Program-made: the position numbers and the translations under genes
Notes under the pieces: generated by a model
What the model saw: only the letters and a program-made list of their open reading frames with translations
Database searches by the model: none
Told to the model about the DNA's origin: nothing
Assembly (NCBI GenBank): GCA_021740915.1
Contig: JAIOYW010000014.1
Coordinates: 1-64,000 of the forward strand
DNA: 64,000 nucleotides
From: Ignavibacteriales bacterium
GTDB lineage: Bacteria > Bacteroidota > Ignavibacteria > Ignavibacteriales > Melioribacteraceae
Reading direction: 5' to 3'
Part shown: piece after piece, positions 1-64,000 of the stretch
How positions within the stretch are numbered: position 1 is the first letter of the stretch
How the letters are laid out: each line of letters begins with the position of its first letter

Positions 1-137
1 CCGGTTATATTATGGTTGAACAATTGAAATCGATTGATTTTTATAGTCGTAAAATAAAATTAATTGAAAAAGCACCAAAAAATATTATAGATGAAGTGCT
101 TGCTATATTAGATGCCTGTATTTATCAAAATGCCTGA
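1..137 (+). CDS. MazF/PemK-family toxin, 3' end only
   Basis: This reading frame is open from the left edge (codons start at base 3) and stops at 135-137. The 44 visible residues contain IDFYSRKIKLIEKAP and then an LDEVLA-like helix (IIDEVLAILDA), which match the C-terminal end of MazF/PemK endoribonuclease toxins, normally about 110 residues long. That family cleaves single-stranded mRNA and is neutralised by an antitoxin usually encoded just upstream, here outside the window. It lies about 280 bp before a second toxin-antitoxin pair. The short visible part makes the family call likely but not certain. Confidence 0.7.
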   Translation, partial: GYIMVEQLKSIDFYSRKIKLIEKAPKNIIDEVLAILDACIYQNA

Positions 138-399
138 CCCGTGCCTCAAGCTGACCGCCTTTTTTGTGCGGCATTTTCAAAGCTTTGTGGTTTGGTGAAA
201 AAAGTAAGCATAGTTTGTAACACTGTTATACTAAATAAAATTGTTAGAAATTATCTGCCCAAAAGATGGCAGACAGGTTGGGAGAAGCTTTTCAGTTCTG
301 CTTTGTTGTTTGGGGCGGACTCCGCAAGAATGACAGGCAGTTGAAAAGCCACTTTGTTATAGCCCCTTGGGCAAAATATAGCCTCTTGCTTTTTAGCGA

Positions 400-417
400 G
401 GTATTATATATAATACC
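400..417. promoter_or_regulatory. Perfect 18-bp palindrome, probable TA autoregulation operator
   Basis: GGTATTATATATAATACC reads the same on both strands and ends three bases before the start codon of the PIN toxin gene. It contains -10-like TATTAT/TATAAT hexamers. Ribbon-helix-helix antitoxins commonly bind such palindromes to repress their own operon, so this is a good candidate operator overlapping the promoter. Binding itself is inferred. Confidence 0.55.
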
Positions 418-420
418 AAT

Positions 421-849
421 ATGGAAATTTACAGAATTGTTATAGATACAAACGTTATTGTTTCTGCTCTTAAATCAAAAAATGGATTTTCATTCAAATT
501 ATTATCAATAATTGACGATAAACGATTTAAGGTTTTTATCTCGGTTCCGGTAATACTTGAATATGAAGATGCGATCAATCGGGAAAAAACCAGGATAAAA
601 TTGAACAAAAATGATATAGAAACTATTTTAGACTACATGTGTTCGATATGCGAAGAAAGAAAAATATTTTATCTGTGGCGTCCATTTTTAAGGGATCCCA
701 AAGATGATATGTTTTTAGAATTGGCAGTAGAATCAGAGAGTGATTTTATAATTACATTTAATGAGAAAGACTTTAAGGGCAGTGAAAAATTTGGCATAAG
801 GACATTGACGCCGAAAGAATTTTTGAAAAGGATAGGAGAAAAAATATGA
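421..849 (+). CDS. PIN-domain toxin (COG1569-type)
   Basis: A 142-residue single PIN domain, a Mg-dependent ribonuclease fold used by VapC-like toxins. The first acidic residue is Asp9 in VIDTNVIVSAL. Glu47 lies in the PVILEYED helix, and the DPKDDMFLELA stretch (residues 92-102) gives Asp95/96, a signature of the COG1569 PIN group. The stop codon overlaps the start of the downstream ribbon-helix-helix gene (ATGA at 846-849), so the two are translationally coupled. The toxin precedes its antitoxin, the reverse of the commoner VapBC order. Likely role: growth-arresting RNase held inactive by its partner; the RNA target cannot be read from sequence. Confidence 0.85.
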   Translation: MEIYRIVIDTNVIVSALKSKNGFSFKLLSIIDDKRFKVFISVPVILEYEDAINREKTRIKLNKNDIETILDYMCSICEERKIFYLWRPFLRDPKDDMFLELAVESESDFIITFNEKDFKGSEKFGIRTLTPKEFLKRIGEKI

Positions 850-1079
850 GTACCATAAGTTTAAGGCTGCCGGATTCATTACATAAAAAAGCAAGGGCAT
901 TGGCAAAGAAGGAAAAAACTTCAATTAATCAGCTCGTATCCTCTGCCCTTGCTGAAAAAATATCGGCTTTAATGGCTGAAGACTATATTCAGGAAAGAGC
1001 CGGAAGAGCAAGTAAAGCAAAGTTTAGAGAAGCTTTGAGTAAAGTTGCTGATGCCGATGCCGAGAACTTCGACAGATGA
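846..1079 (+). CDS. Ribbon-helix-helix antitoxin (CopG/HicB-like)
   Basis: A 77-residue protein whose first ~45 residues form a ribbon-helix-helix: strand TISLRLPDSLHKKA followed by two helices with INQLVSSALAEK. The rest (about 45-77) is charged and probably wraps the PIN toxin. It starts inside the toxin stop codon (ATGA overlap). In this family the N-terminal domain binds an operator in the shared promoter; the 18-bp palindrome at 400-417 is the obvious candidate. Family assignment is firm at the fold level; the exact antitoxin family name is less certain. Confidence 0.8.
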   Translation: MSTISLRLPDSLHKKARALAKKEKTSINQLVSSALAEKISALMAEDYIQERAGRASKAKFREALSKVADADAENFDR

Positions 1080-1408
1080 ATTAATATCTCATCTCATGTA
1101 CATAAGTTTCCGGGCATGGTCAAAAGGCCATTCTTTAAAATTGCATGGGATTATAATTTGAATTCTCAGAAATAATAAACAATATTGGGTTTTAAACTAA
1201 CCTAAGAAGTTAAGTTAATTTGTTAAATCAATCATTTATCAGAAAGCAAATGCAGCGAATCTGACAGAAGAAAACAATAAACAACGTAAAATATTAATCG
1301 TGGCTTTTTATGAAGGAATGTTTTTACTTTTGTTAAAATTGACTTTTCCAGGATAATTATTGTCCCCGAAAATAATTATCCGGGGACAATATTGGTGAGG
1401 GTGAATTT
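1080..1408. other. Intergenic gap between convergent genes
   Basis: No convincing open reading frame is seen here. The only clear structure is the interleaved inverted-repeat pair at 1351-1390, described separately. The rest is AT-rich and unremarkable. Confidence 0.6.
1351..1390 (-). terminator. Interleaved inverted repeats, possible terminator of the FG-GAP gene
   Basis: ATTGTCCCCG (1359-1368) pairs perfectly with CGGGGACAAT (1381-1390). The adjoining GGATAATTAT (1351-1360) pairs perfectly with ATAATTATCC (1372-1381). The arms alternate, so the RNA could form either hairpin or a pseudoknot. It sits 18 bases downstream of the minus-strand stop at 1409. No clear U-tract follows, so a classical Rho-independent terminator is only one possibility. 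Confidence 0.4.
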
Positions 1409-4400
1409 TTATCTGAGCAGGATCATCTTTTTAGTTTCGGAGTATTTACCGCTAATTATTCTGTAAAAGTATATACCGCTCGATAAATTTTCAGCATTGA
1501 ATTCAATACTGTGAGCGCCGCCGGGCATTTTTTCATTTAACAGGGTTGCAATTTCCAGTCCAAGAGCATTAAAAACTTTTATTTCAACCTGATCTTCAGA
1601 AGGAATATTAAACATTATTTTTGTAGCCGGATTAAACGGATTCGGGTAATTCTGAAACAATTCAAAACTTAAAGAATGATGGTTAACAGTAACTTCAACA
1701 ATATTAGAGTATTTGTAATTGCCAATGTTATCTATTTGCTTTAGTCTGTAAGTATAAGTTCCTTCAAAAACATTCTTGTCCGTGAATGAATAACTCCTGG
1801 GAGAATTACTGTACCCCGCGCCCGCCACAAAACCAAGGCTCAGCCAGTCTGTAATTTTAACTTCCTGTCCGCCATCAGGAGAGGGTGCGTTTATAATTGC
1901 ACGTTCTACCTGGAAACCATAATTGTCCACCTCTGTAATTGTCTGCCAATTAAGAGTAACATTGTAATCAGAAACAGAGGCTGTGAAAGCTGAAAGTTCA
2001 ACCGGCAGAGGATTATTGGAGGCGCTGATAAGAGGACTGAAATTGCCGTGAATATCTTTTGCCCTGATAAAGTAAAACAGACTTCCCGAAGGAGGGTTAC
2101 TGTCTATATATAATGTGTCGTGTACTATTGCAAGCGGAGAAACCTCATCGGGATTTATAAAAGCAACAGGACTACGGTATATATAATATCCGAACAGGTC
2201 TTCTTCTCTGTTTTCGTTCCAGTTCAATGTTACGGAATTTCCGCCGAAGCTTCCGCGGAACATCCTTACGGCAGAAGGAGAGATATTATCAATACTTTGC
2301 GCCGCTACAATATTGGAAACCCAGTAATAATCCTCGTCAGCAGTCTGGGCAATTACCCGGTAAAATGTATTTAAGGAATCCGCCTGCGTGTCTATAGTAA
2401 CGAGGTATCTTTTCAAACCAATAGGAGTTACTTCTTCAATGCTTTCCCAAAAGTAGCCCTGCAGCCCGGGCGCCGCGCTCCGCTGCACAATGTAATTTGT
2501 TACAGCGCCATTTCCGGGCATATCAAAACCGCTGCGTGCAAATTTAATGTTTAACTGCCCACCTTCATCAAATGGAACATCTTCTATTCGCATTATTCTT
2601 GGCTTAGCGGGCGGAGGAGAACTCAGATAAATACCCGTGCCTGCACCAATTAATACGGACGGGTAACACACAAGGTCATCGAAGCCGTCATTATTAATGT
2701 CACCAATCGGAATAGGATAGTAACTGAAGAAAACATCGGGCTGATTGTCCATTTCTCTTCCCCCGAAATAAATTCCAAAACTTCCCGCTGGTGTTGAGGC
2801 AATTAAATCGTCAAATCCGTCACCATTAATATCACCGGCGATATCACAATATCCGATATTGCTATAAGTGTATCCGGTAATTGATAAATCGTATGCGACA
2901 TCCAGGTTTGTCCCCCCGAAATAAACATAAATTTTACCCCGTGATGAAACTCCTCCATAGTGAGTAGCGCTGACAGCAATATCATTAAATCCATCCCCAT
3001 TAAAATCACCGCCTCCTGTGACCCAGGTTCCGAATCTGTCTCCCGATGCCTCTCCTTGCAAGCTAAAAAAGGCGTCATAAAATGTGGCGCGGCCGGTACC
3101 AGTACCGCCGGGGACGCCAATAATAATACTTTCGCGGCCTGAGTGATTTATATCTCCTGCATTGGCAATAGATGCTCCAAACAGAGAATTATGATCATAT
3201 CCCTCAAAAAGCGCGTCATGTATATTGTCAATATTAGCTCCGCCGTAGAATATTTTTACATTTCCCGTTCTTGAATATGTGTAGGTGCTATTTTTTGCAT
3301 TCGGAGAACTAATTGCAATATCCGAATAACCGTCATTATTGTAATCCAAAGCAGTAACATCATAACCCAATTTTGCTGAATCCGTACCAATAAAGGTTAG
3401 GTCCACCGTGAAATCAAAGTTCTCTGACCCTAAAAATAAATATGCAGCTCCCGAATTTGAACCACTACTATAATCAGTTAAGAGTACATCATCATAACCA
3501 TCCCCGTTTACATCGCCTGCAGAATACATGGTGCCAAATGTTCCATTTGCTGTTGCGGCAGGAGTGGTTACCATATTAGGGCCTAAGTAATATAAACTGA
3601 AACCTGTATTGTAAAGAATGAGCAGGTCATTATACCCGTCTCCGTTTACGTCACCGGCATTACAATAATCATAGGGACTGCCAGGTATGATAATATCGGG
3701 ACTATCATATCCATCAATTCTGTTTTGCAGCAATATTGCTTCGCCTCTGTTAGAATTAAAGCCTGTAGCGCCAGCAATAATTTCATCGAAACCATCATCA
3801 TTAAGGTCCCCTGCATTTGCTACTGCACAGCCGAAATAACTATTGGCTGACGAACCTATGTACATCATATCGGCATAGCTGTCCATTACAGTACCTCCGA
3901 AGAATCCATAGACCTTTCCGGTGGCAGTATTATTAGTATATGCGCCAACAATAACATCATCGAAGCAATCGCCGTTAATGTCTGCAGCAGCTACGGAATA
4001 TCCGAAAGAACCGGCGCCGGCGGCGACAGACTCAGGATAAAGTAATTTATCAGATTGGGAATCAAGGGAAGCAGCACCGTAGTAGATGATTACAAATCCG
4101 AAATTTAATTCAGCCCCCGGACCGCCTATTATCAGGTCGGAATAACCGTCTCCGTTTACATCTCCGCCAGTCATTGACCTGCTGAGTTTATCATCACTGC
4201 TGCCCGTCAGGGTCAAATCGCTTACTGCATCCATGTTGATTCCGCCTAAATAAACAAATGCGCGTCCGTCATTTGTGCTGAAAGGATATTCACCGATTGC
4301 CACGTCATCATAACCATCTCCGTTCATATCCTTTATTCCGGCTACATTAGAGGCAAAAAAACTGGCGGCAGTTCCGTCTATTGTTAAGTCGGCATCGGGG

Positions 4401-5050
4401 TTTATTGTCGCCCCTCCGAAGTAGATATATGCTCTCCCATTATTTGAATTGTACCCGTTTGCGCCGACAATAATATCCGAGTAACCATCGCCGTTGACAT
4501 CGCCTGCACAAGCCACACTCGTTCCGAAAAAGCTGTTAGGGGAGTTATTAAGAAAAACTGCATCGGGAAAATTATCAAATTTCGAGCCGCCGAGATAAAG
4601 ATATGCCTTACCGGTTGTCGCATAATTATAAGCGCCGACTAAAAGATCATCAAAGCCATCGCCGTTAAAATCCCCGGCAGAAGAAAGGGAAAATCCAAAG
4701 CGATCACCTTCAGATTCGCCGCTGATTACAACGTCTTCGTTTTTATCTACATCATTAGATCCCAGATAGATATATACCCTTCCCTTATTATTGCCGTATG
4801 CAAAGGCGCTAATTGCAATATCAGGGTATCCGTCGGCATTAAGGTCTCCCGCTCCCACAGTGCAAGTGCCGAATTGTTCTCCGGCGGCATGACCGTTATA
4901 CCTGTTCCCGATTAAACCACTGGTTTCATTTCCGCTGTCACCGGCATTTTGTTGATTAATACGATTACCGTAACTGCCCGGCGTCTGTACATTATGCTGT
5001 GCAAAGCCCAGGCTGGTAACAAGAACTATAAGTATTATCAGATGTTTCAT
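1409..5050 (-). CDS. FG-GAP/VCBS repeat surface protein with T9SS sorting domain
   Basis: A 1213-residue exported protein. It has an N-terminal signal peptide (KHLIILIVLVTSLGFAQ). From about residue 60 to 800 there are 14 repeats of the FG-GAP type, each with a Ca-binding loop like GDVNGDGYSD, as in integrin-alpha propellers. A fibronectin-like region follows (about 810-1130, with NPLPVELSAFTA). The last ~85 residues are a type A sorting domain (FQNYPNPFNP ... SSGIYFYRI ... KKMILLR) that directs type IX secretion and surface attachment. Probable role: Ca-stabilised adhesin or surface scaffold. It is the last gene of the minus-strand run led by the sensor kinase, 20 bp after the receiver-only protein, which suggests shared regulation. 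Confidence 0.85.
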   Translation of the reverse strand: MKHLIILIVLVTSLGFAQHNVQTPGSYGNRINQQNAGDSGNETSGLIGNRYNGHAAGEQFGTCTVGAGDLNADGYPDIAISAFAYGNNKGRVYIYLGSNDVDKNEDVVISGESEGDRFGFSLSSAGDFNGDGFDDLLVGAYNYATTGKAYLYLGGSKFDNFPDAVFLNNSPNSFFGTSVACAGDVNGDGYSDIIVGANGYNSNNGRAYIYFGGATINPDADLTIDGTAASFFASNVAGIKDMNGDGYDDVAIGEYPFSTNDGRAFVYLGGINMDAVSDLTLTGSSDDKLSRSMTGGDVNGDGYSDLIIGGPGAELNFGFVIIYYGAASLDSQSDKLLYPESVAAGAGSFGYSVAAADINGDCFDDVIVGAYTNNTATGKVYGFFGGTVMDSYADMMYIGSSANSYFGCAVANAGDLNDDGFDEIIAGATGFNSNRGEAILLQNRIDGYDSPDIIIPGSPYDYCNAGDVNGDGYNDLLILYNTGFSLYYLGPNMVTTPAATANGTFGTMYSAGDVNGDGYDDVLLTDYSSGSNSGAAYLFLGSENFDFTVDLTFIGTDSAKLGYDVTALDYNNDGYSDIAISSPNAKNSTYTYSRTGNVKIFYGGANIDNIHDALFEGYDHNSLFGASIANAGDINHSGRESIIIGVPGGTGTGRATFYDAFFSLQGEASGDRFGTWVTGGGDFNGDGFNDIAVSATHYGGVSSRGKIYVYFGGTNLDVAYDLSITGYTYSNIGYCDIAGDINGDGFDDLIASTPAGSFGIYFGGREMDNQPDVFFSYYPIPIGDINNDGFDDLVCYPSVLIGAGTGIYLSSPPPAKPRIMRIEDVPFDEGGQLNIKFARSGFDMPGNGAVTNYIVQRSAAPGLQGYFWESIEEVTPIGLKRYLVTIDTQADSLNTFYRVIAQTADEDYYWVSNIVAAQSIDNISPSAVRMFRGSFGGNSVTLNWNENREEDLFGYYIYRSPVAFINPDEVSPLAIVHDTLYIDSNPPSGSLFYFIRAKDIHGNFSPLISASNNPLPVELSAFTASVSDYNVTLNWQTITEVDNYGFQVERAIINAPSPDGGQEVKITDWLSLGFVAGAGYSNSPRSYSFTDKNVFEGTYTYRLKQIDNIGNYKYSNIVEVTVNHHSLSFELFQNYPNPFNPATKIMFNIPSEDQVEIKVFNALGLEIATLLNEKMPGGAHSIEFNAENLSSGIYFYRIISGKYSETKKMILLR

Positions 5051-5070
5051 AGCGCCACTCCATTAAATTA

Positions 5071-5436
5071 TTAGTTGATGTTTGATGTAATTTTGTTTAG
5101 AATTTCCGGAAGTTTGTAAAGCTCTTCTTTAATAAGGAAAATATCCGCCCCTGCCTGTATTGATTCGTTTTTGTAGTCTATCTCAGGAAGCTGTGTGATA
5201 ACGATGATTTTAACTGAAGGTAAAAACTCCTTAATAGCTTTAGTTGCTTCGAGGCCGTTCGTTCCCTCCATTACTATGTCCATTAGTATGATATTCGGTC
5301 TTTCTTCAGCCGCGGCGGCTATCGTCTCATCACCTCTTGTGGATTCAATAATCTCCGTACACTGCGGGCAGAACTTTGAGAGTCTTCTTAGAAGATTACG
5401 GATATCGGTGTTATCATCGGCAATTAAAAGTTTCAT
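5071..5436 (-). CDS. Receiver-only response regulator (CheY-like)
   Basis: A 121-residue lone receiver domain. Visible key residues are the acidic pair Asp7-Asp8, phospho-acceptor Asp53 in ILMDIVM, Thr81 in IVITQ and Lys103 in FLIKEE. No output domain follows, so it must act through protein contact or as a phosphate sink. It lies between the NarL-type regulator and the FG-GAP gene on the same strand and may be phosphorylated by the kinase at 6253-9396. Two cysteines (23 and 26) form a CPQC motif, unusual in a receiver; whether they matter is unknown. Confidence 0.85.
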   Translation of the reverse strand: MKLLIADDNTDIRNLLRRLSKFCPQCTEIIESTRGDETIAAAAEERPNIILMDIVMEGTNGLEATKAIKEFLPSVKIIVITQLPEIDYKNESIQAGADIFLIKEELYKLPEILNKITSNIN

Positions 5437-5496
5437 ACTTTTTAATTATTTAACTAAAGGAAAAACTAAGCAGGGCAGAGAGGAAAATAAATAGAT

Positions 5497-5549
5497 AAGT
5501 GTACTCAATTTTATTAGGTACACTTCTCTAAGTAGAAGTACTCAGAGAA
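5497..5549 (-). promoter_or_regulatory. Two adjacent hairpins between two regulator genes
   Basis: AAGTGTAC (5497-5504) pairs with GTACACTT (5518-5525). TTCTCT (5524-5529) pairs with AGAGAA (5544-5549), with an inner AGTA/TACT pairing. Both lie in the 160-bp gap after the NarL-type regulator and before the receiver-only gene, so they could be a processing, attenuation or weak termination site on the minus strand. Confidence 0.3.
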
Positions 5550-5596
5550 AGAAAGGCGCTTTTTTAAAATGCAGGCAAAGTTTTATTATGAGGCAG

Positions 5597-6250
5597 TTAT
5601 AAGTAGGCTTTTATCTTGATAGCAAATAGCAATAGACTATTATGTCCGTGTAAATCGAGTTTATTACTGATGTTAGTACGATGATTTTGGACGGTTCTGA
5701 AGCTAATGAACATTTCTTCAGCAATTTGCACACTTGTTTTATTCATGGATAGCAGTTTCAGCACTTTTTTTTCCGCTGTGCTGAGCGTGCTTATCATATT
5801 TATGATATCGTCTTTGGATTGTTTGAATTTTGCGCCGTGAATAAGGTGATCCTGAAGCTCTTTACTTATAAAATATCCTCCGTTAATAACTGTTTTTATG
5901 CAGTCGTTAATCTCATTTAATGTCGCGTCTTTAAGCAGATAGCCGGTGACGCCGTTTTCGAGAGCCTCATCAAGGTATTCAGGCTCGCTGTACATAGTAA
6001 GTATTATAGGGCGAATATCAAGTTGATTATCTTTAATAAGTTTTGCAACGTCAAGCCCATTTAAGCCCGGCATTGAGATATCAAGAATTACAACAGCGGG
6101 TTTTTTCGCTTTAATCAATTCCCAGGCTTCGGTACCACTGCAGGCGGTTGCTATTACATTAAATGAGCTTTCCTTTTTAATTATATTAAGCAAGCCTTCA
6201 CGAAAAATCGGATGATCATCAGCGACAATTATTTTGGTTTCTTTTAACAT
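5597..6250 (-). CDS. NarL/LuxR-family response regulator
   Basis: A 217-residue two-domain regulator. Residues 5-125 form a receiver with Asp11-Asp12, phospho-acceptor Asp57 in VVILDISMPGLNG, and Lys107-region LLKDA. Residues about 150-215 form a LuxR/GerE helix-turn-helix (LSTAEKKVLKLLSMNKTSVQIAEEM ... ISFRTVQNHRTNI, broken here at 20). It begins 2 bp after the stop of the sensor kinase gene, so the two form a cognate pair. Likely activates transcription when phosphorylated; the neighbouring FG-GAP surface protein gene is a plausible target, which is inference. Confidence 0.9.
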   Translation of the reverse strand: MLKETKIIVADDHPIFREGLLNIIKKESSFNVIATACSGTEAWELIKAKKPAVVILDISMPGLNGLDVAKLIKDNQLDIRPIILTMYSEPEYLDEALENGVTGYLLKDATLNEINDCIKTVINGGYFISKELQDHLIHGAKFKQSKDDIINMISTLSTAEKKVLKLLSMNKTSVQIAEEMFISFRTVQNHRTNISNKLDLHGHNSLLLFAIKIKAYL

Positions 6251-6252
6251 AG

Positions 6253-9200
6253 CTATTTAACGGCAATTAATATAGTAATTTGCGTACCGGAATTTAATGA
6301 AGATTTAATCGTTAGTTCGCCGTTGATCAGGCGGGCGCGTTCTTTTAGGCTTTTTAAGCCGAATCCTTCCACCAGATTCGATTGAACTGCGACATCGGAA
6401 AAATCAATTCCCCTGCCATCATCTTTTATCTCGATGACTATTGAATCTCCCGAAGTCATAATTTTGACGGATGCATTAGCTGCCTTTGAATGTTTTACAA
6501 CATTATTCAGCGCCTCCTGAATAATACGGTATATATTTATTTTGTATTCAGAGGGAACCGATTGAGCAATATCGTGCAATTCCGATACGATTTTTATTCC
6601 TGAGGCTCTTTCTACTTTTGCAATCATCGAACTTATTGCTTTAATCAAGCCAAGTTTTTCAAGCTGATGCGGATGAAGATTTGTTGACAGTTCTTTTATT
6701 TCGTCAATTGATTCTTTTATTAATCCTGATACCTGTTCAAGGTCATCTTCATTTTTACTATCGCTGTTGCGATACAAATAAAGTAAGTTTTTAATTACGA
6801 GTAAGTTTTGCCCAAGACTGTCGTGCAATTCGCTTGATATTCTTTTTCTCTCTTCTTCCTGTAACTCGATTAACTGCCTGGAAAACATGTGATGCTGTGC
6901 CTTCTCTTTTTTAAGATGCCGGATACGTTTGTTTACAGTATATGCTGTCAATAATATCAGGAGCCCCGCGGTTAAAGAAATAAAAAAAGTATTTAGATAG
7001 AACGGCGGATTGATAGCTATAACTAACACGGCTGGCTTGTTATTCCAAATGCCGTCGTTATTCGAACCAAGAATTTTTAATTCATATCTGCCGGGTGATA
7101 AGCCCGCAAAGTTTATCTCAGATTTTCTTCCGAGATTTATCCATTTATCCTGATATCCGGCAAGCTTGTATTTGTAGTTATTGTTTTGCGGCAGTAAATA
7201 GTTCAATGAAGCTGCAAATACTGAAATATTGGCATCGGTGTAATCGAGTTCAATCTCCTTCAATAATGAAACATCGCAATGTTTTTGCAATTCATTGCCG
7301 GCGACTAATATTTTTGTTATAGCAACAGGCGGTATTTTTTGATTCGTGTACACACTTTTCGGATTAAAATAGAGGAGACCAGAAAAACTTGGAAAAAAGA
7401 TTACGCCTTCCTTATTCATTGCCGGAAATCCCGAATAGAAATCGCATCCGTTTACTTCTTCAATCATGGAATAAAACTTAATGTCCTTTGAACCCGGCTC
7501 ATAACATCCCACTTCCGAGTTTTGGGTGGTGAACCATACTTTTCCCTGATTATCTGCCTTCATGCTGTAGATGCCCCTGTTGGCATCTTCGAAAATAATC
7601 TCGGAACTGTATTTATCCTTTCCGGTATTAAAGAACCTGACAAGTCCCCCGAAACCGCCGCTTAAAATGTCCTTTTTATTGTCATATAACAGGAACGATG
7701 AAGAGTTGATGAGATTATTTATTCCGCCTCTTCCCGGCATATATAGTGTAAATTTAGAATCTTTGAAATTATATTGTTGAACTCCGCTTCCAGTGCCAAG
7801 CCAAAAATTAGAATTATCATCCCTGACAAAGTGTCCGATATAGTTTGAAGCGAGACCTTTCGATGGGTCATTATTTTCCTTGAGCCTCTCAAACATGATT
7901 TTTCGAGAGCTTTTACGCTCATTGCCGATTTTATTCATGCCTCCGTTCCAGGTGGATATCCACAAATTACCCTCATCATCCTCTGAAAACCATCTGATAA
8001 AATTACTGCTTAAAGAGTGTACATCCAATGAATCGTAATAGAAATTTGAGAAAATCAGTCTGTCTCCGGGAGAGAAGTGTTCATGCAGTTTTGTTCTGCT
8101 TATTCCTCCTCCCCATGTACCAATCCATATATTATTTTTATTATCCTCATAAATACAGACAAGATCGTTATTGGTATGAAACTTATGTGACTTAGGAAGA
8201 ATGTAGCTTGCGCAGCGCAGCAGATCGGGGGTGAAGATATTCAGTCCTTCTGACGTAGCTATCCATATATTTTGAAACTTATCAACGAAGCAGCCGGCTA
8301 TTTTATTTGATAGAAGGCAATTGGCGGAAGAATTGTCGGAGAGCAGCTTTTTGAATCTTTCTGTTCTGAGATTAAGTTTGCTTAATCCGCCGAAAGTGGA
8401 AATCCACAGAATACGCTGATCATCGATGAACAGATCGAATATAATGTTGTTGACAATTGAATTCGGATTATCAGCTACATTCACATAGTTGACAAAAGTA
8501 GAATTAGCTATATTTATTTTACTCAATCCGCTGTTCGTTCCCGCCCATAAGATGCTGTCGTTTTCAAAGCACAACTCGCTTACAAGATTTGAGAGAAGAG
8601 CGGAATTATTTTCGTCCCACTTTTTAAAGGAGAAATCTTTAATGTTTATTTTATAGATCCCTTCGCCGGTTACCGCAGCATAAACATAATCGCTTTTTCT
8701 TTTAGTCGTAATAGATTCTATTTGTACATGTGGAATAAATGACGATGTGGTTTTTGTATCAAACGATCCCTTTACAGGATCGAATAAAACCAGACCGCGG
8801 TAAAACATACCCAGCCAGAAAAGACCGTTTTTATCTTCGCAGATGAGATTAACTTTATTCGCGAATTCATGCCCCTTAACTTTTTCAGGAATAATATACT
8901 CTTTGATAAAATTAAAGCTGCCTGAAGCTTTTATTATTCCACGATCTGTCGTAAACCAATTGAAGTTATTAGAATCATGGAAATAGTTAGAGATGCTGTA
9001 CTTTCTCATCCATGGATGATTATCTGCCAGATCATCAAATTGACCGGTGGAATAATCATAGTAATAAACTGAGCCGCTGAGCGTTATTACCAGGATCCTG
9101 TCCTGGTTTAATTGATAAAGGAATGTAACTACGTTTTCAGGAAGAGAATGATTGTTTGAACTGTCGGATTTGAAAGTGGAAAATCGAATGCCGTCGAACC

Positions 9201-9396
9201 GGCAGAGTCCATTATCTGTGCCGAACCATAAAAAGCCCCTTGCATCCTTTAAAGAGCAATAAATTTTGTTTGAAGGAAGTCCGTCACGTAAATTGAAGTT
9301 TTCAAATTTGCTTTGAGTATAGACGACTGAGGTAAAATGCAGCAGACAGATTAATACTGGGTGCAAAATTTTTTGAAACCGATATCGCCATAGCAT
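6253..9396 (-). CDS. Sensor histidine kinase with periplasmic two-component propeller
   Basis: A 1047-residue hybrid-less kinase. After an N-terminal membrane segment/signal (~1-27) come many Reg_prop propeller repeats (about 35-690; units such as GFLWFGTDNGLCRFDG and NIWIGTWGGGISR). A Y_Y_Y domain follows (about 730-795), then one transmembrane helix (about 800-825). The HisKA_3 dimer domain carries His858 in ELHDSLGQN, and the HATPase domain has an N box IIQEALNNVVKHS and DDGRGID. Members of this architecture in Bacteroidota often sense oligosaccharides in the periplasm. The ligand cannot be read here. It heads the kinase-regulator-receiver-FG-GAP run. Confidence 0.9.
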   Translation of the reverse strand: MLWRYRFQKILHPVLICLLHFTSVVYTQSKFENFNLRDGLPSNKIYCSLKDARGFLWFGTDNGLCRFDGIRFSTFKSDSSNNHSLPENVVTFLYQLNQDRILVITLSGSVYYYDYSTGQFDDLADNHPWMRKYSISNYFHDSNNFNWFTTDRGIIKASGSFNFIKEYIIPEKVKGHEFANKVNLICEDKNGLFWLGMFYRGLVLFDPVKGSFDTKTTSSFIPHVQIESITTKRKSDYVYAAVTGEGIYKINIKDFSFKKWDENNSALLSNLVSELCFENDSILWAGTNSGLSKINIANSTFVNYVNVADNPNSIVNNIIFDLFIDDQRILWISTFGGLSKLNLRTERFKKLLSDNSSANCLLSNKIAGCFVDKFQNIWIATSEGLNIFTPDLLRCASYILPKSHKFHTNNDLVCIYEDNKNNIWIGTWGGGISRTKLHEHFSPGDRLIFSNFYYDSLDVHSLSSNFIRWFSEDDEGNLWISTWNGGMNKIGNERKSSRKIMFERLKENNDPSKGLASNYIGHFVRDDNSNFWLGTGSGVQQYNFKDSKFTLYMPGRGGINNLINSSSFLLYDNKKDILSGGFGGLVRFFNTGKDKYSSEIIFEDANRGIYSMKADNQGKVWFTTQNSEVGCYEPGSKDIKFYSMIEEVNGCDFYSGFPAMNKEGVIFFPSFSGLLYFNPKSVYTNQKIPPVAITKILVAGNELQKHCDVSLLKEIELDYTDANISVFAASLNYLLPQNNNYKYKLAGYQDKWINLGRKSEINFAGLSPGRYELKILGSNNDGIWNNKPAVLVIAINPPFYLNTFFISLTAGLLILLTAYTVNKRIRHLKKEKAQHHMFSRQLIELQEEERKRISSELHDSLGQNLLVIKNLLYLYRNSDSKNEDDLEQVSGLIKESIDEIKELSTNLHPHQLEKLGLIKAISSMIAKVERASGIKIVSELHDIAQSVPSEYKINIYRIIQEALNNVVKHSKAANASVKIMTSGDSIVIEIKDDGRGIDFSDVAVQSNLVEGFGLKSLKERARLINGELTIKSSLNSGTQITILIAVK

Positions 9397-9714
9397 AGCT
9401 GTTATAAAAACATAAGTTTATATTCCTATCTTAAAATATACATTCAATGAACGAAAAAAAATATGTTCAACGTCAAATTAATAAACTTTTAATGGGGTTT
9501 CATATCCGGCGGTAAATTCATTCTATGGCCAGTGATGGAAGCAGGTTATTAATATTTTATAAGAGTTAACTGATATATCCTCTCATTTTTTGGTCTGAAT
9601 TCATATACAGTCTAATAAATCTGTATTACAGAGCTGAAACTCAAAATTGTTTTCACATTGTTTACCGTCAGTATCTATCTGTTTCAGTCCGTATCACAAT
9701 GAACCTGCATGCGG

Positions 9715-9951
9715 TTGTTCATCAATAAAATCTTAATAACTGGGGGGATAGTATCGGAGTGAAAAAACTAACTGCTCAAAATCTAAAGTAGTTTACTTCC
9801 ATAGTCCTCCGAAAATGAAAAAGGATCTTCATCCCGATTGACTAAAACTGAAACGATACCGATTCAATCTGTAGTGCGCTCTGATTTCGCAAAATTGTGT
9901 CAACGTTCTGGAGAAAATTGTCGGCATATACTTAAAAAATAGCCTGTGAAG
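9715..9951. repeat. 237-bp direct repeat, copy 1
   Basis: Nearly identical to 12001-12237 at a constant offset of 2286 bp, with only about three single-base differences seen (for example GAAACG against GAGACG and CGGCAT against CGGTAT). To the left of 9715 similarity drops quickly and an indel is needed. Inside, a 33-codon open stretch begins TKTETIPIQSVV on the plus strand and may be a coding relic; I do not recognise it. Confidence 0.85.
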
Positions 9952-10099
9952 CGGTTTCGAAGATTGTGAAGCAGGAAAAATTTGGGTGACCAGAGATATG
10001 TTTGATAAAATAATTACAAGAAATGTTAGAACAGATAAAAAACCAAATCAATTTAAAATATATCTAAATTCTTTGCCGAAATGTTATTGGGATAATAAT

Positions 10100-10122
10100 G
10101 GGGAGTGAGAGTTTCACTCCCC
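10100..10122 (-). terminator. Hairpin after the secreted protein gene at 10140
   Basis: GGGGAGTGA (10100-10108) and TCACTCCCC (10114-10122) form a perfect 9-bp stem with a 5-base loop, 17 bases beyond the minus-strand stop codon. The following minus-strand bases are ATTATTATC, a weak U-rich tail. A probable intrinsic terminator. Confidence 0.65.
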
Positions 10123-10139
10123 TGTAATTCCGTTTTACA

Positions 10140-11555
10140 CTATTTGATGAGCATCATCTTTTTAGTGGCAGTAAAATTACTTGTCGTAATTTTATATAAG
10201 TACATTCCGCTTGTAAGTTTGCCGGCATCAAACGATTTTTGATGACTTCCGGCCTGGAATTGTTCGCCGTTTGCAAGCACTGCTACTTCCTCCCCGAGTG
10301 TGTTGAAGACCTGCAGAGTTACTTTTGAGGCTTCCGGCAATTCGAAGGAAATAACTGTCAAAGGATTGAACGGATTTGGATAATTCTGGTACAATGTAAA
10401 TTCCATAGGCAGAGACGGGTCATGCCCCATATCCAATGTTATGATATTCGAGTATTCGATTTCCCCATCAGTATCTATCTGTTTCAGTCTGTATCTTAAT
10501 GAACCTGCATACGGTTGTTCATCAATAAAATCATATCGTTTGGGGCTGTTAGTATTACCGTATCCAGGCACAAATCCAATTGTTTCCCATTCGCGGTCAG
10601 CGCTGCCCTGGAAGCATGACCTTTCTATTTCAAATCCGTAATTATTTACTTCAGTTGCGGTTTGCCAGTTTAGTACAACATTTAAATCCCCGGTTACTGA
10701 GCTTGTTGAAGCAGCAGTAAACGATGTCAGTTCAACAGGCAGAGGGTTATCGGAAATTGAATTTGTATAGTCAAAATCATCAAGGAATATGTTCGCCTGA
10801 TTACTGGCGCTTGATTCCCCGTAAATCATCCAGGAATCAATGTTAACGTTATTCGCCAGTTGTGCTTTGGATAAATCATCACCGACTAAAACTCCATCTA
10901 TCCATAGATCAAACTTGTTTGAAGCAACTGACTGGGAAGTTGAGTATGTATAGTCAATTGAGGAGGTTGTATTATTTCCATAAATATCAACTGTGTAAGT
11001 CACTCCCTGGACAAATGGAGTGCCGGAAAGCTGAGTCCACGAAGCCCCATTTCTGTAAGAAGCCGTAATAGCTCCTGAAGCGCCGAAAACAAATCTTATG
11101 CCGGTGAATACCTGACTTCCGGAAAAAGATGTATTATCGCTGTATCCGGAACCATCGCCAATAAATAAAGACCAGGTTCCCGCAGTTGCCGTATTTGAGC
11201 CGCTCGCATCACCAAGCCGTATTTTGAATCGCATAGTGAACGATTTCGCCCCGGTATAATCATAGATGGAAAATTTATTAACTGAAGTTCCTGTTGGCGC
11301 AACACCACGTAAATAACTGCTTCCGCCAAAAGAAATCACCTGATCTTCCAAATTCCAACTTCCACCCTGTGTTCCGATCCTGACCCTGTCATTCCCGGCA
11401 TTTAGTTCAGGATTTGATAAGAAATCAGTACTAATACCGGATGCAGTGTTATACGTTCCTGTAGAAGTGCCAAAATTATAGATCCACGGTTGTGCTTTGC
11501 TGATGACCGGGACTATGTACAATCCGACTAATAAAAGAAGCATGAGTTTTTTCAT
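10140..11555 (-). CDS. Secreted protein of unknown function with T9SS sorting domain
   Basis: A 471-residue exported protein with signal peptide KKLMLLLLVGLYIVPVISKA. Residues about 22-270 are Gly/Ser/Thr-rich with alternating hydrophobic strands (for example FTMRFKIRLGD and TYTVDIYGN), suggesting a jelly-roll or lectin-like beta-sandwich. The linker NPLPVELTSFTA (about 273) starts a fibronectin-like stretch, and a type A sorting domain ends the protein (LYQNYPNPFNP ... TSGMYLYKI ... KKMMLIK). Probable surface or secreted binding protein or enzyme; no catalytic motif is recognised. It is enclosed by the two 237-bp repeats, and scraps of close paralogues lie on both sides, so the locus has been duplicated and broken. 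Confidence 0.75.
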   Translation of the reverse strand: MKKLMLLLLVGLYIVPVISKAQPWIYNFGTSTGTYNTASGISTDFLSNPELNAGNDRVRIGTQGGSWNLEDQVISFGGSSYLRGVAPTGTSVNKFSIYDYTGAKSFTMRFKIRLGDASGSNTATAGTWSLFIGDGSGYSDNTSFSGSQVFTGIRFVFGASGAITASYRNGASWTQLSGTPFVQGVTYTVDIYGNNTTSSIDYTYSTSQSVASNKFDLWIDGVLVGDDLSKAQLANNVNIDSWMIYGESSASNQANIFLDDFDYTNSISDNPLPVELTSFTAASTSSVTGDLNVVLNWQTATEVNNYGFEIERSCFQGSADREWETIGFVPGYGNTNSPKRYDFIDEQPYAGSLRYRLKQIDTDGEIEYSNIITLDMGHDPSLPMEFTLYQNYPNPFNPLTVISFELPEASKVTLQVFNTLGEEVAVLANGEQFQAGSHQKSFDAGKLTSGMYLYKITTSNFTATKKMMLIK

Positions 11556-11644
11556 AAATACCTTAGGTGTAATATATTCTTAATGAAAGATCATTCTGAT
11601 TTCAGTACTTGAGAGAAATTACCTCTCATATCATTTTACCGGCA

Positions 11645-11986
11645 TCAGCTAACGAACCTGAAAAAATTACCTGTCAGAAATCTGTATAGTAACATTCCGG
11701 CGGATAAATTAGTTCCATTAAAATTGGTAGCGTAATTCCCAGCATCTTTCTTCTCACCAACAAGAGTTGCCAGTTCTGTCCCAAGCGCATCGAAAACCTT
11801 AAGTTCAATATGATTTGGCGTCGTTACAGAAAACATTATTGTGGTTGTCGGATTAAACGGATTTCGGTAATTCCGGTACAATGTAAATTCCATAGGCGGA
11901 GACGGGTCATGCCCCATATCCAAAGTTATTATATTCGAGTATTCGGTTTTCGCGACAGTATCTTTCTGTTTCAGTCCATAACTCAA
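11645..11986 (-). pseudogene. Broken T9SS sorting-domain gene fragment
   Basis: This frame encodes only the end of a protein like the one at 10140-11555: LKQKDTVAKTEYSNIITLDMG, then FTLYRNYRNPFNP and LSAGMLLYRFLTG (shown in pieces). It lacks a signal peptide and any functional domain. The sorting signature is changed to NYRNPFNP, and the end is replaced by NFFRFVS in place of the usual KKMMLLK tail. Upstream, similarity to the intact neighbour continues to about 12018 (DEQPHAD) and then jumps into repeat copy 2. It is best read as a decayed remnant of a tandem paralogue, not a working gene. Confidence 0.8.
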
Positions 11987-12000
11987 TAATCTGCATGAGG

Positions 12001-12237
12001 TTGTTCATCAATAAAATCTTAATAACTGGGGGGATAGTATCGGAGTGAAAAAACTAACTGCTCAAAATCTAAAGTAGTTTACTTCCATAGTCCTCCGAAA
12101 ATGAAAAAGGATCTTCATCCCGATTGACTAAAACTGAGACGATACCGATTCAATCTGTAGTGCGCTCTGATTTCGCAAAATTGTGTCAACGTTCTGGAGA
12201 AAATTGTCGGTATATACTTAATAAATAGCCTGTGAAG
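12001..12237. repeat. 237-bp direct repeat, copy 2
   Basis: Second copy of the element at 9715-9951, same orientation. In both copies the element abuts the same point of a decayed sorting-domain gene (TTGTTCATCAATAAAATC, also present inside the intact gene at 10515-10532), so the junction itself was duplicated. After it, to 12453, there are only AT-rich small hairpins (ACATT/AATGT near 12412-12424; 12427-12447). Confidence 0.85.
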
Positions 12238-12426
12238 TAGCACATATCAATTGAGATGCCGGGTAATTCTTTATTCCCGGCGATTCAGGCGCTGAAATAG
12301 AGACAATCAATATTTGAACTGAGTGAAATTTTTAGTCAGCAGAAATGCTTAATTTAAAGTGAACTTACGAAAACTGAAATTAATCAATCGATTAAACGCA
12401 AATAATTTGACATTTTGAATGTCCGG

Positions 12427-12447
12427 ATATTTTCAGAATGAAAATAT
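12427..12447 (-). terminator. AT-rich hairpin downstream of the deaminase gene
   Basis: ATATTTTCA (12427-12435) pairs with TGAAAATAT (12439-12447) around a GAA loop, just past the minus-strand stop at 12454. The stem is AT-only except for one pair, so termination is only a possibility. Confidence 0.3.
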
Positions 12448-12453
12448 AGAAAG

Positions 12454-13188
12454 CTACTTCAGGGAAAAATCCGAATTATATATTACCCCGCCGGTATTTT
12501 TATAGGCATTAAGGACGGCCGTGGCTTCATTCCTAAGGATTGATGTGTAAACTTCGATCCCCCGTTTGCGGAGATGTTCTTCCCAGTCCGGTAATTTAGG
12601 TCCTTCATCAAAACCAATTCGTTCAGCATCTTCACCTTTGGCTGCACAGAAAAGTCTTTTTATTCCCGACCAGGGCATCGCTCCAAAACACATTGCGCAT
12701 GGCTCCGTACTTGCAAAAAGATCATAGGAATTACCACCGTTGCTGAGTTCAAATTTCCGGGTATTCTTTTGAGCGAACATAATTGCCGTCATCTCAGCGT
12801 GAAAAACCGAGGAACCGCCTGTCACAACCATGTTCACTCCCGCACCTGCGAGCTGACCGGTTTCTGATTCAAAAACAGCCGCACCGAAAGGTCCGCCGGT
12901 CCGGTATTTAACATTTAATGAGGATAGTTCGATTGTGAATTTCATTCGGTCTTCAATTTCCGGAAGAAATATGTCTTTGCCCTCAGTCATTTCCCAGAGC
13001 CATTGGGGTAATTCAAGATTTACGCTTACTCTTTCCATTGCAAAGTTATTATTATGTATGCAGAATAAAAATATTAAGGGCAGTAAATATAGCGAAAAGC
13101 CCCGAAATAGTTGTCGTAATGAAGAAGGAAGGGAGTATTTGAGTAAATAATTATCAGCAAAAAATGTGTTACTTTCCTGATAATTCAA
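12454..13188 (-). CDS. Nucleoside/guanine deaminase-like protein (CDA fold)
   Basis: The protein is 244 residues from the first possible ATG. Zinc-site residues are clear: His130 and Glu132 in VFHAEMTAI, and Cys164/Cys167 in STEPCAMCFGAMPWSGI. The order and the EDAERIGFDEG segment resemble guanine deaminases and related purine deaminases, about 155-190 residues long. The extra N-terminus (1-50) holds a hydrophobic run (LYLLPLIFLFCI) that ends just before Met51. The protein may therefore be membrane-anchored or exported, or translation may start at Met51 (base 13038). The first start overlaps the end of the DUF1697 gene by 20 bp, so the pair is probably cotranscribed. Substrate not certain. 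Confidence 0.8.
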   Translation of the reverse strand: MNYQESNTFFADNYLLKYSLPSSLRQLFRGFSLYLLPLIFLFCIHNNNFAMERVSVNLELPQWLWEMTEGKDIFLPEIEDRMKFTIELSSLNVKYRTGGPFGAAVFESETGQLAGAGVNMVVTGGSSVFHAEMTAIMFAQKNTRKFELSNGGNSYDLFASTEPCAMCFGAMPWSGIKRLFCAAKGEDAERIGFDEGPKLPDWEEHLRKRGIEVYTSILRNEATAVLNAYKNTGGVIYNSDFSLK

Positions 13189-13708
13189 TCAGTTTCAGTA
13201 ATGTTTTCCAATTCCGGGCTGTTGCTCTTACATCCAGTATTTTCTCAATTAAATTATTGTTTAGTTTAGATTTGCCATATCCGCAACGGGCATAAAGATA
13301 GATTACGCCTTTACCCAATTTCCATCTTTCGCCGGTAAAATTTTTATTTTCCAATAATCTTATATTTTTTTCAGCGGGAACCGATTTCAGAAAAACAACG
13401 TAAATATTGCCGGGATCAGGATTTTCAGCCGCAAACGGGTTTGAGTTCCGGACAGATATCATTTCTTCGTGTTTTTGCACTATAACATCAATCTTATAAT
13501 GGAACTCGGACATTATCCACATTTCAATCTCACGGCTCAATTCAAAAGCAGATATCTGACCCGATCTGAAAATCACATTACCGCTTTGTATATATGTGCA
13601 GACATTCGATAGCCCTTTTTCAGTGAGCATCTGCGAAAGATCCTGCATTCTGATTATATTTTTTCCGCTGACATTGATGCCGCGTAAGAGAGATATGTAA
13701 GTGTTCAT
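13169..13708 (-). CDS. DUF1697 family protein
   Basis: A 179-residue protein that begins TYISLLRGINVSGKN and contains CTYIQSGNVIF and RATARNWKTLLKL, all typical of the DUF1697 family, whose members have about this length. The biochemical role of the family is not established. It is upstream of, and overlaps, the deaminase gene on the minus strand. The start codon lies only 8 bp from an eight-copy heptanucleotide tandem repeat (13717-13772), which may affect promoter spacing. Confidence 0.85.
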   Translation of the reverse strand: MNTYISLLRGINVSGKNIIRMQDLSQMLTEKGLSNVCTYIQSGNVIFRSGQISAFELSREIEMWIMSEFHYKIDVIVQKHEEMISVRNSNPFAAENPDPGNIYVVFLKSVPAEKNIRLLENKNFTGERWKLGKGVIYLYARCGYGKSKLNNNLIEKILDVRATARNWKTLLKLIELSGK

Positions 13709-13716
13709 ATTTTTTT

Positions 13717-13772
13717 GAAATTAGAAATTAGAAATTAGAAATTAGAAATTAGAAATTAGAAATTAGAAATTA
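13717..13772. repeat. Heptanucleotide tandem repeat, (GAAATTA)x8
   Basis: Eight perfect head-to-tail copies of GAAATTA occupy 56 bp in the space between the divergent DUF1697 (minus) and SGNH hydrolase (plus) genes. The unit is not a multiple of three or of a helical turn, so slipped-strand copy changes would shift the spacing of promoter elements on both sides. Confidence 0.95.
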
Positions 13773-13855
13773 AATGATGATATATCGGCAATTATCAATA
13801 ATTTGCTGAAGTAAAAGTAATAATTCTGTTAATTCTGTTAAATATGGAACCGGGG

Positions 13856-14533
13856 ATGAAAATTCTAGCGATAATTTTTGCTTCACTGCTTTTCAGTAAG
13901 GCGATAAGCGCCCAGGACTGGGCAAATCTTGCAAAATACAGAACGCAGAACGAAAAACTTGGCAGTCCGGCAGATGGTGAAAAAAGGATTGTGTTTTTTG
14001 GCGATTCAATAACTGAAGGGTGGGAAGGATCAGACCCGGCTTTTTTCCGGAATAAATTATATATTAACCGGGGTATCGGAGGGCAGACCACTCCCCAGAT
14101 GCTCATCCGTTTAAGGCAGGATGTTATTTCTCTCAACCCGGCTGTTGTGGTTATTCTCGCCGGGACAAATGACATTGCCGGTAATACGGGACCCTCCACA
14201 CTCGAAATGATCGAAGATAATCTCGCATCAATGAGTGATATTGCAGTAGCCAATGGAATCAGGGTTGTCCTTTGTTCTGTGCTGCCGGCGATGGATTATC
14301 CATGGAAAAAGGGGCTGGAACCTGCTCCAAAGATTGCTGAATTAAATAAGTGGATAAGAACCTATTCTGCGAAAAAGGGGATTGTGTATCTGGATTATTA
14401 TTCAGAGATGGCGGATTCTCAGGGCGGACTCAAGGCAGAATTTACTTATGATGGTGTACATCCTAATAAAGCCGGATACGAATTTATGGCTCCTCTGGCT
14501 GAGAAAGTGATTGCCGAAGTACTAAAATTTTGA
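13856..14533 (+). CDS. Secreted SGNH/GDSL-family hydrolase
   Basis: A 225-residue protein starting at the ATG at 13856; an ATG 12 bp upstream (13844) is in frame but spoils the signal peptide. The signal peptide is KILAIIFASLLFSKAISA. SGNH blocks are all present: block I FFGDSITEGW (Ser51), block II GIGGQTTP (Gly), block III GTNDIAGNTGP (Asn), and block V DGVHPNKAGYEFM (Asp and His). The closest known group is the platelet-activating-factor acetylhydrolase-like/lysophospholipase L1-like esterases. Likely a periplasmic or secreted esterase, possibly acting on acylated sugars or lipids; the substrate is not shown by sequence. Transcribed away from DUF1697 across the heptamer repeat. Confidence 0.88.
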   Translation: MKILAIIFASLLFSKAISAQDWANLAKYRTQNEKLGSPADGEKRIVFFGDSITEGWEGSDPAFFRNKLYINRGIGGQTTPQMLIRLRQDVISLNPAVVVILAGTNDIAGNTGPSTLEMIEDNLASMSDIAVANGIRVVLCSVLPAMDYPWKKGLEPAPKIAELNKWIRTYSAKKGIVYLDYYSEMADSQGGLKAEFTYDGVHPNKAGYEFMAPLAEKVIAEVLKF

Positions 14534-14996
14534 TAATCTCTGATTCAAATTACATAATATTAAAATGGATATAGAGTAAAAATTGATCAGTGTGTTTCAT
14601 CCGGCTGGCAGCTTTTAGAAAGTAAATAATTTTCAAATTCTCGCTTCCTTTATTGCCTTTTATCCAAGTAATGATTCATTTATTTTAAAAGCAATTTCTT
14701 AAATGAAAAGCATATTTGGGTCTAATATCAATTTTAAATCACTAAAAGTATCGGCTCAAAAATCAGATTAGATAAGTGATTTCCCCCAGATTTATACCCT
14801 TGCCAGGCTTTTAAGCGCCGGCAAATATCCTAAATCTTCGCACATTTAGCTTATTATTGCCTTTAAATAGGTCAATGTCTGTATTGTGTGTCACAAATTT
14901 CGGGGCATTTACCGGATTTTGTCTCAGCTAACAGACAAGGCTTTCCTGATTTAATATTTTTGTCTCAAATAAAACAAAAAGAAAAGGAAAGAATAA
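14534..14996. other. Intergenic region upstream of the propeller protein gene
   Basis: A 463-bp non-coding stretch between two plus-strand genes. Nothing coding is seen. The last 50 bp hold a TATTTTTG -7-like box, described separately. Confidence 0.5.
14955..14962 (+). promoter_or_regulatory. Candidate Bacteroidota -7 box
   Basis: TATTTTTG matches the TAnnTTTG consensus used by the Bacteroidota primary sigma factor, 34 bp before the start at 14997. No convincing TTG element is seen at the -33 spacing, so this is tentative. Confidence 0.3.
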
Positions 14997-17366
14997 ATGA
15001 AAAGCAGAATTTACAGTTTGGTATTATTCGTGCTATTGTTCAGTACAAACTCAATCGAAGCACAATTAAGCGCTCCGGAAGTTGAAAGCGTTTATGGCGG
15101 AAGAATAAACGCTATGGCGGGTTATTCCTATTCGGGAGACAGCAGCCGAATATTTATCTCAACAGAAAGTGCGAATTCAATATTTTATGCCGATGTTTAT
15201 ACTCATGCCGGGCTGGAAACATTCAGCCCCTTTACAGTTATGCCGGGTGTAAATGCAGCGGCAGGTTATGGACTTGGAATTCAGCAGATAGCTGCCCACG
15301 AGGTTTCAGGGCATGTTTTATTTATTCATCAGTCGGGTCTTCTTAGCAGTGAACCTTTCTCAATATCGGTATATTCCATTTACACCGGATTTGTCCAGAC
15401 AATGGCTTTGAAGGGTGATTATCTGTTTTTCCTCTCCGGTAACCAGCTTCATTACGGAACATTAGATGCCTCCGCCAATTTTACCGCAGGATCGGGTTCG
15501 CCGCTTATTCTGCCGGGGATGCCTGGAATGGTTTCAATGAAGGTCAATCCATATAATGGTCGTGTGTATATGTTTATTGAGGGCAACAGCCCGGTAATTT
15601 ATATGAGTTCTGATGATTATACGGCATTTAATTCGGCTACTACTTTTACGAATATATCACCCGCAACACTTAGTACTTCAGTTTTCTGGAAAGCATTCGG
15701 TATTGGATATGACGGCAGGCTGATGACTGGCGGAAATGATTTTACAAACAAATATTTTGCTTATACTGATGATGCCATATCCTGGACAGAATATTATACC
15801 GGAATAGGCGGAGTATCAGGGCCCAATATAGATGTAGCCGGCGATTCTGCTTCCTACCGTGTATATTTTGCCAGCGGATATAATACAGATAAAGGAAATT
15901 CGGGATTCTGGAATGGTTTCGGAAATCCCGGAGGAATGGAAACACATCCTAATGACGGAAGTGTGTTTACTGATCCCTCTAACAATAATATTGTTTATAT
16001 GACAACAGACCAGGGAATAGGCGCTTCGGTGGATGGGGGTGCTACTATTTTTGAGATTGACGAAGGCGTTGAGGCTGTGTGGGTGCGGGATTTTGATATG
16101 ACAGCATCAAAAAATACGGCATGGCTGGCTTCAAAGTCTGGCATCCGGCGAGTCAACAATTACCTGACTTCACCAACCTGGACAAATGCCATTTTCCCAA
16201 TGGGGGACGGATCACCATACTATTCTGCGGACATGGATCCTGTTGACAGTACCATAGTATATGTCGGGAATGTAAGGGTTTATAAAACAACCGATAATGG
16301 AATGAACTGGAACCGAGTATTTACACCGGAAGATCCGCCGTATAACTTTTCCGGCGTTGGATCCCAGGCTCTCGCTATTGAAGTTTGCCAGTTCGAAAGA
16401 AATACTGTATTTGCCGGATTCACTGTTCAGGATTCTGCAAAAGGCGGACTTTTTTACAGCACAGATGCTGGAAACAACTGGAATCAGATTCTTCTTGAAG
16501 CATCCTCGATTGGCGAGGACGTTGATGTACAGGATATTGCCTTTAATATCGAAAGCGGAGATACTGTCGCTTATGTTGGTGTTGAATATGACCTGACGTA
16601 CCCTCAGGGATACAGTGTTTACAGGATTGTGAAAAGCGGAACTCTCTGGACACCATCACAGGATTTCGGACCATCAGGCACATCTACCGGCTCAGTAATA
16701 GTTGCCACCATCCGCGATGTGCATGTTTCAGTTACCGGAGATACTATCTTTGCAGCGGGAACAGATGCAGGAATCAATCACCCGATGGCATACTATAAAC
16801 CTCTGAATACTACTGCTTTATGGACTCCATTCACCACAACCGGTTTCCCGTTTTTCGCGGGTAAACAGGCTATGGCTGTTACTCAGGGTATCGATACAAT
16901 CTATGTTGCTGTTGATAATGAGGTTTATTATATTGAACCCGGCGCATCCACCTGGACACTTGGTTATAGTTATGCAGTAGGTACTCGGATAGATTTTCTA
17001 TACTATGATGAATTACTTGTCGGAACAGAATATGGACTATTCGCCCATTTCGGTACTAACGGCACGACGGCTGTAATAAAAAATAACAGCAGTCTGATCC
17101 CGGAAGACCTGGAGCTCAGCCAGAATTATCCGAATCCGTTCAATCCTTCAACAAGAATAAGTTTTTCATTACCAGCAGAGCAAAAGATATCGTTGAAAGT
17201 GTTTGATATTCTTGGAAGAGAAATCGCTGAATTGTTCAACGGAGTTATGCCGGCAGGTATTCATTATGCTGAGTTTTCAGGAAGCAGTCTTTCAAGCGGA
17301 ATTTATTTCTATGTCCTGAATACTGAAAACAAAACAATAACTAAAAAGATGATGCTTCTGAAATAA
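14997..17366 (+). CDS. Secreted BNR/sortilin-type propeller protein with T9SS sorting domain
   Basis: A 789-residue exported protein. The signal peptide is KSRIYSLVLFVLLFSTNSIEA. The body (about 30-690) has repeating strands with Asp-box-like motifs such as TTDNGMNWNRVF and STDAGNNWNQILL, as in BNR/sortilin-like seven- or ten-bladed propellers seen in xyloglucanases and sialidases. The final ~80 residues are a type A sorting domain (LSQNYPNPFNP ... SSGIYFYVL ... KKMMLLK). No catalytic residues can be assigned, so it may be a binding or structural protein. It stands alone between a 463-bp gap and a strong terminator. Confidence 0.8.
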   Translation: MKSRIYSLVLFVLLFSTNSIEAQLSAPEVESVYGGRINAMAGYSYSGDSSRIFISTESANSIFYADVYTHAGLETFSPFTVMPGVNAAAGYGLGIQQIAAHEVSGHVLFIHQSGLLSSEPFSISVYSIYTGFVQTMALKGDYLFFLSGNQLHYGTLDASANFTAGSGSPLILPGMPGMVSMKVNPYNGRVYMFIEGNSPVIYMSSDDYTAFNSATTFTNISPATLSTSVFWKAFGIGYDGRLMTGGNDFTNKYFAYTDDAISWTEYYTGIGGVSGPNIDVAGDSASYRVYFASGYNTDKGNSGFWNGFGNPGGMETHPNDGSVFTDPSNNNIVYMTTDQGIGASVDGGATIFEIDEGVEAVWVRDFDMTASKNTAWLASKSGIRRVNNYLTSPTWTNAIFPMGDGSPYYSADMDPVDSTIVYVGNVRVYKTTDNGMNWNRVFTPEDPPYNFSGVGSQALAIEVCQFERNTVFAGFTVQDSAKGGLFYSTDAGNNWNQILLEASSIGEDVDVQDIAFNIESGDTVAYVGVEYDLTYPQGYSVYRIVKSGTLWTPSQDFGPSGTSTGSVIVATIRDVHVSVTGDTIFAAGTDAGINHPMAYYKPLNTTALWTPFTTTGFPFFAGKQAMAVTQGIDTIYVAVDNEVYYIEPGASTWTLGYSYAVGTRIDFLYYDELLVGTEYGLFAHFGTNGTTAVIKNNSSLIPEDLELSQNYPNPFNPSTRISFSLPAEQKISLKVFDILGREIAELFNGVMPAGIHYAEFSGSSLSSGIYFYVLNTENKTITKKMMLLK

Positions 17367-17400
17367 TTGAATTGATAAGATGTTCTTTCTTACCTCTTGT

Positions 17401-17444
17401 CAAAGCCCGGTATGGAATTTTCTGTATCGGGCTTTGTTTTTTTT
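17401..17444 (+). terminator. Rho-independent terminator after the propeller gene
   Basis: CAAAGCCCGGTA (17401-17412) pairs with TATCGGGCTTTG (17425-17436), one G-U pair, followed by a run of eight T. This is a strong intrinsic terminator 35 bp after the stop at 17366. Confidence 0.9.
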
Positions 17445-17469
17445 GGTTGTACACCGATATTGATATGAA

Positions 17470-17513
17470 AGGACTTGCACGGGAGATTTCTGAATTATCT
17501 CCCTACAAGTCCT
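17470..17513 (-). terminator. Hairpin after the GH105/BNR_4 gene
   Basis: AGGACTTG (17470-17477) pairs with CAAGTCCT (17506-17513), and inside it GGGAGAT pairs with ATCTCCC, making a long stem interrupted by a two-base internal loop. It lies 14 bp past the minus-strand stop at 17528 and is followed by TTTCATATC, a short U-rich tail. Confidence 0.6.
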
Positions 17514-17527
17514 AATAACATTAAACA

Positions 17528-19822
17528 TCAATTCATTTTAATCGCAGTGTTATAATTTCTGTAATGGATATAATAGCCATTCATCCATAACACCTTTACT
17601 TTGCCCGGTAATTGTCCTTCGGGAACATAAGGGCGCATATTATTAACTTTGGATTTTGCGGTAACCGGTTCAGATTTCCAGGTTGCCCCGGCATCAGGAG
17701 TATTCCACCTCTCAATCTCAAAAACTCCTTCAATTTCACGTGAAAGGTACAATTCAGAGGTGTTCTGCTTATTCAGAATTAATCCGCCGGAATAGTTTGG
17801 TTCTGTTTCAGAAGCTCCTTCGGAAGTTTGTGGAAACCATTTGCCTGCATTAACTATCTGATGAGAATTCCATTTTTCCCCATCCCATTTCATATATCGG
17901 TAAATATGATTAAGGCTGTCAGGGAAAGTGACATATGCAACCACGGGTTTATTCCCCTTGTCAAGGGCAATGTCCCAAATCCATGCTTTTTCACCGCTTA
18001 TTGATGCATCGTAAATTTTATCACCTTGTTTTAAGTCGAATGGTAATTCGTTGATGCCGGCAATTTTTTCTCCTGTCCGTTTATAAAAAACTCCGTTTTT
18101 ATAATAAACGTAGTAAATGCTGTTGAGTTTTTCATTTCGGGGGTGACCGTCAGTGTAAATAAAATGAATTTCATCAACACCATTTGAATACATTTTCATA
18201 TACGGACGAAGCCCGCCGCCAGAAAGGAGCGACTTTGCAGGTGCCCATTCTTTTCCGTCATCTGAAGTGGAAAAATTGGGCTGCCAGTTATTACCTCTGA
18301 AAAACAGGTATATTTTATTGTTTTCCGCACTAAGCTGAACAGGGTTGGGGTAAGTGTAGCCGGAATTACCTTCAGTATTTGTCGGCAGTATCTGTTCATC
18401 CTCCCATGCCTGAACCTGCTCGGGAGTGCTTGAAATTCGGTAATACATATCCCTTCCATTGTGTCCGGAATAGAAAATCATAATTCTGCCATCGGGGCGG
18501 ATAATCATCCCGGGATTTGCGTGATCGTCCTGATCCAGCCCGACGCGGAGTGTGGAAGTTGCCAGCACCTCGTTTCCAAAATCATATTCAGCAGCCTGAA
18601 TATCTCCTTTACTATTGACCCAGCTAAGATATGTTTTATCATGAGCGCCCTTGTAATATAATGCCCTGGGGTCGGCAAACCAGCACCATGCACCATCTGA
18701 GGCGAGTGAAGGAAAAAATTCTCCTGCTGAAAGTTCGATTATATTCAATTTGATGACTTCTTCTGCAGCAAGCAGAAAAGCTCCTGTCCCATATAATTCA
18801 GTGTCATCATAGGAAACTTCGTCAGGTGCAAAACCGATACGCTGAACCCAGCCTACTTTCCCGGAAGGATGTACTGCATGTACAAGTCCGCTCCATGCGC
18901 GGCTCACGGGTTCGAGGAATGTTTCTTTATCGAGCAATCCACTGTTGATTCCCCATGCAAGTGCATAACAGATAAGTCCGGTGCCGGATGATTCCGGGTT
19001 AGGGTGATTTTCCTGATCGAGCAGACTCATTCTCCAGAGTCCGTCCGGACCCTGGTGCTTTATAATAGCAGCCGCCATTTCGCGAAATTGTTTGATGTAA
19101 CGCTTTTTTGAAGGAAAGTCATCAGGGAAATGCTGGAGAACTCTTGCAAGACCTGCCAAAACCCAACCATTGCCTCTGCCCCAGAATACTTTATTGCCAT
19201 TTTTCTCAAGAATAAGGCTGTCGCTCACACCCGGGATGAATCTTTTGTCTCTGAAGAAAAGATGATCTTCCTCATCATAAAGGAATTCACTGGCATCCCA
19301 CCACATATCATCGAGGTAATCAATGTATTTTATATCATTTGTGGCTTTGTAAAGTCTTGCGAGGGTCGGCGGACTCATAAAAAGCGCATCGCACCACCAC
19401 CATTCTTCCCTGCCCCGCACCGGAGTAGCGGCTATCTCGTCATAAATCTTTTTGATCGGCTCAAGCATTTTGGGATCCTTAGTCTCAAAAAATGCCTCCA
19501 GGTAAACCTGCCCCGCACTGACATCATCTGCGTGTCTGCCCATCGGACCCTCGCGCCATTTTTTAGAATCGCCCCAGGCTATCACAGCATCCAGATACTT
19601 CTGGTAGCCGGTTACACGATATGCTGACATCATCCCGGAATATAGCACTGTTTCAACCCACAAATCAGGATGTGGTTTTATAACTGCCAATTCATGATCG
19701 GCAACTTTTTCGATTATCGAAACTGATCTGTCGTTTGACCGCTGGGTTTTCTGCACTTTAAGAGGCGCTGTACAGGAAACAATAAATAAAAGTAATAATG
19801 CGGCTGCAATTTTTTTATGCAT
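17528..19822 (-). CDS. Lipoprotein fusing a GH105-type unsaturated glycuronyl hydrolase to a BNR_4 domain
   Basis: A 764-residue protein with a lipobox IVSC (Cys17), so probably an anchored lipoprotein. Residues about 35-360 match GH88/GH105 unsaturated glucuronyl or rhamnogalacturonyl hydrolases (EWWWCDALFMSPPTLARL, FWGRGNGWVLAGLARVL). These enzymes remove the unsaturated end sugar left by polysaccharide lyases. Residues about 370-764 match the BNR_4 family (DGAWCWFADPRALYY, DQDDHANPGM), a propeller found in ulvan and related lyases of families such as PL24. If both halves are active, one protein would cut a uronate polysaccharide and trim the product. The lyase activity and the polymer are inferred. 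It is 15 bp after the T9SS gene at 19838. Confidence 0.8.
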   Translation of the reverse strand: MHKKIAAALLLLFIVSCTAPLKVQKTQRSNDRSVSIIEKVADHELAVIKPHPDLWVETVLYSGMMSAYRVTGYQKYLDAVIAWGDSKKWREGPMGRHADDVSAGQVYLEAFFETKDPKMLEPIKKIYDEIAATPVRGREEWWWCDALFMSPPTLARLYKATNDIKYIDYLDDMWWDASEFLYDEEDHLFFRDKRFIPGVSDSLILEKNGNKVFWGRGNGWVLAGLARVLQHFPDDFPSKKRYIKQFREMAAAIIKHQGPDGLWRMSLLDQENHPNPESSGTGLICYALAWGINSGLLDKETFLEPVSRAWSGLVHAVHPSGKVGWVQRIGFAPDEVSYDDTELYGTGAFLLAAEEVIKLNIIELSAGEFFPSLASDGAWCWFADPRALYYKGAHDKTYLSWVNSKGDIQAAEYDFGNEVLATSTLRVGLDQDDHANPGMIIRPDGRIMIFYSGHNGRDMYYRISSTPEQVQAWEDEQILPTNTEGNSGYTYPNPVQLSAENNKIYLFFRGNNWQPNFSTSDDGKEWAPAKSLLSGGGLRPYMKMYSNGVDEIHFIYTDGHPRNEKLNSIYYVYYKNGVFYKRTGEKIAGINELPFDLKQGDKIYDASISGEKAWIWDIALDKGNKPVVAYVTFPDSLNHIYRYMKWDGEKWNSHQIVNAGKWFPQTSEGASETEPNYSGGLILNKQNTSELYLSREIEGVFEIERWNTPDAGATWKSEPVTAKSKVNNMRPYVPEGQLPGKVKVLWMNGYYIHYRNYNTAIKMN

Positions 19823-19837
19823 ATGATATACTCGCTC

Positions 19838-22690
19838 TTATTTTAACAATAAACACTTTTTGCTTAATGAATATCCCGGGATGCTGACTTTATAAATGTA
19901 GATACCGGTTGCAAGATTTTCTCCATCGAACCGGATTTTATGTTTTCCGGCAGGCAATTCCTTTTTTAATAATGTTTTTACGTGACTTCCGAGAGGGTTA
20001 AACAATTCGATCCTGACAAAAGTTTTAAACGGAATAGAAAAACTTATAGTTGTTTCGGGATTAAATGGATTAGGATAGTTTTGATCAAGGGAAAATTTTT
20101 CCGGAAGTTCTATTTCATCTTTGTTTAACAAAGAGAGAATCCCGTTAAGAGCAAGCCCTTTCAATCCCTTTATTCCTGTGCTGCCGATAAGTTCAGAGGA
20201 ACCGTCAGTTTTATTAATCTTAATTAGATTTGCAGGCTGGAAACTCAAGCCGTAAATGCCGTAGATATTCCCATCTGCACCGAATGCCAGATCATCAATA
20301 GGCAATCCGGTTCCGGTGTTCCCAATTTTGGAAAATCCGGAAAAGTCCGGAGTTATCCGGAAAACAGCATCTCTGTCAGTTCCGGTGATATATGTGAACC
20401 AGAGAGAAGCATCAACCGGGTCGAATTCAAGGGAGGCAATCCCGGATGAAGCATCAAAGACCTGTAATAGATTATCCTCACTTTCGAGCCGGTAAATGAT
20501 CCCGGAATTATCAGCAAGAAAGATGATTCCCGAATTTGAAACCGCCAAAGCCGTGTAATCGCCAGGCAGGTCAAAATAAGTATAAGCATCCCCGCCTGCG
20601 GAATTGATTCTGATAATTTTTGTTAATCCGGGTGAATTGAACAAACCCATAATTTCCGAGCTGGCAGGGTTTATTGAAAGATCGGTAACAGCAGAATAGC
20701 CTGATTCTCCAATTAGTTGAGCGCTGCCTGTATTTCCATTCAGGATGAATATTCCTCCATTGGCGGAGGATACGCCGGAAGCATATATTTTTCCGCTGAG
20801 CGACGGGGCTATCTCGTAGCCTCTTCCCTGTAATTGAACAGCAAATGCGGGATTTTGCAAATCATTTGTCTCAATAATCAAATTGCCGCTTATTCTTCCC
20901 GGCTGATCCGGCTGATAATGCAGATATACGACAAGTGAATCATAGCAGGGAATATTTACAGGCAGATTCTCGGCAATCATAAAGTGAAATACCGGTTCCG
21001 TCATGCTTAAAGAATTAATTATCAGGTCCTGATCTCCAAAATTTTTGATAATCAGTGAATCCGTTTTGCTGCTGAAAGGTAATTCGATATCCCCAAAATC
21101 GTAGTGCATCTCCGAAAAATTTGCTTTAATACCTTCAAAAGGTTTTGGACGTAATCCGGCATTCCAGACTCCCCATACATTTCTGGATGGCACATATTCA
21201 GTAGAGATCCAAAAACTCTGATCAGCAGGATCGAGCCAGACACCCATATAATCGCCCCAGCGATTATCGCCGCCTCCAAAAGTTTTGATGTAATTTGCAC
21301 GTCCGGTTTGAAGCATTATAGATGATGATGTCCTTCCTTCGAATGGAAAAACGAATGTTGCACAGGCGCTGATGTATTCGTCCGGTCCTGACCGGCTGTA
21401 AGTCAATAAAGTTTCACCTGAATCATTTACGTCAAGAGCAGAATAAAAAAGATATTTTTCCGGTATCGTTAATATTGCATCGTAAAAAGTGTTCTGAGCA
21501 GAAAGATCAATAACAGTATATTTTACTCCGCAGAAAGAATTATCCCTGACTGTATGAGTTATATGAAGGTAATTATCCCTGAAAACAGGCTCGTTCATCA
21601 GATTACTGCCCCAGATTTTGAGTCCCAGCCCTCCGCCCTGCTGACCGGGATTTTCCGGATCGGTATAAAGCCCGACAGGCACGGTATATCCTGAAAGCTG
21701 TGGACTACCTAATGGATTGGTGATTTTATATATACCCACGGATGTTTTCTGAAAGCTGATCTCGTCCGGCTCAGTGACGGCGAGATAAAAACCGTCAGAG
21801 GAGCCATATTGCCGAGAAGGGCGGATCATATAAGGATATATGCCGGTGCCCGGATATGTGATATTCCAGAGATCTTTCCATCTTACAACCCCCGGTGAGG
21901 GTGCATACAGGTCAGATTTGTTTACAATTCGGATCCGTTCGTATTGGAAGATATCACCGACAAATGTGAACTGATCGGATGCCAGATAAATTGCTTTATC
22001 ATCATATCCGATGCCAGTGTAATCAGCCCAGTTTCCATCAATGGTTGTCCCATTTACATTACCGGGCAGAGCCCAGTTAAACCAGATTCCGTTCGGGTCG
22101 GAATCATCTGAAACAGAAAGCAGATAATAACTCTCACTGTTTGATGATCCGAGATGCAGCCACGCCATTATCCAGCGATTAGAGTAATGGTCGTATATAA
22201 CCTTTGGGTCGAAAGCTCCCGGGTTTTGAATGACATTGGTGTACCAGCTATCAGCATCGATTGTTTTAACAGTGGTTCCATTTTTATCGCTGATACGGAA
22301 GTAACTGTTTACACAATGTATTACGTGATCAGGTCCGGCAGCGATGTAGGGATCAGGCGGGATTGATGAGCCTTCGTCTGCTATCCCCTGAAAGGAAGAA
22401 AACACAATTATGCTGTCATCGACTAAATTTGATCTGGTTTCATTTAGGCGGATATTCGCAGCGATGCCGTCCGGATATAATACTGTATTTCCATACTTTT
22501 TTACTCTGTCAAATTTATTAAATAACCGGAATCCTTTTGAAAATCCATCAAAAGATTTACTGAAAGATTCAGTGTTGATTGCTGAACCATTTGGCACGGA
22601 ACCATCTGCAGGCCCTGAATAAGAAACCTGCGCTTTTAAACCGGAGCACATTATTAATGCTGCTGTAACTACAAAAATAAATTTTCTCAT
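19838..22690 (-). CDS. Large T9SS cargo protein with an ASH/HYDIN-like domain
   Basis: A 950-residue exported protein. The signal peptide is RKFIFVVTAALIMCSGLKA. Residues about 90-510 form a region of repeated strands with Trp-rich motifs (DPKVIYDHYSNRWIMAWL), propeller-like. About 515-615 is an ASH/HYDIN-like immunoglobulin fold (FGDIELPFSSKTDSLIIKN; choice-of-anchor D type). About 620-860 again resembles a propeller. The end is a type A sorting domain (LDQNYPNPFNP ... ATGIYIYKV ... KKCLLLK). Function not known; probably displayed or released at the surface. Expressed with the GH105/BNR_4 gene 15 bp downstream, which hints at polysaccharide binding. Confidence 0.78.
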   Translation of the reverse strand: MRKFIFVVTAALIMCSGLKAQVSYSGPADGSVPNGSAINTESFSKSFDGFSKGFRLFNKFDRVKKYGNTVLYPDGIAANIRLNETRSNLVDDSIIVFSSFQGIADEGSSIPPDPYIAAGPDHVIHCVNSYFRISDKNGTTVKTIDADSWYTNVIQNPGAFDPKVIYDHYSNRWIMAWLHLGSSNSESYYLLSVSDDSDPNGIWFNWALPGNVNGTTIDGNWADYTGIGYDDKAIYLASDQFTFVGDIFQYERIRIVNKSDLYAPSPGVVRWKDLWNITYPGTGIYPYMIRPSRQYGSSDGFYLAVTEPDEISFQKTSVGIYKITNPLGSPQLSGYTVPVGLYTDPENPGQQGGGLGLKIWGSNLMNEPVFRDNYLHITHTVRDNSFCGVKYTVIDLSAQNTFYDAILTIPEKYLFYSALDVNDSGETLLTYSRSGPDEYISACATFVFPFEGRTSSSIMLQTGRANYIKTFGGGDNRWGDYMGVWLDPADQSFWISTEYVPSRNVWGVWNAGLRPKPFEGIKANFSEMHYDFGDIELPFSSKTDSLIIKNFGDQDLIINSLSMTEPVFHFMIAENLPVNIPCYDSLVVYLHYQPDQPGRISGNLIIETNDLQNPAFAVQLQGRGYEIAPSLSGKIYASGVSSANGGIFILNGNTGSAQLIGESGYSAVTDLSINPASSEIMGLFNSPGLTKIIRINSAGGDAYTYFDLPGDYTALAVSNSGIIFLADNSGIIYRLESEDNLLQVFDASSGIASLEFDPVDASLWFTYITGTDRDAVFRITPDFSGFSKIGNTGTGLPIDDLAFGADGNIYGIYGLSFQPANLIKINKTDGSSELIGSTGIKGLKGLALNGILSLLNKDEIELPEKFSLDQNYPNPFNPETTISFSIPFKTFVRIELFNPLGSHVKTLLKKELPAGKHKIRFDGENLATGIYIYKVSIPGYSLSKKCLLLK

Positions 22691-22722
22691 TTTTCACCAA
22701 TTATTTCACTTAAAATAGCAAC

Positions 22723-22730
22723 AAAGATAA
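22723..22730 (-). promoter_or_regulatory. Candidate Bacteroidota -7 box
   Basis: On the minus strand TATCTTTG matches TAnnTTTG, 32 bp before the start of the gene ending at 19838. No clear -33 TTG at normal spacing. Confidence 0.35.
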
Positions 22731-22909
22731 ACTTTAACAATCGGGTTGAGAATTTTTGAAATATTAATTGAGAGGAGTAATGAGTAAAAGCTTCTGCAAT
22801 GCTTATTTGCTGATTATTGCCGGCAATTCAGATGATAAGTATTGTATAGATATGGAGGCAGTCTTTTTATAAGTATTTAATAGTTATACTCAAATTTCAA
22901 ATTTTATCA

Positions 22910-22917
22910 TATTTTTG
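22910..22917 (+). promoter_or_regulatory. Candidate Bacteroidota -7 box
   Basis: TATTTTTG matches TAnnTTTG and lies 21 bp before the patatin-like start at 22939. It is the same octamer as at 14955. Tentative, because the -33 element is unclear. Confidence 0.3.
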
Positions 22918-22938
22918 TTAAAATGACCAGGTGTTTAA

Positions 22939-23853
22939 ATGTCTGAATTAGGATTGGCGCTGGGCGGTGGCGGAGCCAGAGGGCTGGCTCATCTTGGTAT
23001 ATTAAAAGTCCTCGAAGAAAAACAAATAAAGATCACCACAATCTCAGGATGCAGCATGGGTGCCGTAATAGGGGGTTTATATGCGTATTACGGAAATTCC
23101 GCGCAGGTTTGGGATTTTGTAAGGAATGTGCTTAAAAGCCCATCTTTTAAAGAATTTGGAAAAAAAAGTGTGGCCTCTTATCAAAAAACCGAAAAAAATT
23201 ATTTTGAGCAGTTTTTTGACCTTATCGCCATGAGATTAAAAGCTGCTTCCAGTCTCGATCGTGTTTCCTATTTTGATGAAGACGAAACGGACGAATTATT
23301 CGATATGATCCCGGATGTACCAATCGAAGATTTAAGCCTCAAATTCTCAGCTATTGCCACTGATCTGATATCGGGTCAGGAAGTTAATTTCACAGCAGGA
23401 AGTCTGAGGACAGCATTAAAAGCAAGTGCTGCAATTCCGGGGATTTTCCCGCCTGTTCCATTTGCAGGATATTTGCTTGTTGATGGCTATGCTTCAGAAA
23501 GTGTTCCTGCAAGGCAGGCAAGAGAGATCGGGTCGGATAGAGTACTGGCAGTTAATGTCTCAAGAAAATTAAAAACAATTAAGCAGCCGAAAAACTTTGT
23601 TGAAATTCTTTACAGAACTGAGGATATAACATCTTTCCATCTCTCTGAGATCAGGCTGAAATCCGCTGATCTGATATTAAGACCCAAAGTGAATGAGTAT
23701 GGATGGGCTGATTTTGATAAAATTTATGATATCATTGCAGCAGGGGAAGCAGAGGCACGGGCGAATATCGAAAGCATTTTGCAGTTGATAAATAGAAATT
23801 CCTATTTACTTGAAGTAGAGCATTTTATAAAAAAAATGAAAGGGGAAATGTAG
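22939..23853 (+). CDS. Patatin-like phospholipase (RssA/YchK-type)
   Basis: A 304-residue cytoplasmic serine hydrolase. The oxyanion-hole loop GGGGARGLAHLG is at residues 9-20. The nucleophile elbow GCSMG gives Ser39, and the catalytic Asp182 is in LLVDGYASE, which together make the patatin Ser-Asp dyad. No signal peptide is seen. Patatins remove acyl chains from phospholipids or lysophospholipids. It is 10 bp ahead of glpD and in the same operon as a glycerophosphodiesterase. The set could therefore take a (lyso)phospholipid to free fatty acid, glycerol 3-phosphate and finally dihydroxyacetone phosphate. Confidence 0.9.
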   Translation: MSELGLALGGGGARGLAHLGILKVLEEKQIKITTISGCSMGAVIGGLYAYYGNSAQVWDFVRNVLKSPSFKEFGKKSVASYQKTEKNYFEQFFDLIAMRLKAASSLDRVSYFDEDETDELFDMIPDVPIEDLSLKFSAIATDLISGQEVNFTAGSLRTALKASAAIPGIFPPVPFAGYLLVDGYASESVPARQAREIGSDRVLAVNVSRKLKTIKQPKNFVEILYRTEDITSFHLSEIRLKSADLILRPKVNEYGWADFDKIYDIIAAGEAEARANIESILQLINRNSYLLEVEHFIKKMKGEM

Positions 23854-23863
23854 AAAGACTATT

Positions 23864-25432
23864 ATGAATAGGGATTCAGCTATCAGGGCATTGACTCAAA
23901 ACCCAGATAAAATTTGGGATGTGATAATTATCGGGGGTGGTGCAACTGGTCTTGGCGCCGCAGTTGATGCAGCTTCAAGGGGATTCAGCACATTACTTGC
24001 AGAACAATGGGATTTTGCAAAAGGAACTTCTTCCAGAAGCACAAAACTTGTTCATGGAGGAGTTCGTTACCTTGCACAAGGCGACCTTTCCCTCGTTTTC
24101 GAATCTCTGCAGGAGCGGGGTATTCTTATGAAAAACGCACCCCATCTTGTGAGGAATACTCAATTTATAATTCCTGTTTATGACTGGTGGGAAGGACCAT
24201 TTTATAACATCGGAATGAAAGTTTATGATCTGATGGCCGGAAAGTATGGGATAGGCACTTCAAAAAAAATCTCGATAGACGATACAATGGCAGCCATTCC
24301 TAATCTTGATCACAAGGGACTCAGTGGCGGCGTTATTTATCACGACTGCCAGTTCGACGATGCACGCCTGGCGATTAATCTTGCTCAGACAGCCTCAGAT
24401 TTTGGAGCCACTGTTTTGAACTACCTTAAAGTTAGCGGTTTTTTGAAGGATGCTTCCGGACTGATTAACGGAGTGAAACTGATGGATATGGAGACAGGAG
24501 CAGAGATAGAGGTTAGGGGAAAGTCCTTTATTAATGCAGCCGGAGTCTTCGCCGATCAGGTAATGGAGATGGATAATGTGGCTCATAAACGTCAGTTAAA
24601 ATTAAGCCAGGGTTCTCATATTGTGCTGGACAGATCATTTCTGCAGGGAGATTCTGCTGTGATGATACCGCATACTGATGATGGAAGGGTACTTTTTGCC
24701 GTGCCATGGTACGACAGAGTTATAGTCGGGACTACCGATATCCCGGTTTCGGATCCCTCCCCGGAACCAAGGTTTTTGGAGGAAGAAATCGACTTTCTGC
24801 TTAACACTTCATCACTCTATCTTATCAAGGGCCCCGGGAAAGAGGATGTTCTAAGTGTTTTCAGTGGTATCAGACCTCTTGCGTTTACTGAAGATTCAGA
24901 TACCCCCACGAAAAATATTTCAAGAAAACACCAGATAACAGTTGCGGTTTCGGGATTAATATCTATAACAGGGGGGAAATGGACAATCTACAGAAAAATG
25001 GCAGAGGATTTAATAGATCATGCAATTTTAGTCGGGGGTCTCAATCACGTGGAGTGTTTTACTGAAGATCTGCATGTGCATGGGTATAAAACATACTCCG
25101 GTTTTGAGGATGCTTTAGCCTATTATGGCTCTGATTCTCAAGGTATTGAAGAAATTATTGCATCTGAGCCGGGTCTTGGTGAAAAAATACACTCCGATCT
25201 ACCCTTTATCAAAGCTGAAATTGTGTGGGCCGTAAGGGAGGAAATGGCTCGGACAACTGAGGATTTTCTTGCACGCCGGGTCAGGGCGCTTTTTCTTGAT
25301 GCCCGAACGAGTTCAAGGATGGCGCATCATACATCGGTATTAATGGCTAAGGAACTTGGTCGTGACCGGTCATGGGCAGAAGCGCAGGAAAGGCAGTATA
25401 ATGAACTTGCAAAAGGCTATTATCTTGAGTGA
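23864..25432 (+). CDS. glpD: Aerobic glycerol-3-phosphate dehydrogenase
   Basis: A 522-residue flavoprotein of the usual GlpD length. The FAD-binding Rossmann motif IIGGGATGLGAAVDAASRG begins near residue 21, followed by the family signature RSTKLVHGGVRYL. The C-terminal helical domain (about 400-522) has EEMARTTEDFLARRVRALFL. It oxidises glycerol 3-phosphate to dihydroxyacetone phosphate and passes electrons to the quinone pool at the inner membrane. It sits between the patatin and glycerophosphodiesterase genes, with no glycerol kinase or facilitator in view. This suggests that its substrate comes from phospholipid head groups. Confidence 0.95.
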   Translation: MNRDSAIRALTQNPDKIWDVIIIGGGATGLGAAVDAASRGFSTLLAEQWDFAKGTSSRSTKLVHGGVRYLAQGDLSLVFESLQERGILMKNAPHLVRNTQFIIPVYDWWEGPFYNIGMKVYDLMAGKYGIGTSKKISIDDTMAAIPNLDHKGLSGGVIYHDCQFDDARLAINLAQTASDFGATVLNYLKVSGFLKDASGLINGVKLMDMETGAEIEVRGKSFINAAGVFADQVMEMDNVAHKRQLKLSQGSHIVLDRSFLQGDSAVMIPHTDDGRVLFAVPWYDRVIVGTTDIPVSDPSPEPRFLEEEIDFLLNTSSLYLIKGPGKEDVLSVFSGIRPLAFTEDSDTPTKNISRKHQITVAVSGLISITGGKWTIYRKMAEDLIDHAILVGGLNHVECFTEDLHVHGYKTYSGFEDALAYYGSDSQGIEEIIASEPGLGEKIHSDLPFIKAEIVWAVREEMARTTEDFLARRVRALFLDARTSSRMAHHTSVLMAKELGRDRSWAEAQERQYNELAKGYYLE

Positions 25433-26222
25433 TTCACAACAAAAAATATCAATAGTTGCACACAGGGGAGCCTCCTATGCATTTCCCGAAAACACTCTTA
25501 TCTCTTTTCAGGAAGCATTTTCAGAAAATGCTGATTATATTGAGGGTGATTTTCGGATGACGAAAGACGGGGAAATTGTTTGTCTGCATGATATAAATAC
25601 ATCCCGGATAGCTCCGGGATACAAATCATTAAATGTTCGCAGGTCAACTTTTGAAGAACTAAGACGGTTATCAGTCAGCCTTTCAGGAAAAAGGACTGAG
25701 GGCGCAGAGGTGAAAATCCCATCGCTCAGTGAAGTTTTAGACATGATCCCTGAAGGAAAAGGAATTTTTATTGAGATCAAAGATTATCAGTTGGATTTTC
25801 TTCTAAAACTCCAGGAAATATTGTTTAAAGCAATCTTTGCGAAGAAAATCACTCCTGAAAAAATCATAGTTATTTGTTTTAGTAAAAATATTGTAAAATT
25901 TTCGCGGATAATTCTGCCCGGGATAAAAGTGTTCTGGCTATTCAGCAATTGTTTTTCGTTGCTTCATTTTTTTAATCCATTTGTGCATCGATATATTATT
26001 TCGGTGATAAAAAAAATAGAATGTGACGGAATTGATCTGCGGTATGGTAAATTTTTCAATAATACACTATCGCAAAAATTAAAAAATCTGAATCAGGAAA
26101 TCTGTATGTATGGTATTGATAATTCGGAGGATGCCTCTGCGGTGAGATCTCTGGGTGCCGAATATTTAACAACAGATTTCCCGGCAAAAATTCATAAGTT
26201 TTTAAATTCTGCAGGTAAATAA
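25401..26222 (+). CDS. Glycerophosphodiester phosphodiesterase
   Basis: A 273-residue GDPD-family TIM barrel. Catalytic and metal residues are visible: His21-Arg22 in VAHRGAS, Glu48 and Asp50 in YIEGDFRMTKDG, and His63 in VCLHD. It releases glycerol 3-phosphate from glycerophosphodiesters. No signal peptide, so cytoplasmic. I chose the ATG at 25401, which has GGAAAGG about 7 bp upstream and overlaps glpD by 32 bp; an upstream GTG-type start at 25356 is in frame but less likely. A hydrophobic stretch (VFWLFSNCFSLLHFFNPF) around 180-197 is unusual but may be core. Operon partner of glpD and the patatin. Confidence 0.88.
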   Translation: MNLQKAIILSDSQQKISIVAHRGASYAFPENTLISFQEAFSENADYIEGDFRMTKDGEIVCLHDINTSRIAPGYKSLNVRRSTFEELRRLSVSLSGKRTEGAEVKIPSLSEVLDMIPEGKGIFIEIKDYQLDFLLKLQEILFKAIFAKKITPEKIIVICFSKNIVKFSRIILPGIKVFWLFSNCFSLLHFFNPFVHRYIISVIKKIECDGIDLRYGKFFNNTLSQKLKNLNQEICMYGIDNSEDASAVRSLGAEYLTTDFPAKIHKFLNSAGK

Positions 26223-26319
26223 TTATAAAGTCATAATTATTTACCTTGATTTTGGACTAAATTGTTTAATATTACAAACTAATTATTTATTTTATTAAAA
26301 TATTATTTACTGAACCAAA

Positions 26320-26754
26320 ATGCTCCGTAAAATAATTGCCGTTATCTTCGGTTTTGCGGCAGGCGTCACCATAATCGCACTTATGGAAACTCTTGGATGG
26401 ATGTTATACCCGGCAGGACATGAAATTAGTTTAAAAGATCCTTCTTCCGGCGCGACTTATTTTTCGGCATTACCAGATGGAGTTTTTTATATTGTCCTTA
26501 TTTCGTGGGCGTTTGGAAGTATTACCGCTGGAATGGTTTCAACATTGGTGATCAGGAAAAATAACCGCTTTCCGGCATTAATTGCGGGATTGTTGCTAAT
26601 GCTGAGTGGAATAATAAATATGATTATGATGCCTCACTCTGCCTGGTTTATTGTATCAGGGATTTTGATCTTTCTTCCATTTTCGTATATTGGATATAAA
26701 CTGACTGGAAAAAAATTTAGTCAGTCAAACAATATTAGAGCCAAAACAAAATGA
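26320..26754 (+). CDS. Small multipass membrane protein of unknown function
   Basis: A 144-residue hydrophobic protein with four predicted membrane helices (about 3-25, 52-75, 85-102, 107-126) and a basic C-terminal tail. A charged loop EISLKDPSSGATYFS lies between helices 1 and 2. I recognise no family with a known role. Its stop overlaps the start of the M1 aminopeptidase gene (ATGA, 26751-26754), so the two are cotranslated, but this does not by itself tell the function. Confidence 0.75.
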   Translation: MLRKIIAVIFGFAAGVTIIALMETLGWMLYPAGHEISLKDPSSGATYFSALPDGVFYIVLISWAFGSITAGMVSTLVIRKNNRFPALIAGLLLMLSGIINMIMMPHSAWFIVSGILIFLPFSYIGYKLTGKKFSQSNNIRAKTK

Positions 26755-28745
26755 AAAATATATTAATCTCCATATTAATGGTCAGTTTTTTGCTGCCATC
26801 CTTAATTTTATCTCAGGATCAGTCAGATGGATTTTGTAAAATTCCTGGAAGGGTAATTTCACAGAATCAGGTAAATTATCCTGGGGATCAGAATATTGAT
26901 GTGACGTACTATAAACTTGATCTTAATATCAACTATGTACAATCCTTCCTGAACGGAGCAGTAACAATTGATTTCATGGTGCTTAGTGAGGGGACAACAG
27001 ATTTTTTCTTTGATCTCCAGAACACGTTTACGGTTGATTCTATAATTTTTTCGGGTCCCGAAATTCAATTTCAACATTCTGTGAATAAAATTAATCTGCA
27101 AAGTTCTGCGCAGTTGACCACCGGAACAAAATACTCCTGCGTGATATATTACCACGGAACACCGGGCAGCTCCGGTTTCGGGAGTTTCGAGTTTTCAACT
27201 CATAACAGTGGAACAAAACCGGCTATCTGGACTTTGAGCGAACCTTACGGCGCCTCGGATTGGTGGCCTTGTAAGGATACACCGGCAGATAAAGCCGATT
27301 CGAGCGAAGTAAGAGTTCGGGCTGATTCTGTTTTTTACACTGTATCCAACGGAAAACTGACAGAAATTATTACCCATGATGACGGCACAAAAACGTTTAT
27401 CTGGAAGAATAAATATCCGATAGCGCAGTATCTAATCTCATTGGCGATGACCAATTACTATATTTATGAAACTGAATATATATACGGCAATGGTCAGACA
27501 ATGCCTGTTATACATTATATGTACCCGGAAAAGTGGAATGCTGCCAGAAAAGTAAATGTGGACAGAACTCTTAATATGATAACCATTTTTTCCGAACTCT
27601 TCGGCCCCTATCCTTTTCTTGAAGAAAAATACGGACATGCTGAATTTGGGTGGGGAGGCGGAATGGAGCATCAGACTGTCTCTTCGATGGGTACTTTCAG
27701 TGAGAGTGTTGTCGCTCATGAACTTGCACATCAATGGTATGGCGACAAAGTCACGTGTATTGACTGGCATAATATATGGCTTAATGAGGGTTTTGCCTCG
27801 TATGCTGAAGCCTTGTACTTCGAAGCACTTTATGGCAGAGACTCATACATTAATTATGTTAGCAATCAGATTGGCACATCTACCAACCCGTTTTCAGCCA
27901 AGGGTGCGGTTGGATCACTCTACTGTCAGGATATTTCTTCTGTAAATTCAATTTTTGATTATGCCCGTTCTTATCTGAAAGGCTCCATCGTTCTGCATAT
28001 GCTGCGGGGAGTGGTTGGCGATGAAGATTTTTTCACAATTCTTAAGGCTTATGCTGCCGATCCGGAATTAGGATACGGAGTAGCATCCACCGAGGATTTT
28101 CAACGGGTTTGTGAAGAAATTTCCGGACTTGAACTTGATTACTTTTTCCAGGAATGGGTTTACGGGGTTAAATATCCTAAATATAATATTGACTGGGGTT
28201 ACTCAACGAACGGTTCGAATATTTATGATGTGCGAGTTACTCTTTCACAGACGGCAAATTCAAATCCGCTTTATTTTACAATGCCTGTCGATCTCAAAAT
28301 TATCACAGCAATTGGAGACACAACTTTCCGAATTTTTAATGACCAGCAGATACAGGATTTTAATTTTGTTGTAAACGGCAAACCCTCAGCGCTGTTGTTC
28401 GATCCTGATAAGTGGATTATGAAGGATGTGAATTCAACCACAGGTTTGACTGATTTTGAATTAATGCCCGATGAATTCAGAATAATAGGGAATTATCCTA
28501 ATCCTTTTAATCCCACGACAACAATTTCGTATTACACAACCGAAACTGGTAATATACGGATCTGTCTCTATGATATCAGCGGTGCACTTATTTCAGTTCT
28601 TGAAGAAGGTTACAAACCTTCAGGACTGCATAAATATGAATTTAATTCAGTGGCGTTACCGATAATTCCCGGTAGCGGTGTGTATTTTTATTCAATAGGA
28701 AATGGGAAGAAAATATTAACCGGTAAAATGACTTTACTTAAATAA
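26751..28745 (+). CDS. Secreted M1-family metallopeptidase with T9SS sorting domain
   Basis: A 664-residue exported peptidase. The signal peptide is KNILISILMVSFLLPSLILS. The substrate-binding motif GGGMEHQ (303-308) replaces the classical GAMEN. The zinc site is HELAH (323-327) with Glu346 in WLNEGFASYAEAL. It therefore has all the residues of a working M1 aminopeptidase, though shorter than the 850-residue enzymes because the C-terminal helical domain is missing. In its place is a type A sorting domain (GNYPNPFNP ... KMTLLK) that sends it through the type IX system. Probable extracellular peptide degradation. Overlaps the upstream membrane protein gene by 4 bp. Confidence 0.92.
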   Translation: MKNILISILMVSFLLPSLILSQDQSDGFCKIPGRVISQNQVNYPGDQNIDVTYYKLDLNINYVQSFLNGAVTIDFMVLSEGTTDFFFDLQNTFTVDSIIFSGPEIQFQHSVNKINLQSSAQLTTGTKYSCVIYYHGTPGSSGFGSFEFSTHNSGTKPAIWTLSEPYGASDWWPCKDTPADKADSSEVRVRADSVFYTVSNGKLTEIITHDDGTKTFIWKNKYPIAQYLISLAMTNYYIYETEYIYGNGQTMPVIHYMYPEKWNAARKVNVDRTLNMITIFSELFGPYPFLEEKYGHAEFGWGGGMEHQTVSSMGTFSESVVAHELAHQWYGDKVTCIDWHNIWLNEGFASYAEALYFEALYGRDSYINYVSNQIGTSTNPFSAKGAVGSLYCQDISSVNSIFDYARSYLKGSIVLHMLRGVVGDEDFFTILKAYAADPELGYGVASTEDFQRVCEEISGLELDYFFQEWVYGVKYPKYNIDWGYSTNGSNIYDVRVTLSQTANSNPLYFTMPVDLKIITAIGDTTFRIFNDQQIQDFNFVVNGKPSALLFDPDKWIMKDVNSTTGLTDFELMPDEFRIIGNYPNPFNPTTTISYYTTETGNIRICLYDISGALISVLEEGYKPSGLHKYEFNSVALPIIPGSGVYFYSIGNGKKILTGKMTLLK

Positions 28746-28795
28746 TATCCCCTAAAATTAATAGTTACTTAAAACAAAGCGTCACAGGTTTCTAA

Positions 28796-30106
28796 ATGGA
28801 CGAAAAAGAACAAAAAAGAAAACATGCCAATTATCTAAGAACCCAGAAAAACTATCCTGAAGCATTAGTTATTTTTCAGGAACTATGTGTTGATACACTC
28901 AGCGATGAAACCAAATGGGATTACTGGGGATTGTCATACTGCCTTCTTAGATTGAGAAGATACGACGAATGTATGGATATTTGTCGCCAGCTTTATAATA
29001 TGTATCCTGATTTTGAGACGGGAAATAATAATTACGGATGGGCATTGTACTATAAGCACATAAAAGTGGAACAGCCTGTTCTTTCTGACGCTCTGCAAGC
29101 CGGGGAAGAAATAATTCGTTATACTAATCCCAAGAATAAATTTACCCCGTATCATAGTACTGTTTTTAAATTGCTTGAAATGCTGAAAAAAGAAGGTTCG
29201 AAGGAAGCGGAAACCTTTTTTGAGTGGATTGAGAAAGTACATCCCAAAGAACTTGATGATACTATCCAAAAAAATAACGATGAGGCCGGATTCCCACCTA
29301 CTTCAACTCTGAGAGAAAAATACTATATGCTCAAAACATCGGCTCTTCTGGAATTTGGGCTGTTTGAAGAATGTCTTCAGAGTTGTGATATTGCAATCAG
29401 GATGACCGAAAAGCCTATGTACAACCAGTCTTATTGGTTTAAACGTCAGAAAGCACTCGTTTATAAAGAGATGAAAAATTATGACAAGGCACTTTCCATA
29501 ATGCACGATATTATTAGGGTGAAAAAAGACTGGCGGGCATTTTACGATTTTGCGGAAATGCTTTATGAAGTCGGTGATTCAGAATCTGCACTGTTATATT
29601 CGCTGCAATCTGCGCTTCGCGACAGAAATGGTGATCTTCGTCAGGAATTGTATATGCTTCTCTACGAGCTCCTAATGGAGAAGGGAATGGAGCAGGAAGC
29701 CGCCGATCATCTTTTCCTGATAAAGGATATGCGTGAAACTCTCGGTCTTGAGCCCGATGAAGGAGTATTAAATTTACTGACCAAACTTGAAAATTCAATA
29801 ACTGCTAAACCGATTATTGAAATACAGGAAGATCTCGCCAACCTTTGGAAAGAATTGCTTTTCGAATCACCGGAAAATCAGCATGGAGCTGTATTGAGAA
29901 TTCTCCCTAACGGTCATTCGGGTTTTGTTAAATCCGATTTGGGTGGTTCCTATTATTTTCAAATGAGTGAATATCTCGGCAATCGGAGAGCCATAAGGGA
30001 AGGTCTCAGGGTTAAGTTTATTTTAGAAGAAGGTTACGACTTTAAAAAAGACCAGGACGTGAAAGTTGCGACATTTATCAGACCTGTTGAAAAGGAAATT
30101 TTTTAG
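28796..30106 (+). CDS. TPR protein with a C-terminal cold-shock-like OB domain
   Basis: A 436-residue cytoplasmic protein without signal peptide. Residues about 5-340 form helical TPR-like repeats (NYPEALVIFQELCVD, YDECMDICRQLYNMYP, FEECLQSCDIAIRM, YDKALSIMHDIIRV). Residues about 360-430 look like a cold-shock/S1-type OB fold (GAVLRILPNGHSGFVKSDLG, then YYFQMSEY), the pattern by which CSD proteins bind single-stranded nucleic acid. The combination suggests an RNA-linked scaffold, but no partner is known. Its 3' end overlaps by 4 bp the end of the convergent beta-CASP metallo-hydrolase gene. Confidence 0.75.
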   Translation: MDEKEQKRKHANYLRTQKNYPEALVIFQELCVDTLSDETKWDYWGLSYCLLRLRRYDECMDICRQLYNMYPDFETGNNNYGWALYYKHIKVEQPVLSDALQAGEEIIRYTNPKNKFTPYHSTVFKLLEMLKKEGSKEAETFFEWIEKVHPKELDDTIQKNNDEAGFPPTSTLREKYYMLKTSALLEFGLFEECLQSCDIAIRMTEKPMYNQSYWFKRQKALVYKEMKNYDKALSIMHDIIRVKKDWRAFYDFAEMLYEVGDSESALLYSLQSALRDRNGDLRQELYMLLYELLMEKGMEQEAADHLFLIKDMRETLGLEPDEGVLNLLTKLENSITAKPIIEIQEDLANLWKELLFESPENQHGAVLRILPNGHSGFVKSDLGGSYYFQMSEYLGNRRAIREGLRVKFILEEGYDFKKDQDVKVATFIRPVEKEIF

Positions 30107-31476
30107 GTGTTGAAAAATATTGCTTTTCCGGCAGCGGCTGCATAAAGTTTTATCCCGGGGAATCGGTTCAGTATTTTTGACCCGAGATTATCAACAGCCT
30201 CCTGGCTGCCATGGACCAAAACAATTGCTGACGGTTTAAGACTCTCATAAATATTGAATAATTCACCCCTGAAAGGATGTGAGGGAAATTTGAATCTTTC
30301 GATCCTGCATTTCACTTCCCGCATCATTCCGTTGCGGGTCAGTTTTAATTTATCTCCTTGTGAGGCGTTTGCAACAACAAAACCGGAGGAATCAGGATCT
30401 ATATAACCGGCAAAAAATATTGCAAATTTTTCATTTTTTAACCAATATGGTGTTAATCTGAAAGACATCGTACCTTTTTCAACCATACCTCCCGGTGCCA
30501 GCACAATCCCATTGTTTCTTTCGAAATCTGAAAAATCCGTAACCTCGTAAATATCAGTCTGCGGAAAGGACATCAGTTCTATGTTTTTTTCCTTTCTGTT
30601 CGTTTTATATCGGAAATTATCGTAAATGCGGTTAATTTTTCTTGAAATACCGCCTGTATAAACAGGAACTTCGGGCAGTTTACCTTTCTCCATTAATTTG
30701 TTAACAAGCATTAACATTTCCTGAGTTTTACCAAGAGAAAAAACCGGAACCATTGCGGATCCGCCGCCAGAAATAACTGAATTGAGTGAGGTGGTGAATC
30801 GTTCGATTTCATGAGGAAGGCTGAAAAAATCTTTATCATAATCGCCGTAAGTCGATTCTGATATAATGATATCAACAGGTTTGTCCGGAATTACTGCCCC
30901 TTTAAGTATTATCTGGTCATCCGGTTTAATATCCCCGGTAACAAACAGTCTGAAATCGCCGAATTGAAGCAGGACCGAGGCGCTTCCAAGTATATGACCG
31001 GCATCGTAAAGGGTTACTGTAAGGCGCCTGGTTGAATGGTAACTTAATGAGTCAAGTTCAAATTCCTGTTCATAATGAAGATCGATGAAAAAAGCTGTGA
31101 GGCGGTCAATATCATCGTGCCCGTAAATGAGATCCCGGTTGGTCTCATCATGGCTGCTCCATTTTAGAATTTCAACAGAATTATGCAGGACAATTCCTGC
31201 AATCTCCCGAGTGGCTTCTGAGCAAATAACCCTGGCATGGGGAAACTTTTTAATAAGAACAGGCAGCGAACCGATATGATCATGATGTGCGTGAGTAATT
31301 ATGATGAAATCAACCGGATCGTTTTCTATCAGACCAAGTAGCGGAAGAGCATCCAGCCCTTCTTTACGGGGATGCATCCCCGCGTCAACAATTATTCCCA
31401 ATCCCTCAAAATTGAAATAATTACAATTTGCCCCGACTTCTCCTGCTCCGCCAAGCGGCAGAAATGTTACAGGCAA
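30103..31476 (-). CDS. Beta-CASP metallo-beta-lactamase-fold hydrolase (CPSF-like)
   Basis: A 457-residue protein. The MBL zinc motif THAHHDH is at 61-67. A later metal His is in DAGHILGSAS, followed by the Asp in FVTGDIKPDD. The beta-CASP part has SESTYGDYDK, VPVFSLGKTQEML, APGGMVEKGT and a final VLVHGSQE. This matches the bacterial relatives of CPSF-73 and RNase J-type nucleases (YsdC/YciH-like beta-CASP group), so RNA endonuclease or exonuclease activity is likely but not shown. Last of three minus-strand genes after porQ and a lipoprotein gene. Convergent with the TPR/OB gene. Confidence 0.85.
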   Translation of the reverse strand: MPVTFLPLGGAGEVGANCNYFNFEGLGIIVDAGMHPRKEGLDALPLLGLIENDPVDFIIITHAHHDHIGSLPVLIKKFPHARVICSEATREIAGIVLHNSVEILKWSSHDETNRDLIYGHDDIDRLTAFFIDLHYEQEFELDSLSYHSTRRLTVTLYDAGHILGSASVLLQFGDFRLFVTGDIKPDDQIILKGAVIPDKPVDIIISESTYGDYDKDFFSLPHEIERFTTSLNSVISGGGSAMVPVFSLGKTQEMLMLVNKLMEKGKLPEVPVYTGGISRKINRIYDNFRYKTNRKEKNIELMSFPQTDIYEVTDFSDFERNNGIVLAPGGMVEKGTMSFRLTPYWLKNEKFAIFFAGYIDPDSSGFVVANASQGDKLKLTRNGMMREVKCRIERFKFPSHPFRGELFNIYESLKPSAIVLVHGSQEAVDNLGSKILNRFPGIKLYAAAAGKAIFFNT

Positions 31477-31494
31477 AATATTTCCGGTATCGTG

Positions 31495-32442
31495 TCAATA
31501 ATAAAGATAATTATACCTCGTTACAATAATTGGATTATCGTCACTATCGTATCTGTATCTTTCGTACAGCAAACCTTTTTCACCATACACGTAAACAAGT
31601 TTCATCTGTTTAAATTCAAAGCCCTTTTTATCTGTATAATACATCACTTCTTCAACCCGGTTATTATTCTCATCATATAAAAAAGTATAAGTGTACATAC
31701 TGTTTTTTTTAAGAATAAGGTTTCCTTTGGAGTCATATCTAAAATATGTTGTATCGGTGGCAGGCCGGTTATCTGTAATAATTTCAGCCGCAAGCATACT
31801 TTTGTTATCAAAATATCTTTCAGTTCTCTGCAGAAATCTCTCCTGAGCACCTGTTTTGGTCACACTATATGATGAATCAGGGTTATAGGAGTAAATAAGT
31901 CTTTCAATAATATCACCATTTTCAGCTTTAATGGTTGTGGAAGTAATCTGGGTTTTGTTATACGAATTTGTAATAAATCTTTTTTTCTTAAAATTCGCAT
32001 CGAAAACTTCGCTGCTTTCCTCAAGACCATCTCCATTAAAATCATTTATGCTCTCATAAACAATCTTGCCGGAATGATCATAAGTTTTTGCAATAAGAAT
32101 ATTCCCATCATCGTCGTATTCAAAATCCCATTCACGATCAACCATTTTCCCGCCGCCGTATCGGATCTGCTTTTCTTTGAGACCATCCTCATTAAAAAAC
32201 ACCTCTTCAACGATGTCTCCACGTTCGGCTACTTTTCCGTACATATCGTAAAAGTAAGTGTAAGCATCACGTTTTTTTACCCCAAGCTGCAAAGCCTTTT
32301 TCTCTTCCACGTCTTCCTGAGTGATGAGCCAGGGCTTTTTCGGTTTAATAAGATTTGATTTTTCTTCTTTTGATTTACTGCATGAAAATACTACGAACGT
32401 CAGAAGCACCAGCAAATAAATTTTTCTATAATTATGAATCAT
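31495..32442 (-). CDS. Lipoprotein with YD/RHS-like beta repeats
   Basis: A 315-residue protein with a lipoprotein signal ending VFSC (Cys21). After a charged segment, the rest (about 60-315) is made of repeats of roughly 20-25 residues with a Y-aromatic/Asp-Gly pattern: FYDMYGKVAERGD, FEYDDDGNILIAKTYD, FRYDSKGNLILKK and YRYDSDDNPIIVTRY. These resemble single YD repeats of RHS proteins or the toxin_15/MORN-like family found in Bacteroidota. Function unknown; probably faces the periplasm or surface. Lies 9 bp after the PorQ-like gene and 18 bp before the beta-CASP gene. Confidence 0.75.
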   Translation of the reverse strand: MIHNYRKIYLLVLLTFVVFSCSKSKEEKSNLIKPKKPWLITQEDVEEKKALQLGVKKRDAYTYFYDMYGKVAERGDIVEEVFFNEDGLKEKQIRYGGGKMVDREWDFEYDDDGNILIAKTYDHSGKIVYESINDFNGDGLEESSEVFDANFKKKRFITNSYNKTQITSTTIKAENGDIIERLIYSYNPDSSYSVTKTGAQERFLQRTERYFDNKSMLAAEIITDNRPATDTTYFRYDSKGNLILKKNSMYTYTFLYDENNNRVEEVMYYTDKKGFEFKQMKLVYVYGEKGLLYERYRYDSDDNPIIVTRYNYLYY

Positions 32443-32451
32443 GTTTTCCTT

Positions 32452-33381
32452 TTAGAATTCAGTTGTGATACCAATTCGATGGAGAGTTCCGATAGAGCCG
32501 AGAGATGAAAAAGCATAATCAAAAAGATACTGCTCGATTATTGCTCCAAGTCCAAGATTAAAACCTGCGAGACCTGCTGAAGAACCGATTTTCAGATCAG
32601 AACGTTTCTCGTTGTCATAACCAAATCTGAGTTTCAAAATCCTGCTCAGCCTTAATTCTCCTCCAAAAGTAAATTTTTTAAATCTGTCTGTAATTTTTTC
32701 ACTTTCAGAATTAAGATGGTTGAAAGAGAAAAAGAATTTAAGCGGCAGATGAAGCAGTTCTTTACTGAAACCCAGCCGGAAATCGAGGGGAAGATCCTCC
32801 TTTGTTCCATTATATGTAGTTATCTGAGCGCCGGCATTAAGTATGGAAAAACCAAATGACCAACGTTCTTCAGGAATTGCATAGAGCAGCCCCAGGTCAA
32901 CAGCCGCAGCGGTGGAGGAATACTCATCAATTCCGGAATAAATAAATTTAACACTGGCTCCATAAGAAAGATTTTTATCGAGTTCGTTCGAATATGCAGC
33001 CATTAAAGCCACATCACCGGCACCAAATTCACCCGTTTTATTCCCAAATTCGTCTGCTCTCTGAAAATTCCCGTAATTTATATATGAAATACCTGCACTA
33101 AGTCTGCCGACAGATTCTATTTCATCTGAAAAAACAAGTCCTGCTGAATTAATGTCTTTCAGGTGTTTGAGAAAGGAGAATGAAATCTGTCTCCCATTCA
33201 GGAAATAGGTACCTGCCGGATTATAAAAAAGAACGTTCGGATCATCATTTGATGCAACAAAACTGCCGGCTAATGCAGCCGCGCGGGGGCTAAGGTCGAG
33301 ATCGAGAAATTCATAGACGGATTGAGCCCGAATTATTGAAAACCCGGATAAAAATAATATTAATAATAATTTCCTGGACAT
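32452..33381 (-). CDS. porQ: PorQ-like type IX secretion outer-membrane protein
   Basis: A 309-residue exported protein with signal peptide RKLLLILFLSGFSIIRA. It starts with YEFLDLDLSPRAAALAGSFVA and NDDPNVLFYNPAGT, hallmark phrases of the PorV/PorQ branch of FadL-like beta-barrels. The rest alternates amphipathic strands typical of a 14-strand barrel. PorV and PorQ serve the type IX secretion machinery, PorV as a shuttle for cargo. The length of about 310 and the leading YxFL motif fit PorQ better than PorV. This agrees with the several sorting-domain cargo proteins in the window. First gene of a three-gene minus-strand run. Confidence 0.8.
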   Translation of the reverse strand: MSRKLLLILFLSGFSIIRAQSVYEFLDLDLSPRAAALAGSFVASNDDPNVLFYNPAGTYFLNGRQISFSFLKHLKDINSAGLVFSDEIESVGRLSAGISYINYGNFQRADEFGNKTGEFGAGDVALMAAYSNELDKNLSYGASVKFIYSGIDEYSSTAAAVDLGLLYAIPEERWSFGFSILNAGAQITTYNGTKEDLPLDFRLGFSKELLHLPLKFFFSFNHLNSESEKITDRFKKFTFGGELRLSRILKLRFGYDNEKRSDLKIGSSAGLAGFNLGLGAIIEQYLFDYAFSSLGSIGTLHRIGITTEF

Positions 33382-33558
33382 ATATCCTCAAATTTGGCTG
33401 CTTAAGAAACAATAAAATTAAGAATTTTTCAAGTTAATAAAAATAAACAAATTTTGCCCCTGATTCTTATTAAACCTTTATACGGGTGATTTATATATGG
33501 AACAATTTACCTTTAGTTGCTGTTAGAATCGTGAAAGAATATTGATCAGGAGTTATTT

Positions 33559-34407
33559 ATGAATGCAATGAAAACCGCTCTTTTAATGGCAGCAATGATG
33601 GTTCTGTTCCTTCTTGTAGGATCAGCACTTGGCGGTCAGACCGGACTGGTAATAGCATTTATTTTTTCAATTGCAATGAATTTCGGTTCTTATTGGTTTT
33701 CAGATAAAATTGTTTTAAAGATGTATGGAGCTGTTGAGATACAAAGGAACGACAACCCACAGTTATATGATATTGTCGAAAATCTGTCCTCGAAAGCAAA
33801 TTTACCTATGCCGAGAGTTTATATTATGGAAAGCGCAACTCCAAATGCTTTTGCAACAGGGCGAAATCCGGAAAACGGCGCAGTTGCTGTGACAACCGGA
33901 ATAATGCGAATATTAAACAAGGACGAACTTGAAGGTGTGATTGCGCATGAACTCAGCCATATCAAAAACCGTGATATTCTTGTTGGCACAATAGCTGCAA
34001 CACTGGTTGGAACAATCACATTCATCGCGAGGATGGCCGGTTGGGCAATGCTTTTTGGCGGCAGGGAAAAAGAGGACAGCAATGCTGTCTATTCTCTCGT
34101 GCTGATGATAATTTCACCTATTGTTGCATTACTGATTCAAATGGCAATTTCAAGATCAAGAGAATATATGGCAGATGCCGGTGGTGCTGAGATTTCCGGC
34201 AAGCCTCTGGGTCTGGCTTCAGCACTCAACAAATTATCAACGGCTAATGACCGCATACCCCTACAGAATGCCGGAGCGTCGAGTGCGCATATGTTTATTG
34301 TTAATCCGCTCAGCGGAAAATCATTTGCGAAATTGTTTTCAACTCATCCTGCTACAGAAGAAAGAATTGCTCGTCTTAAAGAAATTGCAGACGGCAGGAG
34401 AATTTGA
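33559..34407 (+). CDS. htpX: HtpX-family M48 membrane protease
   Basis: A 282-residue inner-membrane zinc protease. It has two N-terminal membrane helices (about 6-22 and 28-48), the zinc motif HELSH at 130-134, two further helices (about 142-160 and 172-190), and the third metal ligand Glu just after in SREYMADAGGAEISG. The C-terminus has the family PLSGKSFAKLFSTHPATEERI. HtpX degrades misfolded membrane proteins under envelope stress. Length and motifs are complete. Transcribed divergently from porQ. Confidence 0.93.
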   Translation: MNAMKTALLMAAMMVLFLLVGSALGGQTGLVIAFIFSIAMNFGSYWFSDKIVLKMYGAVEIQRNDNPQLYDIVENLSSKANLPMPRVYIMESATPNAFATGRNPENGAVAVTTGIMRILNKDELEGVIAHELSHIKNRDILVGTIAATLVGTITFIARMAGWAMLFGGREKEDSNAVYSLVLMIISPIVALLIQMAISRSREYMADAGGAEISGKPLGLASALNKLSTANDRIPLQNAGASSAHMFIVNPLSGKSFAKLFSTHPATEERIARLKEIADGRRI

Positions 34408-34426
34408 TTTTGTTTATTTTAGTGTC

Positions 34427-34452
34427 AGGGGATTCTATGTCGGAAATCCCCT
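34427..34452 (+). terminator. Hairpin between htpX and the next gene
   Basis: AGGGGATT (34427-34434) pairs perfectly with AATCCCCT (34445-34452). No T-run follows (CAACTATT), so it may be a weak terminator or a processing/attenuation stem ahead of the TTG-started gene at 34474. Confidence 0.4.
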
Positions 34453-34473
34453 CAACTATTAAATGGTAATAAT

Positions 34474-35052
34474 TTGAAGAGATTGCTTTTAGTCATTTTC
34501 TTATTTTCAGTTTCAACTGAAATATTTTCTCAACCTATATCGAATTATAATCGTATAATCAGTCTGCTCGATTCAACCATCTCTGATGTAATAAACAGCA
34601 GCAATAATAAAGCGGGTGTCTTCAGGTTTCATTCCTTTGCGGAAAATGCCGTTTTTCAGGGAAGAGTGAATTATATTGCAGAGAAAGCGCTGAAAAATAT
34701 CCGGGATGTTGACGATAAAAAGGATACGCTGAATTTATATCTTGAGAATATTATTATCGATTATGCAGAACCTTACAGAGAAAGTTTTTTAGGAGATTAT
34801 CTGTCATGCAGGAAGATAACACTGACCGGATTTTACAATTACACAAAAAATGAAGCCGGAGATGTTTTCTCGGTGAGCGTCTCTGATACTATTGCATACA
34901 GTGATATAAGCGAAGTTGAAAAACCTGATTATCCTTTTACCTCAGGAAAAAAACCCGGCGAACCATTCTGGGATTCATTTTGGGAAACCGCGATAATTGT
35001 TACAACCGCAGCAGCTTCACTCGCATTATTCTTTACTGTTCGTTCCAGGTGA
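34474..35052 (+). CDS. Envelope protein of unknown function with C-terminal membrane helix
   Basis: A 192-residue protein that starts with TTG at 34474; no in-frame ATG fits. It has a signal peptide (KRLLLVIFLFSVSTEIFS), a mixed periplasmic region (about 20-160; YLENIIIDYAEPYRESFLGDYLSC) and a C-terminal hydrophobic helix (TAIIVTTAAASLALFFTV, residues 171-188) ending RSR. I do not recognise a family with known function. Encoded between htpX and bamD. Confidence 0.65.
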   Translation: MKRLLLVIFLFSVSTEIFSQPISNYNRIISLLDSTISDVINSSNNKAGVFRFHSFAENAVFQGRVNYIAEKALKNIRDVDDKKDTLNLYLENIIIDYAEPYRESFLGDYLSCRKITLTGFYNYTKNEAGDVFSVSVSDTIAYSDISEVEKPDYPFTSGKKPGEPFWDSFWETAIIVTTAAASLALFFTVRSR

Positions 35053-35109
35053 TAGAATTCTGCATTTGAGGAATCCACACTTTTACATAAATTTGTAGTT
35101 CGAAATTAA

Positions 35110-35868
35110 ATGGTTAAAATGAAATCAATACCTTATCTACTAGTTTTCTTTACAATAGTTTTTACTGCCTGTTCCAGTTCAGTTGACACAACTCAGTTGA
35201 ATGCTGAAGAGCATTTCCAGTATGCCTTCGATCTTTTTTCTGAGGAGGATTACGAAGATGCTTTAAAGGAATTCCAGAATATTGTTCTTCAATATCCGGG
35301 AAGCACTGTCAATGACGATGCCCAGTATTTTCTTTCTCAAACATATTTCAAGAGAGAAGAATTCCTTCTTGCAGCCTATGAATACAGCAAATTAATCAGG
35401 GATATTCCCGGAAGCCCTTTTGTGGCTGATGCTCAGTATATGCTCGCAGAATCGTATTATCAGCTTTCTCCCTCATTTCAGCTTGATCAGGCGTACACAC
35501 GAAAAGCAAAAGAGGAGTTTCAGGCATTTATAGATTATTTTCCGGCGAATCCTTTAGTTGATGCTGCAGAGAAGAAAATAGATGAGATGAATGAAAAACT
35601 TGCCAGAAAAGAGTACAATAATGCGGTGATCTATGAGAAGATGGAATATAATAAAGCCGCCCTTGATTATTACAATTCCGTTTTTGAAATATACCATGAC
35701 ACCCCTTATGCACCGATGGCACTTTACAGGAAAATAAAACTTCTTATAAGTACTGATAAAAAGCCAGAAGCAGTTTCGAATATGCGTATTTTTCTTGAAA
35801 GATATCCGGATTCAGGTGAACGTGAAGAGATAGTCAAACTTTATTCTGAGATTGGCGAGGGAAACTAA
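35110..35868 (+). CDS. bamD: Outer-membrane assembly lipoprotein BamD
   Basis: A 252-residue lipoprotein with a signal ending FTACSSS (Cys21). The body is built of TPR repeats with the typical BamD opening AEEHFQYAFDLFSEEDYEDA, then VLQYPGSTVNDDAQYFLSQ, IRDIPGSPFVADAQYMLAES and FQAFIDYFPANPLVDAAE. BamD is the essential helper of BamA in folding outer-membrane beta-barrels and sits at the periplasmic face of the outer membrane. A second in-frame ATG at 35119 is an equal candidate start. It opens a tight gene run to ccmB, 3 bp ahead of the thioesterase gene. Confidence 0.88.
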   Translation: MVKMKSIPYLLVFFTIVFTACSSSVDTTQLNAEEHFQYAFDLFSEEDYEDALKEFQNIVLQYPGSTVNDDAQYFLSQTYFKREEFLLAAYEYSKLIRDIPGSPFVADAQYMLAESYYQLSPSFQLDQAYTRKAKEEFQAFIDYFPANPLVDAAEKKIDEMNEKLARKEYNNAVIYEKMEYNKAALDYYNSVFEIYHDTPYAPMALYRKIKLLISTDKKPEAVSNMRIFLERYPDSGEREEIVKLYSEIGEGN

Positions 35869-35871
35869 TAA

Positions 35872-36354
35872 ATGACAATCCCACCATTCAAATTTGTTAA
35901 AGATTCTACTATAACAATGACAGAATTGGTACTCCCGCACCACACAAATCAACTTGGGAATCTTTTGGGAGGACAACTGATGCACTGGATTGATATCTGT
36001 GCAGCTCTTTCCGCGGCAAAACACTCGCAGAGAGTATGCGTAACAGCATCTGTTGACAGCATAGATTTTCACCACCCTGTAAAACTGGGCCATGTTGTTA
36101 CTTTATCCGCTTCGGTTAACAGGACATTTAACACTTCGATGGAAGTTGGTGTCAAGGTGTTTTCGGAATCCTTTTCCGAAGGTATCAGAGTGCACACGAA
36201 TACTGCTTATCTGACTTTTGTCGGGGTGGACGCAGATGGTAAGCCGCAGAAAACGATTGAATTAAGGCCCGAAACGAAAGATGAGATCAGAAGATTTGAA
36301 GACGCTTTATTCAGAAGAGAGCAAAGACTTAAAATCAGGTATAGCGCCAAATAG
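35872..36354 (+). CDS. Acyl-CoA thioesterase (hotdog fold, YciA/BACH type)
   Basis: A 160-residue single hotdog domain. The signature HHTNQLGNLLGGQLMHWID contains the conserved Asn26, Gly-rich turn and catalytic Asp41; later strands VDSIDFHHPVKLGHVV and NTAYLTFVGVD are family-typical. Enzymes of this group hydrolyse acyl-CoAs to free fatty acid and CoA in the cytoplasm. The start follows bamD by 3 bp, so translation is coupled. The 3' end overlaps the next open frame by 74 bp. Confidence 0.88.
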   Translation: MTIPPFKFVKDSTITMTELVLPHHTNQLGNLLGGQLMHWIDICAALSAAKHSQRVCVTASVDSIDFHHPVKLGHVVTLSASVNRTFNTSMEVGVKVFSESFSEGIRVHTNTAYLTFVGVDADGKPQKTIELRPETKDEIRRFEDALFRREQRLKIRYSAK

Positions 36355-38416
36355 ATTTTTTATTCTGCTGTTTGTATTAGCATCTTCTCTATCAGCACAG
36401 GTGTTTCTGAACAGTTTCGGCAGGTTTACCTCAACAGCGGTTCATCCGAGTGTAACTAACATTATTCAGTTTGATATCGACAGAGATAATAAGTCTGAAA
36501 TATTTTGCTTTGGCGATAAAAATCGGGAAATAAGCATAGCAGCTTTCGATAATAATAAGCTGGTTACAGTCGGTAATTCGCACACAAAAATTAACTTCAC
36601 CGATATCAAAATCATTGATCGCCGCCGACACCTCTTTCAGTTTATTTCCCGGGAGAATAAAACTCTCGGGGTACTTACTTTCAGCAATAAGGGTAATCCA
36701 AGGATTTTGAGAACCAAAAAATTTGATTCCTTTCCTGCAAGTCTGAGTTCTGCGGATATTGACGATGATAGAATTGATGAATCCGTTATCTGCGGACCAT
36801 CTTTCAACGGATTAATGCTGGTCAGGAATAAAGGGAATACAATTACAACTGAGAGTATCGCTGAGAATAAGCCGTTTCTTAAAGCCGAATTTAATGATCT
36901 TGATTACGATGGATATAATGATATTATTGCCCTCGAGATGCTAAGCGGCTCCTTATATTTTTTCTTTAATGACCGTGAAAGTGGTTTTCAGCTTGAGCGA
37001 GAGATGTCGATGCCTATCGATCTGCTTTCGTATCAATTTGTTGACTTCAATCTCGACGGCTTTTTGGATGTTGTATCACAAACCGGCAAGGGGTTTACAT
37101 TCTATTATGGTGATTCTGTTTCTTCATTTTCAGAGTCATTCAGTATCGAGACAAAATCAATGTCTTCCGGATTTGTTGCCGCCGATTTTAATGATAATGG
37201 CAATTTAGATATTGCCTATGTTAGAGATGATCCTTCCAGTTTTGAAATTCTTTTTGATTTTACAAATGGAAGAAAAATTGCTTCCTATAATCTTAATTAT
37301 CCTGTTATCCGGATAAGGAAAATGGACGGGATTGGAGGACAAGGCTTACTTATACTCGCACAGGGCGGGAATCTTTATGCCCTGAACAGATTTCAAAAAG
37401 TTGCCAGAATGGATTTTCTAATTCCAGGTTCATCCGAACTAATTTTTTCACTTAATAATCAGGGGAGAAATCTTCCGGATTTATGTGCTATAGATACTAT
37501 AGATAATAAAATCAGCATTATCTACTCCGGAAAAAACAGATTCTTCGAAAAATACTGGTCTTTCAATCTTCCTGGTAAGTTTACATCTTTTATCAGTCCG
37601 GAACATCAGACGGATTCACTCAGGAACTTATTCCTTTTTAACAAGGGCGGCAGAATGATCTGTACTGCTGAGCTAAACCTTAACCGCGGATCTTTCAGGA
37701 CAGAAATTCTTTACACATTGCAGCCGATAAGCGATCTGAATATTTATGGGCAATCAGACTTATTGGGAACAACCTTATCTGGAGGAAAGTTCGGGTATTT
37801 TACATTCGCAAATAAAAACAACAAATTCACAGATTACACACATTCCGAAATAGATACAAATGTAATTGCGTCAGTTGTTACCAATAATCAATACGGACAT
37901 ATATTCTATACAAAAAGACTCAACGATCAGCTAAACCTCCACGAATTTTCCCTTACTCTCAAACGTGGCGCGGTTGTAAAAAAAATCCTGCAGCTAAGAA
38001 AACCCAGAATGCCCATTCTGAGACCTCAGATGAATATTGAATCAATTGATGAATATAGGTCGATAATACATTATGCGGATAATATAAATTCCGTTTTTCT
38101 TATGACCGATAGCAAGAGAAACCGGCGTGAAAATTTGCTTATCGACGATCGGATGAAAAATCTATCGAATTTTTCAAGGGTTGCCGGGAAAATACGATAT
38201 AAGAAAAATCTGAATGTATTTTTTGGAACTGATCCGAAGGGCGATATATTTTATTCAGTAAAATTTGATGCGGATTCAAAAAAAATGAACCTGAATCAGA
38301 AGATTGAAAATATTGGGACACGAAATTTCTTTGTTAAATCACTATATTTGACAAATTATCTTCTTTATAAAAACAACAAATTAAATACGATCTCAATTGA
38401 GCCTCTTAATGATTAG
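36281..38416 (+). CDS. Exported FG-GAP/VCBS-repeat protein
   Basis: The frame is 711 residues from the ATG at 36281. The signal-peptide core FFILLFVLASSLSAQ begins only at residue 26, and no ATG lies between. The start is therefore either this ATG, giving a long basic n-region and a 74-bp overlap with the thioesterase gene, or a rarer codon such as the TTG at 36296. Five Asp-rich calcium loops of the FG-GAP type are seen (FDIDRDNKSE, ADIDDDRIDE, NDLDYDGYND, VDFNLDGFLD, ADFNDNGNLD) in a propeller-like fold. No T9SS sorting domain ends it. Probably periplasmic or outer-membrane associated. Function unknown. Confidence 0.72.
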   Translation: MRSEDLKTLYSEESKDLKSGIAPNRFFILLFVLASSLSAQVFLNSFGRFTSTAVHPSVTNIIQFDIDRDNKSEIFCFGDKNREISIAAFDNNKLVTVGNSHTKINFTDIKIIDRRRHLFQFISRENKTLGVLTFSNKGNPRILRTKKFDSFPASLSSADIDDDRIDESVICGPSFNGLMLVRNKGNTITTESIAENKPFLKAEFNDLDYDGYNDIIALEMLSGSLYFFFNDRESGFQLEREMSMPIDLLSYQFVDFNLDGFLDVVSQTGKGFTFYYGDSVSSFSESFSIETKSMSSGFVAADFNDNGNLDIAYVRDDPSSFEILFDFTNGRKIASYNLNYPVIRIRKMDGIGGQGLLILAQGGNLYALNRFQKVARMDFLIPGSSELIFSLNNQGRNLPDLCAIDTIDNKISIIYSGKNRFFEKYWSFNLPGKFTSFISPEHQTDSLRNLFLFNKGGRMICTAELNLNRGSFRTEILYTLQPISDLNIYGQSDLLGTTLSGGKFGYFTFANKNNKFTDYTHSEIDTNVIASVVTNNQYGHIFYTKRLNDQLNLHEFSLTLKRGAVVKKILQLRKPRMPILRPQMNIESIDEYRSIIHYADNINSVFLMTDSKRNRRENLLIDDRMKNLSNFSRVAGKIRYKKNLNVFFGTDPKGDIFYSVKFDADSKKMNLNQKIENIGTRNFFVKSLYLTNYLLYKNNKLNTISIEPLND

Positions 38417-40079
38417 AATTATATTTGCGGCATTATTTTTGGTATCGGTTCTGCAATCACAGAATGTCGATAGTTTATATACGGAGTTTCTGTACATTAA
38501 GGGAAAATTCGATTTTCCTGTTACGGAATTTCCGGACTCCGTTGTTCACCGGAATAAATGTGGGACTGGAATTACTGCATCAATAGCAGAGAATTTCGAA
38601 AAGTTCAGTCCGGAAAAACAGCAGGAGATTACGTTGCTTTCAACGAGACCAATACTTGAAACCAGTATCCTTTCCCCAGCATCTTTATTCAGAATTCATT
38701 TTGATACCTCTGCTTCATCTCTTAATAAACCGGGTTATTCTATCCTGGAATTCGCTAAAGCAGCCGATTCCTCCTACCGGTATGAGGTGAATAAACTGGG
38801 CTTTCTTCCTGCACTTCCGGATGGTCAGGAAGGCGGGGATCAGTTTTACGATATTTACATTATGAATCTTGGGGGAAGTTTATACGGATACACACAACCG
38901 GAAACAAAATATCCGGGAGATAAATACACATGTTATACTGTCCTCGATAATGACTTTACAAATTATTTTACTGAAGGACTTGATGCTGCCAAAGTAACAA
39001 TTGCTCATGAATATCATCATGCAATTCAAATTGGAAATTACATAAACCGTTATAGTTCAGATGGATTTTTTTATGAGATAACTTCAGTTTCAATGGAAGA
39101 ATTGGTATTCGATGAAGTGAATGATTATCTCGGTTATCTAAGATCATATTTTTCTCATCCGGAAAGAAGTTTTCCACGCAATGACGGATATAACCTTGGT
39201 ATCTGGAATATTTTTTTAAGTCAGCGCTTTAATTCTAACATCCTCAGACGTATGTGGGAATACATGCCTGAAAACCGTGCGTTAACTTCAATCGATCTTG
39301 CAATCAGGGATTTCGGGTCCTCGTTTCAGGCTGAACTAAACGAGTTTGGAGTTTGGACGTATTTTACGAATTATAGATGGCGTTCTGGTCAGTATTTTGA
39401 AGAGGGAGCCCTTTTCCCGCTCATTCAGCAATCTGCAAAAATTTTGTTCGATTCTCCTAAAAAGACTGTGTCACTCAATGCAGAGGCATTGTCAAATAAT
39501 TTTCTCACATTTATCATCCCTTCCGGTGTAACAACAGATACTCTTTCTACAACATTAAGCAATGGGGATATCACCAGTGCGCTTTTAAATTCAGCGGTTG
39601 TACTTCCGGTCAGCTACAGTCTCTCAGATTTTGAAGAAAGCGGTTCCAATCAGATTACAGATGGATTGTTTTCGAAAATTGAGACTGCTAATCCGGCCCT
39701 TTGGAGTGAAGCGAATATTTTCAATGTGGATGTAATAAGCAAGGATACGGTGCGTTATGAGATTGATTATGCTTATCCGCAGCCATACAAATATTCTGCA
39801 CCATATGCAATGCAGGGAATATGGATTCCTGCCCCTGTTTCAAGTTCAGGGAACGTGGAATTAGCTGTTTATTCAACCGCAATGAAACAATGTTTTACGG
39901 GATCACTTCCCGTAGTTTCGGTATCAAATGAAAGTGGTGAAAAATCATTAACACGAAAATGCGTTCTTTGGAATGCACTTGATGAAAAAGGAAGCCGAAT
40001 GCCCTCGGGGGTTTATTTTTATGCGGTTAACTATGGTGATACTGTTAAAACCGGAAAAATTGCGATAATAAATGACTGA
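38409..40079 (+). CDS. Secreted putative metalloprotease (MXAN_6640-like)
   Basis: A 556-residue protein from the ATG at 38409, which overlaps the previous stop by 8 bp; an upstream TTG at 38397 is in frame. It has a signal peptide (IRIIFAALFLVSVLQS). HEYHH at about 200-204 in VTIAHEYHHAIQIGNY is a zinc-protease-type HExxH, followed 30 residues later by SVSMEELVFDEVNDY, which may give the third ligand. This layout matches the family named after MXAN_6640. The C-terminus (WNALDEKGSRMPSGVYFYAV) is FlgD/sorting-domain-like but lacks NYPNPFNP. Ends 8 bp into ccmA. Confidence 0.75.
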   Translation: MIRIIFAALFLVSVLQSQNVDSLYTEFLYIKGKFDFPVTEFPDSVVHRNKCGTGITASIAENFEKFSPEKQQEITLLSTRPILETSILSPASLFRIHFDTSASSLNKPGYSILEFAKAADSSYRYEVNKLGFLPALPDGQEGGDQFYDIYIMNLGGSLYGYTQPETKYPGDKYTCYTVLDNDFTNYFTEGLDAAKVTIAHEYHHAIQIGNYINRYSSDGFFYEITSVSMEELVFDEVNDYLGYLRSYFSHPERSFPRNDGYNLGIWNIFLSQRFNSNILRRMWEYMPENRALTSIDLAIRDFGSSFQAELNEFGVWTYFTNYRWRSGQYFEEGALFPLIQQSAKILFDSPKKTVSLNAEALSNNFLTFIIPSGVTTDTLSTTLSNGDITSALLNSAVVLPVSYSLSDFEESGSNQITDGLFSKIETANPALWSEANIFNVDVISKDTVRYEIDYAYPQPYKYSAPYAMQGIWIPAPVSSSGNVELAVYSTAMKQCFTGSLPVVSVSNESGEKSLTRKCVLWNALDEKGSRMPSGVYFYAVNYGDTVKTGKIAIIND

Positions 40080-40704
40080 TTTTAATATTGAATTAGCAAA
40101 TATCTCGAAGAATTTCGGAAGGCGCCAGATTTTTAGAAATCTGGATTTTACCCTTAAGACGGGGCAAATTTATGGAATTGCTGGACACAATGGCGCAGGA
40201 AAATCAACTCTCGTAAAAATTATCGCTGGTGTATTAACTCCGAATAAAGGAAAACTGAACTGGGTAAAAAACGGTATTGCGCTGGAAAGTGAAAAATATT
40301 GTGATTATCTGGGTTATGCAGCGCCGTACTTGATTCTTTATGATGAATTTACCGCAATAGAAAACCTGCATTTCCTTTCAGGGCTCAGGGGTAATTCCCC
40401 TGATAATGAGTATATACTCAGATTGCTCGATGAATTTAAACTTGGCGACCGGAAGGATGAGCTCTTAAAAGGTTACTCTTCGGGAATGAAGCAGCGAATG
40501 AAAATCATTTCTGCACTTGCTGATCATCCCGCTGTTCTGATTGCCGATGAGCCGGTTTCGAATTTGGACGCAGAAGGGAAGAGTTCTGTTTATAAAGCGT
40601 TACTCGAAAATTCAAATGAACGAATTACAATAATTGCTTCGAATGAACAGAGTGATCTTGATCTTTGTTCCGAAATTATATCTGTCGAAAACTATAAAGT
40701 ATGA
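40072..40704 (+). CDS. ccmA: ABC transporter ATPase, cytochrome c maturation CcmA-like
   Basis: A 210-residue ATP-binding subunit. The Walker A is GHNGAGKST (38-46), the signature YSSGMKQRMK (about 140-149), and the Walker B VLIADEP (about 159-165). The small size and the next gene, a clear CcmB, indicate CcmA, which powers release of haem-loaded CcmE during c-type cytochrome maturation. Start overlaps the metalloprotease stop by 8 bp and its stop overlaps ccmB by 4 bp. CcmC, CcmE and CcmF are not in this window. Confidence 0.85.
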   Translation: MTDFNIELANISKNFGRRQIFRNLDFTLKTGQIYGIAGHNGAGKSTLVKIIAGVLTPNKGKLNWVKNGIALESEKYCDYLGYAAPYLILYDEFTAIENLHFLSGLRGNSPDNEYILRLLDEFKLGDRKDELLKGYSSGMKQRMKIISALADHPAVLIADEPVSNLDAEGKSSVYKALLENSNERITIIASNEQSDLDLCSEIISVENYKV

Positions 40705-41372
40705 AGATGAGTATCAGACCCCTGGCGTTATTTAAAAAGGATTGGCAGTCGGAGATCAGAACACGTTATGCTATCAATGCCCTGGCGATGTTCATTCTTG
40801 TAACAATCAGTGTGATACTCTTTTCAATTGGAGATGAAAAGATAACCGAGTATCTCTCAGGAGGACTTTTGTGGGTCGTGATCTTTTTCTCTGCTATGTC
40901 CGGACTTTCGAGGGCATTTGTCTCTGAAGAGGAGCGCGGCACAACTCTTACACTCCAGCTCTCGGCGCCTCCCTCATCTATCTTCACCGGAAAACTGCTT
41001 TTTAATCTTCTGCTCGTTTTCCTAATGAATTTCGTCATAACATTTCTATATATCACACTATTTGACTCGTTTATTGTTAAAAATTATTCACTATTTCTTT
41101 TTGCAATTGTTCTCGGGAATATCGGGATATCTGTCTCATCAACAATAATCGCAGCGATTATTTCAAAAGCCGGTTCGAAGGGCACACTCTATCCCGTTCT
41201 TTCTTTTCCCATTTTACTGCCTCTTATCCTGACACTCCTTGAACTAACGAAATTTGCCATCGATGGCGACACTATCGCTGGATCATTTGTGGAACTGGCT
41301 GTCCTTGTGTGCTATGATGTTATTATGCTTGCAGCTTCATATATGCTGTTTGATTTTGTCTGGAAGGACTGA
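40701..41372 (+). CDS. ccmB: Haem exporter membrane subunit CcmB
   Basis: A 223-residue inner-membrane protein with six predicted helices. The N-terminus LALFKKDWQSEIRTRYAIN and the phrase SEEERGTTLTLQLSAPP are diagnostic of CcmB, as is the loop SKAGSKGTLYPVLSFPILLP. It forms the CcmABCD complex with CcmA. A 4-bp ATGA overlap couples it to ccmA. It closes the gene run that begins at bamD. Confidence 0.9.
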   Translation: MKMSIRPLALFKKDWQSEIRTRYAINALAMFILVTISVILFSIGDEKITEYLSGGLLWVVIFFSAMSGLSRAFVSEEERGTTLTLQLSAPPSSIFTGKLLFNLLLVFLMNFVITFLYITLFDSFIVKNYSLFLFAIVLGNIGISVSSTIIAAIISKAGSKGTLYPVLSFPILLPLILTLLELTKFAIDGDTIAGSFVELAVLVCYDVIMLAASYMLFDFVWKD

Positions 41373-41644
41373 AATAAATCTGTAGCATACATTAATAAAA
41401 ATGATATTCCATGTTTATGAGTTGTACTGACAATATATGATCGATTCGCTTGATGAAGTCTTGAGAATTATTGGTTATATGCTATGCCTGAGTTATAAAT
41501 CCTGCAAATATTTGGTTGAATGGCCAGTGGTTCCGGCTTCAAATTTTTTACGGATGAATTGGATTTATTATCGCCAGAATTTTTTTGTCCTGTAAATCCG
41601 AAGAATTCAATAATTATAGTTAATATTATCACAGGAGATTTTTT

Positions 41645-42325
41645 TTGAGCCGCATAATACAATCTTTTCTCACTTTTTTAATCGGCGCAGGTATATTTAT
41701 TCTATTTCCACTTTTAAGCTGGGGTTTGGCGGAATTTCAGGGGTTTTTCGGAAATCCGGCAAGAGTACTTTATATTATACTCGTAATAATCCTGAATTCC
41801 ATTGCATCCTGGCAAATGTCAGCAATCCCCTTAGAACATAAGAACAAAGCTACACATGAGAAAAAACTCTCCGGGTCACTTTTTATCCTGCAGGTTCTGA
41901 GCCTGCTTCTTGTTCTGATCCCTCCATTCCTCGATAGAAGGGACTTATTTCTGTTGGGCTCAACTGATTATCCAAGATTTATAGGGCTGTTATTATATGG
42001 TTTTGGATTTGTCCTCATGCATTATGTTCAGATATTTATGGGAAGATTTTTTAGTGTGGAGATTACAATTCAGGAAAACCATCAGCTCATTAAGAATGGA
42101 CCGTTCAGTTATGTGCGGCATCCGAGGTATCTTGGTATTGTGATTTTCAGTCTTGGAATTGCTCTTATTTTTAATTCTTTAGCAGGTATAATTATTTCCT
42201 TGCTGATATTTCTCACTCTTAAAAGGCGCATAAGTGTCGAGGAAAAAATTCTTGCAGAAAAATTCGGGGATGAATGGACCAAATACGCAAAAAAGACTCC
42301 GGGGTTTATCCCGAAGATATTTTGA
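41645..42325 (+). CDS. Isoprenylcysteine methyltransferase-like/PEMT-like membrane methyltransferase
   Basis: A 226-residue membrane protein beginning at a TTG codon supported by AGGAG 7 bp upstream (41633-41637). Five membrane helices are predicted, and the C-terminal SAM-binding signature GPFSYVRHPRYLGIV followed by EEKILAEKFGDEWTKYAKKTP is typical of the ICMT/phospholipid-methyltransferase family. Bacterial members methylate lipids or small molecules at the membrane; the substrate here is unknown. Isolated by 270 bp from ccmB. Confidence 0.82.
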   Translation: MSRIIQSFLTFLIGAGIFILFPLLSWGLAEFQGFFGNPARVLYIILVIILNSIASWQMSAIPLEHKNKATHEKKLSGSLFILQVLSLLLVLIPPFLDRRDLFLLGSTDYPRFIGLLLYGFGFVLMHYVQIFMGRFFSVEITIQENHQLIKNGPFSYVRHPRYLGIVIFSLGIALIFNSLAGIIISLLIFLTLKRRISVEEKILAEKFGDEWTKYAKKTPGFIPKIF

Positions 42326-42502
42326 TGCGCATCGTTAATAGAAAAATGATCGTTTTACCTGAACAGGTTTGAATGACCCTGAATATTAATCAGAATGTCT
42401 TTATAATTGGGTTAAATGATCACATTAATATTTCCAGCCTGACAATTTTTTTATATTTTATAACCATGAAGTAATATTACTTTCAGTAATCAAGGGAGAA
42501 CA

Positions 42503-44377
42503 ATGAAAAAGTATTTTGGTTTGCTAATAATCCTGATTTTTTTAGCGGGATGCAGCAGAGAAAGATTCAATGACGGGATGCTTTCCTATGAACCCGCAAA
42601 ACCGGAAAAAGGTAATGCTGTTGATATATATTATAATCCATCAGGAAGTAAACTTCAGGACAAAGCTAATATTTCTGCAATTGTTTATGCATATTATTCC
42701 GATGAATTTTCTGCTGCTGATATTGAATTAAAGAAGGAAGATTCTCTCTGGAAGGGAAGTTTTAAACCCACATCTGATGCTGAAGGGCTGCTTATAAAAT
42801 TTTACGATGGTGAAACTATTGATAATAATGAAGGGAAGGGTTATTTTATTTATCTGCATGATGGTGATATCCCGGTTCAGGGGGCGCTTTCCGGACATGC
42901 TACTTCATTGAATTCCTGGGGAAGATCACTTTCCGATCTCGAAAAAGATACAGCCACCGTTTCAACGCTTTATCGTGAAGAATTATCAAAATATCCAGGC
43001 TCAAAGGCAATGCTGCCGTATTTATCATTTATTGAGAGGAATGATAAGGAGAGACTTCCGGCGATGGCTGCCGCAGAAGCAGAACGTGTTAACGGGCTGA
43101 CCGACAAATCATATGAAGATTATATGCTGCTTTACTTATACGGGGAGAAATATATCGCTGGTTTTAAGCCTGAGACTGCCCTAAATAAACTTATTGAGAT
43201 TAAACCATCAGGCAGAATGGCTTTGAGTGAAGACATTAAATTGCTGAGCGCTGAGCAGGACATTGACAAAAAAATCGAACTGGCAAAAAAAGCGCTTGAA
43301 AAATATTCAGATAGTTTTAATAAAAACAATCTGCTTTCACGTCTGGTTTCGCTGACAATAAGAAGCGGTGATCCCGTTCAGTTCGAAAAAGTATATAATG
43401 CCTTTGCAGATAAGATAAACCCGATGTCATTAAATCAGGCAGCCTGGGACTTTGCTGAAAAAGGTGTGGCAATTGACAAAGCTGCAAATTATGCTCAGAC
43501 AGGTGTGAATTTATTTGAAGATATTCTTAAAAATAAAAACGACATGTTCCGTCAGCAATACCAGTCACCAAAAGAATACTTTGAAAATCTTGATTATTCT
43601 TATGGTATGATGCTTGATACTTATGCATATATTCTCGACATAAAAGGGGATTATAAATCGTCAGCAGATAATTATGCAAAAGCAGTTGAAAAAACAAAAG
43701 GCGATTCTCCGGAAATAAATGAAAAGTTAATTGTTTCTCTTGAAAAAACCGGTGAAAAGGAAAAACTGATTAAAGTGGCAGAAAGTTTTATTGCAACTGG
43801 TAAGAAGACTTCAAAGATTGAAGAGTTGTTTTCAAAATATTATTTGGAACTCAATCCGGGTGCAGACCTCACTGAAAAGATCAAAACATTAAAAGCAAAA
43901 GCTTATGCAAAAATTATTTCCGGATTAAAAGAGAAAGAAATGAATGAACCAGCTCCGCTTTTTACACTGATTAATCTGGCTGGCAAAACAATTTCTCTTA
44001 ATGATCTTAAAGGAAAGATTGTAATTATCGATTTCTGGGCAACATGGTGTGGTCCCTGCAGATCCTCTTTTCCGGGGATGCAGCAGGCACTTGACAAATT
44101 CGGCGGAGATGATGTTGAATTCCTGTTTATAAACACATGGGAAAATGTTCCCGACAAAAAGGATAATGCCGATAAATTTATTAAGGAGAATAAATATTCT
44201 TTTAATGTCCTCCTCGATCTTGATAATAAGGTAATTGAAAGTTATAAGGTACAGGGTATTCCAACAAAATTTATTGTCGGCAAGGATGGCAGCATTAAAT
44301 TCAAATCGGTTGGTTTTGGGGGGAGTTCTGAAGAATTAGTTAATGAATTAGGAGCCATGATCAGTATGCTGAAATAA
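42503..44377 (+). CDS. Lipoprotein with C-terminal TlpA/ResA-type thioredoxin domain
   Basis: A 624-residue protein with lipobox LAGC (Cys17). Residues about 20-125 form a beta-rich domain, 140-460 are helical with TPR-like features (YKSSADNYAKAVEK), and 485-624 a TlpA-like redoxin domain with WATWCGPCRSSF (Cys516 and Cys519) and cis-Pro motif GIPTKF. Such proteins act in the periplasm as disulfide reductases, for example for apocytochrome c. Its position 1.1 kb after ccmAB fits that role, though the redox partner is inferred. An ATG at 42503 has a good AGGGAG just upstream. Confidence 0.85.
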   Translation: MKKYFGLLIILIFLAGCSRERFNDGMLSYEPAKPEKGNAVDIYYNPSGSKLQDKANISAIVYAYYSDEFSAADIELKKEDSLWKGSFKPTSDAEGLLIKFYDGETIDNNEGKGYFIYLHDGDIPVQGALSGHATSLNSWGRSLSDLEKDTATVSTLYREELSKYPGSKAMLPYLSFIERNDKERLPAMAAAEAERVNGLTDKSYEDYMLLYLYGEKYIAGFKPETALNKLIEIKPSGRMALSEDIKLLSAEQDIDKKIELAKKALEKYSDSFNKNNLLSRLVSLTIRSGDPVQFEKVYNAFADKINPMSLNQAAWDFAEKGVAIDKAANYAQTGVNLFEDILKNKNDMFRQQYQSPKEYFENLDYSYGMMLDTYAYILDIKGDYKSSADNYAKAVEKTKGDSPEINEKLIVSLEKTGEKEKLIKVAESFIATGKKTSKIEELFSKYYLELNPGADLTEKIKTLKAKAYAKIISGLKEKEMNEPAPLFTLINLAGKTISLNDLKGKIVIIDFWATWCGPCRSSFPGMQQALDKFGGDDVEFLFINTWENVPDKKDNADKFIKENKYSFNVLLDLDNKVIESYKVQGIPTKFIVGKDGSIKFKSVGFGGSSEELVNELGAMISMLK

Positions 44378-44620
44378 ATATATTGTAAAAATTTTTCTGA
44401 AGGGATATGGATTTATTATCAAATCCCCTGCAAAAATTGAAAATGATTGCTATATTTAAAAACAATATGTAGATTAAGAATATATTTCATTTTTGATATA
44501 TTTTGATGCAGATCATAACATTCTGCATTTATTGAATGCATTTATCCTGTATCACGTATTTTCAGCGGTCTATGATGTATTTTTGAGCAGGTTTAATTAA
44601 TTATTATTATTGAGGTATAT

Positions 44621-45664
44621 ATGAAAACGAAACATCTGTTTACACTGATCTTATGGGGCTTACTGCTGATTACGCCTCTGAGAGCTCAATATACAGTAGA
44701 TCTTTTTATTCCTGACTCGTTTACTGAAGGAGAATTCCAGGCATTTGCGCTTGCGAATAACCTGCAGAACACGCCCAGGATATTCTATATTGATGTCTTG
44801 CCGCTGAATGTGCCGGTCTATCTTGAAGTGACAACTCAGTGGGCACGGGTTGGCAGCGCTACTTATCAGCAGCTATTCTGGTTCAAAACTAAAGTATATA
44901 ATAGCCAGCGAGTGTATAACGATATGCTCGGAACCACTGTAAAACTCGATCAGTCCGACATTGACGGTGCTCTCGCCGATGAGATCAGAGCAAAAGGTAA
45001 GCCGACTGGCAGTTTTAATATTTATGTAAAATTGTTTACTGCTGATGGTGTTTTGAGAAGCGAATTTCAGACCACAAAAGAATTCATTAACCCTTCACAG
45101 ACGATAAGTATATCGATGCCAGACCTTGGATCTACTCAGGAGATCGGATCTGTTTTGGCATTGTGGGATCAGGTTGAAGGAATCGATCGTTTTGAAGTGA
45201 AGATAAATTATCGCGAAGATCCGAATCAAAGTCTCGAAGAAGCACTTGATGCAGGGACACCTTTGGCAGATAATGTATCTGTCGGTACTGCGACTCAGGT
45301 TGATCTCAGGACAATTTTGCAAAGAGAATGGCTTGCAGGACAGGAAATCGTTTTCCAGGTAAGGGCTGTATTGCCTGCACCTGGCGGCAATAAGTATTTT
45401 TATAGCCAGATCATCAATTTCTTTATAAGAGGTCAACAGACTAACCAAACCCAACAATTAAACCAGACTTTGCTTGCTTTGGGGCAAACCCTTAGCGGGC
45501 TGCTGCCGCCTGACCTTGCAAATCAGCTTCTTAATGGCGATATGGGGCAGATGACTGAGATTTTGCTTGACGGACAGCTTGTCAGCACTGAAGAGCTTGC
45601 AGCTTTGTTGCTCGAACTTCAGTCAGATCCGGATAGAGTAATTAGAATTATTTTTGAGCAGTAA
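44621..45664 (+). CDS. Exported protein of unknown function, first gene of the CHASE2-cyclase operon
   Basis: A 347-residue protein with signal peptide KHLFTLILWGLLLITPLRA. The body (about 25-270) is rich in beta strands with no known motif (FIPDSFTEGEFQAFALANN, VALEVTTQW-like YLEVTTQWARVG). The C-terminal ~75 residues are Gln/Leu/Asn-rich and probably helical (QTNQTQQLNQTLLALGQTL, LLPPDLANQLLNGDMGQM). It is followed after 17 bp by the FecR-domain gene. I recognise no family; the operon context suggests a periplasmic or outer-membrane part of a sensing system. Confidence 0.7.
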   Translation: MKTKHLFTLILWGLLLITPLRAQYTVDLFIPDSFTEGEFQAFALANNLQNTPRIFYIDVLPLNVPVYLEVTTQWARVGSATYQQLFWFKTKVYNSQRVYNDMLGTTVKLDQSDIDGALADEIRAKGKPTGSFNIYVKLFTADGVLRSEFQTTKEFINPSQTISISMPDLGSTQEIGSVLALWDQVEGIDRFEVKINYREDPNQSLEEALDAGTPLADNVSVGTATQVDLRTILQREWLAGQEIVFQVRAVLPAPGGNKYFYSQIINFFIRGQQTNQTQQLNQTLLALGQTLSGLLPPDLANQLLNGDMGQMTEILLDGQLVSTEELAALLLELQSDPDRVIRIIFEQ

Positions 45665-45681
45665 TTAGGGAGAGGGAAAAA

Positions 45682-46365
45682 ATGAAAAAGAAATTATTTA
45701 TTATGAGTTTAGCCTTCGTTATGTCATTTGTATTTATGGCATCTGACAATATGAAAGATGAATCGGTTGCTGTTATTAATAAAGTCGTTAAAGATGTGAA
45801 TTTTAAACGTGGGGAAAGTGATTGGCAGAATGCCAAACCAGGCGTTACCCTTCTTGATCATGATGTTATTAAAACCGGTGCAAAATCACTTGCAGTAGTC
45901 AGTTTTCTTGATGGCTCAGTTGTCCGTCTCAGAGAGAACTCAGACCTTACAATTTACGGCAACAAAGCAGAGAAAAAATTAGACAAGAATGTTTATATCG
46001 ATAAAGGTGCCGTTGGTTTCGACGTCAAAAAACAGGAAGACGAAGAATTTAAGTTCACCACACCGACAATGGTGGCTTCGATCCGAGGCACTTCCGGTTC
46101 TATTGAAGTTGGACAGGATGGATTTACAATGGCAACTCTGCTGACAGGGCTTATGGAAATTGTAGCAACTTTAGGAGAGAAACAAAGCGGCACACTTAAT
46201 CCCGGGCAGACTGCAACGATTGACAGTAATGGAAACGTGGTTATTGAACTAACTACACAGCAGCAAAGTAATAATGCTAATCAAATTCAAAATACCGATA
46301 CTAAAACGATCAGGATTAAAACACCGGCTGGTACAATCGTAATTGAATATCTGAGCGGTGAATAA
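45682..46365 (+). CDS. Exported FecR-domain protein
   Basis: A 227-residue protein. The signal peptide is KKLFIMSLAFVMSFVFMAS, with no lipobox cysteine. The FecR core covers about 40-180: GVTLLDHDVIKTGAKSLAVV, FLDGSVVRLRENSDLTIYG, KGAVGFDVKK, PTMVASIRGTSG and LNPGQTATID. No membrane anti-sigma region is present, so this is not a classical FecR anti-sigma protein but the free periplasmic type. Linked to a beta-barrel gene 33 bp later and a CHASE2 adenylate cyclase. A role as a periplasmic ligand or stress sensor is inferred. Confidence 0.85.
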   Translation: MKKKLFIMSLAFVMSFVFMASDNMKDESVAVINKVVKDVNFKRGESDWQNAKPGVTLLDHDVIKTGAKSLAVVSFLDGSVVRLRENSDLTIYGNKAEKKLDKNVYIDKGAVGFDVKKQEDEEFKFTTPTMVASIRGTSGSIEVGQDGFTMATLLTGLMEIVATLGEKQSGTLNPGQTATIDSNGNVVIELTTQQQSNNANQIQNTDTKTIRIKTPAGTIVIEYLSGE

Positions 46366-46398
46366 ATAAGTTTGTAATAACTATTAACCGGATTGAAA

Positions 46399-48807
46399 AT
46401 GAACAACCTCATACAAATGATTTCAAAGTTCTTTTCAGCAGTTGTTTTGCTTTCATTACTTTCGGGCAATATTCATGCACAAATCAGTCAGAATATTTCG
46501 AAAGTGATCGTCGGCGATGCCAAAGAAAAAAGCGAACTCAACATTCAAGTTGAGTTATATAACACAAATGCCGAAGCTGTTCTTCTCTATTATAAGCCGG
46601 TGGAAGCCAGCGAATATCGAGAAGCCGAAATGGAATTAATTGGAACAAATGCCGGATATACAATACCGGCGGATGAGGTTGTTCCTCCTTTCCTTGCCTA
46701 TTATATTCAGGTAAGGATGAATGATGGATCATTTGAAAATTATCCTCTCGGAGCACCTGATAATGCTCCTCCGAGCAGGATTATGGTCAGTATTCCTCAG
46801 GACAAAGATTCTGAACTGATTTTTCTGAGTCCCGGAGCTAAAGGAGAAAATATTCCGGAGGATGAATTCTTTATATCAATTTCTCTGCTGCGTGCATCGG
46901 AAAAAGTAAAGAAAGAAGCAACGAAAATATACCTTGGAGCGCTCGACCTGACTCCAAATCTGATTTTTGCCGGCGACATGATACTTTATTACCCTGATAA
47001 TCTTCCTAAAAATGTGTATATGGGTTCGAACCAGCTGCGTGTTGAACTTTACGATCAGGAAGGGAATCTTTATCATTCACTCGTGCGGAATTTCATTGTT
47101 CGGCAGACACAAGAAGTTGAGTTAATCGGCGGTAAATTCACCTATCGCGGAAATGTTAAGGCTGAATCCCGCAATGAAGGATTTTCGGGAACAGGACAGA
47201 ATTTATGGTATAATAATATTGGTGTTGATGCGAGTGCCGGTTGGGGAAATTGGAAATTTAACACAAAAGTTTATGCCACTTCTGAAGAGAAAAAATATCT
47301 TCAGCCTCAAAACAGATATTACCTTGGCATTGAAAGTGACTGGCTTAAAGTAAGAGTTGGCGATATTTACCCGGTATTTCCGAATCTTATTATGAGCGGC
47401 AGAAGAATCCGGGGCGCCACCGGACGATTAGAACTTGGTGCATTCAATCTGCACGTTATTTACGGACAGGCGAACCGAGCCGTTGAGGGCGCTTTGCTTC
47501 AGACATACAGCCGGAACAACGCTCCGATCGCTTCCAACATTATTGGAATTGATTCAGTGAAATATGGTAATCCGTATGGCGAGGTGAATACCGGAACCTA
47601 CGAGAGAAAACTTTTTGCATTAAGACCTTATTTTGGAAAAGGCGAGAATTTCCAGTGGGGGCTTTCATATCTTCACTCGAAAGATGACCCCAAATCAATT
47701 GAATTTGCTGCGAGACCAAAAGAGAATGTTGTTTTTGGTTCTGATCTCCTTGTCGCATTTGATGACAGGAACATTCTTTTTACCGGACAAGCCGCAGTCA
47801 GTTTGTTTAATACCGATATTAGCGGTGGAACACTTACTGATGCAGAGATTGACAGTATTTTTGGAACGAGTGATTATATTAATATTGATCCGCAGAATGT
47901 CAAAGATATCAAACAGTATCTTGGCAGTTTTATGACCGTTAATCAATTTATTGGTCCGCTTAATCCTGAGAAAATGTCATCTCTTGCAAGTGAAGCCCAG
48001 CTTCAGTTGAATTACTTCCATAATAATATCAGTGGTAAGTATATTTACAGAGGAAATGAATACACTTCTTTCGGTCAGTCTTATCTTCGTCTCGACGTGA
48101 AAGGATATGAATTCAGCGACAGGATCAGACTTTTTGATAACAGACTTTTTATTACAGTAGCTTATGAAAGTCTGAGTGACAACCTTCAAAAGACCAAAAT
48201 AACAACAACAACTTTTAATAAATTTACCGGAACAGTCTCAATCTTTCCCCGGATAAATATGCCAAATATAACCCTGGGTTATAATAGATTCGAGAACCAG
48301 AGTGATATTACAATATTTGATCCAAATTATGGTTTATACGCCGTTGATGATATTACAGACAGATATTTCGGCCAATTTAATTATGATTTTATCTGGAGTA
48401 TTCGTCACAATGCTGTTCTTAATGTCTCGATTTCAGACAGAAAGGATAGGAGCTTACGAAATTCGAATGCGAAGAACTTCACAGGTTCTTTGTCTCTTGC
48501 AAGTGACTGGCGCAAAAATTTCACATCATTTTTTAGTTCCACTTACTACACAAGTGAAATTATTGCAACTCAGTTTAATTATTTTGCCTTCAGTCTTGGC
48601 GGCAAATATAAACTGATGGAGAATAGATTAATTCTTACCGGATCAATTGGCCCCAGTTTCGGAGATTTTAAGCGGCAGTCTTTTGAATTCTTAGCTCAGT
48701 ATTTTATTATGCCGAATTTCGATGTGACCTTCCAGTCACGTGTTTTCCATATACCGTCTCAGGGAACAAACACAATAGTGGGTGTTAACACCAGGTACGG
48801 CTTTTAA
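46399..48807 (+). CDS. Outer-membrane beta-barrel protein with N-terminal beta domain
   Basis: An 802-residue protein from the ATG at 46399; an in-frame TTG at 46393 is less likely. The signal peptide ends NIHAQ. Residues about 28-230 form one or two immunoglobulin-like domains (LNIQVELYNTNAEAVLLYYK, QLRVELYDQEGNLYHSLV). From about 250 to the end there are many amphipathic strands, and the chain ends in an aromatic residue (NTRYGF), which is the signal for BAM-dependent insertion. I know no transport function for it. Sits between the FecR gene and the CHASE2 cyclase (17 bp). Confidence 0.78.
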   Translation: MNNLIQMISKFFSAVVLLSLLSGNIHAQISQNISKVIVGDAKEKSELNIQVELYNTNAEAVLLYYKPVEASEYREAEMELIGTNAGYTIPADEVVPPFLAYYIQVRMNDGSFENYPLGAPDNAPPSRIMVSIPQDKDSELIFLSPGAKGENIPEDEFFISISLLRASEKVKKEATKIYLGALDLTPNLIFAGDMILYYPDNLPKNVYMGSNQLRVELYDQEGNLYHSLVRNFIVRQTQEVELIGGKFTYRGNVKAESRNEGFSGTGQNLWYNNIGVDASAGWGNWKFNTKVYATSEEKKYLQPQNRYYLGIESDWLKVRVGDIYPVFPNLIMSGRRIRGATGRLELGAFNLHVIYGQANRAVEGALLQTYSRNNAPIASNIIGIDSVKYGNPYGEVNTGTYERKLFALRPYFGKGENFQWGLSYLHSKDDPKSIEFAARPKENVVFGSDLLVAFDDRNILFTGQAAVSLFNTDISGGTLTDAEIDSIFGTSDYINIDPQNVKDIKQYLGSFMTVNQFIGPLNPEKMSSLASEAQLQLNYFHNNISGKYIYRGNEYTSFGQSYLRLDVKGYEFSDRIRLFDNRLFITVAYESLSDNLQKTKITTTTFNKFTGTVSIFPRINMPNITLGYNRFENQSDITIFDPNYGLYAVDDITDRYFGQFNYDFIWSIRHNAVLNVSISDRKDRSLRNSNAKNFTGSLSLASDWRKNFTSFFSSTYYTSEIIATQFNYFAFSLGGKYKLMENRLILTGSIGPSFGDFKRQSFEFLAQYFIMPNFDVTFQSRVFHIPSQGTNTIVGVNTRYGF

Positions 48808-48824
48808 TATACTGTTCCTGATAT

Positions 48825-51071
48825 ATGGATAAAAAAGGCACCCGGAAAAAAAACTGGGCGGCTCAATTATATGTTGCGATTGGCGTTGCAGTTCTCGCTG
48901 TAATAATAACGCGGGACATATTTTTTTCAATTGGACCGCTAAATGACCTCAAGTTAAAATTTATCGATGAGAGGTTCGACCGACGTGGTGAAATAACCCT
49001 CGATAGTTCGGATGTGGTCATTGTTGAAATGACTCAGGCTTCCTACGATCAGATACCCCCACCATACCGTGCTGCCCCATGGCCAAGAAATCTTTATGCG
49101 CGGCTAATTGAAAATCTCAACGAAGCCGGGGCAAAAGCTATCGGGATAGATGTTGTTATGTCTAATACTGACAGGCTTGATCCTAAGAATGATCAAAAGC
49201 TGATCAATGCAATTCGCAGGTACGGAAATGTTGTCGTTGCCGGCAAAGTCAATGAGGTCAGGGAGGCAATGCTTGAGGGGACATTTTCGGATTACAGCAG
49301 TTCAGTTGCAATCGTTAAGAAAAGTGTTGAGGATTATTCCAGCCTTTTTTATCAGGCTGATAGTTCTATAGGAATTGTACAGGTAATCTCCGATAAAGAC
49401 GGGGTTCACAGAAGATATACACCTTTTGTTTATTCAGCATCGTCCGATAGCCGTGTCCCCAGCTTTAGCTTTGCTGTTCTGAATAAGTATCTGGGATTGC
49501 CGGCAAACACAACCGCTGAAATTAAACCTAATTATTTTGAATTGGGCCCCTATCGTATTCCCAAATATGATAATACGACAATGCTCGTGAATTTTTATGG
49601 AATCAGTAATCTTCAGACATTCAAACACATAAATTTTGTAGATGTTATTGATGATAAAGACTTTAACACCGTTGATGAAATTGATCTTGAGGAAGAGATA
49701 AACACCTGGGATGATCCGGATTTTGGACTAAAATATTCAGGTATATTCAAGGATAAAGTTGTGCTTGTCGGGTCAACAATGCCTGAAGACCGAGATGTTA
49801 TCTCAGTTGCGATTTCCAGAGGAAAAAGAGCAGGAGATAACCAGATGTATGGGGTTGAACTCCATGCAACAGCTCTCCAGAATATCATTATTAATGATTT
49901 TATAAGGGTTCAGTCCAAAAACTGGGAAATAATCCTTACGATTGTAATTACGTTTTTTGGTTTTTTTATTTCATCATGGATTAAATCAATCAAATCCAAA
50001 TATGGAGTTTTGCTCGAAATTGCGAATCTTCTGCTGATCCTTGGGATCATGTATGGATTCTATGAGTTTTCGATGCAGCTTTTTATCCATTCCAAGCTTA
50101 TTCTTACTATTGTACCACAGGCTGTCGCTTTAACATTAGGCTATTTTGGCAGCACCGCATATAATTTTCTTGTTGAGCGATACCAGAGTACGGAAATAAA
50201 AAGGATGTTTACGCATTATGTCAGTGGGGAATTAGTAAATGAACTTATCAATCACCCCGATAAACTGAAACTTGGCGGCGACAGGAAAGAGCTGACAATA
50301 TTTTTTAGTGATATTGCAGGTTTTTCAACATTTTCAGAAAAAATGGAACCAGAAGAACTCGTCGGTCTGATGAATGAATACCTTACAGAGATGACTAATA
50401 TTGTATTCCAGAATAAAGGTACACTTGATAAATACGTTGGCGACGCAATCATGTCTTTCTGGGGTGCTCCTGTATTCTATGAGGACCATGCTCATAAAGC
50501 TTGTATTTCATCTATTACTATGCTTGAAAAGCTTGATGATTTAAGAAAGCGCTGGAATGAACGGGGACTTCCAAGTATAGACATTCGTATCGGGGTAAAT
50601 ACCGGCGATGTAATTGTTGGAAACGTAGGAAGTGCAAGCCGTTTTGATTTCACTGTAATGGGAGATACCGTAAATCTCGCATCACGACTGGAAGGGGTTA
50701 ACAAACAATACGGAACCCGCGCAATAATAAGTGAAACAACTTATGAGCATGTAAAAGATTCTTTTCTTGCAAGAGAACTGGACAAGATAACAGTGAAAGG
50801 CAAAAAAGTTCCAACTAAAATATTTGAACTCATTGGTGAAAAGGGCAATGAATCAGCCGAGAAAAAGATCGCCTATCTTCAGCCTTTTCTCCAGGGTTTA
50901 GCTTTTTACAAGGAGAAACGATTCGAAGATGCTCTGCCTTTCTTCGAGAGTCTTATCTCCGAGGAGGAATCAGATCCTCCCTCCATCGTATATGCGAAGC
51001 GGTGCAAATTTTACATGGAAAATCCACCAGAACCAGATTGGGATGGAGTTTTCGAAATGAAAACAAAATAG
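48825..51071 (+). CDS. CHASE2-domain adenylate cyclase, class IIIb-like
   Basis: A 748-residue membrane protein. Helix 1 is at 12-30 and the periplasmic CHASE2 domain at 40-350 (RDIFFSIGPLNDLKLKFIDERF, cut here: WPRNLYARLIENL, KVVLVGST). Three helices follow (365-385, 398-412, 424-442), then a class III cyclase domain at 485-650 and a short C-terminal helical tail. Metal ligands are Asp496 and Asp540. Lys536 specifies adenine, and Thr610 replaces the usual Asp, which is the class IIIb pattern. Asn617 and Arg621 bind the transition state. It should make cAMP in response to a periplasmic signal, and bicarbonate sensitivity is possible. Last of four genes with short gaps. Confidence 0.92.
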   Translation: MDKKGTRKKNWAAQLYVAIGVAVLAVIITRDIFFSIGPLNDLKLKFIDERFDRRGEITLDSSDVVIVEMTQASYDQIPPPYRAAPWPRNLYARLIENLNEAGAKAIGIDVVMSNTDRLDPKNDQKLINAIRRYGNVVVAGKVNEVREAMLEGTFSDYSSSVAIVKKSVEDYSSLFYQADSSIGIVQVISDKDGVHRRYTPFVYSASSDSRVPSFSFAVLNKYLGLPANTTAEIKPNYFELGPYRIPKYDNTTMLVNFYGISNLQTFKHINFVDVIDDKDFNTVDEIDLEEEINTWDDPDFGLKYSGIFKDKVVLVGSTMPEDRDVISVAISRGKRAGDNQMYGVELHATALQNIIINDFIRVQSKNWEIILTIVITFFGFFISSWIKSIKSKYGVLLEIANLLLILGIMYGFYEFSMQLFIHSKLILTIVPQAVALTLGYFGSTAYNFLVERYQSTEIKRMFTHYVSGELVNELINHPDKLKLGGDRKELTIFFSDIAGFSTFSEKMEPEELVGLMNEYLTEMTNIVFQNKGTLDKYVGDAIMSFWGAPVFYEDHAHKACISSITMLEKLDDLRKRWNERGLPSIDIRIGVNTGDVIVGNVGSASRFDFTVMGDTVNLASRLEGVNKQYGTRAIISETTYEHVKDSFLARELDKITVKGKKVPTKIFELIGEKGNESAEKKIAYLQPFLQGLAFYKEKRFEDALPFFESLISEEESDPPSIVYAKRCKFYMENPPEPDWDGVFEMKTK

Positions 51072-51098
51072 ACCAGACGTGCTATTTAAGTTTTATAT

Positions 51099-51129
51099 AA
51101 AAAAAGCCTCGAATTTCGAGGCTTTTTTT
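51099..51129. terminator. Bidirectional Rho-independent terminator
   Basis: AGCCTCG and CGAGGCT form a stem with a run of A before it and seven T after it, so both strands see a hairpin plus U-tract. It serves the cyclase operon (plus, stop 51071) and the CBM48-like gene (minus, stop 51149). Confidence 0.9.
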
Positions 51130-51148
51130 CTCCCAATTTTGAAAGAGA

Positions 51149-51460
51149 TCAGAGTTTAATTACAGAATTCTCTGAATCGCCATAAGGTGTTGGAATCTGA
51201 GCATCAGCTTCCGGCTCATTTATCCAAACGTTACCATTAAGAAGATATCTGAAAAGATATTCTTTTGAAGCATCGAGCTCAATTATTATTGAAAATGAAC
51301 CATCTTTTTTGAGTTTGTTCATCTCGTTTGCCGTTGCATTCCAGTTGTTAAAATCTCCGACAAGGCTGGCGCTATCAATGTCCTTGGCAATGTCTTTTCC
51401 AATGCGGAAAGTTACTTTGCATTTTGTTTTGTCTTTGTTGAACTGCTTTTTAAGTGACAT
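51149..51460 (-). CDS. Isoamylase N-terminal/CBM48-like glycogen-recognition domain protein
   Basis: A 103-residue protein starting at the ATG at 51460 with CAGGAGA at suitable distance upstream on the minus strand; an upstream ATG at 51520 is less likely. The single domain has the early-set pattern ASLVGDFNNWNATANEM and KEYLFRYLLNGNVWINEPEAD that marks CBM48/AMPK-beta-type folds. These bind glycogen or other alpha-glucans. No enzyme domain follows and no signal peptide is present, so it would act in the cytoplasm, possibly as a glycogen-associated adaptor. Stands alone. Confidence 0.8.
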   Translation of the reverse strand: MSLKKQFNKDKTKCKVTFRIGKDIAKDIDSASLVGDFNNWNATANEMNKLKKDGSFSIIIELDASKEYLFRYLLNGNVWINEPEADAQIPTPYGDSENSVIKL

Positions 51461-51687
51461 ATATTCTCCTGTGATAATATTCAAAAAAAGTATAAAAAAA
51501 TCCTTACAATTCCCTTGCAAGGATCCCTGGACGTAAAAAGCGGCACTAAGAACTCTTACATGTTTGTAAGTAATAAGTTACCGCACCATAAAAAGAAAAC
51601 ATTATTTATTACTGCAAATTTAACAATAACTTATTAAAATACAAAAGATACTTTCAGCTTTAGTGCCCTTCGTCAACAATTGAAGCA

Positions 51688-53130
51688 CTATATTTTCAAT
51701 AATATTATCCAATTGATTATCAGTGATATCGCTTCTTCATTAAATGTTTCTTCAAGTCCGGCATATTCACTAATTGCACCAGTGTCTGATTTTTGGAACA
51801 GATGGTTTAGTCCATCCATTTTTAATGCCTTTGAGTTCTTAATGCCTGAGGTCTCAAGATATTTTTTCATAACTGAGATGTTTTGCTCGGCGCTTACCTG
51901 CAAATCGGTAGTGCCATACAAGGCAAGAGTTGGAATTTCAAGGGATTCGAGAGCCGGTCCCGGATCGTAAGAAATAAAAAACCTGAACCACGGGCTGAGC
52001 GCCTGATCAAGTGAAGATTGCAGCATCTGTTTTGAAAATACAGGTAGAGTATTTAACGGCTCCGGCAAATCGCTGAGATATTTAATGCCGCGCTCCATTA
52101 TTATTTCATGCATTTTCAGGGAGTCACTTTCCTGAGCTATTGTCTCATATATTATTTTATTTAGCCCGAGTACAGCTTCGATGAGTGGTTCTTCAGCGCC
52201 TTCTGCTCTGTAAACAAGTTCGGTCTGCTTAAGCAGAATATCTTTTCCTGAAGTTGCAGGACCTGCAAGCAGCACAAGAAAAGAGACTTTATCGCTTGAG
52301 TTCGCAACGAGGGGCAGGATTATTCCTCCTTCGCTTAATCCGAGCAGACCTATTCCACATCCATCCATTTTGGGGAGTGCCGCAAGAAATTCAACTGCAG
52401 ATAAAACATCAGTAGCGAATTCCGGAGTTGTTGTCCCTGCAAAGATCCCGGTTGATTTTCCCACACCGCGTTCATCAAACCTCAAAGTTGAAATCCCGGA
52501 TTTTGCAAACCTATCAGCCAAAACGAGGAAATTCTTATGCCCAAAAACGGCGCCGTCCCTATCCTGCGGCCCGCTTCCGGATACAAGGATAACAACCAGC
52601 TTTTTATCAACCTCCGGTGTTGGCGTTGTAAGTATTCCGGAAAATGAAATATTCTTTTCATAATGCCTGAAGGAAACTTCGTTAGTATCATAAGGGAATG
52701 GAGGAACCGGCTCCTGCGGACGTCGCGGTGTACTATAATCAGCATCAATGCCTAATGTCAAAGGGAAGCGCATTCCGCCCTGATTCCAGTAACCCGTTAA
52801 TGCTTTTGGATTTTGTATGAACATCCCGGAAAAAGATGCCGGAGGAGTCTTAAGCTGAAATTCTACCGAATCAGCAATAATAATAACAGTATCAAGTGCA
52901 AGTCCGAAAGCGCCCTGATCGGGGCTGTCCAGAAATCCTGAATAACCTCCATACGGGTTTTCAGTTATACGGAAAACAATTTTAAGCGAATTATTCCCAA
53001 CGGTAAGCGGACCCGACCATGTGCCGGAAAGGTCAATGGCTGGCTGTGCAATAATTGATGGCACTGTAATTATTGCGAGAATAATTATTAAAGTTACTTT
53101 TTTGAGTATGATCGAAATTCTCATCGCCAA
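51688..53130 (-). CDS. Exported alpha/beta hydrolase
   Basis: A 480-residue protein with signal peptide ILKKVTLIIILAIITVPSIIA (two starts possible, 53130 and 53124). Residues about 30-150 form an N-terminal beta domain (LSGTWSGPLTVGNNSLKIVF) common in this exported family. About 155-480 is an alpha/beta hydrolase with the oxyanion GSGPQDRDG, nucleophile elbow GLSEGG (Ser266), Asp in FLVLLAG-downstream YGTTDLQV and His in GLNHLFQ. Related to prolyl-oligopeptidase-like and dienelactone-hydrolase-like esterases. The substrate is unknown. Confidence 0.85.
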   Translation of the reverse strand: MAMRISIILKKVTLIIILAIITVPSIIAQPAIDLSGTWSGPLTVGNNSLKIVFRITENPYGGYSGFLDSPDQGAFGLALDTVIIIADSVEFQLKTPPASFSGMFIQNPKALTGYWNQGGMRFPLTLGIDADYSTPRRPQEPVPPFPYDTNEVSFRHYEKNISFSGILTTPTPEVDKKLVVILVSGSGPQDRDGAVFGHKNFLVLADRFAKSGISTLRFDERGVGKSTGIFAGTTTPEFATDVLSAVEFLAALPKMDGCGIGLLGLSEGGIILPLVANSSDKVSFLVLLAGPATSGKDILLKQTELVYRAEGAEEPLIEAVLGLNKIIYETIAQESDSLKMHEIIMERGIKYLSDLPEPLNTLPVFSKQMLQSSLDQALSPWFRFFISYDPGPALESLEIPTLALYGTTDLQVSAEQNISVMKKYLETSGIKNSKALKMDGLNHLFQKSDTGAISEYAGLEETFNEEAISLIINWIILLKI

Positions 53131-53494
53131 TTATCCCTATACAATGATAAACTATAATAGAATCAAATATGCTGAATATTCTACTGCCAATCAATTGGGA
53201 AATAAGTTGTTAAGCAGGATAAAATATCATTCTTATTCATTTATGCATCTGAGTAATATATGTGTTTGTAAAACAGTTCAATATATTGATAACAATCTAT
53301 CATTTATTGTGTTCATTGATTGAATAATGCGAATAAAAACGATGAAATACTTAAGCTTATTACTCTTCCTTCGAAAAATCCAGAGCTTATATTTGAATCG
53401 AATCAGTAAATTTGTAACTTTTCACTCAGTATTTGGCGAAGTATTTTTAAGTCTCAAATTTATTGTTCATCAGAGTTAACCAGGAGTTCGCAAA
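53131..53494. other. Intergenic gap upstream of two divergent genes
   Basis: A 364-bp AT-rich stretch between the minus-strand hydrolase and a small plus-strand gene. No further gene, repeat or strong hairpin is seen. It should contain both promoters. Confidence 0.4.
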
Positions 53495-53674
53495 ATGGGT
53501 GAAAAACCAGTTTTATTCACGGCAGGAAAAATCGCAGAGTCATTAAATGTTTCTGCGGGTCAGATCAAAAAAGCAATTGAGACTCTGAAAATAGAGCCGG
53601 ATTCAAAAAAAGGAGCTTGCAATTATTATGCAGCAGAGACAGTCGAAAAGATTAAAAAATCACTGGGAAAGTAA
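53495..53674 (+). CDS. Small helix-turn-helix protein, 59 residues
   Basis: An open frame of 59 residues with an AGGAG 8 bp upstream (53482-53486) of the ATG. The N-terminal half (FTAGKIAESLNVSAGQIKKA) has the MerR/excisionase-like helix-turn-helix pattern: a short alpha-helix, a turn at NVS, and a recognition helix. The next part (IETLKIEPDSKKGACNYYAA) could be the wing and dimer part. The protein is basic. A DNA-binding role is inferred; similar small proteins are transcription regulators or excisionases. No partner gene is adjacent. Confidence 0.65.
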   Translation: MGEKPVLFTAGKIAESLNVSAGQIKKAIETLKIEPDSKKGACNYYAAETVEKIKKSLGK

Positions 53675-53830
53675 AAATAACCGAGGCTGACACTGCTTCT
53701 AAATTCGATCTCTGCTAAAAAATCGCAGTTATTTAGTTCGGATTAACTTCAATTCCAGAGCCTGTCAAGAATTAATTATTAAAACAAAAGCCAGGATTCT
53801 CTCAACCAAGTTTTCTTAGAGGTCCCGCAA

Positions 53831-53900
53831 ACCCCGCAAGGCGGGGTAAACCGGGGGCAGTCCGCCGGGCGGATGAACCTAAAATTCGCCGCGGCGAATT
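53831..53900. repeat. Cluster of three GC-rich palindromes (REP-like)
   Basis: ACCCCGC/GCGGGGT (53831-53847, loop AAG), TCCGCCGGGCGGA (53861-53873) and the perfect 18-bp AATTCGCCGCGGCGAATT (53883-53900) follow each other in 70 bp. They stand out from the AT-rich surroundings and encode no protein. Similar REP or BIME-like clusters occur between genes in many bacteria; whether this type is repeated elsewhere in the genome cannot be seen here. Confidence 0.7.
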
Positions 53901-53984
53901 ATGAGCCCTACAACAATTTAGAGTCGGGAAATTCTCCACCACCACCCGTTTTTGAATAACATGTAAACAAGCAGCCTATTAAAA

Positions 53985-54018
53985 TAAAAAAGCCCGAAAA
54001 CAATTGTTTTCAGGCTTT
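53985..54018 (-). terminator. Terminator of the initiator tRNA
   Basis: On the minus strand AAGCCTGAAAACAATTG pairs with its inverted partner (one mismatch near the AGCCCG/CAGGCT region) and is followed by a run of T. It lies just after the tRNA 3' end and looks like a good intrinsic terminator. Confidence 0.75.
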
Positions 54019-54023
54019 CTTAG

Positions 54024-54096
<73 letters not shown>

Positions 54097-54227
54097 ATGT
54101 TATTTTCTATTTGGACTGTAAATATAGTCATCTTCCTGAATATTTGCAAAAACTTAGGTGAATAAATGGAATTTTTTTGTTTATTACAATTTAGTTATTA
54201 TACCAAAAGTCAAAACTTATTTAGTGC

Positions 54228-55022
54228 TTATTCGTTATGCGCAAGTAATATTTTTACCTGAAAGTCGATTTTTTCAAGATTCTGCAACCTCTCTCTGCCA
54301 ATATTGCCTCCTCCCGATTTTCCTTTACTACCTGATCCTCTTCCGCCTGCTCCACTAAATTCTGCTGATTTTTTCAAATGGCCGGAAAACTCTTTAAGAA
54401 ATTCGCCTGATTCAAATCCGAGTGTAATATTTTCTCCCGGCTGAAGACTTAAATTGTGATCGCTGAAAGGGGGTTTTGTCATCGGTACCTGCATTTCATA
54501 AATTACTTTCCCCATTTGAAACTCGGCAGCAACTTTTATTCCCGAATTATTATCGAGAGAGTGAACACTTAGTGGAATACTATTTTCATTTACCAGTCTT
54601 ATTTCATTCTGATTTCTTTTCAACTCAGTCACCCGGCTTTTTATGCCAGGATTTTCCCATTCCATAGATTGATTTTTCATCTGCACTATTCTTCCGGCTT
54701 CATCAGAATTGACAGGATATTGAATGCCCAGTTTTTCAGAAGTTTGTTCTGATTCAATCCACACAGTAAAACCAGTACCGAGTATTTGAGATATCTTTTT
54801 TGAGTCGTTGGTCACCAAACACAGACTGAGGAAATCTGAATTGTTTGCAATGCCTATCGCAGTTTGCTCATCAGCCAAATAGTAAAGTTTACCCTGCCAA
54901 TCTGTCTGATCACCATCAACAATGATCGAATTATTATCCCATTTGCTAAAAAGTTTTTCCTCACCACAACTGACTGTAAATATTGAGAGGATAATTGCTG
55001 CTGCAGCTAAATTTTTAATCAT
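54228..55022 (-). CDS. Lipoprotein with CBM9-like domain and Gly-rich tail
   Basis: A 264-residue lipoprotein (lipobox VSC, Cys19). Residues about 33-205 contain VDGDQTDWQGKLYYLADEQT and a beta-rich run (FTVWIESEQTS, KVIYEMQVPMTKPPF), resembling carbohydrate-binding family 9 (DOMON-like) domains. A Gly/Ser/Lys tail (SGAGGRGSGSKGKSGGGN, about 223-240) precedes a charged end. Third in a minus-strand run with a TonB receptor and a DUF4249 lipoprotein, 17 bp after the latter. It could help present substrate to that receptor; this is inference. Confidence 0.72.
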   Translation of the reverse strand: MIKNLAAAAIILSIFTVSCGEEKLFSKWDNNSIIVDGDQTDWQGKLYYLADEQTAIGIANNSDFLSLCLVTNDSKKISQILGTGFTVWIESEQTSEKLGIQYPVNSDEAGRIVQMKNQSMEWENPGIKSRVTELKRNQNEIRLVNENSIPLSVHSLDNNSGIKVAAEFQMGKVIYEMQVPMTKPPFSDHNLSLQPGENITLGFESGEFLKEFSGHLKKSAEFSGAGGRGSGSKGKSGGGNIGRERLQNLEKIDFQVKILLAHNE

Positions 55023-55039
55023 TTTTTTGAATTCTATTT

Positions 55040-55852
55040 TTATTCGGGAATTACACTAAAGTATAGAGTATCACTTGCAAAGGCGCTGAATACACCAAGT
55101 GCATTTACAATGTTTGTAAGCGGTTCCTGGAGATTGCGGGAATCCTGCTGTCTCGATTCATATAAATCGGCATACTCCTGATTGACTTTATATAATATAA
55201 CACGATGATTTCCGAAATAGGAAACACTCCTGGGGTTAATGCTGAACTCAGCCGTTTTTGATGGGGTTGAGATAAATTTTCTGGCAGGTCGGGATGGCAT
55301 ATCTTCAAAAATAAGTTCAGGGTTTAATTCAAGAGGTTCAGTCACAACATAGTAATAAGAAGCATCAGAATTATCCCAGTTGAGGAGTATGCTATTATCA
55401 TCTGAATTTGAGAATCCGCCCCCGAGTGTGAACTCAGGTATTCGAAGAGTATCAGCGGATAATGAGATATTTTCGGGTTTATCTGGTACAATAGTTTCCC
55501 CATACGCAATCACACCATCATAGGTAACTTCAATCCTTAACAGATCACCGGAATGAACAGTAAGAACACTACCCTCATAATGATAGTATCCAGGCTTATC
55601 GAAAGTTTGTGTGAGTAAAAACCTATTGCCTTCTTTAATTAATATAACGACTGCATCATTAATAGGAGGGGCTGTAGAATCTGCAGAGCCAAGGGGTAAA
55701 GTTGATGTGATTTGAACATTGTTAACTTGTTCACCCTGATATAAAAATGCACTTATGACAAAAATATTGGTATCGCTTTCTACTAAGGATTCTTCATTAC
55801 AGCCAATAATCATTGATAAGACAGCAGTAAAAATAAATATTTTCTTCATCAT
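55040..55852 (-). CDS. DUF4249 lipoprotein
   Basis: A 270-residue lipoprotein (IIGC, Cys18). It starts with VISAFLYQGEQVNNVQIT and has INDAVVILIKEGN, typical of the DUF4249 family, which is nearly always encoded beside a TonB-dependent receptor in Bacteroidota. The function of DUF4249 is not established. It is predicted to sit on the outer membrane. Lies 11 bp after the TonB receptor gene. Confidence 0.85.
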   Translation of the reverse strand: MMKKIFIFTAVLSMIIGCNEESLVESDTNIFVISAFLYQGEQVNNVQITSTLPLGSADSTAPPINDAVVILIKEGNRFLLTQTFDKPGYYHYEGSVLTVHSGDLLRIEVTYDGVIAYGETIVPDKPENISLSADTLRIPEFTLGGGFSNSDDNSILLNWDNSDASYYYVVTEPLELNPELIFEDMPSRPARKFISTPSKTAEFSINPRSVSYFGNHRVILYKVNQEYADLYESRQQDSRNLQEPLTNIVNALGVFSAFASDTLYFSVIPE

Positions 55853-55863
55853 GATATTCCCGA

Positions 55864-58284
55864 TTAAAAATTAAGTTTAATAAATACAGTCGGTGTAATC
55901 CCCAGCATAGCCACGTCGCTGATAACGATTGGATACACTTCTAAATCATATTTCCGATACCAAACATTTTTATGGTTATAAACATTAAAAACAGAGAGTC
56001 CCATTTCCCCATTAAAAGATTTATTCTCGAATCTATAAGCAGCGCTTAAATCCAGCCTTTGATAATCAGGCAGTCTGTTGGAATTTTTCTCACTGACATG
56101 AATGTAGCTCTCGGTATCTCCGTTCAATAATGTTATAAAGTACTGACTTTCGGGTGAAGTATAAGCTTGTCCTGTTGCAAAAATCCATGCACTGCTGAAT
56201 GCCCATTTACCGACTGTGTAAGTCCCGACAAGTTTTACTTCATGAAGTCTGTCCTGAGATGCTGGAAACGGGTCTCCATTATCAATTCCCGGGAAAGTAT
56301 TTTCAACATTTCCGAGAGTATAACCCAGCCATCCGTTGAATGAGCCGAATTTTTTCTGTGCAAGAAATTCTAAACCTTTCGCATAACCGGTACCCAGGAA
56401 AAAGTTAGCAAGGTAATTTCCCGGATCGTTTCCGAGTTCTCTGGGATTTCTTTGAATTCTCTGTGTGAACTCAAGCAGATTTTCGAAATTCTTATAGTAT
56501 CCTTCAACACTGAACAGGTAACCATTAGTCTCAAACTCTAATCCAAGTATGTAATGATCAGAAAATCCCGGGGGCATATCTTCATCAGCTAATACCCAAA
56601 AGTCTCTGTTGCCTTCAAGAACATCTTCATTCGTCACCTGGTTAATGAATTGATGCATATGTCCCCAGGCGCCTTTGATTCGAAAATTATTGAAAAAGTT
56701 ATAAGTAAATGACGCCCGTGGTTCGTGGTACAGGGAGTTTGTCTGATCGAAATAAACTTCCCTGAGACCTAAAGTGAAATCGAAATCTTCGGAAACTGAC
56801 CATTTGTCCTGCAAATAAAAAGAAGCCTGAATTGCATTATTATTAAAATCAAGAACTGTCAGCGAGTCATTTATTAAAAAATTATAATTTGTTTTTATTG
56901 AAGAGGCCCAAGCGCCAAAGCCAAGAGAATGTGATTGAAAAATTTTCCACTCATTATCCAGCCTGAGAGTAAAATCATAGATATCATTTCTTTGAATTGA
57001 ATTAAACGAGTTTGAAGAAAAACTGTTTGTATCATTTTCAACATTTAAATTAAAACTGCGTATAAGATCATTATCGCTGTAATAATTTGAATACGATGCA
57101 GTAAAATCAGAATAGAAACGGTCGCTCCAGCGTCTGCTCCATTTTAAGCTTGAACCAAGATTACCCCATTCAGTTAAATCAGTAACCTCCCTGCTTGCGC
57201 TTTGAGAACCTCCAAATAGATTTACGTCTTGCGGGTCTTCAGATTCGTCCAGATAATCCCCTCCGTTATAAAAACTAAGGGAAATAAAATCATCATCGCT
57301 CACATTGTAAGATACTTTTGCATTCAGATCATAAAAATAAAATGAGGGTAAGACGGTTTGCTGAGTCTGACCAAATCTCTGAGAGCCGGGATTGCTTTTT
57401 GTCTTCTCATCGCCACTTAGAAATGAATAGATAGAATTGTATGTCGGACTTTCGAAGAAGTCTGCAAAGGAGCGGCGTGCAGAGATCAGAATACTTCCTT
57501 TTTTGAACAGAGGAATCTCAGCCACACCGCTGAGATTAAGCAAATTGGCTCCAAGACTCAGTTTGAATTTATTGATATCGCCTGTTTTCCCTGTTAAATC
57601 AACAACACTCGATAATCTTCCGCCAAAGTTTGCCGGATAGCCGCCCTTATACACCTGCACGTCCTTGATTGCATCGGAATTAAAAGCGCTAAAAACTCCA
57701 AAGAAATGATCAACATGATAGATAGTCATGCCATCAAGCAAAACAAGATTCTGATCAGGGGTTCCGCCCCGTATATATAAACCTGAGGAACCATCACTTA
57801 TTCCACTTATGCCAGGCAGTAGCTGGAGTGATCGAAAGATATCTACTTCACCAAGCCGGGGGAGATATGCAATTTGTTTCGGTGAAACTTTTATCTGACT
57901 AACTTCCCTTGCATTTTTCCAGATTTTGTATTCATCAGCAACCACTAAAACTTCCTCAGAGATAATTGGACTCGGTGTAAGTTCAATCTGTAAAAGCCCG
58001 GTATTTCCCTTCGAATTATCAAACTTTAACTTTTCTGTAACATAACCAATGTAAGAAACAATTAATGTAACTGTATCCTTTGGCGCATCAACAATTATGA
58101 AATAACCTCTGTTATTCGTTGTTGTGCCGAATTTTGAATTTTCAATTATTATATTTGCCCAAACGAGTGTTTCCCCGCTTTTGCTGTCTATGATATAGCC
58201 CTTGATATCATGTGAAACCTGAGAAAATATATTTGTTGAAGTCAGAATAAGTGAAAGAATGATCAAATTAATTTTAGTCATCAT
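55864..58284 (-). CDS. TonB-dependent outer-membrane receptor with carboxypeptidase-D-like N-domain
   Basis: An 806-residue outer-membrane receptor. The signal peptide ends NIFSQ. Residues about 22-105 form a CarboxypepD_reg-like domain (IKGYIIDSKSGETLVWANII). A plug follows about 120-230 (GEVDIFRSLQLLPGISGIS, DGSSGLYIRGGTPDQNLVLL). The rest is a 22-strand barrel ending in a terminal Phe (KLNF). It should import a nutrient across the outer membrane with TonB energy. Head of a three-gene run with DUF4249 and a CBM9-like lipoprotein. The substrate is unknown; no SusD-like gene is adjacent. Confidence 0.9.
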   Translation of the reverse strand: MMTKINLIILSLILTSTNIFSQVSHDIKGYIIDSKSGETLVWANIIIENSKFGTTTNNRGYFIIVDAPKDTVTLIVSYIGYVTEKLKFDNSKGNTGLLQIELTPSPIISEEVLVVADEYKIWKNAREVSQIKVSPKQIAYLPRLGEVDIFRSLQLLPGISGISDGSSGLYIRGGTPDQNLVLLDGMTIYHVDHFFGVFSAFNSDAIKDVQVYKGGYPANFGGRLSSVVDLTGKTGDINKFKLSLGANLLNLSGVAEIPLFKKGSILISARRSFADFFESPTYNSIYSFLSGDEKTKSNPGSQRFGQTQQTVLPSFYFYDLNAKVSYNVSDDDFISLSFYNGGDYLDESEDPQDVNLFGGSQSASREVTDLTEWGNLGSSLKWSRRWSDRFYSDFTASYSNYYSDNDLIRSFNLNVENDTNSFSSNSFNSIQRNDIYDFTLRLDNEWKIFQSHSLGFGAWASSIKTNYNFLINDSLTVLDFNNNAIQASFYLQDKWSVSEDFDFTLGLREVYFDQTNSLYHEPRASFTYNFFNNFRIKGAWGHMHQFINQVTNEDVLEGNRDFWVLADEDMPPGFSDHYILGLEFETNGYLFSVEGYYKNFENLLEFTQRIQRNPRELGNDPGNYLANFFLGTGYAKGLEFLAQKKFGSFNGWLGYTLGNVENTFPGIDNGDPFPASQDRLHEVKLVGTYTVGKWAFSSAWIFATGQAYTSPESQYFITLLNGDTESYIHVSEKNSNRLPDYQRLDLSAAYRFENKSFNGEMGLSVFNVYNHKNVWYRKYDLEVYPIVISDVAMLGITPTVFIKLNF

Positions 58285-58684
58285 CCGGCAGTTCCAAAAA
58301 TTATGATAATTGTTGTTTGACAGTTTGTTATTGAAATGAGTTTAATTAACGTAAGGGTATTTTTTTCTGCTCTGTTTTATATTCAGGCAATCGGACAGTA
58401 TGGTCCGGCAGATTTTTGTTCACCAGGAGGAACAAGAATTATAAGATCTGATTTGGGAGTTTTGGTTTTCCGTAGCGCAATTCAATACAAGGTGACAACG
58501 GCATTTGAATTTTATTGATGCCTAAAAGTTCGCAATCCTCAGCACTATTAATAGACTACCTGACACGATTATTATTAATAAATACTTAAACACAACACAT
58601 ATGTTTTGAAATTTCTATTCGGACTCTAATTCAGGAATGTATTGAGGTTGTTTAAAACGTAACATATAAGCAATTGGAAATACC
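58285..58684. other. Intergenic gap between two minus-strand genes
   Basis: A 400-bp stretch upstream of the TonB receptor gene and downstream of the radical SAM gene. No gene or strong hairpin is seen; it should contain the promoter of the TonB run. Confidence 0.4.
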
Positions 58685-60043
58685 TTATAAATTACAGGCA
58701 TCTGCAGGGTGATTTTTTCTTAGCTTTTTATAGCAATAGAATGAATTCATGAAGAATGAGAGCAGAAAAGCTCCAGGTCGGAGAGTGATTGCTGATCGAA
58801 AAATCCTTTTGAAAGAATATTTGAACGAGAACGCCTTTTTCCAAAGCATTCTATGAGCCAGCAGCAGATCCTTTTCACTCAGTTTTGCCGGTTTGAACGC
58901 AACGTTATAACCATTGTAATAATTCCAGCCGCGATCACTGATAATTCTTCCCTCAGACGATAATTTGCTGTATATTGGTGTGCCATTGAATGGTGTCATA
59001 ATGCTGAGAAAAGGAACATCAACACCTATTTCCATCAATTTCTCTGCCATTGAAGAGATATCCTCATAACTGTCGTGATCAAATCCGGCTATAAATCCAG
59101 CCATAACTGCAATGCCCATTTTATGGATTTCGTTTATAGCATTCCTGTAATTCTCAGCTTTATTTTGACCTTTATGTGCATCCCGAAGGGATTCCTTACC
59201 GAATGACTCAATTCCCAGGAATACGCCAATGCATCCGGATTCTTTCATAAGTTCCAGCAGTTCCGGATCGTTGGCAATATCCATACTTGCCTGGGTCAGC
59301 CACCACTTTTTTAATGGGATCATCTTTTTAAGCAGAACTTTTATGTAAGGGCGGGAGATTGTTAGATTATCATCCCAGAACCAGACAACCTTTTTCTGCC
59401 ACCAGAACCTGAAATTGTCGTAAGATGCATCTCTGATTACATGTTCTAACGGTCTGAATCTAAATCCGGGATTCAGAGATGGCACAGTGCAAAATGAACA
59501 TAAAAACGGGCAGCCTCGCGTTGCCTGAATAACTTTTTTTATAAAAAATGCAGAAGGAAGAAGATCGTATCTTGGTGTCGGCAAGGACAGCATATCACAA
59601 GGAGTGCCATTGTAGATTCTCTCAGGTTTGCCGTCTATAACGTCATCAAGCAGCTGCGGCCAGACGTTTTCAGCCTCACCGGTTACTATTGAGTCGAAAT
59701 GGATCAGCGCTTCTTCCTGACAGAACGTAACATGTGGTCCACCGGCAACAACCATTTTCCCCTTAGCCCGGAAAATTCCAGCAAGCTTATACGCCATTTC
59801 GGCGAATCCGCTAAAAAATGAAATTGCAATAATATCAGCATTTGAATTAAAATCGAGAGATTCCAACTGCTGATGGAATACGCGTACTAGATGTTTTTTC
59901 GGAGTGATTGCGGCAAGATGAATACCCGTTATGGGCGGGACAAAATCGATCTCATGTCCGAATTTATATCGCTGCACATAGGCAATGATAATATCGATCT
60001 TTAGTCCGGACACGATTTTAACCTCATCCTCCACAGCAATCAA
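58685..60043 (-). CDS. B12-binding-type radical SAM protein
   Basis: A 452-residue protein. Residues about 15-140 form a Rossmann-like cobalamin-binding-type domain (KMVVAGGPHVTFCQEEAL, IVTGEAENVWPQLL) although the classical DxHxxG cobalamin loop is not evident. The radical SAM cluster motif is CPFLCSFC (Cys178, Cys182, Cys185) in ATRGCPFLCSFCTVPS, followed by the TIM barrel to about 390. The family (COG1032) includes methyltransferases and other radical enzymes. The reaction is unknown. Its start overlaps by 4 bp the stop of the 196-residue membrane protein gene upstream, so they form an operon. Confidence 0.85.
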   Translation of the reverse strand: MIAVEDEVKIVSGLKIDIIIAYVQRYKFGHEIDFVPPITGIHLAAITPKKHLVRVFHQQLESLDFNSNADIIAISFFSGFAEMAYKLAGIFRAKGKMVVAGGPHVTFCQEEALIHFDSIVTGEAENVWPQLLDDVIDGKPERIYNGTPCDMLSLPTPRYDLLPSAFFIKKVIQATRGCPFLCSFCTVPSLNPGFRFRPLEHVIRDASYDNFRFWWQKKVVWFWDDNLTISRPYIKVLLKKMIPLKKWWLTQASMDIANDPELLELMKESGCIGVFLGIESFGKESLRDAHKGQNKAENYRNAINEIHKMGIAVMAGFIAGFDHDSYEDISSMAEKLMEIGVDVPFLSIMTPFNGTPIYSKLSSEGRIISDRGWNYYNGYNVAFKPAKLSEKDLLLAHRMLWKKAFSFKYSFKRIFRSAITLRPGAFLLSFFMNSFYCYKKLRKNHPADACNL

Positions 60044-60630
60044 TTTTTATTTCCGATTTTTGCTGCCGACCGAAAAAACAGGGCGGATGGTATCCAGAAA
60101 ATCGCGAAAAAACAGTTTACCATTAGTATTTCACCAACAGAACTGACAGGAGAATTGTGTCTGCCGAGCAGGAAAGCAATTGCGATAACCAATATTAGTG
60201 ATACCGTCATAGCAGTCATAGTGAATGACATCCCACGGGGTTGGAAGCGATAGTATAAAGCGCTGGTGATCCCAATTAACTGAACACCGAAATACATCAG
60301 ATCGGCAGTATCTCCTTCAGCGCCGATAATTCCGACTGCCGGGATTGCCCAATTCATGATAAAAGCTCCTGCAAGAGCGAATCCAACACCCGCACGATAG
60401 TATTTATTGGACTTCCTTGTTGCAAGTAATGAAATAATTGTTCCAATGATTATTGAACTCAGCATCGATAGGGCAGCAATTGTTGAAATATCCTGAAGTT
60501 TGATCCCATCGCCGGTAGCAACTACAATCCAGGGCCAGATAAATGAAGCGCACAAAAAAAGTATAGATAAATTGCGCGAAATAGAATTAGGCCTTTCCTC
60601 AGAATCTCGAAAATTATTTTTTGAATTCAT
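60040..60630 (-). CDS. Multipass membrane protein of unknown function
   Basis: A 196-residue hydrophobic protein with about six membrane helices (near 20-38, 45-67, 78-99, 104-122, 132-154, 165-185). No motif is recognised. It overlaps the radical SAM gene by 4 bp, suggesting that it transports or anchors something in that reaction, but this is only context. No cysteine pairs or charged membrane residues stand out. Confidence 0.7.
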   Translation of the reverse strand: MNSKNNFRDSEERPNSISRNLSILFLCASFIWPWIVVATGDGIKLQDISTIAALSMLSSIIIGTIISLLATRKSNKYYRAGVGFALAGAFIMNWAIPAVGIIGAEGDTADLMYFGVQLIGITSALYYRFQPRGMSFTMTAMTVSLILVIAIAFLLGRHNSPVSSVGEILMVNCFFAIFWIPSALFFRSAAKIGNKN

Positions 60631-60741
60631 TATTGCTCCATCAATATATGTTTTATTAAAGTTTTGAACTGAAAATTATCGTATATATTACAAATTATGC
60701 CAAATGTACTTTGAATTACAAAGTATAAAGGCACAAATAAA

Positions 60742-61041
60742 TTATTTTTGCAAGCTTATCATTTCCTCCAGCGCTTTCAGATGATTTTCGAATGCCTTCC
60801 TGCCTTTAGCAGTCTGGAAATATTTTGTATTTGGCTTCTTACCAATAAATGATTTTTCTACACGAATAAAATCTTCTTTCTCCAGCGCCTTAATATGACT
60901 GGCAAGATTGCCATCGGTCACTTCCAAAAAATCTTTCAATGAATTGAAGTCAAGTTTATCATTGACGGCAAGAGCAGACATTATTCCAAGCCTTACGCGG
61001 CTCTCGAAAGATTTGTTCAGGTGCCCGATCAGCCCTTTCAT
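60742..61041 (-). CDS. Winged-helix transcriptional regulator
   Basis: A 99-residue protein made of one winged helix. FESRVRLGIMSALAVND, then LEVTDGNLASHIKALEKEDF (recognition helix), then the wing KSFIGKKPNTKYFQTAKGRKAF match the compact PadR/MarR-like (HTH_34) family. It overlaps the next gene upstream, a membrane protein, by 4 bp. In Bacteroidota such a regulator and membrane protein pair occurs often, so it may regulate this small operon or respond to the membrane protein. Confidence 0.85.
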   Translation of the reverse strand: MKGLIGHLNKSFESRVRLGIMSALAVNDKLDFNSLKDFLEVTDGNLASHIKALEKEDFIRVEKSFIGKKPNTKYFQTAKGRKAFENHLKALEEMISLQK

Positions 61042-61649
61042 CTTTCATACCTGATATACATATATAGTCCATAGGCGATATGAGCAGCGCCAAATCCGCC
61101 TGCCCAGAAGATCATCCCCAAATGAATGAATGTCACACCCGCCAATCCGAATAATATTTGTACAAAACCAAGATACTGTACTTCACTGACTGTGTGTTTA
61201 CCAGCATTGAATAAAGATAATCCGTAAAAAATCAGTGAGAGGGGAGCGGCAAGTCCGATAAGCCCTTTCAAAATGCTGATCGTTATCAGAATTCCTCCTG
61301 TGACAAGAGGGACAGCCGTCTGAATAAGCAGCTGCCTTGAAGCGGCATTCCAAATTTTTTCTCCCTTCCGCTTTGCTCTGCTTCGTGAAAACATAACAGA
61401 GGCACTCAATGCAAGCATGAATACCAGAAAGGCGGTTACGGTGATATTGTACAGAGTGCCTTCCGGCAGATGCGGAGATACTTCACCGGGATTAAAACCG
61501 ATGATGTACACAGCGTAATATGAGCCGGCAAGAGCAATGATTCCTGCCATTATTCCTGCCCAGCCTGAAAGTGCGAGAAATTTTGATGAACGCTCCATCA
61601 TTGAGCGAATCTCGGATATGTCCTTTGAGTAGTCTTTTCTTTTTGTCAT
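61038..61649 (-). CDS. Membrane protein paired with a winged-helix regulator
   Basis: A 203-residue protein from the ATG at 61649 (an ATG 45 bp upstream at 61694 gives a longer form). The N-terminal SEIRSMMERSSKFLALSGWAG is a signature I know from small membrane proteins of Bacteroidota. About six helices follow. No enzymatic motif. Its stop overlaps the regulator start by 4 bp. Divergent from the subtilase gene. Confidence 0.72.
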   Translation of the reverse strand: MTKRKDYSKDISEIRSMMERSSKFLALSGWAGIMAGIIALAGSYYAVYIIGFNPGEVSPHLPEGTLYNITVTAFLVFMLALSASVMFSRSRAKRKGEKIWNAASRQLLIQTAVPLVTGGILITISILKGLIGLAAPLSLIFYGLSLFNAGKHTVSEVQYLGFVQILFGLAGVTFIHLGMIFWAGGFGAAHIAYGLYMYIRYER

Positions 61650-61776
61650 ATGCAAAGTACTTTTAACTGCAAAGTTAATTATTGTTTCTGTCATCTCAAA
61701 TTATTTTTAGTGCAAAAAAAATCCTCTTTACACGCAGTTATTGCGATCAGTTTTATAGTTATTTATTTTGAATACG

Positions 61777-63147
61777 ATGAAAAATCAAAAGATTTTAATT
61801 ATCACAGTTTTTCTGATCACTCTCGTGATTTTTGCCCTGATTATCTTTAATCGTTCAACGGATGAGTATCATTATGGAAATTCATTCAGGCAGAACTATA
61901 TGGTCAATACGATCAGACTGCATAAGTATGGAATTACAGGCAGAAGAGTCCGAATTGGATTGATAGATGCCGGCTTTTTCACCAAACACAGTGTTTTCAC
62001 ACAAACCAATATTGTCGATAAATTTAATTTTGCAGATAACAGCCGGCAGGTTGCTGATACTAACCATATCCCCGGGGCAGATCATGGAACAAATGTGCTC
62101 TCTGTTGTCGGAGGTTATGAGAAGAATAAACTCATTGGTATTGCATATGGGGCGGATTTTATTCTGGCAAAAACGGATATCTCATCAGACAGGTTCCGTT
62201 GTGAAGAATTGCTCGCCGTTTCAGCCGCAAAGTGGCTTTTTACCGAAGCTGCTGACATTATTACGACATCACTAAGTTTCAACAAATTCGACGATGCTGA
62301 TTATTATTCTCCGGGGCAGATGGATGGGGAACATTCCCGTCTTACAAAAATTGCTGACAGCCTTGTGCAGGAAGGAGTGGTCTTTACCGCGTCAGCAGGA
62401 AATAATTTTGATAATAACTGGCGTATTATCGAAGCCCCTTCTGATGGTTATGGTGTTCTTGCTGCGGGATCAGTTGATAAAAACTGTGTCCATTCTTTTT
62501 TTAGTTCCTGCGGTCCCTCAGCAGATGGCAGGATTAAACCTGATCTCTCCGCACCGGGTGAAGGTGTCTGGACAGCGAATTACCTCCCCGGATTGAAAAA
62601 TGATTTTGGCTGGAATCACGGTACATCACTTTCTGCTCCAATAATTGCGGGGATTGCAGCGTTAATATTATCGGCTCATCCCGAACTCAAAAATTTTCAG
62701 GTGGCGGAGGCGTTAAAAAAATCTGCTTCACATCCGGAAAAACCTGATAACTTCACAGGCTGGGGGATTCCTGATGCTGAAAAAGCTGTATCCTATTTCG
62801 GTCCTGCATTTTCCAATGAACCCGATATTTCAGAACATGATAATGTGATAACTATTGGTGCTTATGTTTTTAGCTCTTATGGTCTTGATAACAACAGTGT
62901 CAAAATGACAGTCGTATCTAATAAGGTTATCGCCAAAGTTTTTGCAATGAGAGAATTAAGAGAAAATTATTTTGTTTGTTCCTTAGGGAAAAATGAGCAG
63001 GGCAGTTTCCCCGGATTTTATTTTTCTGCCGAAGATCGCAGGGCAGTATCCACAAAATTTCCCTCTGGTCGTATAGGTGATTATTTCCAGTATGATCCGA
63101 GAGAAAAAAAGACCGATATTTTTTTTCTCAGTCATGAATCTAAATAA
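61777..63147 (+). CDS. Membrane-anchored subtilisin-like serine protease (S8)
   Basis: A 456-residue protein from the ATG at 61777; an in-frame TTG at 61768 is less likely. One N-terminal membrane helix (about 5-25) anchors it, with the catalytic domain outside. The triad is Asp64 in IGLIDAGFF, His103 in ADHGTNVLS and Ser284 in HGTSLSAP; Asn209 in ASAGNN is the oxyanion residue. No propeptide (inhibitor I9) is seen, unusual for secreted subtilases but common in anchored ones. The C-terminal ~100 residues are a beta domain. Role in surface protein turnover is a guess. Confidence 0.88.
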   Translation: MKNQKILIITVFLITLVIFALIIFNRSTDEYHYGNSFRQNYMVNTIRLHKYGITGRRVRIGLIDAGFFTKHSVFTQTNIVDKFNFADNSRQVADTNHIPGADHGTNVLSVVGGYEKNKLIGIAYGADFILAKTDISSDRFRCEELLAVSAAKWLFTEAADIITTSLSFNKFDDADYYSPGQMDGEHSRLTKIADSLVQEGVVFTASAGNNFDNNWRIIEAPSDGYGVLAAGSVDKNCVHSFFSSCGPSADGRIKPDLSAPGEGVWTANYLPGLKNDFGWNHGTSLSAPIIAGIAALILSAHPELKNFQVAEALKKSASHPEKPDNFTGWGIPDAEKAVSYFGPAFSNEPDISEHDNVITIGAYVFSSYGLDNNSVKMTVVSNKVIAKVFAMRELRENYFVCSLGKNEQGSFPGFYFSAEDRRAVSTKFPSGRIGDYFQYDPREKKTDIFFLSHESK

Positions 63148-63296
63148 TTCTATCGAATTATTGGTTAAACGAAGAGCAATCCTGGCACCTATCTTAAGTA
63201 ATTAACTGCTGATCATATCAACGAGGCGAATACTCGCTGAATAACGCTTTATTTTGTAATTTTGTGGCGGAATTACAAATATTAATTGAAGCAAAT

Positions 63297-64000
63297 ATGA
63301 ATGATATCAGGGATAAAATAATCGCAATGGTTCATCTGGATGCACTTCCGGGTACCCCAAAATATGAGGACGATGTAAAAAAAATAATCAGGAAAGCTAC
63401 AGAGGAAGCCGGGATATACTATTCGAAGGGTATTCGTAAAATAATGATCGAGAACATGCACGATGTCCCCTATCTGAATCGTGAGGCAGGTCATGAGATA
63501 TCGACAATAATGACACTCGTGCTTTATGAAATTCTTGCAAAATATCCGGTTGAAACCGGATTACAGATACTTGCCGGAGCCAATAAAGCAGCGATTGCTG
63601 CAGCAAACTCGGCAGGGGCTTCCTTCATCAGGGCTGAAGGATTTGTTTTTTCGCATATTGCTGATGAAGGGATTATGAATTCGGATGCCGGTGAATTGCT
63701 AAGGTACAGGAAACAGATAGGCGCAGATCGGGTGAAAGTATTCACAGACATAAAGAAAAAGCATAGTTCACACGCTCTTACCTCAGATGTTAGCATTGCC
63801 GAAACTGCCAGAGCGGCGGAATTTTTCCTGAGCGATGGAGTAATTATAACCGGCGAAGCAACTGGCATTGAGCCCTCACTCGATGAAATTTTAAGTATCA
63901 GAGGAAAGATCAATATACCTGTACTTGCAGGATCAGGTATTACTGCACGCAATGCCGCGAAGTATTTCCCGCACATAGATGCTGCAATAATCGGCTCAGA
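63297..64000 (+). CDS. BtpA/SgcQ-family protein, 5' part
   Basis: The frame starts with ATG at 63297 and is open to the right edge (234 codons visible, family about 260). It has IIAMVHLDALPGTPKYEDD, IMIENMHDVPY, QILAGANKAAIAAAN, IRAEGFVFSHIADEG, and the end motifs VIITGEATG and VLAGSGITARNAA, typical of the BtpA TIM-barrel family. BtpA is known from cyanobacteria, where it stabilises photosystem I, but many bacteria lacking photosynthesis carry it and its enzymatic role is unknown. No signal peptide is seen. Preceded by a 150-bp gap after the subtilase gene. Confidence 0.88.
   Translation, partial: MNDIRDKIIAMVHLDALPGTPKYEDDVKKIIRKATEEAGIYYSKGIRKIMIENMHDVPYLNREAGHEISTIMTLVLYEILAKYPVETGLQILAGANKAAIAAANSAGASFIRAEGFVFSHIADEGIMNSDAGELLRYRKQIGADRVKVFTDIKKKHSSHALTSDVSIAETARAAEFFLSDGVIITGEATGIEPSLDEILSIRGKINIPVLAGSGITARNAAKYFPHIDAAIIGS

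Follow-up and report, generated by a model that had tools for sequence, protein, structure and literature searches.

A four-gene operon of Ignavibacteriales with genes for FecR, a predicted outer-membrane barrel, and a CHASE2 adenylate cyclase, a split-gene relative of the NsrA–CyaK sensor

Within the window, that is, the whole 64,000-nucleotide stretch of DNA that was analysed, four same-strand genes encoding G1, a FecR-domain protein, an outer-membrane barrel (BB), and a cyclase (CYC) span positions 44621-51071 (+), and are flanked by a presumed promoter region and a terminator:

44378..44620, plus strand: presumed promoter region, 243 bp, 5′ of G1
44621..45664, plus strand: G1, exported protein, 347 aa; signal peptide, two predicted beta-sandwich (Ig/Fn3-like) domains, helical C-terminus
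45682..46365, plus strand: FecR-domain protein, 227 aa; FecR PF04773, 2.8e-15 (Pfam)
46399..48807, plus strand: BB, outer-membrane protein, 802 aa; ATG start, signal peptide, Ig-like domains, predicted barrel
48825..51071, plus strand: CYC, CHASE2 class III cyclase, 748 aa; CHASE2 PF05226, 3.6e-52; Guanylate_cyc PF00211, 7.4e-28
51099-51129, both strands: bidirectional intrinsic terminator; perfect 15-nt arms, 1-nt centre, A7 and T7 flanks

The open reading frame calls agree with the initial annotation of a four-gene, same-strand operon with intergenic gaps of 17, 33, and 17 bp; the second gap is 27 bp if the barrel starts at an alternative in-frame TTG (46393), which would yield a protein of 804 aa. 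The bidirectional terminator that had been placed at the operon end was confirmed and is strong, with arms (51099-51113 and 51115-51129) folding at -17.6 kcal/mol on one strand and -18.2 kcal/mol on the other (z about -6 versus shuffles), and it sits between convergent genes. An inverted repeat, ATGCAGA-N9-TCTGCAT, lies at 44506-44528 within the 243-bp region before G1. Among the genes scanned around the operon, none matched a sigma-factor gene.

Export signals are present on G1, the FecR protein, and the barrel. G1 has no family in Pfam or NCBIfam; its assignment as a phage-tail or receptor-like protein was rejected, the matches being Fn3/Ig resemblance only, as was, for the window proteins, its homology to the N-terminal domains of the barrel (hhalign probability 4%). 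In the FecR protein, only an N-terminal hydrophobic segment (residues 3-23) precedes the FecR region, without an anti-sigma domain; the protein contains no cysteine and no lipobox, and a sequence search for a solved structure returned none. BB comprises two Ig-like domains (about 33-235) ahead of a predicted barrel domain (248-801) with about 26 strands, and was modelled as a barrel by AlphaFold2 (pLDDT 82.9, pTM 0.58). With a mean column identity of 53% across 26 orthologues, it matches no significant Pfam family, and neither Pfam nor the model revealed a plug or STN domain. Assignment of BB as a TonB-dependent receptor or usher was rejected, its fold matches being only generic.

CYC contains, in order, a TM segment (10-39), a periplasmic CHASE2 domain, TM segments near 367-413, and a class III adenylate cyclase domain, with CyaB (3r5g) as its best PDB match. 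Residues D496, K536, D540, T610, N617, and R621 are invariant in 26 of 26 CYC sequences, and the protein carries the class III Lys/Thr-type set, namely two aspartates for metal, a Lys–Thr pair for adenine, and an Asn–Arg pair for the transition state. CYC is thus predicted to be a class III adenylate cyclase of the Lys/Thr type with its residues intact. Matches to the CYC profile over its full length come chiefly from cyclases linked to the operon; most paralogues align to it only beyond about residue 200-340.

This topology—a barrel with periplasmic Ig domains, an exported FecR protein, a periplasmic CHASE2 domain, and a cytoplasmic cyclase—fits the relay from surface barrel to cAMP that had been suggested at the outset, and we lean towards the reading that the operon encodes one envelope-spanning signalling module with cAMP output, the split-gene counterpart of NsrA–CyaK. 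Its ligand, protein contacts, and signal direction we infer as follows. The barrel would lie in the outer membrane, acting as a receptor or envelope-state sensor, and its two periplasmic Ig-like domains, together with G1, would hold or present the FecR protein, whose FecR domain would bind the CHASE2 domain and hold the cyclase in an inactive or active state. The FecR–CHASE2 contact may then change when a ligand or mechanical event acts on the barrel, and the altered contact would raise or lower cAMP, to be read by a CRP-type regulator. A CRP with a GEM-LTRSA phosphate-binding cassette is encoded in the same genome and was counted in favour of a cAMP module, as were the FecR proteins of three loci within the lineage (L096, L098, and L101), which bear domains resembling the N-terminal Ig domain of the barrel.

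The neighbourhood was found to be conserved in related genomes, as a check set beforehand had asked, without unlinked scatter. Among 146 related genomes, 71 contain all four genes, 7 contain some (mostly on fragmented contigs), and 68 contain none, so that 78 contain any. In these relatives, G1 and FecR are adjacent in 72 of 72 cases, barrel and cyclase in 72 of 73, and FecR and barrel in 67 of 73, with every exception split over different contigs; wherever a locus of the order extends far enough upstream, a G1 orthologue is found at this position. The genome scan used alignment A3, because the broad barrel alignment (A5) offered no sufficiently conserved stretch. Eight further families of the phylum show the same gene order. 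Outside the order, the barrel–cyclase pair is kept in 39 of 45 barrel-bearing genomes, with FecR also detected there in 34 of those 39 and G1 detected by profile in most of the loci read. The four genes are co-inherited in more than 100 bacterial genomes, including a named isolate, Stygiobacter electus strain 09-Me, which has the whole set. Because the gene order is conserved over dozens of genera at 23-54% protein identity, it is far beyond chance. Furthermore, a mirror-tree style distance correlation was positive for every pair (partial r 0.31-0.73, permutation p 0.002), which shows co-inheritance only and cannot separate it from contact. The four genes are, as these observations support, a co-inherited unit, though the trio does not invariably adjoin the cyclase.

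The exceptions count against a single module. Six genomes, from families f19 and f34, have a solitary barrel gene, and their FecR gene, placed elsewhere, often has a G1-like neighbour; two Ignavibacteria loci (L171 and L183) contain G1, FecR, and barrel without an adjacent cyclase, and one locus (L161) contains barrel and cyclase without FecR. The solitary barrels and the cyclase-less trios would suit a secretion or assembly device, in which the barrel exports or assembles some substrate, G1 and FecR are periplasmic accessories or cargo, and the cyclase only reports the state of the device or is co-expressed with it. The best fold matches of BB, which are large outer-membrane barrels including the MtrB sheath and the FimD/PapC ushers, point the same way; however, these matches are generic and score weakly (query TM-score of about 0.36 at most, 8-11% identity), the open reading frame list and Pfam reveal no usher chaperone, haem protein, or secretion genes near the operon, and in most lineages the cyclase is never apart from the barrel. 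We consider such a device unlikely.

In class-level relatives, the operon lies directly 3′ of dxr and a gene for an RseP-type site-2 protease. This location would agree with an envelope-state sensor lacking an outside ligand, which monitors the condition of the outer membrane or cell wall through envelope material bound by G1 and FecR and tunes cAMP. LysM-bearing FecR proteins occur beside CHASE2 kinases in Burkholderia (PMC5192318), and E. coli RseP is reported to cleave FecR (PMC8144685). However, Pfam detects no LysM or other wall-binding domain in the operon proteins, and the adjacency may mean little because dxr–rseP is a housekeeping pair. A sensor of this kind seems decidedly improbable.

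The FecR domain is known as a regulator of sigma factors, and CHASE2 receptors occur across many bacteria. Returning to the signalling module, we tentatively suggest, at somewhat less than even confidence, that the operon represents a widespread, undescribed surface-signalling family in which a plugless outer-membrane barrel gates a CHASE2 adenylate cyclase jointly with a new Ig-domain protein that is exported and with a free-standing FecR protein, FecR being a general periplasmic CHASE2 switch. G1 and the barrel, each an unnamed protein family, would thereby gain a testable role, and the reach of FecR would extend beyond the control of sigma factors towards that of second messengers in Ignavibacteria and their relatives.

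As in FecIRA-type surface signalling, a FecR domain lies here between an outer-membrane protein and a cytoplasmic output, whereas the present operon lacks an ECF sigma factor, an anti-sigma domain on FecR, and a TonB-dependent receptor, and its predicted output is cAMP. The Burkholderia BiofilmReg operon likewise encodes a FecR-domain protein followed by a CHASE2 receptor, but there FecR is joined to LysM, the receptor is a CHASE2 histidine kinase with a response regulator, and there is no barrel (PMC5192318). In the published FecR–CHASE2 clusters of Campylobacterota, a FecR-domain envelope protein adjoins a CHASE2 adenylate cyclase, the two being proposed as one pathway, but they are accompanied by a phosphodiesterase and a TPR protein, and no separate large barrel or G1 is described (PMC9239204). 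Independent FecR–CHASE2 pairs in Methylocystis, Shinella, and Paracoccus were also counted for the module.

The closest counterpart is found in the legume symbiont Sinorhizobium meliloti. The initial annotation knew of no experimentally described pathway joining its parts, a statement overtaken by NsrA–CyaK, which combines a FecR domain and a barrel with a CHASE2 adenylate cyclase and is backed by mutant evidence (PMC7529298, PMC13001267); there, NsrA, with CyaK, is required for signal-dependent cAMP output (PMC7529298). A separate S. meliloti FecR protein, SMc02177, coded near cyaD1, is dispensable for shoot-signal perception (PMC5498481), which counts against the module and would suit a surface or structural FecR protein unrelated to cyclase control, in an operon that only coordinates expression. 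The present FecR protein also weakly resembles Leptospira Lsa33 (2.6e-12) and LipL45 (7.2e-09) in NCBIfam, both far below cut-off. However, FecR–CHASE2 pairing recurs in several phyla, including the fused FecR–barrel receptor with its cAMP phenotypes (PMC7529298), and we regard a purely structural role as very unlikely.

In both NsrA–CyaK and the present operon, FecR domain, outer-membrane barrel, and CHASE2 adenylate cyclase are encoded in adjacent genes, nsrA lying directly upstream of cyaK with a 1-bp overlap. The FecR domains are homologous (hhalign 97.5%, E 8.2e-12), as are the cyclases, whereas the barrels are not detectably so (no hmmsearch match, hhalign probability 0.05%). By the present analysis, NsrA carries its FecR domain (66-160), TPRs, and C-terminal barrel on one polypeptide, whereas the operon has separate genes and no TPR match, and the S. 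meliloti locus shown has no G1 counterpart. For NsrA–CyaK (CyaD1/D2), the output regulator is Clr and the ligand candidate is a plant ribosomal uL2 protein. With FecR, barrel, and receptor as separate proteins, each contact can be tested alone, unlike in fused NsrA. Overall, the operon is a genuine, previously undescribed split-gene, four-gene relative of the NsrA–CyaK sensor.

Four plus-strand genes between 44621 and 51071 constitute the operon, with gaps of 17, 33, and 17 bp (G1/FecR, FecR/barrel, and barrel/cyclase, respectively); the ORF coordinates bear out the genes, strand, and spacing proposed in the initial annotation.

Features of the operon
44621-45664, plus strand: G1, ORF for an exported protein
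45682-46365, plus strand: ORF for the FecR protein (Pfam FecR)
46399-48807, plus strand: ORF for the barrel protein (AlphaFold2 model)
48825-51071, plus strand: ORF for the cyclase (Pfam CHASE2 and class III cyclase)
51099-51129, both strands: terminator, a perfect 15-nt inverted repeat with A7 and T7 flanks

The terminator, which folds at -17.6 kcal/mol on one strand and -18.2 kcal/mol on the other (z about -6), separates the operon from a convergent gene (51149-51520, minus strand) that shares it. The product of this gene is a small protein whose glycogen-binding domain is of the CBM48/AMPK type. Upstream of G1, at 44506-44540, the overlapping inverted repeats ATGCAGA-N9-TCTGCAT and TGCATT-N5-AATGCA form a possible operator. 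Further upstream, a gene on the operon strand (42503-44377), ending 243 bp before the operon, encodes a lipoprotein-like protein in which a long N-terminal region precedes a C-terminal thioredoxin domain of the AhpC/TSA (TlpA-like) type.

Pfam identified a FecR domain in the second protein and both CHASE2 and a class III cyclase domain in the fourth, and no significant Pfam or NCBIfam family was found for G1 or the barrel. The AlphaFold2 model of the barrel protein, built from an alignment of 26 orthologues (pLDDT 82.9, pTM 0.58), shows a pair of Ig-like domains and about 26 long strands in addition to a signal peptide; its top fold matches are large barrels of the outer membrane, namely the MtrB sheath, FimD/PapC ushers, and TonB receptors. 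The G1 model has a pair of beta-sandwich domains and a C-terminus that is helical (pLDDT 80.8, pTM 0.46), and it resembles Ig/Fn3-type folds only. Across 26/26 orthologues, the cyclase retains its two metal aspartates, its Lys/Thr pair for adenine, and its Asn/Arg pair. Among solved structures, its nearest relative is CyaB (3r5g). Its hydropathy profile shows a first TM segment, the CHASE2 domain, and then a later TM group.

Within the order Ignavibacteriales, about 77 of the 146 related genomes encode cyclase orthologues (42-54% identity). In a first set of 36 loci carrying a cyclase orthologue, the order G1-FecR-barrel-cyclase was found in all 33 with enough upstream sequence, the contigs of the remaining three (L045, L046, and L066) ending within or just past the barrel. 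Genome-wide profile searches for each part, with strong matches listed by hand, confirmed the predicted linkage: 71 of the 146 relatives contain all four parts (any part, 78; none, 68). Adjacency was observed in 72/72 cases for G1-FecR, 67/73 for FecR-barrel, and 72/73 for barrel-cyclase, every exception having its parts on different contigs. A second, separate genome collection showed the full order at 54/67 loci, with contig ends cutting most of the rest.

Beyond the order, barrel and cyclase are adjacent in 13 genomes from five other families of the class and in 26 genomes from three further families of the phylum. The genome search detected FecR there in 34 of these 39 genomes, and direct reading of one of the five missed (L104) revealed it there as well. 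Profile searches placed G1 where expected in most of the loci that were read, with weak matches in the most distant ones; family f10 gave no G1 profile match, an exported ORF of similar size occupying that place. In class-level loci (L087, L089-L094, L096, L098, and L101), dxr and an M50/RseP-type site-2 protease gene directly precede the operon (Pfam check on L089 only), an arrangement absent in the window. Three FecR proteins from other families of the class (L096:8712-10418, L098:8511-9587, and L101:6775-7863) carry one to three domains resembling the N-terminal Ig-like domain of the barrel, an internal hint of a link between FecR and barrel.

Exceptions were also found. In families f19 and f34 (six genomes; loci L095, L097, L100, L102, and L107-L113), barrel and cyclase are not adjacent: the barrel has TPR and HIT genes as neighbors in the four loci that were read, and a FecR gene is elsewhere with an exported, often G1-like neighbor, in some loci next to ftsX. 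At L171:5617-12376 and L183:9106-15867, G1-FecR-barrel is kept with other genes, the first alanine dehydrogenase-like, in place of the cyclase; L161 has barrel-cyclase without FecR. The unit is therefore linked strongly, not absolutely.

The genome encodes three further CHASE2 cyclases (L055, L056, and L057, on contigs C10, C29, and C6), whose exported neighbors are a CsgG-like protein, a DUF4384-like protein, and a TPR-CHAT protein; each CHASE2 cyclase seems to have its own envelope partner. Also encoded is a regulator of the CRP type, whose phosphate-binding cassette is GEM-LTRSA and which could read the cAMP output.

The whole operon most likely constitutes a trans-envelope module with cAMP as output, in which the barrel with its Ig domains would serve as outer-membrane input, FecR as periplasmic partner of CHASE2, and G1 as helper. 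Linkage, export signals, topology, and the intact active site provide its basis, together with the homology between FecR and a receptor whose mutants have cAMP phenotypes; the protein contacts, sign of control, ligand, and role of G1 are inferred. Two observations count against a simple reading: the G1-FecR-barrel trio is sometimes found with no cyclase next to it, and SMc02177, a stand-alone FecR protein whose gene is near cyaD1, is dispensable for shoot-signal perception (PMC5498481).

The initial annotation knew of no described pathway joining such parts, yet NsrA-CyaK of Sinorhizobium meliloti, the closest tested system, joins three of the four. Both NsrA, an outer-membrane receptor, and CyaK are required for the signal to activate a cAMP reporter (PMC7529298), and a rise in CHASE2 cyclase output through NsrA has been reported (PMC13001267). 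Direct reading of the locus showed that the gene preceding cyaK, which it overlaps by 1 bp, specifies a 1190-aa protein containing a FecR domain (66-160) and TPRs; the C-terminal region of NsrA is reported as a barrel. The FecR domains of NsrA and the window are homologous (hhalign probability 97.5%, E 8e-12); the NsrA barrel has no detectable relation to the window barrel. Next to a cyclase, Methylocystis has a FecR-TPR protein of the NsrA length class, Shinella and Paracoccus have separate FecR genes, and Azospirillum has no FecR gene. Independent cases are the FecR-CHASE2 cyclase clusters of Campylobacterota (PMC9239204), with inhibition of the cyclase by such modules being a working model of Garnerone 2018 as cited there, and FecR-LysM with a CHASE2 kinase in Burkholderia (PMC5192318). 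In magnetotactic bacteria, MtxA, an exported Ig-TPR protein, is followed by a CHASE2 cyclase (PMC4439547). Overall, the operon is a real, conserved, and undescribed split-gene variant of FecR/barrel/CHASE2 cyclase signaling.
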